Below the pieces are notes generated by a model. It was not told where the DNA came from and did not search any database. It saw nothing but the letters and a program-made list of their open reading frames with translations. DNA of 64,000 bases from Ianthella basta. Taxonomy: Eukaryota; Porifera; Demospongiae; Verongiida; Ianthellidae. The translations under genes were made by a program, and so were the position numbers. Positions 1 to 64,000 of the stretch are shown here, piece by piece (within the stretch, counting starts at the first letter, position 1; every line of letters starts with the position of its first letter). Where the stretch lies: positions 1 to 64,000 of the forward strand of contig CAXHTE010000110.1 in NCBI GenBank assembly GCA_964019415.1, in the 5' to 3' direction.

Positions 1-2028
1 GGTAAGATTAGGCAAGATATGACAAGGTAAGATTAGGCAAGATTCGGCAAGAAATGACAAAGTAAGATTAGGCAAGATATGACAAAGTAAGATTAGGCAA
101 GATTCAGCAAGATATGACAAGGTAAGATTAGGCTAGGTTCGGCAAGATATGACAAGGTAAGATTTTGCAAGAATAGGCAAGATATAACAAGGTAAGATCT
201 GGCACGATTAGGGAAGATATGACAAGGTAAGATTAGGCAAGAGTTGGCAAGATATGACAAGGTAAGATTAGGCAAGATTCGGCAAGATATGACAAGGTAA
301 GATTAGGCAAGATTCGGCAAGTTATGACAAGGTAGGATTAGGTAAGATTCGGCAAGAAATGACAAGGTTAGATTAGGCAAGATATGACAAGGTAAGATTA
401 GGCAAGATATGACAAGGTAAGATTAGGCAAGATTCGGCAAGATATGACAAGGTAAGATTAGGCAAGAATCGGCAAGAAATGACAAGGTAAGATTCGGCAA
501 GATTCGGCAAGATATGACAAGCTAAGATTAGGCAAGATTCGGCAAGAAATGACAAGGTTAGATTTGGCAAGATTTGGCAAGATATGACAAGGTAAGATTT
601 AGCAAGATAAGGCAAGATATGACAAGGTAAGATTTAGCAAGATAAGGCAAGATATGACAAGGTACGATTAGGCTAGATTCGGCTAGATATGACAAGGTAA
701 GATTAGGCAAGATTCGGCAAGAAATAACAAGGTAAGATTGGGCAAGATATGACAAGGTAAGATTAGGCAAGATTCGGCAAGATATGACAAGGTAAGATTA
801 GGCAAGATTCGGCAAGATATGACAAGGAAAGATTAGGCAAGATTCGGCACGAAATGACAAGATAAGATTAGGCAAGATATGACAAGGTAAGATTAGGAAA
901 GATTCGGCAAGATATGACAAGGTAAGATTAGGCTAGATTCGGCAAGATATGACAAGGTAAGATTAGGTAAGAATCGGCAAGATATGACAAGGTAAGATTA
1001 GGCAAGATTCGGCAAGATATGAGAAGGCAAGATTAAGCAAGATATGACAAGGTAAGATTAGGCAAGAATTGGCAAGATATGACAAGGTAAGAATAGGCAA
1101 GATTCGGCAAGCTATGACAAGGTAAGATTAGACAAGATTCGGCAAGAAATGACAAGGTTAGATTAGGCAAGATATGACAAGGTAAAATTAGGCAAGATAT
1201 GACAAGGTAAGATTAAGCAAGATTAGGCAAGATATGACAAGGTAAGATTAGGCAAGATTTGGCAAGAAATGACAAGGTTAGATTAGGCAAGATATTACAA
1301 GGTAAGATTAAGCAAGATTAGGCAAGATATGACAAGGTAAGATTAGGCAAGATATGACAAGGTAAGATTAGGCAAGATTCGGCAAGATATGACAAGGTAA
1401 GATTAGGCAAGATTCAGCAAGGTAAGATTAGGCAAGATTCGGCAAGATATGACAAGGTAAGATTGGGCAAGATATGACAAGGTAAGATTAGGCAAGATTC
1501 GGCAAGATATGACAAGGTAAGATTTGGCAAGATATGACAAGGTAAGATTAGACAAGATTCGGCAAGAAATGACAAGGTTAGATTTGGCAAGATTTGGCAA
1601 GATATGACAAGGTAAGATTAGGCAAGATAAGGCAAGATATGACAAGGTAAGATTTAGCAAGATTCGGCAAGATATGACAAGGTAAGTTTAGGCTAGATTC
1701 GGCAAGATATGACAAGGTAAGATTAGGCAAGATTCGGCAAGAAATGACAAGGTAAGATTAGGAAAGATTAGGCAAGATATGACAAGGTAAGATTAGGCTA
1801 GATTCGGCAAGATATGACAAGGTAAGATTAGGTAAGATTCGGCAAGATATGACAAGGTAAGATTAGGTAAGAATTGGCAAGATTTGACAAGGTAAGATTA
1901 GGCAAGATTTGGCAAGATATGACAAGGTAAGATTCGGCAAGATTCGGCAAGATATGACAAGGTAAGATTAGGCAAGATTTGGCAAGATATGACAAGGTAA
2001 GATTCGGCAAGATTCGGCAAGATATTAT
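1..2028. repeat. Satellite array, left part
   Basis: Tandem repeat built from a 15-bp word (GATATGACAAGGTAA) alternating with one or more 10-bp words (GATTAGGCAA, GATTCGGCAA and variants), giving 25-, 35- and 45-bp units. The long open frames on the minus strand, rich in Leu, Ile, Pro and Cys, are by-products of a repeat with few stops and not genes. The array starts before the window. Confidence 0.97.
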
Positions 2029-3351
2029 TATTATTATTATTATTGAAAAACACACCAGTGAAGGTGCAAAGGAGCAGAAACAGCACAAGTTAAGTTACAT
2101 GGTGGAGGCTGAGGATACAATAAAGTCTAATTCTGACTGAGCAAAATGGGGAATTACAGAGTGAGTATCTCGGATCTCTCTAATTAGATGACCCACAGCA
2201 ACATGATCGGTGGAATAAGATTTACAATGAGAAGGACCAAACATACAGTTGTACCCTATAAAACCTGAGTTACATACTAAAGAACTTTCATGAAAAACAG
2301 AACGAATGAAACTAGATGAGTGAGATAATGCAGTGGAAAGTAGTCTGATAAATCTGGAATAAATGATGTTGTAAATGCTTTTAGTAAATCCAACAGCATG
2401 GGCAATAGACGTATGGCAATTGTGTGGAAGATTCCAAATTCGTCTGATAACATTGTTAAACGACACATGAAGAGATCGGATGTCTGGGGCATCGAGCCTC
2501 CACAATGCGCACCCATACAGTGAAAGACAGTATGCATTGAATAGTTTCATCTTTGTCTCCGGATTACACCCCTTAAATCGAAACAGGACAGAGTTAGCCT
2601 GGCGGATAAATGCCATTGATTTTAAATGAATATCCAGCTTATCAGACAAGTCATACTGCAAAGTATTCCCAAGGTGAACGACTGAATCAACCATAGGCAG
2701 GCAGTGGCCACAGAGTGAGAAGCGGGTATGATCAGAACCTGCAGTACGTCTAAAACATATAAGTTGAGTCTTATCAGCATTGAATTGAATCCCATGAGCC
2801 TGAGCATATTGTTCACATAGGGCAAGCATCTTTCTAAGGGCATCTGGGGATGGAGCAAGAATGGTTAGATCATCGGCATAGCAAAAAGCCCCGGAGAAGT
2901 GATCCTCCCAGTAACAGCCACGACCACTAGTACGAAGTGAATCTAGCAGGCCATCAAGATAAATTGTGAACAATATTGGGCTAAGGACACCGCCTTGGCG
3001 AACCCCATTGGAGACCTCAAAGTGGTCAGAGGATTTACCCAACCATCGAACACACAATTTCTGAGACTTGTACCACTGCAATAACAGACGTACAATAGGC
3101 TTGGGCATTCTTCTTTCAAGCAATTTTGAAAACAGGATGCCGTGGTCAACTGTGTCAAAAGCTTTTGAGGCATCAATCAAGCAAGCATACACTTTAGAAC
3201 CTTTATTCAAGTAGCGATTGATAACAGATTTCATGACACCAGTACAAAGGGTAGTAGAAAAGCCAGATTTGAAGCCAAATTGTAAATCACTCATGATAAA
3301 GAATTCATTCCAGGTAATCAGAATGGACCACTCTAGGACTTTGCTTATGAG
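2029..3351 (-). mobile_element. 5'-truncated non-LTR retrotransposon inside the satellite
   Basis: A unique 1.3-kb block interrupts the satellite. Read on the minus strand it carries the C-terminal part of a reverse transcriptase, about 60 nt of 3' UTR, and a terminal (AAT)n run at about 2029-2044, as in many CR1/L2/jockey-like elements that end in a simple repeat. The 5' end is cut off at about 3351, where satellite resumes. A target-site duplication cannot be recognised because the flanks are themselves repeats. Confidence 0.85.
2095..3351 (-). pseudogene. Reverse transcriptase fragment (non-LTR ORF2 type)
   Basis: One open frame of about 418 codons with no start at its true beginning: it opens at the truncation point with a segment typical of the RT fingers (ISKVLEWSIL). 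Counting from the first Met (3294), motif A is DASKAFD (41-47), motif B is GVRQGGVLSP (97-106) and the catalytic motif is YADD (139-142), followed by thumb sequence and the ORF2 C-terminal region, ending at TAA 2095. All three catalytic aspartates are present and there is no internal stop, so the insertion looks young. The endonuclease and the RT N-terminus are missing, so the copy is dead. The clade is not resolved; FGFKSGFST and VRQGGVLSP resemble CR1/L2/jockey-like RTs. Confidence 0.88.
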
Positions 3352-6300
3352 AAGGTAAGATTAAGCAAGATATGACAAGGTAAGATTTGGCAAGATATGA
3401 CAAGGCAAGAATCGGTAAGATATGACAAGGTAAGATTAGGCAAGATTCGGCAAGATATGACAAGGTAAGATTAGGCAAGATTCGGCAAGAAATGACAAGG
3501 TTAGATGAGGCAAGATATGACAAGGTAAGATTAGGCAAGATATGACAAGGTAAGATTAAGCAAGATTAGGCAAGATATGACAAGGTAAGATTAGGCAAGA
3601 TTCGGCAAGAAATGACAAGGTTAGATTAGACAAGATATTACAAGGTAAGATTAAGCAAGATTAGGCAAGATATGACAAGGTAAGATTAGGCTAGATTTGG
3701 GAAGATATGACAAGGCAAGATTAGGCTAGATTCGGCAAGATATGTTAAGGTAAGATTAGGCAAGATTCGGCAAGTTATGACAAGGTAGGATTAGGTAAGA
3801 TTCGGCAAGAAATGACAAGGTTAGATTAGGCAAGATATGACAAGGTAAGATTAGGCAAGATATGACAAGGTAAGATTAGGCAAGATTCGGCAAGATATGA
3901 CAAGGTAAGATTAGGCAAGAATCGGCAAGAAATGACAAGGTAAGATTCGGCAAGATTCGGCAAGATATGACAAGCTAAGATTAGGCAAGATTCGGCAAGA
4001 AATGACAAGGCTAGATTTGGCAAGATTTGGCAAGATATGACAAGGTGAGATTTAGCAAGATAAGGCAAGATATGACAAGGTAAGATTTAGCAAGATAAAG
4101 CAAGATATGACAAGGTAAGATTAGGCTAGACTCGGCAAGATATGACAAGGTAAGATTAGGCAAGATTCGGCAAGAAATGACAAGGTAAGATTAGGCAAGA
4201 TATGACAAGGTAAGATTAAGCAAGATTAGGCAAGATATGACAAGGTAAGATTAGGCAAGATTCGGCAAGAAATGACAAGGTTAGATTTAGCAAGATTCGG
4301 CAAGATATGACAAGGTAAGATTAGGCAAGATTCGGCAAGAAATGACAAGGTAAGATTTAGCAAGATTCGGCAAGATATGACAAGGTAAGATTAAGCAAGA
4401 TTAGGCAAGATATGACAAGGTAAGATTAGGCTAGATTTGGGAAGATATGACAAGGCAAGATTAGGCTAGATTCGGCAAGATATGTCAAGGTAAGATTAGG
4501 CAAGATTCGGCAAGTTATGACAAGGTAGGATTAGGTAAGATTCGGCAAGAAATGACAAGGTTAGATTAGGCAAGATATGACAAGGTAAGATTAGGCAAGA
4601 TATGACAAGGTAAGATTAGGCTAGATTCGGCAAGATATGACAAGGTAAGATTAGGCAAGAATCGGCAAGAAATGACAAGGTAAGATTCGGCAAGATTCGG
4701 CAAGATATGACAAGGTAAGATTAGGCAAGATTCGGCAAGAAATGACAAGGTTAGATTTGGCAAGATTTGGCAAGATATGACAAGGTGAGATTTAGCAAGA
4801 TAAGGCAAGATATGACAAGGTAAGATTTAGCAAGATAAGGCAAGATATGACAAGGTAAGATTAGGCTAGACTCGGCAAGATATGACAAGGTAAGATTAGG
4901 CAAGATTCGGCAAGAAATGACAAGGTAAGATTAGGCAAGATATGACAAGGTAAGATTAAGCAAGATTAGGCAAGATATGACAAGGTAAGATTAGGCAAGA
5001 TTCGGCAAGAAATGACAAGGTTAGATTTAGCAAGATTCGGCAAGATATGACAAGGTAAGATTAGGCAAGATTCGGCAAGAAATGACAAGGTAAGATTTAG
5101 CAAGATTCGGCAAGATATGACAAGGTAAGATTAAGCAAGATTAGGCAAGATATGACAAGGTAAGCTTAGGCAAGATATGACAAGGTAAGATTTAGCAAGA
5201 TTCGGCAAGATATGACAAGGTAAGATTAGGCAAGATTCGGCAAGAAATGACAAGGTAAGATTAGGCAAGATATGACAAGGTAAGATTAGGCAAGATTCGG
5301 CACGAAATGACAAGGTAAGATTAGGCAAGATATGACAATGTAAGATTAGGCAAGATTCGGCAAGATATGACAAGGTAAGATTAGGCTAGGTTCGGCAAGA
5401 TATGACAAGGTAAGATTTTGCAAGAATAGGCAAGCTATGATAAGGTAAGATCTGGCAAGATTAACAAGATTTGGCAAGATATGAGAAGGTAAGATTAGGC
5501 AAGATTTGGCAAGATATGACAAGGTAAGATTAGGCAAGATTTGGCAAGATATGACAAGGTAAAATTAGGCAAGATTCGGCAAGATATGACAAGGTAAGAT
5601 TTGGCAAGATATGACAAGGTAAGATTAGGCAAGATATGACAAGGTAAGATTAGGCAAGATTCGGCAAGATATGACAAGGTAAGATTAGGCAAGATTCGGC
5701 AAGATATGACAAGGTAAGATTAGGCAAGATATGACAAGGTAAGATTAGGCAAGATTCGGCAAGAAATGACAAGGTAAGATTTAGCAGGATTCGGCAAGAT
5801 ATGACAAGGTAAGATTAGGCAAGATTCGGCACGAAATGACAAGGTAAGATTAGGCAAGATATGACAAGGTAAGATTAGGCAAGATTCGGCAAGATATGAC
5901 AAGGTAAGATTAGGCTAGGTTCGGCAAGATATGACAAGGTAAGATTTTGCAAGAATAGGCAAGCTATGATAAGGTAAGATCTGGCAAGATTAACAAGATT
6001 TGGCAAGATATGAGAAGGTAAGATTAGGCAAGATTTGGCAAGATATGACAAGGTAAGATTAGGCAAGATTTGGCAAGATATGACAAGGTAAAATTAGGCA
6101 AGATTCGGCAAGATATGACAAGGTAAGATTTGGCAAGATATGACAAGGTAAGATTAGGCAAGATATGACAAGGTAAGATTAGGCAAGATTCGGCAAGATA
6201 TGACAAGGTAAGATTAGGCAAGATTCGGCAAGATATGACAAGGTAAGATTAGGCAAGATATGACAAGGTAAGATTAGGCAAGATTCGGCAAGAAATGACA

Positions 6301-7893
6301 AGGTAAGATTTAGCAAGATTCGGCAAGATATGACAAGGTAAGATTAGGCAAGATTCGGCAAGAAATGACAAGGTAAGATTAGGCAAGATATGACAAGGTA
6401 AGATTAGGCAAGATTCGGCACGAAATGACAAGGTAAGATTAGGCAAGATATGACAAGGTAAGATTAGGCAGGGTTCGGCAAGATATGACAAGGTAAGATT
6501 AGGCTAGGTTCGGCAAGATATGACAAGGTAAGATTTTGCAAGAATAGGCAAGCTATGATAAGGTAAGATCTGGCAAGATTAACAAGATCTGGCAAGATAT
6601 GAGAAGGTAAGATTAGGCTAGATTTGGCAAGATATGACAAGGTAAGATTAGGCAAGATTTGGCAAGATATGACAAGGTAAAATTAGGCAAGATTCGGCAA
6701 GATATGACAAGGTAAGATTTGGCAAGATATGACAAGGTAAGATTAGGCAAGATATGACAAGGTAAGATTAGGCAAGATTCGGCAAGATATGACAAGGTAA
6801 GATTAGGCAAGATTCGGCAAGATATGACAAGGTAAGATTAGGCAAGATATGACAAGGTAAGATTAGGCAAGATTCGGCAAGAAATGACAAGGTAAGATTT
6901 AGCAAGATTCGGCAAGATATGACAAGGTAACATTAGGCAAGATTCGGCAAGAAATGACAAGGTAAGATTAGGCAAGATTCGGCAAGATATGACAAGGTAA
7001 GATTAGGCTAGGTTCGGCAAGATATGACAAGGTAAGATTTTGCAAGAATAGGCAAGCTATGATAAGGTAAGATCTGGCAAGATTAACAAGATTTGGCAAG
7101 ATATGACAAGGTAAGATTAGGCAAGATTTGGCAAGATATGACAAGGTAAGATTAGGCAAGATTTGGCAAGATATGACAAGGTAAGATTAGGCAAGATTAG
7201 GCAAGATATGACAAGGTAAGATTTGGCAAGATATGACAAGGTAAGATTAGGCAAGATATGACAAGGTAAGATTAGGCAAGATTCGGCAAGATATGACAAG
7301 GTAAGATAAGGCTAGATTCGGCAAGATATGACAAGGTAAGATTAGGCAAGATATGACAAGGTAAGATTAGGCAAGATTCGGCAAGAAATGACAAGGTAAG
7401 ATTTAGCAAGATTCAGCAAGATATGACAAGGTAAGATTAGGCAAGATATGACAAGGTAAGATTAGGCAAGATTCGGCAAGAAATGACAAAGTAAGATTAG
7501 GCAAGATATGACAAGGTAAGATTAGGCAAGATTCAGCAAGATATGACAAGGTAAGATTAGGCTAGATTCGGCAAGATATGACAAGGTAAGATTAGGTAAG
7601 AATCGGTAAGATATGACAAGGTAAGATTTGGCAAGATTCGGCAAGATATGACAAGGTAAGATTAAGCAAGATATGACAAGGTAAGATTAGGCAAGAATCG
7701 GCAAGATATGACAAGGTAAGATTAGGCAAGATTCGGCAAGATATGACAAGGTAAGATTAGGCAAGATTCGGCAAGAAATGACAAGGTTAGATTAGGCAAG
7801 ATATGACAAGGTAAGATTAGGCAAGATACGGCAAGATATGACAAGGTAAGATTCGGCAAGATATGACAAGGTAAGATTAGGCAAGATTTGGCA
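3352..7893. repeat. Satellite array, right part, with higher-order repeats
   Basis: The same 10/15-bp word satellite continues. Higher-order structure is visible: an approximately 740-bp block starting near 3,700 recurs near 4,440, and a landmark variant (GATTTTGCAAGAATAGGCAA) recurs at about 5413, 5942, 6532 and 7036, giving spacings near 529, 590 and 504 bp. A related landmark is at about 162. Confidence 0.95.
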
Positions 7894-7904
7894 AGATACA
7901 GTAA

Positions 7905-8060
7905 GATATATGTGGACACACACACAGACAAGTAGTGCACATGTCAGTACATGTAAAGTGGTATATGTGGACACACACAGAGACAAGTAGTGCACATGTC
8001 AGTACATGTAAAGTGGTATATGTTGACACACACAGACAAGTAGTACACATGTCACTACAT
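7905..8060. repeat. Three tandem copies of a unit of about 55 bp
   Basis: Three imperfect copies of a unit holding GTGGACACACACAGACAAG and CACATGTCAGTACATGTAAA lie between the satellite and block A. A single related copy (CACAGACAAGCAGTGCACATG) occurs at about 17,800 at the start of block B, so the unit belongs to the duplicated segment. Confidence 0.75.
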
Positions 8061-8296
8061 GTCTACAGACAACGAGAGCGCGTTGTGTACAAGTGCTTCA
8101 CTTACAGCCATCACCTGGGCCGGGTGGACGCTGTAACCGAATCGTCGTCCTCTTGGTATCCCGCACTAAACGATTAGCAACTTGTCACTTTCTTCTGCTC
8201 ATTGAACGAGGTAGATGTCAGAGAGACAAAACGTCATCCGTCGCTTACTCTTTCTACATGTTTGACAAATCGCTGCTGCAGCTGATCTGCTGCCGA

Positions 8297-8335
8297 CGCC
8301 ATTTTCTTGACCACGTGCTCTTTGGCGCCAGATAA
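8297..8335. promoter_or_regulatory. Conserved E-box plus E2F-like promoter element, block A
   Basis: CACGTG (8312-8317), a 3-bp spacer and TTTGGCGCCA (8321-8330), preceded by GCCATTTTCTTGAC. The same arrangement and spacing recurs in blocks B and D upstream of NRBP/RPA2-like exons. TTTGGCGC is the E2F consensus, CACGTG a canonical E-box, and GCCATTTT resembles a YY1 site read in reverse. Promoter function is inferred from conservation and position. Confidence 0.5.
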
Positions 8336-9073
8336 CGCGAGCTGCACTCCAGATGGCCTGGAGGAGCGGCCTTCTTCCTGCACAGAGGAATACTCAAGTC
8401 GGTGTCAACTACGCCACCACGACGTGACCACATGGTGAGGTGAGGGTATGGGGGAGCTGGACAGTGTAGTTAGCTAGCTAGAACTTTGTGGTAGCTACTC
8501 TCTCTTCAGTGTTGTAGCTAGTGATGGAGCTTCGTTTGTAGTCGACTGAGTTCTGTTATCGGAGGGTAGAATGCTGTAGGACAGTTCTGTTCAACTGTCT
8601 TGTACTCGCCAAGTTGTGCAGTCGCTCCCTCTGTCACTCGGTCACTACTGCTAACACTGATGCCTACCGTGCTATCTTGTCCCAGTGCACTTCTCATGAG
8701 GCCACAATGTAATCTCAAAGACACATTGTCGTGTTTCCAGTTGCTATGACAACGGTGTGGTACTACTGACTGTGTGGCCGTTGGTGTGGTGTTTGTACTA
8801 ACACTTATTCTGTGTCTGTGTGCAGTGTTGTCAGTGGACCTGTTGTGGGTTGGAGTGGTCAGTGTGGACTGGTCAGTAGTTTGTGGTGTGTTCAGTTGCA
8901 GTGAGCTCAAGTGTTGTGTGTCTGTTCACTGACAGTGAGTCGCTGCGATTGTGTCCATAGTATATGTTGTGAGGGTGAGTGTGATGGATGTTGTGAAGGT
9001 GTGAAGGAGTGGAGGGTGCTAGGTTGATGTTGTTGAGAAGTGTGATGGTGATGGATGTGACAATAGTACAGTT

Positions 9074-9177
9074 TAGTCTCTTGTGTAGCCGACCGCTATT
9101 CCTGGCTTCATTTTATATAATGATGACATCATAATATAAAAATGGAGGCAGGAATAGCGGTCGGCTATGTGAGACTA
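9074..9177. mobile_element. Hairpin MITE with arms of about 45 bp
   Basis: Near-perfect inverted repeat: the left arm starts TAGTCTCTTGTGTAGCCGAC and the right arm, reversed, starts TAGTCTCACATAGCCGACCG. The short AT-rich centre holds ATGATGACATCAT. There is no coding capacity. It lies in block A and is absent from the homologous stretch at 31.7-32.2 kb. Confidence 0.85.
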
Positions 9178-9612
9178 GGTGCAGTGAGTGTTGCTAGTGA
9201 CTGCTACTCGTCCACCAGTGTCCTCCCCCAAGTGAGTGTGTAAGAGTGGAGGGAGTGTAGGTGTATCTCTCTGTGTGTACAGTATATGTCTAGCTATGTG
9301 TGGTGTGGTTGTGTATACATTGTGATGGAAGGTAGCATTTGTTCACTCTCACTGTGTACAGGTATATGTACTGTAATAACTCCAGTCTATATCTGCGAGC
9401 TGTGTATGTTAGAAGTGAGGGGTGGTCATGAGACATTTGACTGTCATGTGATTGTCATCATGTGATTACCATAATTATTATGCTGTCATGTTTTGTGATA
9501 GATGGTTCGCTGAGCTCTTGCATAGTCCTACACTACGAGAGGTGATCACATGACTGTCACATGACCAGTGGGGCAGGAGAAGTTAGGTTACTTCTTGCTT
9601 GCTTGTCCTCAG

Positions 9613-9693
9613 CTGGTCCCATTGCGCAACCTTGCTGCCCTGAAGCTCCCCATTGGTACTGTTGTGTCCAGTGTACAATCTGTTGAGTTTGAG
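9613..9693 (+). CDS. Candidate exon upstream of the NRBP-like exons
   Basis: Strong acceptor (TTGCTTGTCCTCAG) followed by 27 open codons (LVPLRNLAALKLPIG...) to a possible donor GAG|GTTTGT, phase 0 at both ends and so compatible with the next exon. I do not recognise the product. The frame stays open past this donor, so the exon end is uncertain. Confidence 0.3.
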
Positions 9694-9905
9694 GTTTGTA
9701 TCAAGTTCCAGGGACAGCCTAAGACCATGAAGTTAGTGGGGACGGCTAGTACACACACACACACACACACACACCAAGCAAGAAGGGTGAACACTTCAGT
9801 TTGTTGTTTGTTTCTACATTCTCCATCATCTCTTATTGTTGTGTACACTTGTCTCACTGTTCCCCTCATCCCTCACCTCCTCACCTCTCCATCACTGTCT
9901 GGTAG

Positions 9906-9953
9906 GTTCAGACTGTGGCCTGTGAGCTGCGTTGTGAGGGAGAGAAGAAAACG
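9906..9953 (+). CDS. NRBP-like C-terminal exon (i)
   Basis: Exon of 16 codons (or 14 if the next AG is used) with donor ACG|GTAAGTA, phase 0. It encodes VACELRCEGEKKT, which aligns just upstream of the conserved C-terminal segment of nuclear receptor-binding proteins (NRBP1/2). It is preceded by a long pyrimidine tract. It joins in frame to the exon at 10308. No kinase-domain exon is visible in the window. Confidence 0.55.
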
Positions 9954-10041
9954 GTAAGTATCCAACACACCTATTTCACTTCCTGCAGCTCTCACTGGTT
10001 ATCTCTCATGTGTTGTACGTATGCATGTCTGTGACCTACAT

Positions 10042-10153
<112 letters not shown>

Positions 10154-10307
10154 AACTCTACCAATATTTACACTTCTACGTAGCTTGTATAGTGAGGTAG
10201 AGCCCATTTGGTATATACCCAAACCCACCAAGTGGACTGGACTGATGTCAGCATTACCTCCCTCCCCTCTCCCTCTCCCCTCCCCTCCCCCTCTCTCCTC
10301 CCCTCAG

Positions 10308-10427
10308 CTTCACATTCGGGCCCTGTTTGATGACAAACTCAAGAGGAACCTCACCACAGAGCTGAATGAAGGAGACCTCCCAGAGCAGCTCGCCAAGGAC
10401 TTAGTCACTAATGGGCTTGTTAATGAG
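10308..10427 (+). CDS. NRBP-like C-terminal exon (ii)
   Basis: Forty codons, phase 0-0, between a pyrimidine-rich acceptor (CTCTCTCCTCCCCTCAG) and donor GAG|GTGGGT. The peptide LFDDKLKRNLTTEL...LPEQLAKDLVTNGLVNE matches the C-terminal region of NRBP1/NRBP2, where a DKL-x-R-x-L motif is followed by an ELA-x-ELV helix and a G-x-x-x-E-x-D turn. NRBPs are pseudokinases that act as scaffolds in ubiquitin and trafficking pathways. This is the best-preserved copy; the related exons in blocks B and C are fused to other sequence. An OSR1/SPAK/WNK C-terminal domain was considered but fits less well. Confidence 0.6.
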
Positions 10428-10721
10428 GTGGGTGGGGCATGAGTTGGGCGGGGCAGGAGGTGGGTGGGACAAGTAGGAAGGGACTAACTTACCAGCACTG
10501 TGTCATGTTTGCTGAGTACTATTCCACAAGAGGAGTCCATGTACATAGGAAAGGGAGTGTCATGTGACAGTCACATGATAATCACATGACAGCCTTTTAC
10601 TGTATATTGCTGACCTTCCTCAGTCTCCAGTTACACTCATACATGTGTGACATATGGGATGTTGTGTACATATACATATACATAGTTAACTTGACCACTC
10701 CCACCTGCCCCTCCCCTTCAG

Positions 10722-10769
10722 AATGACTTGGAAGAGGTGTCCAGTAAAATTGCTGAGCGTGTCTCCTAG
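10722..10769 (+). CDS. NRBP-like terminal exon (iii), block A
   Basis: Acceptor CCCCTCCCCTTCAG, then NDLEEVSSKIAERVS and TAG. Phase 0 joins it to exon (ii), giving ...GLVNE-NDLEEV..., equivalent to the E-x-D turn and last helix of NRBP. Downstream lie several short repeats of TCTCCTAGCCCCGCCCCC. Confidence 0.6.
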   Translation, partial: NDLEEVSSKIAERVS

Positions 10770-11038
10770 CCCCGCCCCCTCTCTCCTAGCCCCGCCCCCC
10801 TCTCTCCTAGCCCCACCCCCTCTCTCCAGTTCAGGCTCATACATCAACACACTTGGCAACATTGATTTTACTTTGATTGATTTTGTTTGTACTATTCTAT
10901 TCCTCCTGATGCTATAAACGTGTGTGTGTTCAGTTCAAACTGTTGTCATGTGATTGTGGGCTCAATTATCTGATAAGCCCCTCTCTTCTGGTGGTGTGAA
11001 AGCAGAAGACACGGTAACCTCATTACCGCTAGTCTCAC

Positions 11039-11113
11039 TAGTCTCCTTCCCAGCCCCCCTTTTGGGCCGGCCATTGCAAAATGGCGGCCAGAAGCGGGCT
11101 GGGGACAAGACTA
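11039..11113. mobile_element. Short palindromic element, copy 1
   Basis: Inverted repeat of about 75 bp: the left arm TAGTCTCCTTCCCAGCCC pairs with GGGCTGGGGACAAGACTA, with CCATTGCAAAATGG at the centre. A second copy lies at 19267-19337 in block B, so it predates the A/B duplication. Confidence 0.7.
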
Positions 11114-11922
11114 CATTACTGCTACTGCTAAACAGCACTGCGGCCAAGAGAGCGTTGGGTACACATCCGGGCATTTCCAGCAAGGTCTCCACACTAGCTA
11201 GCTGTGTTCCCTGGGAGTCAGCCATCCCTTTACCACCAGACACTGTGCTAGCTCCAGTTCATTCCACAGTCCGTTTCACATTCGTCTGGCATAATATGAT
11301 ATAATATTTCATGTGATTGTACATGTGATCGATCATATGACTTTGTGTACATGTGCTTTTAATTGCATGCACCATTGCCACCACCCATTGCTCAGTTGAG
11401 GCTACAGGCACATGCACAATTGCATAATATAGACTACATAGCTATATATGTAGCTGGCACAGTCAGATCAATGTGTGTTGGGCATGGCTTTACGCTATAT
11501 AATAGTATTGTAATTATTGTAATTACAAGAGTAGATACAGGATGTATATAATTTTAGAATGCAGTAATTAATATGACTGATAGTCATTATGTCAGCACTT
11601 TCAATGGAATGTATAATCTATACTGTACATTATAGAGGAAAATGCATACAATAATTATGTATAAATTCTGATCAAGTGAAAGTTGTTACAGCTGCTGAGT
11701 CATCACTAGCTCTTCTCTCCTGTCCAAGTGTGCTCACCACTCCCCCACTCTCTGCTACTGTAGAGTGCAGCATTGACAACATGTGTCTATGGATAGGTAA
11801 AGAGAACAACACAGAGAGGTGATGTAGGAGGTGATGGGTAGTTGTGTAAGACCAGCTAGGGTAGTCTCAAATGTGAAAGTGACTGGAATACAAGATGGAG
11901 TCCAATGTACACTTGAACACAC

Positions 11923-11991
11923 CTGGAGGTTGGTGCTGATGGGGTGGTGGGGGATGACCTTCAAGTGGTTGGTGGGCAATGGGAGTCCGTC
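11923..11991 (-). CDS. Pro/His-rich NLR-tail exon, block A
   Basis: Acceptor CTCCTCCACCAG and donor CCAG|GTGTGT flank 69 nt, phase 1-1, encoding GRTPIAHQPLEGHPPPPHQH. The block C copy (36555-36638) keeps the frame despite a 15-nt insertion, which supports coding. It starts with the GRT motif shared with the tail exons at 21789 and 20306. A hydrophobic open stretch just upstream on the same strand is intron in this model. The next possible exon, at about 11760-11786 after acceptor CTATCCATAG, would end after nine or ten codons, but I am not sure it is used. Confidence 0.5.
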
Positions 11992-12267
11992 CTGGTGGAG
12001 GAGGAATCAGTGAACATGTCAGTGAGGAGGATATGTAGACACACAACATGAGCACCATGAGCACCATGACAACTGGCAACATACACCAGACAATACACAG
12101 CATGTACAGTACACACACCAGTGTCTGTAACAAGTGCCGAGTGCAGCACACCCCCACATTTAATCCATGAACCATTCAAGCACTACTGCCACTACACGTG
12201 CGACGACAATGTGCACACAAACAGAATTCACACACACGAAAACACCCCACAAGTAATTATGTGCACA

Positions 12268-12432
12268 CACATCCACACACCACACACCCACACACACACA
12301 CACATGCCCCCACCCACACACACATACACATGCCACACCCACCCACCCACACACATACACACACCACACACACCCACCTACACACCACACACACACGCAC
12401 CACACACCCACACACACATACACACGCACACA
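12268..12432. repeat. Imperfect CA/CCCACA repeat, block A
   Basis: C- and A-only tract of CACACA, CCCACA and ACACAT words. Homologous tracts lie at about 20,102-20,268 (block B) and 36,898-37,101 (block C), beside the same tail exon. Confidence 0.9.
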
Positions 12433-12464
12433 ATGTCATGCACAAAATACAATACAAATACAAT

Positions 12465-12566
12465 GGTGTTGTCCTAAAAGAGATGGGTCATGATCAGGGA
12501 ATACCTCTCTCTGAGCAATGTCCTGAGAGGGAAGTAGTGAGGTCCTCCCTGGTGCAGGGGACAGAG
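12465..12566 (-). pseudogene. Decayed GRTS tail exon, block A
   Basis: Homologue of the exon at 20306-20410 in block B, with GRTSLLPSQDIAQREVFPD still readable. The acceptor is changed from CCCAG to CCCAA and the donor CCAAG|GT is lost (CCATTGT). The block C copy (37125-37229) has the same acceptor change. The exon is probably skipped here; because it is phase 1-1, skipping would keep frame. Confidence 0.55.
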
Positions 12567-12868
12567 TTGGGAAAGAAAGGGAACCAAGTGAACACTGCAC
12601 ACAAACAATATGCACTACATGCACTTCTGATAATGGTAAGCCCCTACGTATATACGTATACAGAGAGATGTCTGTGCATGTGTAAGTGTGTGCTTGAGTA
12701 CATGTGTATGTGTACGTGCGTATGTGAGTCCATGGTCAATGCAATACAGTCCACACATTGCACTGTGCACTAGATGAGACACATTACATGAACACATTTT
12801 GACACAAAATAGCTCCCCCCTAGGTGTCCATGGACATGGTCCATGTCTACACCAACTACCACCACTCA

Positions 12869-15178
12869 CTTGTACACCGTCCACTCACACACTACCCACT
12901 CATACACCGTCCCCTCACACACTACCCACTAGTACACTGTCCACTCACACACTACCCACTTGTACACCGTCCACTCACACACTACCCACTAGTACACTGT
13001 CCACTCACACACTACCCACTTGTACACCGTCCACTCACACACTACCCACTCGTACACCGTCCACTCACACACTACCCACTAGTACACCGTCCACTCACAC
13101 ACTACCCACTAGTACACCGTCCACTCACACACTACCCACTTGTACACCGTCCACTCACACACTACCCACTCGTACACCGTCCACTCACACACTACCCACT
13201 AGTACACCGTCCACTCACACACTACCCACTCATACACCGTCCACTCACACACTACCCACTAGTACACCGTCCACTCACACACTACCCACTCGTACACCGT
13301 CCACTCACACACTACCCACTTGTACACCGTCCACTCACACACTACCCACTTGTACACCGTCCACTCACACACTACCCACTCGTACACCGTCCACTCACAC
13401 ACTACCCACTAGTACACCGTCCACTCACACACTACCCACTCATACACCGTCCACTCACACACTACCCACTAGTACACCGTCCACTCACACACTACCCACT
13501 CGTACACCGTCCACTCACACACTACCCACTTGTACACCGTCCACTCACACACTACCCACTCATACACCGTCCACTCACACACTACCCACTTGTACACCGT
13601 CCACTCACACACTACCCACTCGTACACCGTCCACTCACACACTACCCACTCGTACACCGTCCACTCACACACTACCCACTAGTACACCGTCCACTCACAC
13701 ACTACCCACTTGTACACCGTCCACTCACACACTACCCACTTGTACACCGTCCACTCACACACTACCCACTTGTACACCGTCCACTCACACACAACCCACT
13801 AGTACACTGTCCACTCACACACTACCCACTCGTACACCGTCCACTCACACACTACCCACTAGTACACTGTCCACTCACACACTACCCACTTGTACACCGT
13901 CCACTCACACACTACCCACTCGTACACCGTCCACTCACACACTACCCACTAGTACACCGTCCACTCACACACTACCCACTTGTACACCGTCCACTCACAC
14001 ACTACCCACTCGTACACCGTCCACTCACACACTACCCACTAGTACACCGTCCACTCACACACTACCCACTAGTACACCGTCCACTCACACACTACCCACT
14101 TGTACACCGTCCACTCACACACTACCCACTCGTACACCGTCCACTCACACACTACCCACTTGTACACCGTCCACTCACACACTACCCACTCGTACACCGT
14201 CCACTCACACACTACCCACTTGTACACCGTCCACTCACACACTACCCACTTGTACACCGTCCACTCACACACTACCCACTCGTACACCGTCCACTCACAC
14301 ACTAGTACACCGTCCACTCACACACTACCCACTCGTACACCGTCCACTCACACACTACCCACTCGTACACCGTCCACTCACACACTACCCACTTGTACAC
14401 CGTCCACTCACACACTACCCACTAGTACACTGTCCACTCACACACTACCCACTCGTACACTGTCTACTCACACACCACCCACTTGTACACCGTCCACTCA
14501 CACACTACCAACTAGTACACTGTCCACTCACACACTACCCACTAGTACACTGTCCACTCACACACTACCCACTCGTACACTGTCTACTCACACACTACCC
14601 ACTTGTACACCGTCCACTCACACACTACCCACTAGTACACCGTCCACTCACACACTACCCACTAGTACACCGTCCACTCACACACTACCCACTAGTACAC
14701 TGTCCACTCACACACTACCCACTCATACACCGTCCACTCACACACTACCCACTAGTACACTGTCCACTCACACACTACCCACTCGTACACTGTCTACTCA
14801 CACACCACCCACTAGTACACTGTCCACTCACACACTACCCACTTGTACACCGTCCACTCACACACTACCCACTAGTACACCGTCCACTCACACACTACCC
14901 ACTCATACACCGTCCACTCACACACTACCCACTAGTACACCGTCCACTCACACACTACCCACTCATACACCGTCCACTCACACACTACCCACTAGTACAC
15001 CGTCCACTCACACACTACCCACTCGTACACCGTCCACTCACACACTACCCACTTGTACACCGTCCACTCACACACTACCCACTAGTACACCATCCACTCA
15101 CACACTACCAACTCGTACACCGTCCACTCACACACTACCCACTCGTACACCGTCCACTCACACACTACTCACTCACAC
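12869..15178. repeat. 30-bp minisatellite, about 77 copies
   Basis: Tandem 30-bp unit containing GTACACCGTCCACTCACACA and ending in CTACCCACT. Units differ mainly at a two-base position (AG, CG, TG or CA before TACAC), with rarer CCG/CTG and CCA/CTA changes. Because 30 is a multiple of three, frames of hundreds of codons stay open on the plus strand; these are not genes. A short unit near 14,305 shifts the frame. The same minisatellite sits at the homologous place in blocks B and C. Confidence 0.97.
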
Positions 15179-15262
15179 ACAACACTTGTACACCCCCACT
15201 TGTACATTGTCCACTCACACAACACCCATTCACAAACTATTACACTCTCGCACAACACACAC

Positions 15263-15427
15263 CTGTCCGTCTCATTGGCCTCTGCCCACTTCTCAATCCA
15301 TGGAAGCCAGCAGCCTGTGTCACATTACGGTAGCTCCTCCTCACAGCTCCTGTGCGGTTGATGTGGGAGAGGTGCACTGGTGAGGGAAGAGCCTGCTGCA
15401 TTGAATGTGTGGCCGGTATGACACTGA
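15263..15427 (-). CDS. NLR-tail exon (SVIPATH type), block A
   Basis: 165 nt, phase 1-1, acceptor TTGCAAG and donor ACAG|GTGTG. It encodes a basic, Ser/Thr-rich peptide starting SVIPATHSMQQALPSPVHLS and containing GAVRRSYRNVTQAAGFHGL. The block C copy (38587-38751) differs at only a few residues and has no frameshift. No known domain is recognised. It lies between the Ser/Asp-rich tail exon upstream and the minisatellite intron downstream. Confidence 0.5.
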
Positions 15428-15846
15428 CTTGCAATTGGTGGTTTGTGGGGTGGGGACACATGGAACAGAGGATAGCAGGTTTGCAAGAGTCTGGTGCAAA
15501 CTCCTATACGTATGTGGATGTTGTTCAAACATGCATGTAAGCACTATGAGGAGTAGACAAGTAGCACGCAGACAGGACACCGGGGGGGCACGCTGACAGC
15601 CACTCAACTAGAAATACACATGGCAGGAGAGGGATCCTGTGTGTGCATTTGCATGTAGCATCCCAGATTATTGCATATTGGTGAGGTTGACAGTCCAAAC
15701 ATTGTACCATTGCAGTGTTCACTAGATGAGACGTTACACACTACTTATACTTATAAACACATCCCACACAAAAAGGCTCTCCCCTAAGTGCCCATGAACA
15801 CCACATGTCTACACTAAAGTACCAACACACCACACCAACTGCTAAC

Positions 15847-15966
15847 TTGATGGAGAGAGGGGAGAGCTGTTAGCATCATCACTGGAAGGAGTAGGAGGGA
15901 CATCAGTGTTAACACAATCACCATCACCATCAATGCTATCCTCGTCATCATTAGCACTGTCACTTC
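15847..15966 (-). CDS. Ser/Asp-rich NLR-tail exon, block A
   Basis: 120 nt, phase 1-1. Acceptor CTCCTCTGTAG, then GSDSANDDEDSIDGDGDCVN..., ending SPLSPS at donor TCAA|GTTAGC. Three further copies (21247, 39168, 63111) keep the frame with in-frame length changes in the acidic part, as expected of a translated low-complexity linker. The S-x-D/E runs look like casein kinase 2 targets (inference). Confidence 0.6.
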
Positions 15967-16465
15967 CTACAGAGGAGAGTGAGAGGACAAGAGAGGAAGT
16001 AAAAGAGGTAAGAGGTACAATGTGGATGGAATGACTCTTGTCACAAGAAGTGAGGTATGCTCCTGCCAATAGACACGTTGTAGCGGGAAGGAGAGGGAGA
16101 CAGTTAAATGGTGTTAGGCAATTGCGCTGAAGACTGAAACTGAACAACTCATTCCACATGCTCCACTGGAATGCACACACCTATGCTGTTTGTACTACAT
16201 GCCAGTTGGATCACATGTGGTCAATGTGGCTACAATGACATGTAAATTGTGCCTCAGAGTACATGACCACATTACAAGTAGATGATATATGTAGAACATT
16301 AAAGTTGGATAGGGAGCACTTCACACATGCATGGAGAGGAGGTGGTAGATATGAGAGTGTATGCTTTCAGTAAAGAGTGGTCAGCTCTCTCGGAAGCTAC
16401 ATCTCCTTGGAATAATGAAGGGAAACTACTCTTTCTTTACAGCCGTTACAGTTGATGCCACTCAC

Positions 16466-16552
16466 CTAGTCCTGTGGGTGGGGCAGGGGGCAGGGCAGGA
16501 GCATTGATCCACGAAGGACCAGGAGCATCAGAAGAGGCACCAAGAGGTGTCC
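16466..16552 (-). CDS. Pro-rich NLR-tail exon, block A
   Basis: 87 nt, phase 1-1, encoding GTPLGASSDAPGPSW then a PALPPAPPTGL stretch. Donor CTAG|GTGAGT, acceptor TGTCAAG-type (CCCTGACAG read on the minus strand). The block C copy (39772-39870) is 12 nt longer and in frame. Confidence 0.55.
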   Translation of the reverse strand, partial: GHLLVPLLMLLVLRGSMLLPCPLPHPQD

Positions 16553-16689
16553 CTGTCAAAAGAGAGGGAAGAAATATAAAGCGTAACCCCTACTGTGGTG
16601 TCCTTCAAGGAACTGAACACAGATATACACACACACACATGCACACGCACACGCACACACATGAACATGCACACGCACACACATGCACA

Positions 16690-16694
16690 CGCAC

Positions 16695-16777
<83 letters not shown>
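16690..16777. repeat. (CA)n microsatellite
   Basis: CA run in the intron between the Pro-rich tail exon and the CH-like exon, preceded by interrupted CACACG and CACATG repeats from about 16,625. Confidence 0.97.
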
Positions 16778-16780
<3 letters not shown>

Positions 16781-16991
16781 CATCAAAGCGCCACATCATG
16801 CAATCTGAGTGCACACACACACACACACACACACATCACAGGATTCAATGAACACACCCCACAGGGCACACTGAGGGAGGGCTAGAAACACTAAACAATA
16901 AGTGGTCTAGTGAGAACACTGCTGCTACAGTGAGGGACACAGTGGAAGAAGACAACCAGGTCAACAACCAAATCAATAGTGCACTGCACAC

Positions 16992-17188
16992 CTTCAGGGT
17001 CCAGCAGTTTCTCCACACTGAGCTCATCCTGTGCAGTGTCCAATGTCTGCTGCAAGTTGTCTGGTGACATAGCCTCGTCCACTTGGCTGGTGTAGTGGAG
17101 AATGATGGGATGGTGGTGATGGAGGATGGAGCAGAGCACAGTGCGGACACTCCAACTGGAGGTGGACTTGGTCACTTCAACCTCATAA
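16992..17188 (-). CDS. Calponin-homology-like exon, block A
   Basis: Acceptor CCCTCCACAG, then 65 codons ending at donor GAAG|GTGTGC (phase 2 in, 1 out). YEVEVTKSTSSW, VLCSILHHHHPIILHY, NLQQTLDTAQDEL and SVEKLLDPE follow the order of a CH domain (YP..VTDF..SW.DG.ALCALIH.H.P.LIDY, N...A...A...L.IP.LLDPED), though the usual DG-ALC is altered to VR-VLC. Reading on through the donor also stays open, to a stop 25-30 codons later. A near-identical exon is at 57360-57556. Here it sits upstream of NLR-tail exons and may be a duplicated fragment. Confidence 0.5.
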
Positions 17189-17270
17189 CTGTGGAGGGAG
17201 CCAACAAGGCACATCACACAATACATTAGAAACTGGTACAACACAACAAGATCATACGGGAAATTAGGAC

Positions 17271-17456
17271 TACGGTGAAACCTGTCTAATGAGACCACCT
17301 TTGGACCAGAAATGTTAAACCTTACTACCAAGGAGGAGCTGATTTAAGAAGATGCAAAACAATGTGTTGATACTATTTGGGCCAGGGGTGGCCATGTGGT
17401 CTCTATAGACAGGTGGGTGCTGTATACAGTGCCCTCAATAGACAGGTTCTACAGTA
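17271..17456. mobile_element. MITE with pogo/Tigger-like ends
   Basis: Terminal inverted repeats TACGGTGAAACCTGTCTAAT (left) and TACTGTAGAACCTGTCTATT (right, reversed) bound 186 bp. A related copy is at 57639-58416, carrying an extra insertion of several hundred bp, and a truncated one at about 54,690-54,810. Confidence 0.65.
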
Positions 17457-18065
17457 TGTTACACTTCACAGTACAAACAGATGAGCATGAAGCAAGCTCC
17501 ATCACTGTGATGGGCTGGACGGGATGACCCACTGCACATGTGGGGACTGAGGGACTAAGTAGGCTGGGGTTAATGTGCAGATTACCCAACAGCAGTCAGT
17601 AGTCACTTGTGAGACTGGCTTCAAACTGTTTGGTCACTACATTAAGATGGTCCATTTAATTGTGTAGAGCAGAGCTATTAGCAGAGCAGCAGGAAGGTAT
17701 AGATTACAAAGAGAAAGTGAAGGATGAGGGAGAGGTGAGGAGTGCCAACATCTCCACTGCAAGGCATGGCAGTACATGTGAAGTGGTATATGTGACCACA
17801 CACAGACAAGCAGTGCACATGTCAGTACGAGTCTACAGACAACGAGAGCGCGTTGTGTACAAGTGCTTCACTCACAGCCATCACCTGGGCCGGGAGGACC
17901 CTGTAACCGAATCGTCGTCCTCTTGGTATCCTGCACTAAAACGATTAGCAACCGCTTCTTATTCTCCTCGGTGAACGAGTTAGTCGTCACAGACAGACAC
18001 ACCGTCATCTGTTGCCTACTCTTCCAGCATGTTTGCAATCAATGCTGCAGTTGACCTGCGTTGAC

Positions 18066-18103
18066 GCCATTTTCTTGACCACGTGCTCTTTGGCGCCAGA
18101 CCA
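18066..18103. promoter_or_regulatory. Conserved E-box plus E2F-like element, block B
   Basis: CACGTG (18080-18085) and TTTGGCGCCA (18089-18098), with the same spacer and the same upstream GCCATTTTCTTGAC as at 8297 and 58665. Confidence 0.5.
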
Positions 18104-18455
18104 CGCGACGGCTGCCCCCTTCAGATCAGGAGACCAGCTCCAGCACTGAGTGATTTGTACCGCCTTTTCCCACCACTTGGCTCGGGAGAATGCCCAGGTC
18201 GGTGCCAACTACGCCACCATGACTTGACCATACGTATACTCTTGGTGTGTTATAGTATTAATGTATTCTGTGCAGTCCTGCTCTTCCCATCACTGTTGTG
18301 TGTGTCCCTCTACACAGGGAGGGTATATCGGTTGTTGTGTTGGGTCACATTCACACCTTCACTCAGCACCACAGTGTGCTGGGGTCCTCATCCACAGCTC
18401 TCACAGTCCGTGTTGTTGTATCACTGTTAGCACTCTTCTCCCTCTGTCACTTTAG

Positions 18456-18644
18456 CCAGAGCAGTTCAGTAATGTAGCAATGACCGCAGCCAATGGTCCT
18501 GGAGGGAGGGGAGGGACCTGGGGAAACATTCGGATCCTGTTTGATGACAAACTCAAGGTGAACCTCACCGCAGAGCTGAAGGAAGGAGACTTCCCAGAAC
18601 AGCTCGCCAAGGACTTAGTCATTAATGGGCTTGTTAATGAGTAG
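18456..18644 (+). pseudogene. Chimeric RPA2-linker/NRBP exon, block B
   Basis: Acceptor TCTGTCACTTTAG, then 62 codons and TAG. The first 24 codons (PEQFSNVAMTAANGPGGRGG...) match the stretch upstream of the RPA2 linker at 59102-59175; from ILFDDKLK onward they match NRBP exon (ii). Both halves are in frame. The donor present in blocks A and C (GAG|GTGGGT) has become GAGTAGGGT, so the frame stops at 18642-18644 and splicing to the next exon is lost. Confidence 0.6.
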
Positions 18645-18934
18645 GGTGGGGCTGAGTAGGGCAGGGCAGGAGGTGGGTGGGACAAGTAGGAAGGGACTAA
18701 CCTACCAGCACTGCGTCATGTTTGCTGAGTACTATTCCACAAGAGGAGTCCATGTACATAAGAAAGGGAGTGTCATGTGACAGTCACATGATAATCACAT
18801 GACTGCCTTTTACTGTATATCGCTGACCTTCCTCAGTCTCCAGTTACACTCATACATGTGTGACATATGGGATATTGTGTACATATAAAGATACATAGTT
18901 AACATGACCACTCCCACCTGCCCCTCCCCTTCAG

Positions 18935-18997
18935 AACGACTTGGTAGAGGTGTCCAGTAAAATTGCTGAGCGTGTCTCCCACCCCTCTCTCTCCTAG
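18935..18997 (+). pseudogene. NRBP-like terminal exon, block B
   Basis: Homologue of 10722-10769 (NDLVEVSSKIAERVS), but the stop codon is lost and the frame runs five codons further before TAG at 18995. Together with the broken donor upstream, this indicates decay. Confidence 0.5.
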
Positions 18998-19266
18998 CCC
19001 CGCCCCTCTCTCTCCTAGCCCCGCCCCCTCTCTCCTAGCCCCGCCCCCTCTCTCCAGTGCAGGCTCATACATCAACACACTTGGCAACATTGATTTTACT
19101 TTGATCAATTTTGTTTGTACTATTCTATTCCTCCTGATGCTGTAAACATGTGTGTGTGCAGTTCAAACTGTTGTCATGTGATTGTGGGCTCAATTATCTG
19201 ATAAGCCCCTCTCTTCTGGTGGTGTGAAACCAGAAGACATGGTAACCTCATTACCGCTAGTCTCAC

Positions 19267-19337
19267 TGGTCTTGTTCCCAGCCCCCCTTTCGGGCCATTA
19301 CAAAATGGCGGCCAGAAGCAGGCTGGGAACGAGACTA
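19267..19337. mobile_element. Short palindromic element, copy 2
   Basis: GTCTTGTTCCCAGCCCC pairs with the reverse of GGCTGGGAACGAGAC around CCATTACAAAATGG. Homologous to 11039-11113. Confidence 0.65.
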
Positions 19338-19688
19338 CATTACTGCTACTGCTAAACGGCACTGCAGCCAAGAGAGCGTTGGGTACACATCCGGGCATTT
19401 CCAGCAAGGTCTCAACACTAGCTAGCTGTGTTCCCTGGGAGTCAGCTATCCCTTTACCACCAGCCACTGTGCAAGCTCCAGTTCATTCCACAGTCCGTTT
19501 CACATTCGTATAATGATATAATATTTCATGTGATTGTACATGTGATCGATCATATGACTTTGTGTACATGTGCTTATAATTGCGTGCACCATTGCCACCA
19601 CCCATTGCCCAGTTGAGGCTACAGGCACATGCACAATTGCATAATATAGACTACTACTATATATGCAGGGGGGAAGTTAATGAGCTTC

Positions 19689-19904
19689 GAGCGCAGTACT
19701 GACTTCAGTGGGATACAAGACGTTTCGATCCGTAGATCTTCATCAGTTGTAATACAAAACTTAGGGAAGCGCGACATTAAATAAGGGTGTGTGTGTCATT
19801 GAGTGTCAAAAGTTTGGCGGGGGGTGATGTAAGTTTTGTATTACAACTGATGAAGATCTACGGATCGAAACGTCTTGTATCCCACTGAAGTCAGTACTGC
19901 GCTC
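19689..19904. mobile_element. Long-hairpin element with perfect 75-bp arms
   Basis: Arms 19689-19763 and 19830-19904 are reverse complements over about 75 bp (GAGCGCAGTACTGACTTCAG... at both ends), around a 66-bp centre. In block B it occupies the place where blocks A and C hold the GRTP tail exon, and adjacent sequence is deleted, so this element is linked to loss of that exon. Confidence 0.85.
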
Positions 19905-20305
19905 AAACTTTTGCGCTATACGGTACACCAGACAATACACAGCACGTATAGTACACACACCAGTGTCGGTAACAAGTGCTGAGTACAGCACACCCCCACA
20001 TTTAATCAATGCTATTCAAACATCACTGCTACTACATGTGCGACGACAATGTGCACACAAACAGAATTCACACACACGAAAACACCCCACAAGTAATTAT
20101 GTGCACACCCACCCACACCACACACCCATGCACACATATGCCACACACACCCACACACCCACACACCCACACACGCCACACCCACCCACCCACACACCCA
20201 CACACACCACACCCCCACACACAAACACACACACACGTGTGCGCACGCCCGCACGCACACACCCACATACAATGTCATGCACAAAATACAATACAAATAC
20301 AATAC

Positions 20306-20410
20306 CTTGGCATTGTCCTAAAAGAGATGGGTCATAATCAGGGAATACCTCTCGCTGAGCAATGTCCTGAGAGGGAAGTTGTGAAGTCCTCCCTGGTGCA
20401 GTGGACAGAG
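20306..20410 (-). CDS. NLR gene 1 tail exon (GRTS type)
   Basis: 105 nt, phase 1-1, with intact acceptor TTCTTTCCCAG and donor CCAAG|GTATTG. It encodes TLSTAPGRTSQLPSQDIAQR then EVFPDYDPSLLGQCQ, a Pro/Ser-rich peptide of no known domain and related to the exon at 21789 (GRTPRPTPNPFAQRHMFPD). It is the only one of three copies with both splice sites intact (A and C have AA acceptors). It is the most 3' exon I can assign to gene 1; the stop codon of gene 1 was not found with confidence. Confidence 0.55.
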
Positions 20411-20702
20411 CTGGGAAAGAAAGGGAACCAAGTGAACACCGCACACAAACAATAGGCACTTACATGCACTTCTGATATGGTAAGCCCCTACGTATATACG
20501 TATACAGAGAGATGTCTGTGCATGTGTAAGTGTGTGCTTGAGTACATGTGTATGTGTACGTGTGTGTGTGAGTCCATTGTCATTGTAATACAGTCCACAC
20601 ATTGCAATGTGCACTAGATGAGACACATTACATGAACACATTTGACACAAAATGGCTCCCCCTTAGGAGTCCATGGACATGGTCCATGTCTACATCAAAC
20701 CA

Positions 20703-20918
20703 CCACTCACTAGTACACCGTCCACTCACACACTACCCACTAGTACACCGTCCACTCACACACTACCCACTAGTACACTGTCCACTCACACACTACCCAC
20801 TAGTACACCGTCCACTCACACACCACCCACTTGTACACCGTCCACTCACACACTACCCACTAGTACACTGTCCACTCACACACTACCCACTAGTACACCG
20901 TCCACTCACACACAACAC
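20703..20918. repeat. 30-bp minisatellite, about 7 copies, block B
   Basis: Same unit as at 12869-15178, but only about seven copies in block B. Confidence 0.95.
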
Positions 20919-21246
20919 TTGTACACTACCCACTGCATGTAAGCACTATGAGGAGTAGACAAGTAGCACGCAGACAGGATAGTGGGGGCACGCTGACAGC
21001 CACTCAACCAGAAATACACATGGCAGGAGAGGGACCCTGTGTGTGCATTTGCATGTAGCATCCCAGATTATTGCATATTGGTGAGGTCGACAGTCCAAAC
21101 ATTGTACCATTGCAGCGTTCACTAGATGAGACGTTACACACTACTTATACTTATAAACACATCCCACACAAAACGGCTCTTCCCTAAGTGCCCATGAACA
21201 TCACATGTCTACACCAAATTACCAACACACCACACCAACTGCTCAC

Positions 21247-21348
21247 TTGATGGAGAAAGGGGAGAACTGTTACCATCATCACTGGAAGCAGTAGGAGGGA
21301 CATCAGTGTTAACACTATTGTCTTCACCATCATTAGCACTGTCACTTC
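21247..21348 (-). CDS. NLR gene 1 tail exon, Ser/Asp-rich
   Basis: 102 nt, phase 1-1. Acceptor CTTCTCTATAG, then GSDSANDGEDNSVNTDVPPT and SSDDGNSSPLSPS, donor TCAA|GTGAGC. Its last coding bases (CTCCATCAA|GTGAG) match the end of the LRR-region exon 22684-22903, suggesting the tail exons grew by exon duplication. Confidence 0.65.
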
Positions 21349-21678
21349 CTATAGAGAAGGAGAGTTAGAAGACGAGAGAAGAAGTGAAGGAGGTAAGAGG
21401 TACAATGTGGATAGAATGACTCCTGTCACAAGAAGTGAGGTATGCTCCTGCCATAGACATGTTGTAGCGGGAAGGAGAGGGAGACAGTTAAATGGTGTTA
21501 GGCAATTGCGCTGAAGACTGAAACTGAACAACTCATTCCACATGCTCCACTGGAATGCACACACCTATGCTGTTTGTAACTCAATAGAATGGAAATGGAA
21601 CATTAGCACATCAATCAGCATACAACACACACTACACAGCGTAGTCGAACTACCTAATCACACAATGTATGCGCGTAC

Positions 21679-21684
21679 ACACAC

Positions 21685-21735
<51 letters not shown>
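21679..21735. repeat. (CA)n microsatellite, gene 1 intron
   Basis: CA run downstream of tail exon 21789-21884. The homologous run in gene 2 is at about 40,965-41,038 and is longer. Confidence 0.97.
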
Positions 21736-21740
<5 letters not shown>

Positions 21741-21788
21741 ACTCACAGACACTATACTCCGACACCCTTCCACACTCCACTATAGTAC

Positions 21789-21884
21789 CTTGGTGTTGTT
21801 CCACATGAGATGTGTCTGGAAACATATGCCTTTGAGCAAAGGGATTGGGAGTAGGGCGGGGAGTCCGTCCTTGTGAAAGGGGGA
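21789..21884 (-). CDS. NLR gene 1 tail exon (GRTP type)
   Basis: 96 nt, phase 1-1. Acceptor CCTCCTGACTCAG, then PLSQGRTPRPTPNPFAQRHM and FPDTSHVEQHQ, donor CCAAG|GTACTA. The gene 2 homologue keeps the frame but has lost the acceptor (CTCAA). Probably a flexible Pro-rich linker; no domain recognised. Confidence 0.6.
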
Positions 21885-22683
21885 CTGAGTCAGGAGGAAG
21901 GGGAGAGAGTATTAGCAAATTAATGAACAGACTGCATCGCACACAGACTTTATACTGCATGTACAGTATAGACCTCTTGCCACTTCCGTCATTGCCTTGG
22001 AAATGGAACTCTTGAGGCCTCAAATTGCATGTGGTAGGCAGCAAGATTTGGTGTCAATTTTGCCAGTACACAAATTTGTCAGGCATCATGCACAATCGTT
22101 AGAGGAGTCAAACCGGACGACACACACAAGTGAGACAGCTGCACATCAGCTGATGGCAAAGAGGCAAAGTTGATGCTTGTTGGAGCTGCATCCCACCACA
22201 CAACTCTCTAGCCAATGCACAGCTTTGTCAATGGGTTGGGGTAACAATTTTCACCTAGTTGCCATTTACGGGCACATACCAGAATATACAGTATGCCTTC
22301 AAGGACTCAAATGTCCCACAGATAATACACACTACACATATCCACATTGACTGCATGCATGCATATTGAAAGTTCTATCCCTAACATACACCAGGTAGAC
22401 CAGCAGATTCATAAAGGTGAAATCTGCTATAATGCTTTACACAGTCCGGGACCAACTATCCACAGATGAAAAGGAAAGTAAGCCTTGGAGCATTTCTTTA
22501 TCTTGTGTGTTACAGTCCCCGCTTCGTCATGGTAAGCTTCGTTTGCCGGTTTTCGGTTCTCTTCAGCGCGACTTTTCGTTTGTATTACAGCATACAAACA
22601 ACCGCTGCCAACCCTACATAGACAGCACTACCGTGCTGTCTGTTACTGTGTACTGTTCAGACTACAATACTGTCAGTACTCAC

Positions 22684-22903
22684 TTGATGGAGAGAGGCGG
22701 ATGCAGGGGTAGCGACCATACTCATTAGTGTACTTCCCTGTTGTGAACATGTCTCTCTCATCAGGTGGTAGTCTTGATAGCATGTCCTGGAGTAGGTGTT
22801 CCTTCCTATCCCAGCTGTACATTACAAACTCTGCTATGATGCGCTGCTTTGAAAGAACTTTCAATACTGACATGCCAAATCTCTCCATCAGTGAGTCTGA
22901 TAT
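22684..22903 (-). CDS. NLR gene 1, last LRR-region exon
   Basis: 220 nt, phase 0 to 1. Acceptor CTTGATTGTTAG, donor ATCAA|GTGAGT. It encodes ISDSLMERFGMSVLKVLSKQ and then a charged stretch with WDRKEHLLQDMLSRLPPDER. The gene 2 homologue (41996-42218) is one codon longer with conservative changes. It marks the passage from the LRR-like region to the Pro/Ser-rich tail. Confidence 0.75.
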
Positions 22904-23106
22904 CTAACAATCAAGGGAGGAGCAATGTAAGTCCAATGTGAATGGACACAAAACATAAAGCAAATTACTACAAAACAAATGCACACACACTACACTAACC
23001 CTCTACTGTGTATGTACCAGTGTCTGGTCCACCTCTGCACAATGCTTTCCTCTGCCCCTCCCTCCATTCTCTTCACTTACCACTTCCCTCCTCTTCTGAC
23101 TCTCAT

Positions 23107-23275
<169 letters not shown>

Positions 23276-23358
23276 CATGCATGCACGCACCCATGCACCA
23301 CGCACGCACACACGTATGCACATGCACGCAACTAGTCATCCAAGCCACTTAAACTTAC

Positions 23359-23457
23359 ATCATAAGTCATTCCTAGCACCAATTTCTCCAGTCTATTCAT
23401 CACTGCGAGAGCCTGTTCCATTTCATCCCACTTCAGTTCCTCTTCTCTCGCTCCACC
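23359..23457 (-). CDS. NLR gene 1 LRR-region exon absent from gene 2
   Basis: 99 nt, phase 0-0. Acceptor TTCTTTATGCAG, donor GAT|GTAAGT. It encodes GGAREEELKWDEMEQALAVM and NRLEKLVLGMTYD, with one LRR-like L-x-x-L-x-L pattern. It is missing from gene 2, and because it is symmetric its loss leaves the frame intact. Confidence 0.75.
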
Positions 23458-24083
23458 CTGCATAAAGAAGCAACTCTGGTCAGAAACACACCAACAAAGT
23501 GCACTGGCATAGTGCATTGGAGATATAGCTAGCCACCCTCTATCATGACTCATCTGTCTGGCTGATGTTCAGAAGGAGGTAGAAAGTCAGGTTAAGTCTG
23601 AATTGTGTCAACCATGCAAAGTGCATTGTGGGTGATATAGCTATAGGCACACTTTATCATGACTCATTTGTCTGGCTGAGTGAATCGTGTTAACCATGAA
23701 AGGCAGTGCATATCCCCTGCAGGATTGGTGCACAGGGCCTGGGCCACACTGTGCAAATGATGTAAAATGGCCGAAGCATGCCAGCCATGTATGGCTCAGA
23801 ACAGTGATACAGCACAAAGTGGTTGTTTTGAGCACAAGGGTGGGGACTGCTGACAGTGAAAAGCTCCTAATTCACAAGGCACCCATGTGGCACATGCATA
23901 CTTGAGGCATTGACCCAATACATATGTACAAACCCACTGTGGCTTCAGAATCAAGACTACTTGCTTTGCTTTAGTTTTCAGCTGGGGAAAAACATCCTTT
24001 ATCAAAACACTCTTGAACAGTGATTGGTGTATACAAAAGACTAGTGCATCCCAAGCCACACTGTACATGTGCACACACTGTAC

Positions 24084-24208
24084 CTCTTGTGGGGGATAGA
24101 TGAAATCACACTTCAGTTCTTTCACTTCACTAAAGTAGGACAATAAGTTTATTAAGACATTTACTGGAACATGCCTCAGTGTAAGATGTTGTACACCTCC
24201 TTGATCAC
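24084..24208 (-). CDS. NLR gene 1 LRR-like exon
   Basis: 125 nt, phase 1 to 0. Acceptor GTGCCTGCAG, donor CAAGAG|GTACAG. DQGGVQHLTLRHVPVNVLIN and LLSYFSEVKELKC show leucine spacing typical of divergent LRRs. The gene 2 homologue is 43110-43234. Confidence 0.75.
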
Positions 24209-24735
24209 CTGCAGGCACTAGGTAGGAAAAGAGGTGGAGAGATAAACATGTAAATACCATACTTACATAATTTATACATACTTAACTTTACATAGATCCT
24301 GTTGCCATGGTAATGGGCATCTAAATACAGCATCTAAATGCAACAGAACTACAGCTAGCATTTTGCGCAGGCGTCCAAAAACTATAGATGCACATTAGGG
24401 CACTTCGTAGGGTCAGTGACCATTGCTTCTAAATCTCATAGATGCACTCTTAGTCTAGTTCACTAGACCCTTTAGCACCCACGAAGTGCTCGCAAGTGGA
24501 CGCATGCACACACATGGTTGTTTGACTTGTGTGTTTCGTTGTGAAGCAGGAAAGAGCAACAATACAGCTACAAGTGCAGTGCAGAGAAGGAACTGACCGC
24601 AATTGACTGCAAGTTGCCGTGCGTGGAAGAGGCTCTGGTTTAACTATTACATAGACGTCCTCACTATTGCTTGTTACACACTATACACTACATCCAACTG
24701 AGTCACACAATATGTGACTGACATCACCAACCTAC

Positions 24736-24940
24736 CATCATCAGGACAATCCCAGGACTCTGGGGTAAAGCGCAGGTACACTTCTGATAATGATTTGTTT
24801 CTTCTGATTCCAAGGAGAAGGTGACGACAGAACTGCTTGGGTACAGTCGCACCAAGATCACGACTCAGTGTTAGCTTGTTCATGGTCTTGTTTCCTGAGA
24901 GCGACCTTTCCATCTCCATCAAGATCTTATCGTCCATTGC
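24736..24940 (-). CDS. NLR gene 1 LRR-like exon
   Basis: 205 nt, phase 0 to 1. Acceptor TTATTCTACAG, donor GATG|GTAGGT. It encodes MDDKILMEMERSLSGNKTMN then KLTLSRDL and NKSLSEVYLRF, two L-x-L strands separated as in ribonuclease-inhibitor-like LRRs of NLRs. The gene 2 exon is 6 nt shorter, in frame. Confidence 0.78.
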
Positions 24941-25334
24941 CTGTAGAATAAGACATCAACACAGTCCATCGTGCAGTGGGATGGGGACAAACACCATTTG
25001 ACACTGTCACTACTGTTTGCTATCAGTGGACAATATCTAAGCTATCATATACTACACTGAGGGATGTATTAGGGGGTATTTCCCAAGGTTGAAGGCCGAG
25101 GAATACATTACATACGTAGCATAAATATGTAGTACGTATGAGCATACTTTCTGTTGCCATGGAAACCATGTATTAATGAGAGTTTCAGGGTGTTTCTATG
25201 GTAATGGTATAGGTATACATATCTGTATACATCTGCTACAGTGAACTACTCCCAAAATGTGAGGTGACCTTACACATGTGCAGTTGGGTTGAAGTTTGGA
25301 TGCAATCATCATTCCATCTCACACTGATGCTTAC

Positions 25335-25459
25335 CTCACATCCTTGTATGTTCATACACTTAACCTCTGTCACATGTTGTAGACATAACAACTTTACTAC
25401 TGTACTGAGGGGAGGACTGATCAAGTACACCTTGCCAAAGTGTCCTTTGAAGGCACCAT
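25335..25459 (-). CDS. NLR gene 1 LRR-like exon
   Basis: 125 nt, phase 1 to 0. Acceptor GCCTATCACAG, donor TGTGAG|GTAAGC. DGAFKGHFGKVYLISPPLST then VVKLLCLQHVTEVKCMNIQG. The same length and phases as the exon at 24084 suggest these LRR-like exons arose from one another. Confidence 0.78.
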
Positions 25460-25641
25460 CTGTGATAGGCAAACATAACAACATGTCATGCACTCAGTGA
25501 ACTCTAAACATGGTAGACACACCCTATATTTAATATAATGACATTCATTGCCCACCATCCACCACAACAGTGGCTAGTGGTACACAGTGTCAGAGCTACT
25601 CATGTAGCCAAAGAGCTCCAAACACCAACACCATCTGTGAA

Positions 25642-26136
25642 TCTTATTATAATAAAATAAATGTAATGCACAAAGCTTTGTTACCTAATTGGTTCTTCAG
25701 TTTTGGATGAATGATCAGGAAACGTGGTAGGAATACAAAGAGGCATAGCGAGAGTAACTTGGTTGAGCCAAAATTTGGTTTAAAGTCGTTCTGTAAGAGT
25801 TCTTGCCACTTTTATAGTCGTTGCAATATCTAAGGGATAGGGAAAAGATCGTGTTTCGTTGTTCAGAAACTCCTCCTTCAACTTTCCACCAATCTTCACC
25901 AAACATAAAAGTTAGAGTACTTAACGGCTATAAAGGGGGTGACCTTAGGTGGTTAGCGCCTTCGACATTGTACTCCTTTAGACAAAATGACTTAACATAA
26001 GTAAATTCTGTAGACACGGAGTTTTACAGAGCGAGTCTATGGAATGCTCCCATTTAAACAGACAGTTTCCATTGGTTCAATGCTTAAATTTCAACGATAT
26101 GCTGGGAACCCACCCGAAGAACGGGTATTCAGCTAG
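25642..26136 (+). mobile_element. Non-autonomous Helitron, copy 1
   Basis: Starts TCTTATTATAATAAA directly after A and ends in a GC hairpin (CCCACCCGAAGAACGGGTATT) followed a few bases later by CTAG directly before T: the terminal structure of Helitrons (5' TC, 3' hairpin plus CTRR, insertion between A and T, no target duplication). It is 495 bp with no coding capacity. Gene 2 carries it at the same intron site (44499-44989), so it predates the duplication. Confidence 0.8.
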
Positions 26137-26630
26137 TCCATATAATTATGCATCTTTCTGTAAAACACAACACTGACACTCTCACTAAAACATGAGGATT
26201 CCCACTCATGTGAGCACCCCACAAGCTTTCAGCTGAAGGAGCTGTACTACCATTGATACAACTGTGGATGTGTCCACCTCTACACATGTTCCATGTGTAG
26301 AGGTGGCTATTGCCTCAACTCCATCCCTTCAAGGAGTCATACATCCATGCACTCTCTACATGGGCAGAATGGAAGTTATTAGAGAGTTTTAGATCAGCAT
26401 TAACGCCGAACATTGACATCACAATACGTCATTAATGAGTCACGTGATAATCCTAAACTGCAATGTACACGGTGAAATTCCAGCGTTTAGTATGCGTGAA
26501 GAGGCTTTTCAGCGTATGTAAACTACCGTTTGTACTGTTAACGTTGTGACGTCATGATTCGTCACGTACCGTTTAACGTTCAACGTAAGCGCGGATCTAC
26601 AACTCTCTATTGTGGATACTGTCCTGTCAC

Positions 26631-26699
26631 CTGTAGAAGCTTCCCTCTCCAGTGATGCAAGTCTGTCCAAGGCAACTTCTAGTTCTCTCCAGTCAGTCA
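26631..26699 (-). CDS. NLR gene 1 short helical exon after NACHT
   Basis: 69 nt, phase 1-1. Acceptor GTGTTTTAG, donor CTACAG|GTGACA. Encodes TDWRELEVALDRLASLEREA, predicted helical. The gene 2 homologue (45484-45552) is nearly identical. Confidence 0.75.
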
Positions 26700-26855
26700 C
26701 TAAAACACAGCACACCACAACATATGGTTAGTTCAATACATGGAGGTGAGTAAAGTGAGGCAACATACTGCTTTACAACAAACTGTCATGCAGTGAAATG
26801 CTCTACATCTGTAGCTTGCATATATACACAGGGCAGCAGTTATGCACAAGGTATA

Positions 26856-27342
26856 TCTTATTATAATAAACGTAACGCACATTTTCGTTGTTCGGGATAA
26901 TCTCCTTCAATTCTGGATGAAACGCCACGAAACTTGGTAGCATTACAAAGAGGGGGACTGTGAGTAACCTCGCCGAGCCAAAATTTGGTTTAAGGCCGTT
27001 CCGTCCGAGTTCTTGCCACTTTTACGGTCGCCGCCATATCTAAGAGATAGGGAAAAGACAGCGTTTGGTTGTGCACGAACTCCTCCTTCAATTTTTCACC
27101 AATCTTTGTCAAACGTGGAAGAGTATATCACGGAAATACGGGGGGTGATCTAAGGTGGTTAGTGCCTTCGCCACTGGACTCCTTTAAACGAAAAGGATTA
27201 ACATAAGTAAATTCTGTATGTACGGAGTTTTACGGAACGAGTCTACGGAATACTCCCAATTAAATGGACGGTTCTGATTAGTCAACGCTCAAATTTCAAA
27301 CGATATGCTGGGAACCCACCCGAAGGGCGGGCATTCAGCTAG
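26856..27342 (+). mobile_element. Non-autonomous Helitron, copy 2
   Basis: Same family as copy 1: TCTTATTATAATAAACG at the 5' end, a 3' hairpin of CCCACCC and GGGCGGG, then CATTCAGCTAG and T. Its insertion site is empty in gene 2 (45708/45709: AAGGCATA then TATAAGGAATGG), which shows precise insertion between A and T without duplication, after the gene duplication. Confidence 0.9.
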
Positions 27343-27739
27343 TATAAGGAATGGAAATTATAGCTCATGTAACACATCAGTACTAGTGTAGTCTGACGTA
27401 GCCCAGACCCACTTCCAGCCATTATATATCACGCAAAGGGCAGGAAGTGATGAGGCAGTGCTTTATAAAATCATTTGTATGATATACGTACGTATGCTAG
27501 TATCCAATGTGATGAAACTACTCCTCACCAAAATTTGTTTGGCACAATGTCTGCAGTTGTGCACAATGTATATATACGAGATGTAAAATAGAACTCCTGT
27601 AACACATCAGTGAGGGAGTGCTTTGTAAACATATCTGTATAATAATTATGCTAGTATAAATTAAATCCAATCCCATATTCAAATGTATTTAAATTGGTAT
27701 CCAAGTAGAACACAAAGATCTGATGAAATTGCTCCTCAC

Positions 27740-29392
27740 CATCTGGTAGGTGCAATGTCTGCAGTACTCCACTGGCATAGACTGGCTCCAGCAAGCGATG
27801 GACTTCTGCAGAACTTCCACCTTTCTCAATGGTGAGGCGTTTCAACGAGGGGAGCACAGAGAGACAATAGCCGTAGGCTGTGGAGTCATAAGCAGTCTTG
27901 GGCTTCACTTTCACCTCTTCTCCAACAATACGTGGCATCAGGCGGCGAACAAATGAAATGTCTTGCGTCTCGAAAAGGCACTGCATTTGAAAGTCTATGG
28001 GATATGAGTTTATCCCCTTTTGAAGGCGGTCAAAGTGCTGTAATTTAGTCAATCCACAATAAAAGCGCCACACCTGTGCCATGTGGGGCTCACCGAGATA
28101 CCTGGCCCAGATTTCACATTGACTGCCTGCTGTCAGGAGAGACACATAAACAGCAGCAAGGAATTCTTGTACAGTCAAGTGAATGAAGAAGAAGCTTTCA
28201 ATGGCACCTTTCTTGGACTTCGGATTGCATCGAATGGGCCTAGCTGTTAAAACGCCACACCCCCTCTTACGGTCTGAGAAGCGCTCACCGAGACCCTGAA
28301 GATCAACTGAATCAAACACTACTTTTTGCTTTTGGATGCAATTATAAGCAATTTCCCCGAGTTTATAGATATCATGGTCCTTTGGAAGATCCAGGATAGA
28401 ATTCAGTTCAGGCAAGTCTTCGCTGTACTTTAGTACTTTCACACAGAGGTAGTCATTGTAAATTTGTGTCAGCGTTGGTGGAAGGTCCTCTCTAAATAGA
28501 AACACTTGACAAATGATGGACAGAACAACCGGGATTGAACAGAGGCCTCTAATCTGTGGAAAAGCATCTATCTTCTTGACAAATAAGTCACACAGGTCTG
28601 GTCGCTGTTGATTAGAGAAATATTGCTTTGCATAAATCTTGATCTGGTCCTGAGTGAAACCGAGCACCTCGATATTAGTTAGATTAACTTGGCTACGAGA
28701 CATCAGCATTTGGTGGTAGATCTCGCTTGTTACAATGGAGCGAGATATTAGAATAACATCACAGTCTGGAAGAGGGGAATCACGGTTGTGCGACAGAAGG
28801 TTCACAAGGAAGGCAGATCGTTGAAGATGAGGTGGAAGCTCGTCAAACCCATCCAGAACAAAGAGCACATCTCTCCCTCGGCTCCTATAAATGACCTTAG
28901 ACACTTCCTCCAGGGGCATGGTGTCTTCTATCATTCCTTGGAACATCTGTAAAAGGTCTACTAATGCGAAGTTTTCCTCACAATGTAACAAGTCACGCAA
29001 CTCAACCAGGAGGACTGTGACGTAACCATGGCAATCAGGAGATCGGCAGACATCTTGGCACACCTTCCGAGCTAACGTACTTTTACCCACCCCGGGAGCA
29101 CCACTAATGATTACAAGTTTATGTTCTTTCACCAGTTGAGGGATTGCCTCACATTCAATTCGATCAGTCTGGTAGGAGTAGACATTGTCAACGCCCATTG
29201 TCACAGCTTCTACAAACATTTCTTGGGCACGCCGATGACCCAGATAGAAAGGAGCAAGGGCTAAGTTCACGTACTGCATTCTCTGATCAGCAAGGAGCCA
29301 CTCATCCTCAACAATCTTCATTTTCTCATAGAAATTCCTAAGTCGACAGAAGAGGAACTTTACCTGCTCTCCTCCCCCTCCTCCTCCATCGG
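27740..29392 (-). CDS. NLR gene 1, NACHT exon
   Basis: 1653 nt, phase 1 to 1, one uninterrupted frame. Acceptor TTGCACTCTGCAG, donor GATG|GTGAGG. After a short Gly-rich linker the protein has the P-loop GAPGVGKST (29076-29102), Walker B LDGFDE (28839-28856), a sensor-1-like stretch (CDVILISRS) and the NACHT-associated GLCSIPVVLSIICQVF, then a winged-helix/superhelical region with FFFIHLTVQEFLAAVY, the NLR motif at the NACHT/LRR boundary. This is a STAND NTPase: nucleotide exchange at the P-loop drives oligomerisation after LRR sensing, in the cytosol. The N-terminal partner is a CARD exon joined in phase. Gene 2 holds the paralogue. Nothing essential appears to be missing. Confidence 0.92.
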
Positions 29393-29518
29393 CTGCAGAG
29401 TGCAACAGATAAAAGAAACAACTCATACACACATATCTCACAACAAGCCGTAATAGTACATTTTAAACAGTTTCACAAAGTAAAAGTCACTTAGCCATCA
29501 TAGAAGTCATGCATGCAC

Positions 29519-29602
29519 CCTCTGAACTTTGACCTCAAGTTAGCTGAATAGAACTGATTTGGTCAACTGCTTGTGGTGTCAAATGAGGTTAAAGTTCAGA
29601 GG
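29519..29602. mobile_element. Small inverted-repeat element
   Basis: CCTCTGAACTTTGACCTCA and its near-exact reverse complement (TGAGGTTAAAGTTCAGAGG) bound 84 bp in the intron between the CARD and NACHT exons of gene 1. Confidence 0.6.
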
Positions 29603-30212
29603 TGAGTTGTGAGTAGATTGATGTTTATGACAATATCATCACAAATGCTCCAACAATGCAACCGTAAAGTAAACAACATAAAATGAGAGGAAACTGTATT
29701 GAGATACACACACACACACACACACAAACAAATCTGTTAGATATATACCTTGGTGTGTGTGTGTGCGTGTGTGTGTGTGGGGGGGGGGGGGGGATAAATT
29801 GACCCCTTACTTATGATTGTTGGTCCAGTGAGATCATTGACAATGTACATATCTAGGCATGGTACGTAGATACACTCTGACCTGGTGAAAGGCTATTCAC
29901 AGCTCAACCACAGGAACATGTGTCCATGTACACTGTCTTACAGTGATTTAGCCAGTGTACTTGTGCTATTGGATAGGGTTTACATGCATGCGCATACACT
30001 GACCTACAATGACTCCACCAATGCATGTACTTGTGTTAGTAAGCAAATGTGTAGTTATTGTGGTTTCGAAGTGGCTTAACACACTTACAGTGATAAAGAT
30101 TCTTCCATACCAATATTGCGAATTTACATAAATGACCAATAGTGAGTACATTAACAGGCACAGTCACATTCATAAATGGGACCAGTGAGTTGCTTCCTTC
30201 TCGCACACATAC

Positions 30213-30539
30213 CATTTCCTCCACCTTGTTTGAACTGCTCAGACAACCTTTCCAGCTCATCTGCCCAGACGTCTTGGTTGCTGTTTCGCAGCATTTGGCA
30301 AAATATCTGAAAGTCATCATCTGTTTTCCCTCGTAGTGTCTCAATGACCCTGTCCACTTGGTCACTGCTGGTGGGCAATCCTCTCACCATCTGGGCCTCT
30401 CTTTGGCTCATGAATCCTCCCGCCACTTTCTCTAGCTTATCACTGAGGCCTGTATTCATTAATACATTGAGCTTGAGGCTCTCTCTCAATGAGAGCAAGG
30501 CAGCAACATTCCAAGAACTCATGGGACGGGGTTTACCAT
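30213..30539 (-). CDS. NLR gene 1, CARD exon
   Basis: 327 nt, symmetric phase 1-1. Acceptor CTTGTCTCACTTCCAG, donor AATG|GTATGT. LRESLKLNVLMNTGLSDKLE, MSQREAQMVRGLPTSSDQVD and RVIETLRGKTDDDFQIFCQM follow the helix pattern of a caspase-recruitment domain like that of NOD1/APAF1 (L...R..L...., L.D.L......S..D/E...V, ....V...L...G...F..F...L). CARDs recruit effectors by homotypic contact. The exon joins in phase to the leader upstream and to the NACHT exon downstream through a Gly-rich linker. Gene 2 has a Death domain in the same place. Confidence 0.85.
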
Positions 30540-30923
30540 CTGGAAGTGAGACAAGGGGCAAAGTACAGTCTTTGGCAAACCAGTTCTGACAACGCTTAAC
30601 TACACATAACTGGCTAGTTACTACATATAAACATAGTAGGCATGCAAGTACTGATGGAATTGACCCAACAAAAGATGCCAAGGACACTGTACATTACCAA
30701 TCAATCCACATGGCAGTAGATCAATGAGGAAGATCAAGTTTAAATGTACACAGACAGTGAGACATTCCTAATTAAGGCCCACTACTGACGAGGACCCCAG
30801 CTAGTGGTCCCAGCAACAATAACAATCAGTCAAACTTAGAAAACAGATCTGAAAAGCTAGTTAGCTAGCTAGAAAGCTGCCCCACTTTGGTACATGCACC
30901 ATTTTTACATTCCCATTATTTAC

Positions 30924-31173
30924 CTGTCTCCACTGGTCCAGGGTTGAGCTCTACATCCCCACTCTGAATGAGGAGGAGTCGGGGAGGCATTGCACAAGCT
31001 AACATGAGCAGGTAAAGAAGTGGAAGGACCCCTCTCTTCACCGCATGCGTGTTGGACCTGGAGGACGAGGGAGCAGCTGTCATCTTCGCTCCTCCTCCTT
31101 TCAACAACCACCTCATTCGACTGCAGTTGAACAGCCCAACAGACACGCGCCACTGCTGGGCGGAGATGGGCAT
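30924..31173 (-). CDS. NLR gene 1, leader exon with 2A-like motif
   Basis: 250 nt, ending in phase 1 at donor ACAG|GTAAAT. Start taken at 31173 (MPISAQQW), the first Met conserved in both copies; an upstream Met at 31191 exists only here. Residues 1-48 are basic and Ser-rich, residues 49-61 are strongly hydrophobic (VLPLLYLLMLACA), and residues 67-80 read LLIQSGDVELNPGP (motif at 30934-30960). DxExNPGP is the ribosome-skipping consensus of 2A peptides; the Gly-Pro bond is not formed and the next product starts with Pro. Known from sea-urchin NLRs: such leaders act both as signal sequence and recoding element. The inferred outcome here is a 79-residue leader plus a Pro-initiated CARD-NACHT-LRR protein, and a fused form sent to the secretory route. 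Confidence 0.88.
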
Positions 31174-31420
31174 CTTGCAAAGCCTGGGCACGTAGGGAAG
31201 GAGGGAGGTAGCTAGCTATAATGAAACCATTCCACATGTACCAAACAACATCGGAGGCTAACTTCTTAGCCCTAGTGTTTATGCTTTAGCTAACTGTACG
31301 GGCTCACGTCAAAGAATGTGACAGGAGCACACAACTCACTTTTCGTCTGACTAGTCCGCGTATAGAGAGCGACTGAAATCAGTGACGTAGAACAAAGCCG
31401 TTCAAGTGCTAGGCTGGTAA
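31174..31420 (-). promoter_or_regulatory. Conserved 5' region of NLR gene 1
   Basis: The segment upstream of the leader shares blocks with 52589-52810 upstream of gene 2 (ACTAGTCCGCGTATA, GACTGAAATCAGT, GGAGGCTAACTTCTT, CACGTCAAAGAATG). CTTTGACGTGAGC on the minus strand holds a CRE-like TGACGTGA. This suggests a shared promoter or 5' UTR; no start site can be placed. Confidence 0.35.
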
Positions 31421-32271
31421 TGTACCGCTAGTGTTAAGTACAGGTAACATAGGGTATTATTGACGTATAAATTTCCGCACAAACAGGATTAATCCACCGG
31501 CCAGACTCTGAGGGCTGAGAGCGACCCCGCACTTCAGAGGTCACCAACTCCAATCCACGCTGTACTGGTGAGGGCTCCTCCAGATCAGACGAGAGAAGCG
31601 ACAGCGAGCGCGCGACCATTTCAACAGACGCCGTCCGTCACATCAGAGGACGCGGACAGGACCGCGTCCCATCTCTCCCAGTGACCACGCGGTGAGGAGA
31701 GAGCTATGCAGTGTAGAACTTTGTGGTACTCTCTCTTGTCCCAGCTAGTGATGGAACCTCGTTTGTAGTCGACTGAGCTCTGTTTTTTGGAGGGTAGAAT
31801 GCTGTGGCACAGTTCTGTTGTCATTGCTTTGTAGCTACGCACCAAGTTGTACAGTCGCTTCCTCTGTCACTGCTGCTAACAGGATGGCTGTTGTGCTATC
31901 TTGTCCCAGTGCACTTCTCATGAGGCCACAATGTAATCTCAGTCCTATTGTGTTTGTGTGTTGTGTTGGGTCCATCTGTGCCCCACTCAACAGCTGTCAC
32001 TACTGACTGACTGCCATCTTGTACACCACCATGTGTCTCTGTGGCAGTGGTGGATTCAGTCACTTGTACAGTGTGTTACTAATGACTGTATAGCCGTTGG
32101 TGTGGTGTTTGTACTAACACTTTATCTGTGTCTGTGTGCAGTGTTGTCAATGGACCTGTTGTGGGTTGGAGTGGTCAGTGTGGACTGGTCAGTAGTTTGT
32201 GTTGTGTTCAGTTGCAGTGAGCTCAAGTGTTGTGTCTTGTGTAACTGTACACATTCCCACTTCCAATTCAG

Positions 32272-32382
32272 AGAAGTGGGAATCAGGTCCAGAGTGTCAT
32301 TCCTCTGACTGCTGCCATGATCTACAATGCTACTCATACCGGTGACAACTAGTTTGAACTGGATGAAGTGCCATTGGGACAG
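32272..32382 (+). pseudogene. RPA2 5' exon with in-frame TAG
   Basis: Acceptor CCACTTCCAATTCAG, donor CAG|GTGAGG, 37 codons, phase 0-0. NQVQSVIPLTAAMIYNAT corresponds to the start of the RPA32 OB fold (Q-x-x-x-P-x-T/I at the entry of strand 1), and FELDEVPLGQ continues into the next exon. Codon 27 is TAG (32350-32352) where a sense codon, probably TGG, is expected. Either this copy is dead or the base is an error or polymorphism. Upstream sequence to about 31.7 kb is duplicated at 8.5-8.9 kb without this exon. Confidence 0.6.
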
Positions 32383-32764
32383 GTGAGGAGGGATGGGGAG
32401 GAGTGTGTGGTGAGAGTACAGAAAAGAGAGTGAGCGTGGAGTAGTTGTAATTGTGCATGGCCATGATGGGTGTGGAGCAAGTAGGAGGTGTGGTTTGGGG
32501 AAGTGGCACTGAGGGCAGTTGTAATGGTACAGGGAAGGAGTGGATGTGTTGGGAAGGTGGGTGAAGAGTGACAATGTGTGGGTGTAAGTGTCATGGATGT
32601 TGCACAATGTGTGAAAGCTGTTGAGGGTGTTGGTTTAGTGTGTGTACTGTGTAGGATGAGGTTGGAGGTGACGGTAGATAGTGAGTGTAGAATATAGCTA
32701 GTGAAGTGACTGCTATTCCTCCACTAACCCAGTCCCCTCTCCCTCCTTCCCTCACTCTCCTCAG

Positions 32765-32864
32765 ATTGTGTCTGTAGGAGAGATTGTGAGTGTCAGTAAG
32801 TCCCAGACCAATGTGGTGTACAAGATGGACGACCGCACCGGTCCACTGGTGGATGTCAAAAGTG
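32765..32864 (+). CDS. rpa2: RPA2 OB-fold exon
   Basis: 100 nt, phase 0 to 1. Acceptor CTCTCCTCAG, donor AGTG|GTTAGA. IVSVGEIVSVSKSQTNVVYK then MDDRTGPLVDVK matches the core OB-fold strands of replication protein A 32-kDa subunit (V-x-I-V-G-x-I, TN-I/V-VYK-I/M-DD-x-T, P-x-DV). RPA2 is part of the RPA trimer that coats single-stranded DNA in replication and repair. The following OB-fold exons are not found; a 51-bp minisatellite and an NRBP-type exon lie downstream instead, so this is a gene fragment unless the intron is very long. Confidence 0.72.
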
Positions 32865-33021
32865 GTTAGACGACCAGGAGTTGTGGGCGGAGTCAAGTGC
32901 AGGTGTGCATGTATATGTGTGTTGGTGTCAGTGTGTACATTGAAGTGAATGGTGTGAGTGTTGACCAGTATAAGAAGGAGGGTGTGTGGAGGTGAATGGA
33001 CTGCCTGCGTATTAGCATTGT

Positions 33022-34700
33022 GTGCCAGTGGACGTGTAGTGTGAGTCACCACTGGGGACATCTGGTGCACATGTAGAGTGTAGCGTGTAGTGTGAGTCAC
33101 CACTGGGGACATCTGGTGCACATGTAGAGTATAGCGTGTAGTGTGAGTCACCACTGGGGACATCTGGTGCACATGTAGAGTATAGCGTGTAGTGTGAGTC
33201 ACCACTGGGGACATCTGGTGCACATGTAGAGTATAGCGTGTAGTGTGAGTCACCGCTGGGGACATCTGGTGTACATGTAGAGTGTAGCGTGTAGTGTGAG
33301 TCACCACTGGGGACATCTGGTGCACATGTAGAGTATAGCGTGTAGTGTGAGTCACCACTGGGGACATCTGGTGTACATGTAGAGTGTAGCGTGTAGTGTG
33401 AGTCACCACTGGGGACATCTGGTGTACATGTAGAGTATAGCGTGTAGTGTGAGTCACCACTGGGGACATCTGGTGCACATGTAGAGTATAGCGTGTAGTG
33501 TGAGTCATCACTGGGGACATCTGGTGTACACGTAGAGTGTAGCGTGTAGTGTGAGTCACCACTGGGGACATCTGGTGTACATGTAGAGTATAGCGTGTAG
33601 TGTGAGTCACCACTGGGGACATCTGGTGTACATGTAGAGTGTAGCGTGTAGTGTGAGTCACCACTGGGGACATCTGGTGCACATGTAGAGTATAGCGTGT
33701 AGTGTGAGTCACCACTGGGGACATCTGGTGTACATGTAGAGTATAGCGTGTAGTGTGAGTCACCACTGGGGACATCTGGTGTACATGTAGAGTATAGCGT
33801 GTAGTGTGAGTCACCACTGGGGACATCTGGTGCACATGTAGAGTACAGCGTGTAGTGTGAGTCACCACTGGGGACATCTGGTGCACATGTAGAGTATAGC
33901 GTGTAGTGTGAGTCACCACTGGGGACATCTGGTGCACATGTAGAGTGTGTAGTGTGAGTCACCACTGGGGACATCTGGTGTACATGTAGAGTATAGCGTG
34001 TAGTGTGAGTCACCACTGGGGACATCTGGTGCACATGTAGAGTATAGCGTGTAGTATGAGTCACCACTGGGGACATCTGGTGTACATGTAGAGTATAGCG
34101 TGTAGTGTGAGTCACCACTGGGGACATCTGGCGCACATGTAGAGTATAGCGTGTAGTGTGAGTCACCACTGGGGACATCTGGTGTACATGTAGAGTATAG
34201 CGTGTAGTGTGAGTCACCACTGGGGACATCTGGTGTACATGTAGAGTACAGCGTGTAGTGTGAGTCACCACTGAGGACATCTGGTGCACATGTAGAGTAT
34301 AGCGTGTAGTGTGAGTCACCACTGGGGACATCTGGTGCACATGTAGAGTATAGCGTGTAGTGTGAGTCACCACTGGGGACATCTGGTGCACATGTAGAGT
34401 ATAGCGTGTAGTGTGAGTCACCACTGGGGACATCTGGTGTACATGTAGAGTGTAGCGTGTAGTGTGAGTCACCACTGGGGACATCTGGTGTACATGTAGA
34501 GTATAGCGTGTAGTGTGAGTCACCACTGGGGACATCTGGTGCACATGTAGAGTATAGCGTGTAGTGTGAGTCACCACTGGGGACATCTGGTGTACATGTA
34601 GAGTATAGCGTGTAGTGTGAGTCACCACTGGGGACATCTGGTGCACATGTAGAGTATAGCATGTAGTGTGAGTCACCACTGGGGACATCTAGTGCACACA
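33022..34700. repeat. 51-bp minisatellite, about 33 copies
   Basis: Tandem 51-bp unit containing GTGTGAGTCACCACTGGGGA and CATGTAGAGTATAGCGTGTA. Variation is mostly GTGCAC/GTGTAC and AGTATAG/AGTGTAG. The period is 17 codons, so minus-strand frames of several hundred codons remain open; these are not genes. One unit near 33,940 is shortened. Confidence 0.97.
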
Positions 34701-35076
34701 GCCAGTGAACCACACCAGTTGATGATGGAATGTAAGGGGCGGAGAATATGTCATTTCAATGAGGAACAATAGTACAGTCAATACTTGTATAATATTGTGT
34801 AATAAAATGTATAGCATTGTGTAGTTAATATAGTAAGCTATGCTATTGTTACTATACCATGGGTGTGTTGCAGTATTGCTGTATTCTGTGCAGTCCTGCT
34901 CTTCCCATCAATGTTGTGTTTGTCCCTCTACACAGGGAGGGTATATTGGTTGGTGTGTTGGGTCACATCCACACCTTCACTCAGCACCACATGCAGTGTG
35001 CTGGGTCCTCATCCATAGCTGTCACTGTCCATGTTGTTGTATCACTGTTATCACTCTCCTCCCTCACTCACTTTAG

Positions 35077-35262
35077 CCAGAGCAGTTCAGTAATGTAGCA
35101 ATGACCACAGCCAGCAGTCCTGAAGGGAGGGGAGGGACCTGGGGAAAAATTCGGATCCTGTTTGATGACAAACTCAAGATGAACTTCACCACAGAGCTGA
35201 AGGAAGGAGACCTCCCAGAGCAGCTCGCCAAGGACTTAGTCACTAATGGACTTGTTAATGAG
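35077..35262 (+). CDS. Chimeric RPA2-linker/NRBP exon, block C
   Basis: 186 nt, phase 0-0. Acceptor CACTCACTTTAG, donor GAG|GTGGGT. Codons 1-24 (PEQFSNVAMTTASSPEGRGG...) match sequence upstream of the RPA2 linker; codons 25-62 (IRILFDDKLKMNFTTELKEG...) match NRBP exon (ii). The join falls at TGGGGAAAAATTCGG with no intron between the halves, and both are in frame. Unlike the block B copy it keeps its donor. It could be the 3' part of a transcript starting at the RPA2 exons at 32272 or 32765. Confidence 0.6.
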
Positions 35263-35615
35263 GTGGGTGGGGCTGAGTGGCATGGGGCAGGAGGTGGGTG
35301 GGGCTGAGTAAGGTGGGGCAGGAGGTGGGTGGGGCTGAGTAGGGCGGGGCAGGAGGTGGGTGGGACAAATAGGAAGGGACTAACCTACCAGCACTGCGTC
35401 ATGTTTGCTGAGTACTATTCCACAAGAGGAGTCCATGTACATAGGAAAGAGAGTGTCATGTGACAGTCACATGATAATCACATGACAGCCTTTTACTGTA
35501 TATCACTGACCCTCCTCGGTCTCCAGTTACTCATACATGTGTAACATATGGGATATTGTGTACATATACATATACATAGTTAACTTGACCACTCCCACCT
35601 GCCCCTCCCCTTCAG

Positions 35616-35663
35616 AATGACTTGGAAGAGGTGTCCAGTAAGATTGCTGAGCGTGTCACCTAG
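35616..35663 (+). CDS. NRBP-like terminal exon, block C
   Basis: Acceptor CCCCTCCCCTTCAG, then NDLEEVSSKIAERVT and TAG, phase 0 from the chimeric exon. Intact homologue of 10722-10769. Confidence 0.58.
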   Translation, partial: NDLEEVSSKIAERVT

Positions 35664-36554
35664 CTCCGCCCCCTCTCTCCTAGCCCCACCCCCCCTCTCT
35701 CCAGTGCAGGCTCATACATCAACACACTTGGCAACATTGATTTTATTTTGATCAATTTTGTTTGTACTATTCTATTCCTCCTGATGCTATAAACGTGTGT
35801 GTGTGCAGTAAATTGTTATCATGGGAGTGTGTGCTCCATCACATGACATTAATGTGTGCTCACCACGGCCAACACCCAATTGATCAATTGAGTTGGTGAA
35901 TGATTATAAATTGTAGATTGAATTAAAGCCGCAGGCACATGCACAATTGCATAATTATATAGACTATCATTACTATAGCTAGCTATATAGTTGTGTGTAG
36001 CCTGCATATGTCTATAGATCAATACATTTGGCTTGACACTAATACAAAAGAATTGATACAGTATAATTTTAGATACAGTAAACTGTACAATAATAGGCAT
36101 TATATGTCAGCAATTTCAGTAGAATTCGAATATGTGCTGATCTACTGTCAGTACTTACTGATCTACTGTATAATGTATAATTATAATAATAGAGAAAATG
36201 CTGTACACCTAATGAACAAATACAATAACTGCTATTATAAAAATAATAAGAAAACTGTATAAGCTTGTATTCATATTTATAAGGATTATATAAATTCTGA
36301 TCAATTGAAAGTTATTACAACAACTGCTGAGTCATCACTAGCTCTTCTCTCCTGTCCACGTGTGCTCACCACTCCCTCACTCTCTGCTACAGTAGAGTGC
36401 AGCAGTGACAACGTGTGTCTATGGATACGTAAAGAGGACAACACAGAGAGGTGATGTAGGAGGTGATGGGTAGTTGTGTAAGACTAGCTAGGGCAATCTC
36501 AAATGTGAAAGTGATTGGCATACAAGATCGAGTCCAATGTACACTTGAACACAC
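35664..36554. other. Block C spacer between convergent exons
   Basis: AT-rich, no exon supported. It holds short duplicated stretches shared with 11.4-11.9 kb (block A), and would contain the 3' end of the NLR gene 2 tail. A minus-strand peptide near 36,310-36,420 is conserved in frame with block A but no phase-correct join was found. Confidence 0.4.
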
Positions 36555-36638
36555 CTGGAGGTTGGTGCTGATGGGGTGGTGGGGGATCACCTGCAGCTGT
36601 TCCCACTTCAAGTGGTTGGTGGGCAATGGGAGTCTGTC
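36555..36638 (-). CDS. NLR gene 2 tail exon (GQTP/GRTP type)
   Basis: 84 nt, phase 1-1. Acceptor CTCCTCCACCAG, donor CCAG|GTGTGT. TPIAHQPLEVGTAAGDPPPP then HQHQPP. It has a 15-nt in-frame insertion relative to 11923-11991. Last exon assignable to gene 2. Confidence 0.5.
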
Positions 36639-36897
36639 CTGGTGGAGGAGGAATCAGTGAACATGTCAGTCAGGAGGATATGTAGACACACAACATGAGC
36701 ACCATGACAACTGGCAACATACACCAGACAATACACAACATGTACAGTACACACACCAGTGTCTGTAACAAGTGCTGAGTGCAGCACACCTCCACATTTA
36801 ATCCATGAACCATTCAAGCACTACTGCCACTACACGTGCGACGACAATGTGCACACAAACAGAATTCACACACACAAAAACACCCCACAAGTAATTA

Positions 36898-37101
36898 TGT
36901 GCACACACACACACCACACACCCACACACCCACACACACGCTACACACACCCACACACACACACCACACACACACACGCTACACACATCCACACACCCAC
37001 ACATACACACGCCACACACACACACACCACACACCCACACATCCACACACACACACACACAAACGCACATGCGCACGCACGCCCGCACACGCACACACAC
37101 A
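36898..37101. repeat. Imperfect CA/CCCACA repeat, block C
   Basis: Homologous to the tracts at 12268-12432 and 20102-20268. Confidence 0.9.
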
Positions 37102-37124
37102 ATGTCATGCACAAAATACAATAC

Positions 37125-37229
37125 CTTGGCATTGTCCTAAAAGAGATGGGTCATGATCAGGGAATACCTCTCTCTGAGCAATGTCCTGAGAGGGAAGTTG
37201 TGAAGTCCTCCCTGGTGCAGGGGACAGAG
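37125..37229 (-). pseudogene. Decayed GRTS tail exon, block C
   Basis: Full-length homologue of 20306-20410 with an intact donor (CCAAG|GTATTG) but acceptor CCCAG changed to CCCAA, as in block A. Probably skipped. Confidence 0.5.
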
Positions 37230-37526
37230 TTGGGAAAGAAAGGGAACCAAGTGAACACTGCACACAAACAATATGCACTTACGTACATGCACTTCTGATA
37301 ATGGTAAGCCCCTACGCATATACGTATACAGAGAGATGTCTGTGCATGTGTACGTGTGTGCGTGAGTACATGTGCATGTGTACGTGTGTGTGTGAGTCCA
37401 TGGTCAATGCAATACAGTCCACACATTGCAATGTGCACTAGATGAGACACATTACATGAACACATTTTGACACAAAATAGCTCCCCCCTAGGTGTCCATG
37501 GACATGGTCCATGTCTACACCAAACC

Positions 37527-38330
37527 ACTACCCACTTGTACACCGTCTACTCACACACTACCCACTCATACACCGTCCACTCACACACTACCCACTCATA
37601 CACCATCCACTCACACACAACCCACTCATACACCGTCCACTCACACACTACCCACTCATACACCATCCACTCACACACAACCCACTAGTACACCGTCCAC
37701 TCACACACAACCCACTCGTACACCGTCCACTCACAAACTACTCACTTGTACACCGTCCACTCACACACTACCCACTTGTACACCGTCCACTCACACACAA
37801 CCCACTCGTACACCGTCTACTCACACACCACCCACTAGTACACCGTCCACTCACACACTACCCACTCATACACCGTCCACTCACACACTACCCACTCGTA
37901 CACCGTCTACTCACACACAACCCACTCATACACCGTCCACTCACACACTACCCACTCGTACACCATCCACTCACACACAACCCACTCGTACACCGTCCAC
38001 TCACACACAACCCACTCATACACCGTCCACTCACACACTACCCACTCGTACACCGTCCACTCACACACTACCCACTTGTACACCGTCCACTCACACACTA
38101 CCCACTTGTACACCGTCCACTCACACACTACCCACTTGTACACCGTCCACTCACACACTACCCACTAGTACACCGTCAACTCACACACTACCCACTTGTA
38201 CACCGTCCACTCACACACTACCCACTTGTACACCGTCCACTCACACACTACCCACTTGTACACCGTCCACTCACACACTACCCACTTGTACACCGTCCAC
38301 TCACACACTACCCACTCACCCACCACTCAC
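37527..38330. repeat. 30-bp minisatellite, about 27 copies, block C
   Basis: Same unit as at 12869, with more divergent units here (CCATCC, CACACAACC variants), then degenerate copies to about 38,560. Confidence 0.96.
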
Positions 38331-38586
38331 TCACACACAACACTTGTACACCACCCACTTGTACACCGTCCACTCACACATTACCCACTCGTACACCGTC
38401 CACTCACACACTACCCACTCACCCACGCCCACTCACACACAACACTTGTACACCACCCACTTGTATGTTGTCCACTCACACAACACCCATTCACAAACTA
38501 TTACACTCTTGTACACCACCCACTTGTATGTTGTCCACTCACACAACACCCATTCACAAACTATTACACTCTTGCACACCACACAC

Positions 38587-38751
38587 CTGTCCGTCTCTTT
38601 GGCCTCTGCCCACTTTTCAATCCATGGAAGCCAGCAGCCTGTGTCACATTACGGTAGCTCCTCCTCACAGCTCCTGTGCGGTTGATGGGGGAGAGGTGCA
38701 CTGGTGAGGGAAGAGCCTGCTGCATTGAATGTGTGGCCGGTATGACACTGA
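38587..38751 (-). CDS. NLR gene 2 tail exon (SVIPATH type)
   Basis: 165 nt, phase 1-1. Acceptor TTGCAAG, donor ACAG|GTGTG. SVIPATHSMQQALPSPVHLS, then GAVRRSYRNVTQAAGFHGLK. Homologue of 15263-15427. Confidence 0.5.
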
Positions 38752-39167
38752 CTTGCAATTGGTGGTTTGTGGGGTGGGGACACATGGAACAGAGGATAGC
38801 AGGTTTGCAAGAGTCTGGTGCAAACTCCTATACGTATGTGGATGTTGTTCAAACATGCATGTAAGCACTATGAGGAGTAGACAAGTAGCACGCAGACAGG
38901 ATAGTGGGGGCACGCTGACAGCCACTCAACTAGAAATACACATGGCAGGAGAGGGATCCTGTGTGTGCATTCGCATGTAGCATCCCAGATTATTGCATAT
39001 TGGTGAGGTCGACAGTCCAAACATTGTACCATTGCAGCGTTCACTAGATGAGACGTTACACACTACTTATACTTATAAACACATCCCACACAAGCGGCTC
39101 TCCTCTAAGTGCCCATGAACACCACATGTCTACACTAAACTACCAACACACCACACCAAGTGCTCAC

Positions 39168-39269
39168 TTGATGGAGAGAGGGGAGAGCTGTTACCATCAT
39201 CACTGGAAGCAGTAGGAGGGACATCAGTGTTAACACTATTGCCACTGTCATCATTAACACTGTCACTTC
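39168..39269 (-). CDS. NLR gene 2 tail exon, Ser/Asp-rich
   Basis: 102 nt, phase 1-1. GSDSVNDDSGNSVNTDVPPT then SSDDGNSSPLSPS, donor TCAA|GTGAGC. Homologue of 21247, 15847 and 63111. Confidence 0.62.
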
Positions 39270-39771
39270 CTATAGAGAAGGAGAGTGAGAAGACGAGAGA
39301 GGAAGTGAAGGAGGTAAGAGGTACAATGTGGATAGAATGACTCTTGTCAAAAGAAGTGAGGTGTGCTCCTGCCAATAGACATGTTGTAGCGGGAAGGAGA
39401 GGGAGACAGTTAAATGGTGTTAGGCAATTGTGCTGAAGACTGAAACTGAACAACTCATTCCACATGCTCCACTGGAATGCACACACCTATGCTGTTTGTA
39501 CTACATGCCAGTTGGATCACATGTGGTCAATGTGGCTACAATGACATGTAAATTGTGCCTCAGAGTACATGACCATACAACAAGTAGATGATATATGTAG
39601 AACATTAAAGTTGGATAGGGAGCACTTCACACATGCATGGAGAGGAGGCAGTAGATATGAGAGTGCATGCTTTCAGTAAAGAGTGGTAAGCTCTCTCGGA
39701 AGCTACATCTCCTTGGACTATTGAAGGGAAACTACTCTTTCTTCACTGCCGTTACAGTTGATGCTACTCAC

Positions 39772-39870
39772 CTAGTCCTGTGGGTGGGGCAAGGAGCTGG
39801 GCAGGGGGCAGGGCAGGAGTTTTGATCCCTGAAGGACCTGGAGCATCAGAAGAGGCACCAAGAGGTGTCC
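39772..39870 (-). CDS. NLR gene 2 tail exon, Pro-rich
   Basis: 99 nt, phase 1-1. GTPLGASSDAPGPSGIKTPA then LPPAQLLAPPTGL. Homologue of 16466-16552 and absent from gene 1. Confidence 0.55.
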   Translation of the reverse strand, partial: GHLLVPLLMLQVLQGSKLLPCPLPSSLPHPQD

Positions 39871-40165
39871 CTGTCAAAAGAGAGGGAAGAAATGTAAAGT
39901 GTAATCTCTACCGTGCTGTCCTTTCAAGGAAAGCATGCACTGCATGTGTAGATGTAGTTAAATGTCACCATTGTACAGGAGGTGTGCCATATCTTCATCA
40001 CACAGAAAGTTCTTCGCAATAATTACTGCTTTGGTCACGTTTCATGAAAGTATTCTCCCACACTTTCCTGCTATACACTACGTCCCTTGCTGCACATGTA
40101 GTGGTACCTCCTCTTCACATGGTGTGTGTGGACTGTGTCACCATGCACTTCACACCACCACCCAC

Positions 40166-40240
40166 CTGGAGGTACTTGAGGCCACTGCCATGGCATGGTC
40201 ATCAGGGGGGGCTGCATCATGTTGGGGTAGTTTGTCATAC
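40166..40240 (-). CDS. NLR gene 2 tail exon, Met/Pro-rich
   Basis: 75 nt, phase 1-1. Acceptor CACACAACAG, donor CCAG|GTGGGT. MTNYPNMMQPPLMTMPWQWP. The copy at 63494-63568 differs at only four residues. Confidence 0.55.
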
Positions 40241-40453
40241 CTGTTGTGTGGTAGACAGATGCATTTGTATACAGTTGGGATATTTATACAAATACCCATG
40301 TCAATGTTTACAGTATGAGGCGAGTGTATTGTAGCATATAAGGGAAGGGGAAGGGGAGGACAGAGGAGGAGAGAGACACATAGACCAAGTGAAACTGAAC
40401 ACAAGTGAATGAACAATGATGAAACTAACTGAACAGCCTCTATCACCTTAAGG

Positions 40454-40656
<203 letters not shown>

Positions 40657-40757
40657 TTACTACTACAGTATAATGAGTTCATCACTGTCAGCTGTGAGTG
40701 AGACATGTAGGCTTAGCTTAATTAGATTCACATCACACACAATCATTGTCATCACAC

Positions 40758-40835
40758 CTTCTCCTTGGTGTGGTGGCAGACGAACTTGAGAACTATGAAT
40801 GTAATTACCACCAAAATGAGGGCGAACCGTTGCAA
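40758..40835 (-). CDS. NLR gene 2 tail exon
   Basis: 78 nt, phase 1-1. Acceptor TTGTTTTTTGCAG, donor GAAG|GTGTGA. In phase 1 it reads ATVRPHFGGNYIHSSQVRLP, like the other tail exons. In phase 0 the same bases would read as a transmembrane-like helix with a stop, but phase 0 does not fit its neighbours. The corresponding region is deleted in gene 1. Confidence 0.45.
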
Positions 40836-40964
40836 CTGCAAAAAACAATGGGAATGGAAATTAACTCAATAGAATGGAAATGGAACATTAGCACATCAAT
40901 CAGCATACAACACACACTACACAGCGTAGTCGAACTACCTAATCACACAATGCATGCACATACA

Positions 40965-40967
40965 CAC

Positions 40968-41038
<71 letters not shown>
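40965..41038. repeat. (CA)n microsatellite, gene 2 intron
   Basis: CA run homologous to that at 21679-21735. Confidence 0.97.
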
Positions 41039-41043
<5 letters not shown>

Positions 41044-41091
41044 ACTCACAGACACTATACTCCGACACCCTTCCACACTCCACTATAGTAC

Positions 41092-41187
41092 CTTGGTGTT
41101 GTTCCACATGAGATGTGTCTGGAAACATATGCCTTTGAGCAAAGGGATTGGGAGTAGGGCGGGGAGTCCGTTCTTGTGAAAGGGGAA
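41092..41187 (-). pseudogene. NLR gene 2 tail exon with lost acceptor
   Basis: Homologue of 21789-21884 with an intact frame and donor, but the acceptor dinucleotide is AA (41189-41188). Skipping it keeps frame. Confidence 0.5.
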
Positions 41188-41995
41188 TTGAGTCAGGAGG
41201 AAGGGGAGAGGGTATTAGCGAATTAATGAACAGACTACATCGCACACAGACTTTATACTGCATGTACAGTATAGACCTCTTGCCACTTCCATCATTGCCT
41301 TGGAAATGGAACTCTTGAGGCCTCAAATTGCATGTGGTAGGCAGCAAGATTTGGTGTCGATTTTGCCAGTACACAAATTTGTCAGGCGTCATGCACAATC
41401 GTTAGAGGAGTCAAACTGGACGACACGCACAAGTGAGACAGCTGCACATCAGCTGATGGCAAAGAGGCAAAGTTGATGCTTGTTGGAGCTGCATCCCACC
41501 ACACCACAACTCTCTAGCCAATGCACAGCTTTGTCAATGGGTTGGGGTACCAATTTTCACCTACTTGCCATTTACAGGCACACACCAGAATATACAGTAT
41601 GCCTTCAAGGACTTGAATGTCCCACAGATAATATACACTACACATATCCACATTGACTGCATACATGCATATTGAAAGGTCTATCCCTATCATACACCAG
41701 GTAGACCAGCAGATTCATAAAGGTGAAATCTGCTATAATGCTTTACACAGTCTGGGACCAACTATCCACAGATGAAAAGGAAAGTAAGCCTTGGAGCATT
41801 TCTTTATCTTGTGTGTTACAGTCCCCGCTTCGTCATGGTAAGCTTCGTTTGCCGGTTTTCGGTTCTCTTCAGGAGTAGTGCGACTTTTCGTTTGTATTAC
41901 AGCATACAAACAACCGCTGCCATCCCTACATAGACAGCACTACCGTGCTGTCTGTTACTGTGTACTGTTCAGACTACAATACTGTCAGTACTCAC

Positions 41996-42218
41996 TTGAT
42001 GGAGAGAGGCGGATGCAGGGGTAGGTGGCACCATACTCATTAGTGTACTTCCCTGTTGTGAACATGTCTCTCTCATCAGGTGGTAGTCTTGATAGCATGT
42101 CCTGGAGTAGGTGTTCCTTCCTATCCCAGCTGTACAGTACAAACTCTGCTATGTTGTGCTGCTTTGAAACACCTTTCAATACTGACACTCCAAATCTCAC
42201 CATCAGTAAGTCAGGCAC
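41996..42218 (-). CDS. NLR gene 2, last LRR-region exon
   Basis: 223 nt, phase 0 to 1. VPDLLMVRFGVSVLKGVSKQ then WDRKEHLLQDMLSRLPPDER, ending SPS at donor TCAA|GTGAGT. Paralogue of 22684-22903. Confidence 0.75.
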
Positions 42219-42438
42219 CTAACAATCAAGGGAGGAGCAATGTAAGTCCAATGTGAATGGGCACAAAACATAAGGCAAATTAATACAAAACAAATGCACA
42301 CACACTACACTAACCCTCTACTGTGTATGTACCAGTGTCTGGTCCACCTCTGCACAATGCATTCCTCTGCCCCTCCCTCCATTCCCTTCCCTTACACTTC
42401 CTTCTACTTTCGACTCTCATCCACATCCACACACACAT

Positions 42439-42441
<3 letters not shown>

Positions 42442-42498
<57 letters not shown>

Positions 42499-42515
42499 CA
42501 CACACACACACACAC
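42442..42515. repeat. (CA)n run at the deletion point in gene 2
   Basis: CA run directly joined to CCAACAAAGTGC, which in gene 1 lies upstream of exon 23359-23457 (at about 23,490). The gene 1 exon is missing between these points. Confidence 0.95.
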
Positions 42516-43109
42516 CAACAAAGTGCATTGGCATAGTGCATTGGAGATATAGCTAGCCACCCTCTATCATGACTCATCTGTCTGGCTGATGTTCAGGAAG
42601 GAGGTAGAAAGCCAGGTTAAGGCTGAATTGTGTCAACCATGCAAAGTGCATTGTGGGTGATATAGCTATAGGCACACTTTATCATGACTCATTTGTCTGG
42701 CTGAGTAAATCGTGTTAACCATGAAAGGCAGTGCATATTCCCTGCTGGATTGGTGCACAGGGCCTGGGCCACATTGTGCAAATGACATAAAATGGCCGAA
42801 GCATGCCAGCCATGTATGGCTCAGAACAGTGATACAGCACAAAATGGTTGTTTTGAGCACAAGGGTAGGGGACTGCTGACAGTGAAAAGCTCCTAATTCA
42901 CAAGGCACCCATGTGGCACATGCATACTTGAGGCATTGACCCAATACATATGTACAAACCCACTGCGGCTTCAGAATCAAGACTACTTGCTTTGCTTTAG
43001 TTTTCAGCTAGACAAAAACATCCATTATCAAAACACTCTTGAACAGTGATTGGTGTATACAAAAGACTAGTGCATCCCAAGCCACACTGTACATGTGCAC
43101 ACACTGTAC

Positions 43110-43234
43110 CTCTTCTGGGGGACGGATGGAATGACACTTCAGTTCTTTCACTTCACTAAAGTAGGACAACAGGTTTATGAAGACATCCACTGGAACGACC
43201 TTCAGAGAAAGATGTTGTACACTCCCTTGATCAC
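43110..43234 (-). CDS. NLR gene 2 LRR-like exon
   Basis: 125 nt, phase 1 to 0. Acceptor CCCTGCAG, donor AGAG|GTACAG. DQGSVQHLSLKVVPVDVFIN then LLSYFSEVKELKC. Paralogue of 24084-24208. Confidence 0.75.
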
Positions 43235-43602
43235 CTGCAGGGACTGGGTAGGGAAGCAGGTGTAGAGTTCAACATGTAAATACCATATTTACATAATTTA
43301 TACATATGCGGGTATTTCAAGGGGCTAGTGACCATTGCTTCTAAATCCCATAGATGCACTGTTAGTCTAGTTCACTAGACCCTTTAGCACCCACGAAGTG
43401 CCCGCAAGTGGACACATGCACACACATGGTTGTTTGACTAGCGTGTTTTGTTGTGAAGCAGGAAAGAGCGACAATACAGCTACAAGTAGAACTGACCGCT
43501 CTGGTTTAACTATTACATAGACGTCCTCACTATTGCTTGTTACACACTATACACTACATCCAACTGAGTCACACAATATGTGACTGACATACACCAACCT
43601 AC

Positions 43603-43801
43603 CAACATCAGGACAATACCAGGACTGTGGAATAAAGGACAGGTCCACTTCTGATAATGATTTGTTTCTTCTGATTCCAAGGAGAAGCTGATGACAGAAC
43701 TGCTTGGTCACACCACTGTATTCAGTCAGTGCCAGCTTGTTCATGGTCTTGTTTCCCGAGAGTGACCTTTCCATCTCCAACAGGACCTCATGGTCCATTG
43801 C
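43603..43801 (-). CDS. NLR gene 2 LRR-like exon
   Basis: 199 nt, phase 0 to 1. MDHEVLLEMERSLSGNKTMN then KLALTEYSGVTKQFCHQLLL. Two codons shorter than 24736-24940. Confidence 0.76.
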
Positions 43802-44191
43802 CTGTAGAATAATACATCAACACAGTCCATCATGCAGTGGGACGGGGACAAACACCATTTGACACTGTCACTACTGTTTGCTATCAGTGGACAATATTTA
43901 AGCTATCATATACTACACTGAGGGATGTATTAGGGGGTATTTCCCAAGGTTGAAGACTGAGGAATACAGTACATAGCATAGATATGTAGTACGTATGAGT
44001 GTACTTTCTGTTGCCATGGATACCATGTATTAATGAGTGTTTCAGGTTGTTTCTATGGCAATGGTATAGGCATACATATCTGTATACATCTGCTACAGTG
44101 AACTACTCCCAAAATGTGAGGTGACCTTACACATGTGCAGTTGGGTTGAAGCTTGGATGCAATCATCATTACATCTCACACTGATGCTTAC

Positions 44192-44316
44192 CTTACATCC
44201 TTGTATGTTCACACACGCAACCTCTGTCACATGTTGTAGACACAGCAACTTCACTACTGTACTGAGAGAAGGTCTATCCAAGTACACCTTGCCAAAGTGT
44301 CCTTTGAAGGCACCAT
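44192..44316 (-). CDS. NLR gene 2 LRR-like exon
   Basis: 125 nt, phase 1 to 0. DGAFKGHFGKVYLDRPSLST then VVKLLCLQHVTEVACVNIQG. Paralogue of 25335-25459. Confidence 0.76.
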
Positions 44317-44498
44317 CTGTGATAGGCAAACATAACAACATGTCATGCACTCAGTGAACTCTAAACATGGCAGACACACTCTATATTTAATATAATGACA
44401 TTCATTGCCCACCATCCACCACAACAGTGGCTAGTGGTACACAGTGTCAGAGCTACTCATGTAGCCAAAGAGCTCCAAACACCAACACCATCTGTGAA

Positions 44499-44989
44499 TC
44501 TTATTATAATAAAATAAATGCAATGCACAAAGCTATGTTACCTAATTATTCCTTCAGTTTTGGATGAATGATCAGGAAACGTGGTAGGAATACAAAGAGG
44601 CGTAGCGAGAGTAACTTGGTTGAGCCGAAATTTGGTTTAAAGTCGTTCCGTAAGAGTTCTTGCCACTTTTACAGTCGTCACCATATCTAAGAGATAGGGA
44701 AAGGATCGCGTTTCGTTGTCCAGAAACTCCTCCTCCAACTGTCCACCAATCTTCACCAAACATAAAAAAGTACTTAACGGCAATAAAGGGGGTGACCTAA
44801 GGTGGTTAGCGCCTTCGACATTGTACTCCTTTAGACAAAATGACTTAACATAAGTAAATTCTGTACACACGGAGTTTTACAGAGCAAGTCTATGGAATGC
44901 TCCCATTTAAAAAGACAGTTTCCATTGGTTCAATGCTTAAATTTCAACGATATGCTGGGAACCCATCCAAAGGGTGGGTATTCAGCTAG
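44499..44989 (+). mobile_element. Non-autonomous Helitron, copy 3
   Basis: Orthologous insertion to copy 1 (25642-26136), same flanks. Starts TCTTATTATAATAAA and ends CAGCTAG before T; the 3' hairpin is weakened (CCCATCC/GGGTGGG). Confidence 0.8.
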
Positions 44990-45483
44990 TCCATATAATT
45001 ATGCATCTTTCTGTAAAACACAACACTGACACTCTCACTAATACATGAGGATTACCACTCATGTGCACACCCCACAACCTCTTAGCTGAAATAGCTGTAC
45101 TACCATTGATACAACTGTGGATGTGTCCACCTCTATACATGTTCCACGTGTAGAGGTGGCTATTGCTTCAACTCCATCCCTCCAAGGAGTCATACATCCA
45201 TGCACTCTCTACATGGGCAGAATGGAAGTTATTAGAGAGTTTTAGATCAGCATTTATGCTGAACATTGACATTACAATGCGTCATTAATGAGTCACGTGA
45301 TAAGCCTAAACCGCAACGTTCACGGTGAAATTCCAGCATTTAGTACGCATGAAGAGGCGTTCCAGCGTATGTATACTACCGTTTGTACTGTAAACGTTGT
45401 GACGTCATGATTCATCACGTACCGTTTAACGTTCAACGTAAGCGCGAATCTAAAACTCTCTATTGCAGATACCGTTCTGTCAC

Positions 45484-45552
45484 CTGTAGAAGCTTCCCTC
45501 TCCAGTGATACAAGTCTGTCCAAGGCAACTTCTAGTTCTCTCCAGTCAGTCC
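45484..45552 (-). CDS. NLR gene 2 short helical exon after NACHT
   Basis: 69 nt, phase 1-1. TDWRELEVALDRLVSLEREA. Paralogue of 26631-26699. Confidence 0.74.
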
Positions 45553-46102
45553 CTAAAACACAGCACAGCACAACATATGGTTAGTTCAATACATGGAGTT
45601 GTGTAAAGTGAGGCAACATACTGCTTTACAACAAACTGTCATGAAATGAAATACTATACATCTGTAGCTTGCATATATATACAGGACAGCAGGTATGCAC
45701 AAGGCATATATAAGGAATGGAAATTATAGCTCATGTAACACATCAGTACTAGTGTAGTCTGACGTAGCCCAGGCCCACTTCCAGCCATTATATATCACGC
45801 AAAGGGCAGGAAGTGGTGAGGCAGTGCTTTATGAAATCATTTGTATGATATACGTATGTATGCTAGTATCCAATGTGATGAAACTACTCCTCACCAAAAT
45901 TTGTTTGGCACAATGTCTGCAGTTGTGCACAATGTATATATATGAGATGTAAAATAGAACTCCTGTAACACATCAGTGAGGGAGAGCTTTGTAAACATAT
46001 CTGTATGATATGCTAGTTTAAATTGAATCCAATCCCATATGCAAATGTATTAAAATTAGTATCCAAGTGGAGCACAAAGATCTGCGTGATGAAATTACTC
46101 AC

Positions 46103-47714
46103 CATCAAGGTGCAATGTCTGCAGTGTTCCACTGGCATAGACTGGCTCCAGTAAGCGATGGACTTCTGCAGAACTTCCACCTTTCTCAATGGTGAGGCAT
46201 TTCAATGAAGGCAGTACAGAAAGACAATAGCCGTATGCTGTGGAGTCATAAGCTGTCTTGGGCTTTACAGTCACCATTTCTCCTACAATACGTGGCATCA
46301 GGTCACAAACCAATGAACTATTTTGTGTCTCAAATAGGCACTGCATTTGAAAGTCTACGGGATATGAGTTTATCCTCTTCTGAAGGCGGTCAAAGTGCTG
46401 TAATTTAGTCAATCCACAATAAAAGCGCCACACCTGTGCCATGTGGGGCTCACCGAGATACCTGACCCAGATTTCACACTGACTGTCTGCTGTCAGGAGA
46501 GACACATAAACAGCAGCAAGGAATTCCTGTACAGTCAAGTGGATGAAGTAGAAGCTTTCAATGGCACCTTTCTTGGACCTTGGATCATTTCGAATGGGCC
46601 TACCCGTCAAAACACCACACACTGTTTTACGGTCATCTGAGAAGCGCTTATCAAGACCCTGGAGATCAGATGAAGCAAAAACAATTTTTTGGTTCTGAAT
46701 GCAGTTATAAGCAATATTCCCGAGTGTATAGATATCATGCTCTTTTGGAAGATTCACAATGGATTTCAGTTCAGGTAAGTCTTCGCTCTGCTTCTGTACT
46801 TTCACACTAAGGTAGAAATCGTAAATTTGAGTCAATGTCGGTGGAAGGTCTTCCTTATATATGAACACTTGACAAATAATGGACAGAACAACAGGGATTG
46901 AACAGAGGCCTCTAATCTGTGGGACACTGTCAATCTTCTTTACGAACTTGTCTAGCAGGTCTGGTTGCCCTTGATCAGTAAAGAAGTGGCCAGCATACTC
47001 CTTGATCTGCTTCTGAGTGAACCCAAGCACCTCGATATTAGTTATACCAGTCCGCACTTTGTCATATATCTCACTTGTTACAATAGATCGAGATGTCATA
47101 ACCACATGGCAATATGGCAGAGGGGCACTGCACTCCAGATTGTGTGACAGAAGGTTTGCAAGGAAGTCAGACTGCCGAAGGTGAGGGGGAAGTTCATCAA
47201 ATCCGTCCATAATGAAGAGTACACCTCTTCCCAGGTTCCTATGAATGGCTTTAGACAATTCCTCAGGTGATGTGGTGTCTCCTATCATTCCTTGGAACAA
47301 CTGCAAAATATCTACTAATTTGAAATCTTCCATAACATGCAGGAGTTTACGTAACTCTACCAAGAGGACCAAGCTGTAACCATGGCAATCAGGAGACTGG
47401 CAGACATCTTGGCACACCTTCCGAGCCAATGTACTTTTACCCACCCCGGGAGCACCACTAATGATTACAAGTTTATGTTTTTTCACCAGTTGAGGGATTG
47501 CCTCACATTCTACCTTACCAGTCTGGTACGTGTACACGTTATCAACACCTTCCTTAACTGCTTTAACGAACATCTCTTGGGCATAGTGCGAGCCCAATCT
47601 GAAGTTAGCAAGAGCGAGGTTGATGTAGCACATTGTCTGGTTGGGGAACCACTCATCTTCCACAATGTGTATACTGCTATAATGGTCCCTCATTCGGCTG
47701 AAGAAGGACTCCAT
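46103..47714 (-). CDS. NLR gene 2, NACHT exon
   Basis: 1612 nt, phase 0 to 1, one open frame. Acceptor CTTTTGTACACAG directly before MESFFSRMRD; donor GATG|GTGAGT. P-loop GAPGVGKST (47430-47456), Walker B IMDGFDELP, GLCSIPVVLSIICQVF and FYFIHLTVQEFLAAVY are intact. It lacks the Gly-rich linker of gene 1 and starts in phase 0, matching the phase 0 end of the Death exon at 51452. The 5' 60 codons are clearly more divergent from gene 1 than the NACHT core. STAND NTPase function as for gene 1. Confidence 0.92.
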
Positions 47715-48452
47715 CTGTGTACAAAAGTGGACAGGAAGAGACCACATGCGTGACACAGCATGTAGTACATGCAGTTGGGTAGTCTCAAATGGCCAGCCCC
47801 TTTCCAGTATTGCACAAGCGTCTGTGATTAATTATGCAAGACCAGAAGGAAAGGGTCCGGCCGCATGAGAGTATATATAGCAGTGACTGGTCACAAAGTC
47901 ATATTCATTGCACAGTGCATATACAGTTTAATTAATAGACAGGCCTTAGGCAAGTGAAGAAAGGACCTGCTACAGCTTGAGACAGGACACTGAGATGTCT
48001 TTTAACCGTCCCAATTAAATCCTCAAAGCAATCCTGTCCGTGGATTACTAGGAAAAGTGTGAAACAAACTTTAGGATCATTGAATAGAGTGATTATATAC
48101 ACAATACAGGATAAGGAGGTCACAATAATCATTACCAGTGAAGTTTTGTTATACTGTTGCACTAGTTAATTGATAAATCAAGCAAATGAGTCTGAAGTAT
48201 GCATGCATACTGTAAAACAATTAATGCTATATATACTATGCTCAATCTATTGCCTCGCAGTGGCTAACTGCATAAGCAATTCCCCCTTTGACAACGCTTC
48301 AGTCATGACGACTGTAGCCTGCCTTGTCTGTTTCTGTTGAAACCACAAGCGTTTAACTTGCGGTGGATACAGAAGCAGCCAGTCATCCAACCATCAACCA
48401 TCAGTACGCCACACTGATGAGGTCCAATTAGGGTAAAACAGCTGTCTGTGGT

Positions 48453-49011
48453 TCTGTACTTTTGTATACCGCTTATCCAGGGTCATGGAACATTGTTTGA
48501 TTTAGAGTGATGTTCGAGTTAAACCATAGTCGACATAGTGACTGTCTGTGGCTCTTCCATCTTTGTTGGATGACTAGTGGGGGAGGCGATCACTGGTTGC
48601 CAACCAATAGGGCTTCGTGCCCCCTGCCAACTGAGACACCAATACTGGTGTAGTTGTTGGTAGGTCAGGCGTAATACCCAGTGAATACCCTTTCAATATA
48701 CTACACTGTTCAAGATATTCTTCCTGATTTGTCACTACACTTGTCTAGTGCTAACAACTTCAGTAATCTTATCATGAACAGGCTTGCATGTGGCTCCATA
48801 ATTATTCTCTGAATGTGCACAAGGGCACCAATCATGTGTCAGAAAGATGGCTGGCCATAAGCAGTAAGCACAAAATGGAATAATTCTGGCTTAAGAGTTG
48901 ATTCACAAGGTACAATGGAATTGCATTAAGTCAACTATGGTTTAACTCGAACATCGCTCTAAATCAAACAATGTTCCATGACCCTGGACAAGCGGTATAC
49001 AAAAGTACAGA
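48453..49011. mobile_element. Element with inverted repeats of about 82 bp
   Basis: 48453-48534 and 48931-49011 are reverse complements with a few mismatches (TCTGTACTTTTGTATACCGC at the outer end), around about 400 bp of non-coding sequence. Downstream, CATTAACTGGAAC and TTCCAGTTAATGAG occur at 49,385-49,450, suggesting nested or composite remains of pogo-like elements. Confidence 0.7.
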
Positions 49012-50281
49012 AAAGTGTCTCATTAGTTCAAACATCAATTGCGTTAACTGGAACACTTTTAGAAGAACATATTATTACTAAAATGTACGTACATTTAACA
49101 ACGACAAAAGTACTACAGAGTCAATAAATCATAGCTCCACTGTTTCTAGCTCCCTTCGTAGTACAGGCACTACACAGGTTACAGGGAACTTGTTTGAAGG
49201 GTACTTGAATAGCCACCGACGACTAACAATATCCACTAGTAAGCATCAAACCAAAGAACGCTTCAATTCGCCTCGTCAGTTAGACGATTTCGTGCCATTT
49301 ACTTTTATCTTCGTGTGAAACCACCATACTGATGATGTCATAATGTGTGTCTTACATAGTTTGCTAAATTTATATTGAATTTCATTAACTGGAACTCTCA
49401 GTAACTAGAACCTTTCATGAGGTCCCCTGGAGGTTCCAGTTAATGAGATTCCACTGTATTATAGCAATCACTGAAGAAGATCACAAGCCTGCATGAAATG
49501 CACAACATGACTCAGTCTAGCTGCTAGCTGCCACCACGCGAGATGACAAAGTAAGGGCTAGCAGCTAGACTAAACACGATCGAGTGTACCACCTGGCTCA
49601 ACCAAAGGAGGGCACACAAGCTAATGAGTATGATAAAAGTCAGCCTACTGTCGATATCATCACAAAATGTGCCAATATGTGTAGATCAAATTCACTTCAA
49701 GCACTTGAGCTGAATCATGCTGTTGCCTACCACATGACTAAGGAAGTGACCTAAACCAGTGAAAAGAAGCTCTAGGATCACTAGATGCAGGCACCATCAA
49801 CAGTTACTCAAATCCTCTTTGCGTCACGCATACGTATAGCTATGCACTTCAGCCAATTCCAATGCTCCACACACCTTTTGAAGCACAAGCTTAATGTTGG
49901 CAGTTGCTTGCCATATGTTTGGATAAATGACATATAAACAGTACACTGTTTAGGCACAAATGAGCGTAAAACAAATGGAATGATGATTTCCTGTATCTTT
50001 TCTACACATAAAATGGTTGCAGAGGTGACACCAGCTCTGATATCACCACAACCCACATAATATTATTTAGCATCCATGTAACTTGGCTACGAAAATCACA
50101 CATTATTTGTATACAATGTGTACATAGATTGGTTACATACTTATTGTGCAAGGACAAGCTACAGTTCATAGGCTGAAAGTAGGACAGAAGACTATCGTAA
50201 ACCTGCAAACTTTTCAGACTTTTCATTGCAAATTTCAAAGTTTTGGAGGAAATATACTCTTTTTCGTTCACATCTTGTTAA

Positions 50282-50748
50282 CCCATTAGCGCCGAATGAC
50301 GCCTGTAGGCGTCATTTATTAGTTTGCGCGTAAGTCCGGATGACGCCTGTAGGCATCATAACCGAAAGCGTGCATTAAGCTTTGTATATTTCTCGCTACG
50401 AGCCTTGCAAGGACACACCACTTTCGAAGGATAGATAGCAGTCACGGAGCTTTGAACAGCCGCGTTGTCCCGTACCTTACTTGCGTCCAAAGCCTGCACT
50501 CGAGCGCCAAAGTTCGCACTCAGTACGCAACGGGTGAAGGTGAGTTTATTACACAACGCAGCGACTAAACCAGGGCGAGCAAGAGTCTTGAAGTCTTATG
50601 AGACGACCCTTCCATCTTTCTTTCTTCCTATCGTCTCGGGCGCAAATTAAGTTAAAAAACCGTGGCACACCGAATAGCTCACGTGCATCGCCATTTTAAT
50701 TCCGGCACCTGGTGCATGGCGCGAATTTTAAACTTCAGCGCTAATGGG
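50282..50748. mobile_element. piggyBac-type MITE with TTAA duplication
   Basis: TTAA (50278-50281), then CCCATTAGCGCCGAA, and at the other end TTCAGCGCTAATGGG followed by TTAA (50749-50752). CCC/GGG termini with TTAA duplications are diagnostic of piggyBac-type elements. It is 467 bp with no transposase. A subterminal direct repeat GATGACGCCTGTAGGC occurs twice near the left end. Confidence 0.85.
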
Positions 50749-51451
50749 TTAAAATTAGGGTCTCTTGTGAAATGGGAGGCACCCTCTGCCACCATTTTCC
50801 AGAATAGCTTCACGAGTAAAATGCCGCCATTGGCACTTTTTTAATTGGCATTATCTCAGAGGTCTGGAGCCCCACTATTGCAGAGAATTTTGTATGGTTC
50901 ACCGAGGACAGAACGCTCAGGACAGGAGGGCCGTAGCTATCACCTGTGCTACTCGTAGCCAGCTAATCTCAACACGTCACACATGTCCAAAGGCAACACT
51001 GCTAGCTACATTAGGTGTGCTTACTGTTGCTAGGTACCATTTCACAAGGTGCATTATGCAGTACCCTGGTAATCATTGCCAACAATTAGAGGCCTACACA
51101 AATTTTAGAGTCGTTCTAGAATTAAAACTTTTACAACAGTTTGAAGGCAAGACTGTGGGAAGTTTGTGAAAATTAGATTATTGAATGTTACAAGATTTAT
51201 GATACATCTCATGTGTACCAGGGAAGAAAGTGGGATTTATAGGAACAGTAAGTTCTTTGTCAAGTACCTCTCAGGCAGGTCTGCCTGAGTTGTACCACAC
51301 AGTCTATCCCACTAGACCCTCCCACCCCAAGGTAGGCCTGCGTGGGGAGCTAGGGTATAACACAATAGACTAGTATTACACAGCCAGTTTACCTGGACAA
51401 CAGGTAAGTTTGGACAGATGAATATATCATGTAATATATGCAGATACTTAC

Positions 51452-51777
51452 TATTTTCAGACAGTTATCATCAAGTGTAGAATCTGTTGTCAATGTTTTC
51501 AGTTTATCCTCAATTCTCTCTTTCGCTCCAGGTCCAATTACCGTTTCAACTGCTCCTAAAACAGAAAGCCATGTACGAGGTTGATCACCTGTTCCAGGCG
51601 TTCTGTATAACCACAGAGCTAGGAGCTCCATTGCACATCCTTCTGCCTTCTGCTCATTGTACTCAACAGTGTTCAAGACCTCACGCTGCACTCCCAAGGC
51701 ATACCCCACCATCTTCCACTTTGCCGCAATAGTTGGGACAACGTGTCTTAAAAGATCACTCAGGGATGGCTTGGCAC
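51452..51777 (-). CDS. NLR gene 2, Death-domain exon
   Basis: 326 nt, phase 1 to 0. Acceptor GTGCTCTGTATAG, donor AATA|GTAAGT. KPSLSDLLRHVVPTIAAKWK, MVGYALGVQREVLNTVEYNE and CAMELLALWLYRTPG...TWLSVLGAVETV match the Death-domain pattern (L..L...I...W..LG..LG......I, C...LL..W.......TW..L..AL). Death domains recruit effectors homotypically. It joins in phase to the 2A leader at 52339 and to the NACHT exon at 47714. Confidence 0.83.
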
Positions 51778-52338
51778 CTATACAGAGCACATCAGGTACA
51801 AACACATGCAGTGGAATAGGATATCAATGCAGCAGGACAATGAGAATATGGTGTGGCAACTAAATACATGTACGTGTAATAAGTAACCCGATAACAATTA
51901 TCACTAATACCAACACCCAGGTAACCATATACAGTACATACTCAATGCAGATACGTACATGTATAATGTGACTAATAAATTAAAGGATAAATACAAATGA
52001 ATGACGTTTTTTGCTGTTACTGTGAGCCGCACAGAAGAGATGACAGAGATATACTGACACCTCCTGCATGTTGTTAGTATGCTGTGCAACTTAGAGGAAA
52101 ACTGTTTACGCTAGGGAGGAAGACTGGGTCAGTCCGAAAGAGAGAACATGACACATGCCAGTGGAGGCAGTATGGGGCACTGGTCTACGTCAGACTAGAA
52201 ACATACAGGAACATATCACTAGGGATAATAACACACCACAATAAAGCATTTGAATTACCATAGCAATAGCAAACTAGCTATGTAGCTGGGCTGCCATGTT
52301 AACTGTATGGCACATCAAATATGTCCTTTCATATTCAC

Positions 52339-52588
52339 CTGTCTCCACTGGTCCAGGGTTGAGCTCCACATCCCCACTCTGAATGAGGAGGAGTCGGGGA
52401 GGCATTGCACAAGCTAACATGAGCAGGTAAAGAAGTGGAAGGACTCCTCTCTTCACCGCATGCGTGTTGGACCTGGAGGACGAGGGAGCGGCTGTCATCT
52501 TCGCTCCTCCTCCTTTCAACAACCACCTCATTTGACTGCAGTTGAACAGCCCAACAGACACGCGCCACTGCTGGGCGGAGATGGGCAT
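52339..52588 (-). CDS. NLR gene 2, leader exon with 2A-like motif
   Basis: 250 nt, same length and phase as the gene 1 leader; donor ACAG|GTGAAT. The motif GDVELNPGP is at 52349-52375. From MPISAQQW to the splice site the encoded peptide differs from gene 1 at one residue (Arg19 to Gln), although the NACHT exons of the two genes have diverged visibly. Predicted behaviour is the same: ribosome skipping at Gly-Pro with a released Death-NACHT-LRR protein, or a fused protein led by the hydrophobic VLPLLYLLMLACA segment. An upstream Met at 52663 is possible but not conserved. Confidence 0.88.
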
Positions 52589-52810
52589 CTTGCAAGGACT
52601 GGACACAGAGGGAAGGAGGGAGGTATCTACAGCCAAACCATTTCCGGTGCGCACATGCACCACAACATCGGAAGCTAACTTCTTTAGCTAGCTAACTGTA
52701 CGGACTCACGTCAAAGAATGCGACACGAGTGCACAACTCACTCCTCGAGTGACTAGTCCGCGTATATAGCGAAGACTGAAATCAGTAACTTGGTAACAAA
52801 TCCGACCAAG
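52589..52810 (-). promoter_or_regulatory. Conserved 5' region of NLR gene 2
   Basis: Shares blocks with 31174-31420 (GACTAGTCCGCGTATA, GACTGAAATCAGTAAC, CACGTCAAAGAATG), including the CRE-like TGACGTGA on the minus strand. Confidence 0.35.
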
Positions 52811-53497
52811 CGCTACGTACGTCAGCAATGTTGCATTGCATTCTTTAGTCTCGCAGAGTCCACCCACTCCAGTCCACCGGGTTTTACCCCTAGGCCTATA
52901 TAGCTTTCAAAGATCGCGGCTACTAGTGTACGTGGAATCACCGCTAGATCAAGCATAGCCTACATTCATGCATAATAATATATAATATAGATGCAGGAGC
53001 CCAGCAGGACCATGCTTAACTTACCTCATGACCAAGGATGTACACAGAACTGGTTCGTTGCGAAGAAACTGATCATGAAGTTGGTATAATTATATGGATC
53101 GATGCACAGTGTGTGCATGCATTGTGTATGTAGTATAGGCCAAGGCAGCTTGTTGTGTATGAATAAGCATCTGAGCACTGTTTGTACATATCATCTATGG
53201 CACTGTGTGCAGTTGACAGCTAACTCCTGATTGAGCTCAAGCACGTCCACGAGGGGCACAGCACTGATCATGACTAGCTCTAGTAGGCAGCATGTCATTG
53301 TGGTCAGAAGGTGGAGCTTAGCAGATTTGAAGACACACGTAATTCTACTGATTCGCATAAACAGTCTTAAAGCACACACACACGTATGCGATGATTGTGA
53401 GGTACATAGACGTTACTGACTACACCACATCTGAGTGTGTTAGTACATGTAGTGTCAGTTGATTGTACATGTGTCCACTGGTAGGAGTGGTGGGTGG

Positions 53498-53559
53498 TTA
53501 GGAGAGGAGCTGGAGCAAGGCAGTTAGAGCTGGTTCAAGGTCTGCATACAAGTCACTCT
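53498..53559 (-). CDS. Terminal exon of a minus-strand gene
   Basis: Acceptor CCCTCCCCTGTCAG, then ESDLYADLEPALTALLQLLS and TAA (53500-53498). Phase 1 matches the exon at 53857. Its polypyrimidine tract is the C-rich strand of the G-rich repeat at 53560-53735. I do not recognise the protein. Confidence 0.55.
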
Positions 53560-53735
53560 CTGACAGGGGAGGGGAGGGGAGGGGGAGGGGGAGGAGGAGG
53601 GGAAGGGAGGGGAGGGGAGGGGGAGGAGGAGGGGAGGGGGTGGGAAGGAGGGGAGGGGAGGGGAGGAAAGGGAGGGGAGGGGAGGAAGGGGAGGGGAGGG
53701 AGGGGAGGGGAGGAGAGGGGGAGAGGTAGGTGACG
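53560..53735. repeat. (GGGGA)n purine tract
   Basis: About 170 bp of GGGGA/GGGGGA/GGAGGA on the plus strand, with many G4 runs in close succession. It is able in principle to form G-quadruplexes, or triplex DNA on the pyrimidine strand. It lies immediately upstream of the terminal exon's 3' splice site. Confidence 0.95.
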
Positions 53736-53856
53736 TGAGATGATCTAAACACATAAATGCACCGTATTGTGAAAGTACACGCATACATACATACACGCCC
53801 CATATGCACACTCCCCCACAAGCTGGTACACTCCCACATTGCCCTACCAAACACAC

Positions 53857-53991
53857 CTAGTGCTGGTTCAGAGTGAGGTCCCTTCTGTGAGTGTGTGGGT
53901 GTGACCACACTTGGGGGCACATTGAGTGGTAGGGACATCCCCTGCCGGGGGATGTGGTCCACTGACAGCTCATACGCAGACTCAGTCACAT
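53857..53991 (-). CDS. Penultimate exon of a minus-strand gene
   Basis: 135 nt, phase 1-1. Acceptor TCTCCATCCTCCAG, donor CTAG|GTGTGT. DVTESAYELSVDHIPRQGMS then LPLNVPPSVVTPTHSQKG. If joined to the CH-like exon 57360-57556, the boundary reads LLDPE-DV, the usual CH-domain sequence, which supports them being one gene. No other domain is recognised. Confidence 0.55.
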
Positions 53992-54429
53992 CTGGAGGAT
54001 GGAGAAACACACAGACACACAGACACACAGACGTCTCACAAACTCATGACCACCATCCTCTTACTGGTTACATGTCTCCAAACAAGCACACAGCGGCAGT
54101 GCACTAACAATTGTGTGGCGGTACAGCTGAGAACAGCTAAAGCTTTGGCAAAAAGGTACTGCACTGTTAGGAACACAGCTCAGGTCAGACACACCATTCA
54201 TGACCATTTCCCTCCATGGCACACCCAGGGGTTGACCTTAATCACTTACAAACACCTTCACATGCATTTCAGAAGCACAGCCACTGTTGGAGATGAGCAG
54301 ACATATTAGAACAGCTTTTAGTTGGAATATGGAGAACAGAATGTAGCCAAAAAGCGTTGGAAGTGGAGATTGGGAAATGAGATAGTAAGGGAATAGGAGG
54401 GGAATGGTAGGGAGGGAGGAAAAGGCAGA

Positions 54430-54670
54430 GTGGAGAGGTGAGTGGAGTGACCAGACACTGGTACATCCACAGTAGAGTGTTCAGTGATATACTATTGTAC
54501 ATGTACACTAATAACCACTGCCACACAATCTGGTATGAAGCAATAAGGAAGGGCACACACATCACAGGATTCAATGAACACACACCACAGGGCACACTGA
54601 GGGAGGGCAAGAATACTGAACAATATAGGGTCAAGTGAGAACACTGCTGCTACAGTGAGGGACACACTGG
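54430..54670. repeat. Duplicated segment, copy 1
   Basis: About 240 bp nearly identical to 57072-57318 (direct orientation), including GTGACCAGACACTGGTACAT and GGATTCAATGAACACACACC. The 57-kb copy runs on into the CH-like exon, whereas this copy breaks off and continues into MITE sequence (54,690-54,810), a truncated duplicate. Confidence 0.85.
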
Positions 54671-55173
54671 AAGAAGACTTTAGAAGAAGCTGCTTTAAAA
54701 AGATGCAAATAATGTGCTGATACTATTTGGGCCAGGGGAGGCCATGCGGTCTCTATAGACAGGTGGGTGCCGTATACAGTGCCCTCAATAGACAGGTTCA
54801 ACAGTATGTTACACTTCACAGTACAAAGAGATGAGCATGAAGCAAGCTCCATCACTGTGATGGGCTGGACGGGATGACCCACTGCACATGTGGGGACTGA
54901 GGGACTAAGTTGGCTGGGGTTAATGTGCAGATTTCCCAACAGTAGTCAGTAGTCACTGTGAGGATTGTTTCAAACCACTCGGCCACTACTAAGAGGTCCC
55001 TTTTAATTGTGTGGTGAGGAGTGCCAACATCTCCTCAAATATACTACTTGAATAGACTGAGGGCAAGGACTGTTTCAACAGAGAGGGAGTTAGTCTATGA
55101 GGACCCACATCCAGTCTAGGACCAACCCCCACACCGACACTGGGGTCAGCACCTGAGCAGGGCAGAGCATACT

Positions 55174-55352
55174 ATGAGCACACACTTCACCAGAGTCCAC
55201 TACAGCCACAGAACAGACAACGAGCACACACTTCACCAGAGTCCACTACAGCCACAGAGCATACAACGAGCACACACTTCACCAGTGTTCACTACAGCCA
55301 CAGAGCAGACAATGAGCACACACTTCACCAGAGTCCACTACAGCCACAATGC
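55174..55352. repeat. 46-bp tandem repeat, four copies
   Basis: Unit GAGCACACACTTCACCAG...ACTACAGCCACAGA repeated at exactly 46-bp spacing. Confidence 0.9.
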
Positions 55353-56845
55353 ATAGCTGTTGGCATTGCACTGCATTCAACTACAAGTTGGAAGTGTGCC
55401 TTGCCTCAAATAAATTTATTGCATCCCTGGCAGTTCTCATTTCAAAACGGTGAGTATGGAGACAACAATCTTGTGTCAGTGTAAGGGTTCAGTCCATCTG
55501 TCCAGTTCTGTGAAGCCCTACAACTACACTTGTGTACTCACTGGTCTGGTTTGTGGGCGTCACTGCTATGGGCTGTGGTGGTCACTAATTGAAGAGGTGG
55601 GAATCACTATGAGGTGATGAAGACTGTGTGATTCTAGCAGTGGAGGGGCTTTAGGTAAAATAGCATTATGAGGAGAGCTATGTGACTGGTTGTGCTAAAC
55701 CTGCTGCACATAACACATAACGACCTCTTTGCTACTGAAGCACTAATCAGCCTGTGTACTTAAAAATCAGAAGGGGAGGGGGGAGGGGCATTAACCTATT
55801 ACTATCAATATGTGCGTGTGACTCCATAAACAGTAACGAGGCTCCCTTAGTTTCCAGACTCTTCTGCCCTTGCAGGGGGAGTGAGGAGAAGGGGGGTTAC
55901 AAGAAGTGTGCCTAAAGCACCATCCCCACTACCTATTACACAGAGATTGTAACAGCATATAGTCCACATCCCACTCTCTCTCCCTGACAAGTGTCCATTT
56001 TGTTACTTTGACTGTAGCACACAACTAGGAGCAATGTACGGTATGTGTACATGTGCACAACGGTTCATGTGTTTGTGGAGGAAAATGTGTGGGAATAAAA
56101 TTTGTGCATGCACTTGGTGTGCATTGTGTGTGTGTGTGTTTCCCATCTGTGTGTTTGTGTCATTTGTTTCTTGAGGCACCGAGTCTGATAATTGCAGCTT
56201 CACAGATCAGCAGTTGCATAATACAATTGTCTGCAAATGTTTGAATGCCAATGTATTAAAAGGAAGAGGGCACTGCTCAGTTGAGTGCATAGCAGCTGTG
56301 CAGGAACATAACAGGAACTCTGAACACCATGACAGTGCCTGAGAATGGCTAAACAGTAGCACCACAAGCACTGTGCATGTTGGCAAATACGTACATTGTA
56401 TTTCACCAGCAAATACTTGAAAGCCGTGTCAGCTGATGCAAATGTAAAATGCAAAATCTGCAAAATGACTCCCATGAAATTTATAAACTGCATACAGCGT
56501 ATTGTGTGCTGAATGTGTGTGTGTGTGTGGATGCTGCCTGTGTGTGGGTGTTTGTACAATGTATACATGATGTGTGTGTGTCTGTGAACGTCTGAATGCT
56601 TGTGTGCTCGCAATGGAGTCATTCAGCTTACTTTTGACTTGGCCTATGTAAGATGGCTTCACCTCTGTTCATGAGTGAGGGGATAGGACCACATGTCCTC
56701 AACACTGTAAGAGGCAGGGGAAGTGAACCAGCCTTAAGACATTACTCAACATCTAGGCAGTGCCATTACAGGTACTGTATATACAGTGTAGAGCTCAGGG
56801 CCACACAGTACCTGAGTGGAGTACATGTTACACACACATACACAG

Positions 56846-56907
<62 letters not shown>

Positions 56908-57071
56908 TAATGACAGAACTGTGGCAATAACAGGCTTAAAGTAGAGGGGTTAGCAGGGGATGGGAGGGGCATAGGGAGGGTGGGAAAGGTGGAAGGACGG
57001 GAGGGGAAAGGAGGAAGACGAGAGGGCTGGGGAATAGGAAGGGAATGGCAGGGAGATGCAGGAAGAGGGAG
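55353..57071. other. Stretch without supported genes
   Basis: No exon with splice signals and conserved frame is seen. It holds short GT-rich runs near 56,125 and 56,515 and a CA run at 56,852-56,902. Introns of the minus-strand CH-like gene (57360 to 53991) would cover it. Confidence 0.5.
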
Positions 57072-57359
57072 AGTGGAGAGGTGAGAGGAGTGACCAGACA
57101 CTGGTACATCCACAGTAGAGTGTTCAGTGATATACTATTGTACATGTACACTAATAACCACTGCCACACAATCTGGTATGAAGCAATAAGGAAGGGCACA
57201 CACATCACAGGATTCAATGAACACACACCACAGGGCACACTGAGGGAGGGCAAGAATACTGAACAATATGGGGTCAAGTGAGAACACTGCTGCTACAGTG
57301 AGGGACACAGTGGAAGAAGACAACCAGGTCAACAACCAAACCAATGGTGCACTGCACAC

Positions 57360-57556
57360 CTTCAGGGTCCAGCAGTTTCTCCACACTGAGCTCATCCTGT
57401 GCAGTGTCCAATGTCTGCTGCAAGTTGTCCGCTGACATAGCCTCATCCACTTGGCTGGTGTAGTGGAGAATGATGGGATAGTGGTGATGGAGGATGGAGC
57501 AGAGCACAGTGCGGACACTCCAACTGGAGGTGGACTTGGTCACTTCAACCTCATAA
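57360..57556 (-). CDS. Calponin-homology-like exon, block D
   Basis: 197 nt, phase 2 in and 1 out, acceptor CCCTCCACAG, donor GAAG|GTGTGC. YEVEVTKSTSSWSVRTVLCS, ILHHHHPIILHY, DNLQQTLDTAQDELSVEKLL. It carries three conservative changes from 16992-17188. CH domains bind actin or act in signalling; here the DG motif before the central helix is lost, so actin binding is doubtful. Joined in phase to 53857-53991. No upstream exon found. Confidence 0.55.
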
Positions 57557-57638
57557 CTGTGGAGGGAGCCAACAAGACACATCACACAATACATTAGAAA
57601 CTGGTACAACACAACAAGATCATATGGGAAATTAGGAC

Positions 57639-58416
57639 TACAGTGAAACCTGTCTAATGAGACCACCTTTGGACCAGAAATGGCTGACTTTACTAACCAT
57701 GCATGCACTGTTACAATATGGTGTGACTGTCACTCCTATCACCTAGGATGTGACAGTCACACAATTTCTTTAGTGTGACCGTCACACTGATGTCAGTATA
57801 AACACTGTTGTTGACACCATTTCTGACTGATCAAGAGAAGCAATTACTCACAGACACAAAGACGAGAATTTACTATGAATTCCACAAGATCTAAGTCCAT
57901 AGCTACACCTTGGACACAGTTCAGCCTGATGGTATGGTGGGTGCAGTGGGAGGACCTCCTCAAACTAAGTATACAACTTTATGTAGTTCAGTGAACCGTG
58001 AGGTAGTTTGCATCACCCACCAGCTACCCCACGTGGAGGTATGCTGTGTACTATGTACCTATACACAACTCCCCAAAGCAGTGTACCACATATCTGTAGT
58101 GAAATGTACTGTGAAGTGATTAGAACTCCCCACAAAGTGTCCCAATCGATGGCATGTGGTGTTTGTACCCATGCAGTCTCTTGTGATGGTTGGAGTGAAC
58201 ATCACACTGCAAATGGGTGTGCTCACACCGGCAACCAATTCATACCAGTTTTTGGTGTGAGAATCTCACTCCTTATTTCTAACAGTGTGAAGGAGGGGCT
58301 GTTTTATGAAGATGTAAAACAAGGTGTTGTTACCCTTTGGAACAGGGGAAGCCATGTGGTCTCTATAGATAGGTGGGAGCTGCATACGGTGCCCTCAATA
58401 GACAGGTTCTACACTA
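57639..58416. mobile_element. MITE with pogo/Tigger-like ends, expanded copy
   Basis: Left end TACAGTGAAACCTGTCTAAT, right end (reversed) TAGTGTAGAACCTGTCTATT. The interior matches 17271-17456 except for an insertion of about 590 bp (from about 57,698 to 58,290) that holds several GTGTGACTGTCAC-like short palindromes. Confidence 0.55.
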
Positions 58417-58664
58417 TGTTACACTTCACAGTACAAACAGATGAGCATGAAGCAAGCTCCATCACTGTGATGGGCTGGACCGAATGACTTACTGCACATG
58501 TGGGTGGACGGATCCCTCGTTCTTTGGGTCTACCTCGCTAAACACTCGGCAACGTGTCTGTTTGTCTTCTCTTTGAACAAGTTGGATGTCACAGCGGGAC
58601 ACACCGCCATCCGTCGCTTAGTCTTCCTGCACGTTGACAACTCGACCCAAAATCTGCTGTAGAC

Positions 58665-58697
58665 GCCATTTTCTTGACCACGTGCTCTTTGGCGCCA
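58665..58697. promoter_or_regulatory. Conserved E-box plus E2F-like element, block D
   Basis: CACGTG (58679-58684), CTC, TTTGGCGCCA (58688-58697), 0.4 kb upstream of the RPA2 linker exon. Third copy of the module seen at 8297 and 18066. RPA2 is a known E2F target in animals, which fits. Confidence 0.55.
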
Positions 58698-59123
58698 GAT
58701 CACACGAGGACGCTGCTGCCCTTCAGATGAGGAGACCTGCGCGAGCACTAACTTAGTCCAAGTGACTTGTACGGCCTTCTTCTACTTGGCTGGGGAGAAT
58801 CCTCAAGTTGCTGTCACCATGACGTCACCACTTGGTGAGGTGAGGGTATGGGGGGAGCTGGGCAGTGTAGTTAGCTGGAACTTTGTAGTAGCTACTATCT
58901 CTCGTGTCCTAGCTACTGATGGAGCCTCGTTTGTAGTCCACTGAGTTCAGTTTGTGGAGGAGTAGAATGCTGTGGGGCAGTTCTGTTGGCACTGCGATGC
59001 CATATGTTGAGATAGTGTTTGTACGTACATGTACTGTAGTGTATGTTACTGTGCCCATTGCTGTTCACTGTCATTCCTTCACTCTCCTCCTTTCCCTTTA
59101 GCCAGAGCAGTTTAGTAACATAG

Positions 59124-59267
59124 CGGTGGACCCAGCCCAGTGGTCCTGGAGGGAGGGGAGTGACCTGGGGAAACCCCATGGCAACCAGCACCCCTGCTCC
59201 TGGGTACTTTGGAAACAGCACTGGTCGAATTGGTGGAGGGAGTGGAATGACCCAAATACAACAGATG
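59124..59267 (+). CDS. rpa2: RPA2 linker exon
   Basis: Open frame ending at donor ATG|GTCAGT in phase 0. MATSTPAPGYFGNSTGRIGG then GSGMTQIQQM corresponds to the Gly/Ser-rich linker between OB fold and winged helix in RPA32. The best acceptor (TCCTTTCCCTTTAG at 59101) is out of frame because of one extra base relative to blocks B and C, so either a different acceptor or an internal start at ATG 59178 would be needed. The start given is the limit of the open frame. Confidence 0.55.
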
Positions 59268-59640
59268 GTCAGTGAGAGAGGAAGTGGTGGGAGGGGAGAT
59301 GAGGAGAGGGGAGGGGAGGACAGAGGGATAGGGGAAGGGATGAGTGACCCAAATTCAACAGATGGTCAGTGTAAGGAGTGGTGGTTGGAGAGAGGGAGGG
59401 AGAAGAGAGAGAGATGTGAGGACTGAGGAGGATCGGAGAAAGGGGAGAGTGGAAGATTGGAGCAGGAGAGGGGATGAAGGGGAGTTGGAAGTGATGGGAG
59501 GAGGTGAGCCAAGTTAGAGTTGTACTGGACGGAGAAAGATAGTCATTGTACTGTGCATGCAGTGGTAGTAATGATGTAGTTGGTGTAGAGGTACATCACT
59601 ACATGTGTTTACCCCGCCCCCACTGCCCCTCCCCTTTCAG

Positions 59641-59741
59641 GTTCTGAGCACCATATCGGGCTGCACCCTGGACCAAGGTATCAACATCTATGAGCTGGTC
59701 AAGAAAGTGGGACAACACAACTTTGGAGAGAAGAACATCAA
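59641..59741 (+). CDS. rpa2: RPA2 winged-helix exon (i)
   Basis: 101 nt, phase 0 to 2. Acceptor CCCCTCCCCTTTCAG, donor ATCAA|GTGAGG. VLSTISGCTLDQGINIYELV then KKVGQHNFGEKNIK is the first half of the RPA32 C-terminal winged helix, the surface that recruits UNG2, XPA, SMARCAL1 and similar partners in DNA repair. Confidence 0.82.
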
Positions 59742-60113
59742 GTGAGGGGGCGGCTGTGTGCGGGGAGGGCAGCCATTTTAATTGGCTATTGTGTAATATA
59801 GGAACTACCTAAATAGGCTGATTCTACTGAGTGAAGAAAGTACTGAACAGGACACAAAGTAGAGTATTAGTAGAGCCTCTTAGGTGGAGGTCACACTGCA
59901 TCGACCATGGCATTGACAACTAGGGATGGATATTATTGGCCAATATAGTACCTCGGTATTCTTGCTGAATGTTTGCTGTATAACTTTGTACTCACGTACC
60001 TACTATTTTGAGTGAAATGAATTGCTGACATGCAAACATGCAATGTCACCTACATTTATATGGAGGATTACAACTGCTAAAATAGAGCAGATGTTGATTT
60101 TGACATATACATA

Positions 60114-60553
60114 CTAGCTGAACACCTGCCCTTCGGGTGGGTTCCCAGCATGTCATTTGAAATTTGAGCATTCAACCAATGGAAATTGTCCATAAAATTC
60201 CGTGTGCAATAAATTTACTCATATTAATTCATTTTGTTTAAAAGAGCGAAGGCGCTAACCACCTTAGGTCACCCCCTGTATTGCGTAATATACTTTTTCA
60301 AGTTTGGGGAAGATTGGTGGAAAATTGAAAGAGGAGGTTCCAAACAACAAAACACAATCTTTTTCCTATCTCTTAGATATGGCAGCTACTGCAAAAGTGA
60401 CAAGAACTGGGACGGAACGACTTTACACCAAATTTCAACTCAACCATGTTACTCTCACTATGCCTCTTTGTAATCTTACCATGTTTCGTGACGTTCCATC
60501 CAGAACTGAAGGAGTATATCCCAAACATCAAAATGTGCGTTATGTTTATTGTA
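60114..60553 (-). mobile_element. Non-autonomous Helitron, copy 4 (reverse)
   Basis: Begins (as the reverse of a 3' end) CTAGCTGAACACCTGCCCTT with the GC hairpin GCCCTTCGGGTGGG, and runs through the family sequence to a decayed 5' end (TTTATTGTA) at about 60,553. Lies in the RPA2 intron. Confidence 0.75.
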
Positions 60554-60554
60554 A

Positions 60555-60700
60555 CTAGCTGAATGCCCACCCTTTGAGTAGGTTCCCAGTCTACGGTTCA
60601 TAATTTGAGCCTTGAACCAATCAAAATGTCTTTTTAATTGGGAGCTTTCCATAGACTTGCTCCGTAAAACTCTGTGCTACCTTTGTGTACAAAGTGTATG
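60555..60700 (-). mobile_element. Helitron fragment abutting copy 4
   Basis: A second 3' end (CTAGCTGAATGCCCACCCTT) starts exactly where copy 4 ends and continues for about 145 bp of family sequence before it is cut off. Head-to-tail arrangement of two copies. Confidence 0.7.
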
Positions 60701-61055
60701 CACATTCGGGTAACATGTATTAGTGTGACATCACAAAATGGCCGCCATGCACAAAGATAAATTTAAGTCGCTTAGAATCGTGCAAAGAAACATTAGAAAC
60801 GTTCAAGAGGCAAACTAATCAAAGCAAGAACAATAATGTTCTTGATTTGTGTTACAATGGAAATCTGTGTAGCTAACCGGTATTTCAGTGTCTGATTATT
60901 AATAAAATGCAATGTACCTTCACGGTATTGTAACAACTCCATACCGGTACACTGCCCTGCCCAATCGGCAGCCACGTTATAATTAATGTTTCTTAAAGGT
61001 ATTGCTATCTCTATCTCATGCTCTTTGTGTGTGTTGTTGTATTCTTGTTCTTCAG

Positions 61056-61137
61056 AGCTGCTGTTGAGTTCCTCTGCAACGAGGGACACATCTACTCCAC
61101 TATTGATGATGAACACTTCAAGTCCACTGACGCTTGA
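61056..61137 (+). CDS. rpa2: RPA2 terminal winged-helix exon
   Basis: Acceptor TTCTTGTTCTTCAG, then (phase 2) [26 protein letters not shown] and TGA (61135-61137). EGHIYST-x-DD-x-HFKSTDA is the signature C-terminus of RPA32. Joined to 59641-59741, the winged helix is complete. The matching OB-fold exons are 28 kb upstream next to NLR gene 1, with the middle of the OB fold missing, so the locus is split or duplicated. Confidence 0.88.
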
Positions 61138-62280
61138 ACAGTATACACTGCTATTGCTCCATTCACCATCCTACGTACATTCACACTGTATATCAAATGG
61201 ATCATTTGGGTGTATTTTATGTAATGTGACAATGTTTTTATTTGATTATTTGCAATCATTTAGTAGTGCAGTGGTTTAGGCACTGCACATTTTCAGTACT
61301 AGTAATTAGTAATTTTATTACATAATTATATGCAGACTTTAAGTTGACCCTTTATTTTTGATTTATTACAATTGTCAAATACATACGTAAATGGCCAAAA
61401 AATGTGAATGTTGTCCTTTGAATTTGTCACAATGTACTGATCTAAACACTATAATTATAATAGTTCCATAATTATGGATCCTGCATGGCAAAGGCTTGTC
61501 ACTGTACGTGTGACATCGATCATGTCATCACCAGACCTTTCCATAATTATACAGCCAGCTAGCTACGCAGCTAGTATATGGGCCCTCAATCGGAGTTAAC
61601 GACTTCAAACATCATCAAAGAGTACATGACAGTTTGAAGCAATTGTGTTCAGTCCATGCACACCATGCATTAATTGTACAGACCCTATAGCTGTCTTTAC
61701 AGCCTGCCTGTGGAGGAGCATGCAAGCTATATAATGTATACTACACTGCATGATCAAGGGAGGCCTGGAGGAAGGAGGTGCATGCATGGGCACACGTTAA
61801 TAAGACTTGCATGATGGACTGAGTAATGAACAGCTACTCTACATATATAGCTATATAGCTGGCTATAACGAGTGCATCGATCAGACTACACATTGATGTC
61901 TATAGATCTAGTGTCCATATACTGTATAATTATTTAATTTTGTGGACCATGGCCACAAGCATTAAATCGGGCTGAGACCTGCAGCATTAATATTAATATT
62001 AATATTAATAATATAATTCTGCTACATAATTATTGTATATTCCGAAAACAGATTATAGGTATATAATTATATAAATTTGGGAAGTCTATATTATAGCAAA
62101 TTTCCTGAGAATGATCGATTGAGTTCAAATTGAAGGATGACATGCATAACTGTACAATTGTAAATTACAAACTGCTGAACACTACGTATGTTAGAGTTGT
62201 ACACATACTAGATGGATGACACTGTTTATACAAGTCGAGTGCTGTCTCCAGTACTGAGGGCTGGTGTACTGGTCACTGGC
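61138..62280. other. Spacer between convergent RPA2 and third NLR-tail gene
   Basis: AT-rich non-coding stretch with TA-rich runs and an (ATATTA) repeat near 61,990. It separates the RPA2 stop (61137, plus) from the stop of the minus-strand gene (62281). No gene seen. Confidence 0.6.
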
Positions 62281-62765
62281 TCAGTCTGGTGGACTAGCTC
62301 TGTTGGAGTGTGAGCGGCTGTGGGTGTCGGGTCCTCTGGTGGGGAGGGGGAGGGGCTGGGTCAGTTTGGTTTGGCTAGTGACATATCTTGTAGATATCGG
62401 GATGCGGCTAGGCGGGCGGGTCACATGTCTTGCAGAATTCGGAATGTGCTTGGGTGGGCGGGGTCCATTTCCTGAGGAAACTAGGAAGTGATCAATTTGG
62501 AGGGGTCCATGTCGAATGGGAATACGGCTGGGTGGGTGTGTCAGTTTGGTTTGGTGAGTGACATATCTTGTAGATATCGGGATGCGGCTAGGTGGGCGGG
62601 TCACAAGTCTTGCAGAATTCGGAATGTGCTTGGGTGGGCGGGGTCCATTTCCTGAGGAAACTAGGAAGTGATCAATTTTGAGGGGTCCATGTCGAATGGG
62701 AATACGGCTGGGTGGGTGTGTCCCACGTTTGTGTCTGGTGAGCTCTCCTTGTCTACCAGGAGGTC
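62281..62765 (-). CDS. Terminal exon with two 60-residue repeats, third NLR-tail gene
   Basis: 485 nt. Acceptor CTCTCCCGCTTGCAG, then 160 codons to TGA (62283-62281). Phase 1 matches the donor at 63111. GPPGRQGELTRHKRG is followed by two nearly identical 60-residue units (180 bp), each made of three sub-repeats starting (R/H)PP(S/K)(R/H)IP. An Arg/Pro/His-rich basic tail ends NRASPPD. The whole exon is open only in this frame from acceptor to stop, and the two units differ at few positions. No known domain. Not found in the tails of genes 1 and 2 within the window. Confidence 0.6.
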
Positions 62766-63110
62766 CTGCAAGCGGGAGAGAGCAGTAAGGGAGTAAGTGG
62801 AGGGAAGGGGATTGGAGAGGTCGAACAAAGGTACGCCAAGGATGGGTAAGTGGGTAGTTAGGTGGACTTGAAGCAACTGATGATTATCACAGTATATGAA
62901 ATAGTTGTAATAATTAACTAGCACAATGTGTGTGTTCGTATGTGTGAGTGTCCCATGCATGGTGAACATTCTGATGAGTCAGTCAACACATTGCAGTGTG
63001 CACTAGTGAGACATTACATCCCACACAAAATGGCTCCCCCCTAGCTATCGATGTACACCACAGTTAATACCAAACTACCACCACACTACAGTGTTACACC
63101 AAGTGCTCAC

Positions 63111-63215
63111 TTGATGGAGAGAGGCGAGAGCTGTCAACATCATCACTGGAAGGATGATCATCACTGTTAATGCAATCATCATCACTATCTTCCTCATCAC
63201 CAGCACTGTCGCTTG
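63111..63215 (-). CDS. Ser/Asp-rich tail exon, third NLR-type gene
   Basis: 105 nt, phase 1-1. Acceptor TCTGTAG, then SDSAGDEEDSDDDCINSDDH and PSSDDVDSSRLSPS, donor TCAA|GTGAGC. It is the most divergent of the four copies but in frame. Confidence 0.6.
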
Positions 63216-63493
63216 CTACAGAGAAGGAGAGTGAAAGATGATAGAGGACGTAGTTTAGTACTGTGTGTGCACGAGTGTGCACATGTGTGTTTCCATGGTC
63301 ACTGTACGGCTGACACAGTTCGCCTACTGCAGTGTGTACTAGATGAGACATTACATAAGGGATATCACCCACCAACGACCTCCCACAAAGCTTTCCTGCT
63401 ATGCACTACATCCCTTGCTGCACATGTAGTGGTACCTCCTCTTCACATAGTGTGTGTGGACTGTGTCACCATGCACTTCACACCACCACCCAC

Positions 63494-63568
63494 CTGGAGG
63501 TACTTGAGTCCACTGCCATGGCATGGTCATCAGGGGGGGCTGGTTCATGTTGGGGTAGTCTGCCATAC
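63494..63568 (-). CDS. Met/Pro-rich tail exon, third NLR-type gene
   Basis: 75 nt, phase 1-1. MADYPNMNQPPLMTMPWQWT. Homologue of 40166-40240. Its upstream exons must lie beyond the window. Confidence 0.55.
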
Positions 63569-63884
63569 CTGTTGTGTGGTAGACAGATGCATTTGTATAC
63601 AGTGGGACATATAAATACCCATGTCAGTGTTTACAGTATGAAGTGTGTGTATTGTACCATATAAGGGAAGGGGAAGGGGAGGACAGAGGAGGGGAGAGAC
63701 ACATAGACCAAGTGAAACAGAACACAAGTGAATGAACAATGATGAAACTAACTGAACAGCCTCTATGTTTAGCTGTGAAGCGGTTGCTGCAGTAACAAAT
63801 CACCTTAAGGGATATACATCCCATAGATGTGACCTAATGCCACACTACAGTGCATGATGGGTTCCATCACACACACGCACGCAT

Positions 63885-64000
<116 letters not shown>

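Follow-up and report, generated by a model that had tools for sequence, protein, structure and literature searches.

In the StopGo (2A) reaction, as set out in PMC12846837, the ribosome pauses with glycine in the P site, and the Asp, Glu, and Asn residues of the octapeptide are important; upstream contexts are Leu-rich, with (A/S/C)G preceding the aspartate (p12 = D). The same paper describes 2A motifs as mostly a viral feature that occurs only very rarely in cellular coding sequences; its text contains neither "sponge" nor "Porifera" (PMC12846837). In the sea urchin S. purpuratus, 2A sequences fall into two main categories, retrotransposons and NLRs, and 85 of 241 NLRs carry a 2A-like sequence (PMC4981915). 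For one of these receptors, SpNLR2A6, skipping of about 80% was obtained in vitro, and in HeLa cells the wild type gave cytoplasmic products while the skip-dead P3A mutant went to the Golgi (Roulston, 2016, PMC4981915); with these reporter results, the sea-urchin precedent on which the original prediction for the present locus drew is a real one. Among sponges, the NLR repertoire of Dysidea avara resembles that described below in its many CARD-, DEATH-, and NACHT-containing genes, some with transmembrane segments, and the terms "NPGP", "signal peptide", and "leader" do not occur in that text (PMC12909245). A search of the open-access PMC literature returned no title on 2A leaders in sponges, which does not prove their absence from print.

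Here, we describe a 2A-bearing leader exon in the window, that is, the whole stretch of 64,000 nucleotides of Ianthella basta DNA that was analyzed. Judged by its sequence, the leader is an extension of the known sea-urchin-type NLR-2A arrangement: it is longer, contains a conserved box, and is shared between genes as one exon. As in SpNLR2A, an N-terminal 2A preceded by hydrophobic residues is found on DEATH-NACHT receptors in many genes, although the N-terminal sequence comprises 26 residues in the sea urchin and 80 residues, from M1 to P80, in the sponge (PMC4981915). In contrast to SpNLR2A, an additional QWRxx[I/V]G box and a linker precede the hydrophobic segment, the exon is common to CARD and DEATH genes, and in Amphimedon the box-bearing leader is also found on ankyrin and phosphorylase proteins. 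The leader shares with viral 2A the (D/G/C/N)(V/I)ExNPGP core and the Leu-rich residues with SG before p12 = D; viral 2A, however, separates the parts of a polyprotein, whereas this one belongs to a cellular first coding exon (PMC12846837). Non-LTR retrotransposon 2A is likewise found in cellular genomes with the same motif (PMC4981915), but it sits in the ORF of the element rather than in a small spliced exon of a receptor gene.

The leader exon and its two receptor genes

The leader of gene 1 and its parts are as follows.

30924..31173, minus strand: leader exon of gene 1, first coding exon; 250 nt, that is, 83 codons plus one base, with a phase-1 GT donor
31174..31203, minus strand: predicted 3' splice site, ctccttccctacgtgcccag/gctttgcaag, a pyrimidine-rich AG 10 nt 5' of the ATG
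31129..31173, minus strand: N-terminal box, residues 1-15, MPISAQQWRVSVGLF, pattern QWRxx[I/V]Gx[W/F]
30991..31029, minus strand: hydrophobic core, residues 49-61, VLPLLYLLMLACA; predicted helix 41-61
30934..30957, minus strand: 2A/StopGo octapeptide DVELNPGP, residues 73-80; predicted skip between G79 and P80

Translation of 31173..30924 on the minus strand yields an 83-residue leader, MPISAQQWRVSVGLFNCSRMRWLLKGGGAKMTAAPSSSRSNTHAVKRGVLPLLYLLMLACAMPPRLLLIQSGDVELNPGPVET, whose C-terminal end, up to the phase-1 GT donor, reads LLLIQSGDVELNPGPVET (also given as SGDVELNPGPVET). This bears out the original prediction of a 250-nt first coding exon with a hydrophobic core and a 2A end. An equivalent of the splice acceptor is located 5' of the ATG at all 30 leader loci compared, versus 84 of 713 control ATGs; since an acceptor just upstream of the start codon makes an upstream exon likely, the leader exon is probably the first coding exon, though not the first exon of the transcript. 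A second open frame, ORF 30920..31285, also runs through the exon.

A structure model of the leader (low confidence, mean pLDDT 62) places helices at residues 5-24, 41-61, and 64-70. The helical moment of the N-terminal helix is low and the helix is not clearly amphipathic, and the idea of an amphipathic helix in the box was dropped for that reason; a comparison of the leader with Pfam gave no family match. The predicted skip product would carry a single hydrophobic helix near its C-terminus, as tail-anchored proteins do, and is most likely a membrane-prone peptide.

The octapeptide core (D/G/C/N)(V/I)ExNPGP is in frame in all 30 leaders L001-L030. Its upstream context, LLLIQSGDVELNPGP, is Leu-rich, ends in SG before the Asp, and fits the classes given in PMC12846837 with one unusual Gln: the window leader has LLIQSG where most of the distant relatives listed have LLILSG, a replacement of Leu by Gln. 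Skipping at this leader is rated as likely.

Downstream of the leader, gene 1 continues with two further exons, and the window contains a second gene of the same design.

30213..30539, minus strand: CARD exon of gene 1; PF00619, 27.1 bits against a cut-off of 23.9; AG/GT, phases 1/1
27740..29392, minus strand: NACHT exon of gene 1; PF05729, 69 bits against a cut-off of 26.7
52339..52588, minus strand: leader exon of gene 2; peptide 99% identical to the gene 1 leader
51452..51777, minus strand: DEATH-like exon of gene 2, phase 1 to 0; PF00531, 16.2 bits, under the cut-off of 22.6
46103..47714, minus strand: NACHT exon of gene 2; PF05729, 68.3 bits

The leader, CARD, and NACHT exons of gene 1 form one open frame, with GT donors and AG acceptors at both junctions, and splicing of the leader to the receptor exons is predicted from these borders and their fitting phases. 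The 3' end of the gene 1 NACHT exon was placed by eye at the donor that matches gene 2, and the exon could extend to the stop at 27651. In gene 2 (52588..46103, minus strand), leader, DEATH-like, and NACHT exons follow one another in order. Both genes thus encode the NACHT domain of an NLR (69 and 68.3 bits); as for an N-terminal death-fold domain, the CARD of gene 1 scores above the Pfam cut-off and the Death match of gene 2 below it (16.2 versus 22.6 bits). Of the predicted in-phase join to CARD-NACHT-LRR exons, the CARD and NACHT parts hold, with GT/AG borders, fitting phases, and no stops, but the LRR part was not confirmed: no LRR family matched any of five stretches searched, four of which are two homologous pairs from both genes.

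Elsewhere in the window, a reverse-transcriptase-like ORF of 421 aa (2095-3360, minus strand; identified by eye), without a 2A motif, is probably a fragment of a non-LTR retrotransposon. Long minisatellite-like arrays of short peptide repeats occupy 12778-15333 (plus strand) and 32591-34755 (minus strand) and remain open as ORFs, with lengths of 851, 558, and 455 aa among them.

Copies, conservation, and probable concerted evolution of the exon

The leader had been predicted as a feature of one NLR gene, and its CARD-NACHT host stands; the exon is, however, not peculiar to that gene but is one exon present on dozens of receptor genes. The 209 Mb genome contains 33 matches, with 28 on contig C4, three on C95 (the contig of the window), and one each on C51 and C1. 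In 29 of the 33, a DEATH (21) or CARD (8) exon follows within about 5 kb; the remaining four have no CARD or DEATH exon in view nearby, the DEATH exon search of the genome having scored 150 of 814 first-look candidates. An in-frame TAG interrupts three of the 33 leaders (C4:4047936, L022; C4:5224247, L029; and C4:4062748) and four of the 21 DEATH exons adjoining leaders, so some copies appear to be decaying. At L039, the next leader comes before any CARD or DEATH exon; this copy and the leaders with a TAG are putative decaying or orphan copies. For each of four exons, CARD and NACHT in gene 1 and DEATH and NACHT in gene 2, C4 carries a copy with 100% identity in protein. Across C95 (90 kb) and C4:12.12-12.17 Mb, the leader, CARD, DEATH, and NACHT exons are identical or near-identical and their order matches, and C95 looks like a second haplotype or a duplicate of this C4 stretch.

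The 2A motif is more frequent than chance would give: a genome search at the DNA level with the pattern for D[V/I]ExNPGP gave 360 matches, and the reversed pattern gave none. In the regions scanned, the sole 2A site other than window-type leaders belongs to a second leader type, at L047, which was encountered through its 2A alone. It reads MPISNEQWRVAVGLW...LLIVIMILLFLSGDIETNPGP (also written MPISNEQWRVAVGLW...SLLIVIMILLFLSGDIETNPGP), has the same layout as the window leader, and has 108 matching relatives on C4, in arrays on C2, and on other contigs. NACHT exons fill the C2 arrays; phosphorylase (PF01048) genes were considered as hosts of these arrays and ruled out, with only three matches in the genome. 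Each of the 31 NACHT matches listed for C1 and C2 (31 of 81, the listed 2A positions running into C3) has a same-strand 2A site 2.4-14.4 kb upstream. In a rotation control on the C2 arrays, 18 of 28 NACHT matches have such a site within 8 kb versus a rotated mean of 8.8, and 29 of 2000 rotations reach 18, a control that is only moderate because the arrays are dense. The 2A is not attached to every NACHT gene: the Pfam NACHT matches at C2:173959 and C3:4247970, the one match listed on each of these contigs after scoring 102 of 469 candidates, have no same-strand 2A site within 20 kb upstream among the listed positions. Separately, 2A-like matches fall within ORFs of about 1,140-1,200 aa at C4:8996516, C1:4945170, C4:3937789, C10:5354981, and C13:1589286, which may be 2A-bearing retrotransposons.

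Selection on the leader was examined in 24 of the 26 distinct leaders (the two that have stops were omitted, and one extra codon was removed from L017) drawn from 30 of the 33 places, without the C1 copy L051. Mean dN/dS, over 276 non-independent pairs of these open leaders, reaches 0.69 in residues 31-65 but is only 0.154 in residues 1-30 and 0.061 in residues 66-83; the low values at both ends imply that the leader ends are kept as protein. Residues 70-81 (QSGDVELNPGPV) show no amino-acid change over the 24 distinct leaders while eight of their codons vary silently, and silent changes are present in both 2A and box codons. Selection at the protein level acts strongly on the 2A part and also on residues 1-30, while in the linker and hydrophobic middle it is mainly the character of the residues that is preserved. 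Within the box, Q7, W8, R9, and G13 are invariant in the 24-sequence alignment A4; among the 24 distinct leaders of this genome, R9 is Cys in seven and Q7 is Pro in three.

The exon and the receptor that it precedes have diverged to different degrees. Among 12 genes (66 pairs; 12 of the 14 regions having both exons, with L033 and L048 omitted, of 20 fetched), mean dS of the leader is 0.085 for CARD-CARD, 0.075 for DEATH-DEATH, and 0.082 for CARD-DEATH pairs, compared to 0.107, 0.427, and 0.599, respectively, for the NACHT exon. Between CARD- and DEATH-type genes, silent divergence of NACHT is thus about sevenfold that of the near-identical leader exon, and between six CARD and seven DEATH loci, identity is limited to the leader exon and its splice sites, from acceptor to donor. 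A leader that stays near-identical across CARD and DEATH genes while NACHT diverges would be evolving in concert, and the data fit exon-wide gene conversion within each species. A weaker alternative, which we consider improbable, is that the low silent divergence instead reflects selection on the nucleotide sequence itself, through RNA structure or an overlapping frame. The alternative frame that is open through the exon (ORF 30920..31285) and the leader dS of about 0.08 in all three pair classes would agree with it, but 2A and box codons do vary silently. Moreover, a group of seven relatives that is apparently outside this genome (no genome leader match under 85% identity) has residues fixed in all its copies, as concerted evolution expects: of 14 fixed differences from the leaders of this genome, the linker and hydrophobic core account for 13, and the first 31 columns have none.

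Relatives of the leader

Searching other proteins for the same leader, as had been proposed for NLRs, was productive: a profile of 20 leaders and a query with an Amphimedon leader both found relatives with box and 2A, including proteins of A. queenslandica. The profile returned 181 proteins at E<=1, and a strict 2A is present in 118 of the 120 listed. Features common to the distant relatives are the QWRxx[I/V]Gx[W/F] box close to the N-terminus, a hydrophobic segment, and (L-rich)SGDVELNPGP. The sharing of box and 2A was partly selected for, because the search profile held both; the L047 leader provides an independent case. With the Amphimedon leader as query, 129 long proteins were found at E<=10, and of the 120 listed, 117 have the 2A and 109 have both 2A and box. 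Every named match among these 120 is from Amphimedon queenslandica, where the leader is hosted by NACHT, DEATH-ankyrin, and phosphorylase proteins; by eye, the 120 comprise 52 with NACHT, 49 with ankyrin (one also with NACHT), three with phosphorylase, and 17 with none of these domains. A hydrophobic segment (KD15 at least 1.6 within the 40 residues before the 2A) is found in 110 of 112 and 113 of 117 relatives, and in the Amphimedon leaders another hydrophobic stretch lies further upstream. A homology search with a 744-aa query that included the window leader gave 51 candidates, none of which scored E<=10. For viral relatives, one leader-profile scan of IMG/VR gave three stretches with the pattern, none of them a relative by tblastn.

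In 12 of the 120 listed long proteins, other residues replace the Leu-rich stretch directly before the octapeptide. The A. queenslandica models P0208, P0214, P0217, P0221-P0228, and P0238 lack LLLLSG, and PPTG (in some, PPTGKQTNR) abuts the octapeptide, which reflects either model error or a splice choice that removes the 2A context. Inspection by eye of P0022 and P0023 indicated that the upstream half of the leader is apparently in another frame with the 2A still in frame; these are either frameshift alleles or a real alternative start.

Proposed mechanism and alternative readings

Taken as a whole, the observations are probably best explained by a shared StopGo leader cassette that is usually skipped, giving a small peptide and a Pro-started cytosolic receptor. 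Concerted evolution would keep a portable cassette—splice acceptor, start codon, box-bearing N-terminal helix, flexible linker, hydrophobic helix, 2A, and phase-1 donor—common to many CARD- and DEATH-type NACHT receptor genes. The ribosome would pause when G79 occupies the P site and would, in most cases, skip the G79-P80 bond, freeing a 79-residue, tail-anchored-like leader whose core ends 18 residues from the C-terminus; the receptor would then be made separately, as a cytosolic protein starting with Pro. Unskipped chains would retain the leader, and the hydrophobic helix, emerging later as a signal or anchor, would give a minor leader-fused form. The analysis shows the sequence, the exon borders, the selection on the leader, its sharing between genes, and its relatives; splicing in the RNA, skipping and its efficiency, membrane insertion, and the fates of the products are inferred.

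The order of these events bears on how the leader is to be read. The ribosome exit tunnel holds 30-40 residues, and the hydrophobic core (49-61), ending 18 residues short of G79, lies 18-30 residues from the peptidyl-transferase center at the moment of skipping. The core should therefore still be inside the tunnel, the decision to skip would precede signal recognition, and dual targeting would hinge on ribosomes that fail to skip. On a dual-targeting reading, which we regard as possible but doubtful, the leader is built to skip only part of the time, and the receptor that keeps it as a signal is a functional form, secreted or in a membrane, that watches over a second compartment. The core stays hydrophobic though its letters drift (dN/dS of 0.69 across residues 31-65, and the KD15 counts given above), and ACA/M after the core would fit the -3,-1 rule. 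CARD and DEATH domains, however, are expected to signal in the cytosol. The octapeptide is invariant, leaving no variation with which to tune leakiness; the n-region spans about 48 residues with the first 30 conserved, more than a signal peptide requires; and the core should remain in the tunnel when the skip occurs. Sponge NLRs with transmembrane segments have been noted (PMC12909245), and the authors of PMC4981915 conclude dual targeting for SpNLR2A6 from reporters, but their HeLa images place the wild type in the cytoplasm and the skip-dead mutant in the Golgi.

Another reading makes the released leader the point of the arrangement: a functional small tail-anchored peptide, produced one-to-one with the receptor, with its QWR box facing the cytosol. 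Purifying selection on residues 1-30, the concentration of fixed differences of the seven-member group in the linker and core (13 of 14, with none in the first 31 columns), and the recurrence of the box in leaders that are otherwise unalike all argue for such a role, whereas the lack of a Pfam family, the N-terminal helix that is not clearly amphipathic, and the substitutions of R9 by Cys (7/24) and Q7 by Pro (3/24) argue against it; we hold the idea only tentatively. Conservation of the box could also serve the nascent chain instead. Only residues before about 45 would be outside the ribosome at the pause, and the box would therefore be the part that a cytosolic factor could read in choosing between skip and no skip. 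The fuller proposal—that sponges use StopGo on large receptor classes, with a concerted leader exon supplying a one-to-one tail-anchored peptide whose cytosolic box acts in immunity or receptor regulation, next to a Pro-started, cytosolic receptor—strikes us as rather unlikely in its entirety. Very unlikely, in our judgment, is a leader left over from a non-LTR retrotransposon with 2A, or from a repeat, as a decayed or hitchhiking sequence without function in receptor genes. The 2A matches in ORFs of about 1,140-1,200 aa, possibly retrotransposons, and the repetition of the leader block, with stops in some copies, could be so explained, but purifying selection with exact 2A conservation, the retention of acceptor-like and donor sites with fitting phases, and the related leaders on immune-type Amphimedon proteins speak against it.

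Dozens of receptor genes in a single genome thus encode StopGo, which is also present, with a conserved extra box, in immune-type proteins of Amphimedon; sea-urchin NLRs are the prior receptor case that we found. If skipping is true, gene models have led to misreadings of the N-termini, stoichiometry, and location of sponge receptors. Some predictions of "membrane-bound NLRs" in sponges may be explained by the 2A leader; if skipping is true, they could in part represent cytosolic receptors accompanied by a separate membrane peptide. A directly testable target is offered by the QWRxx[I/V]G box.
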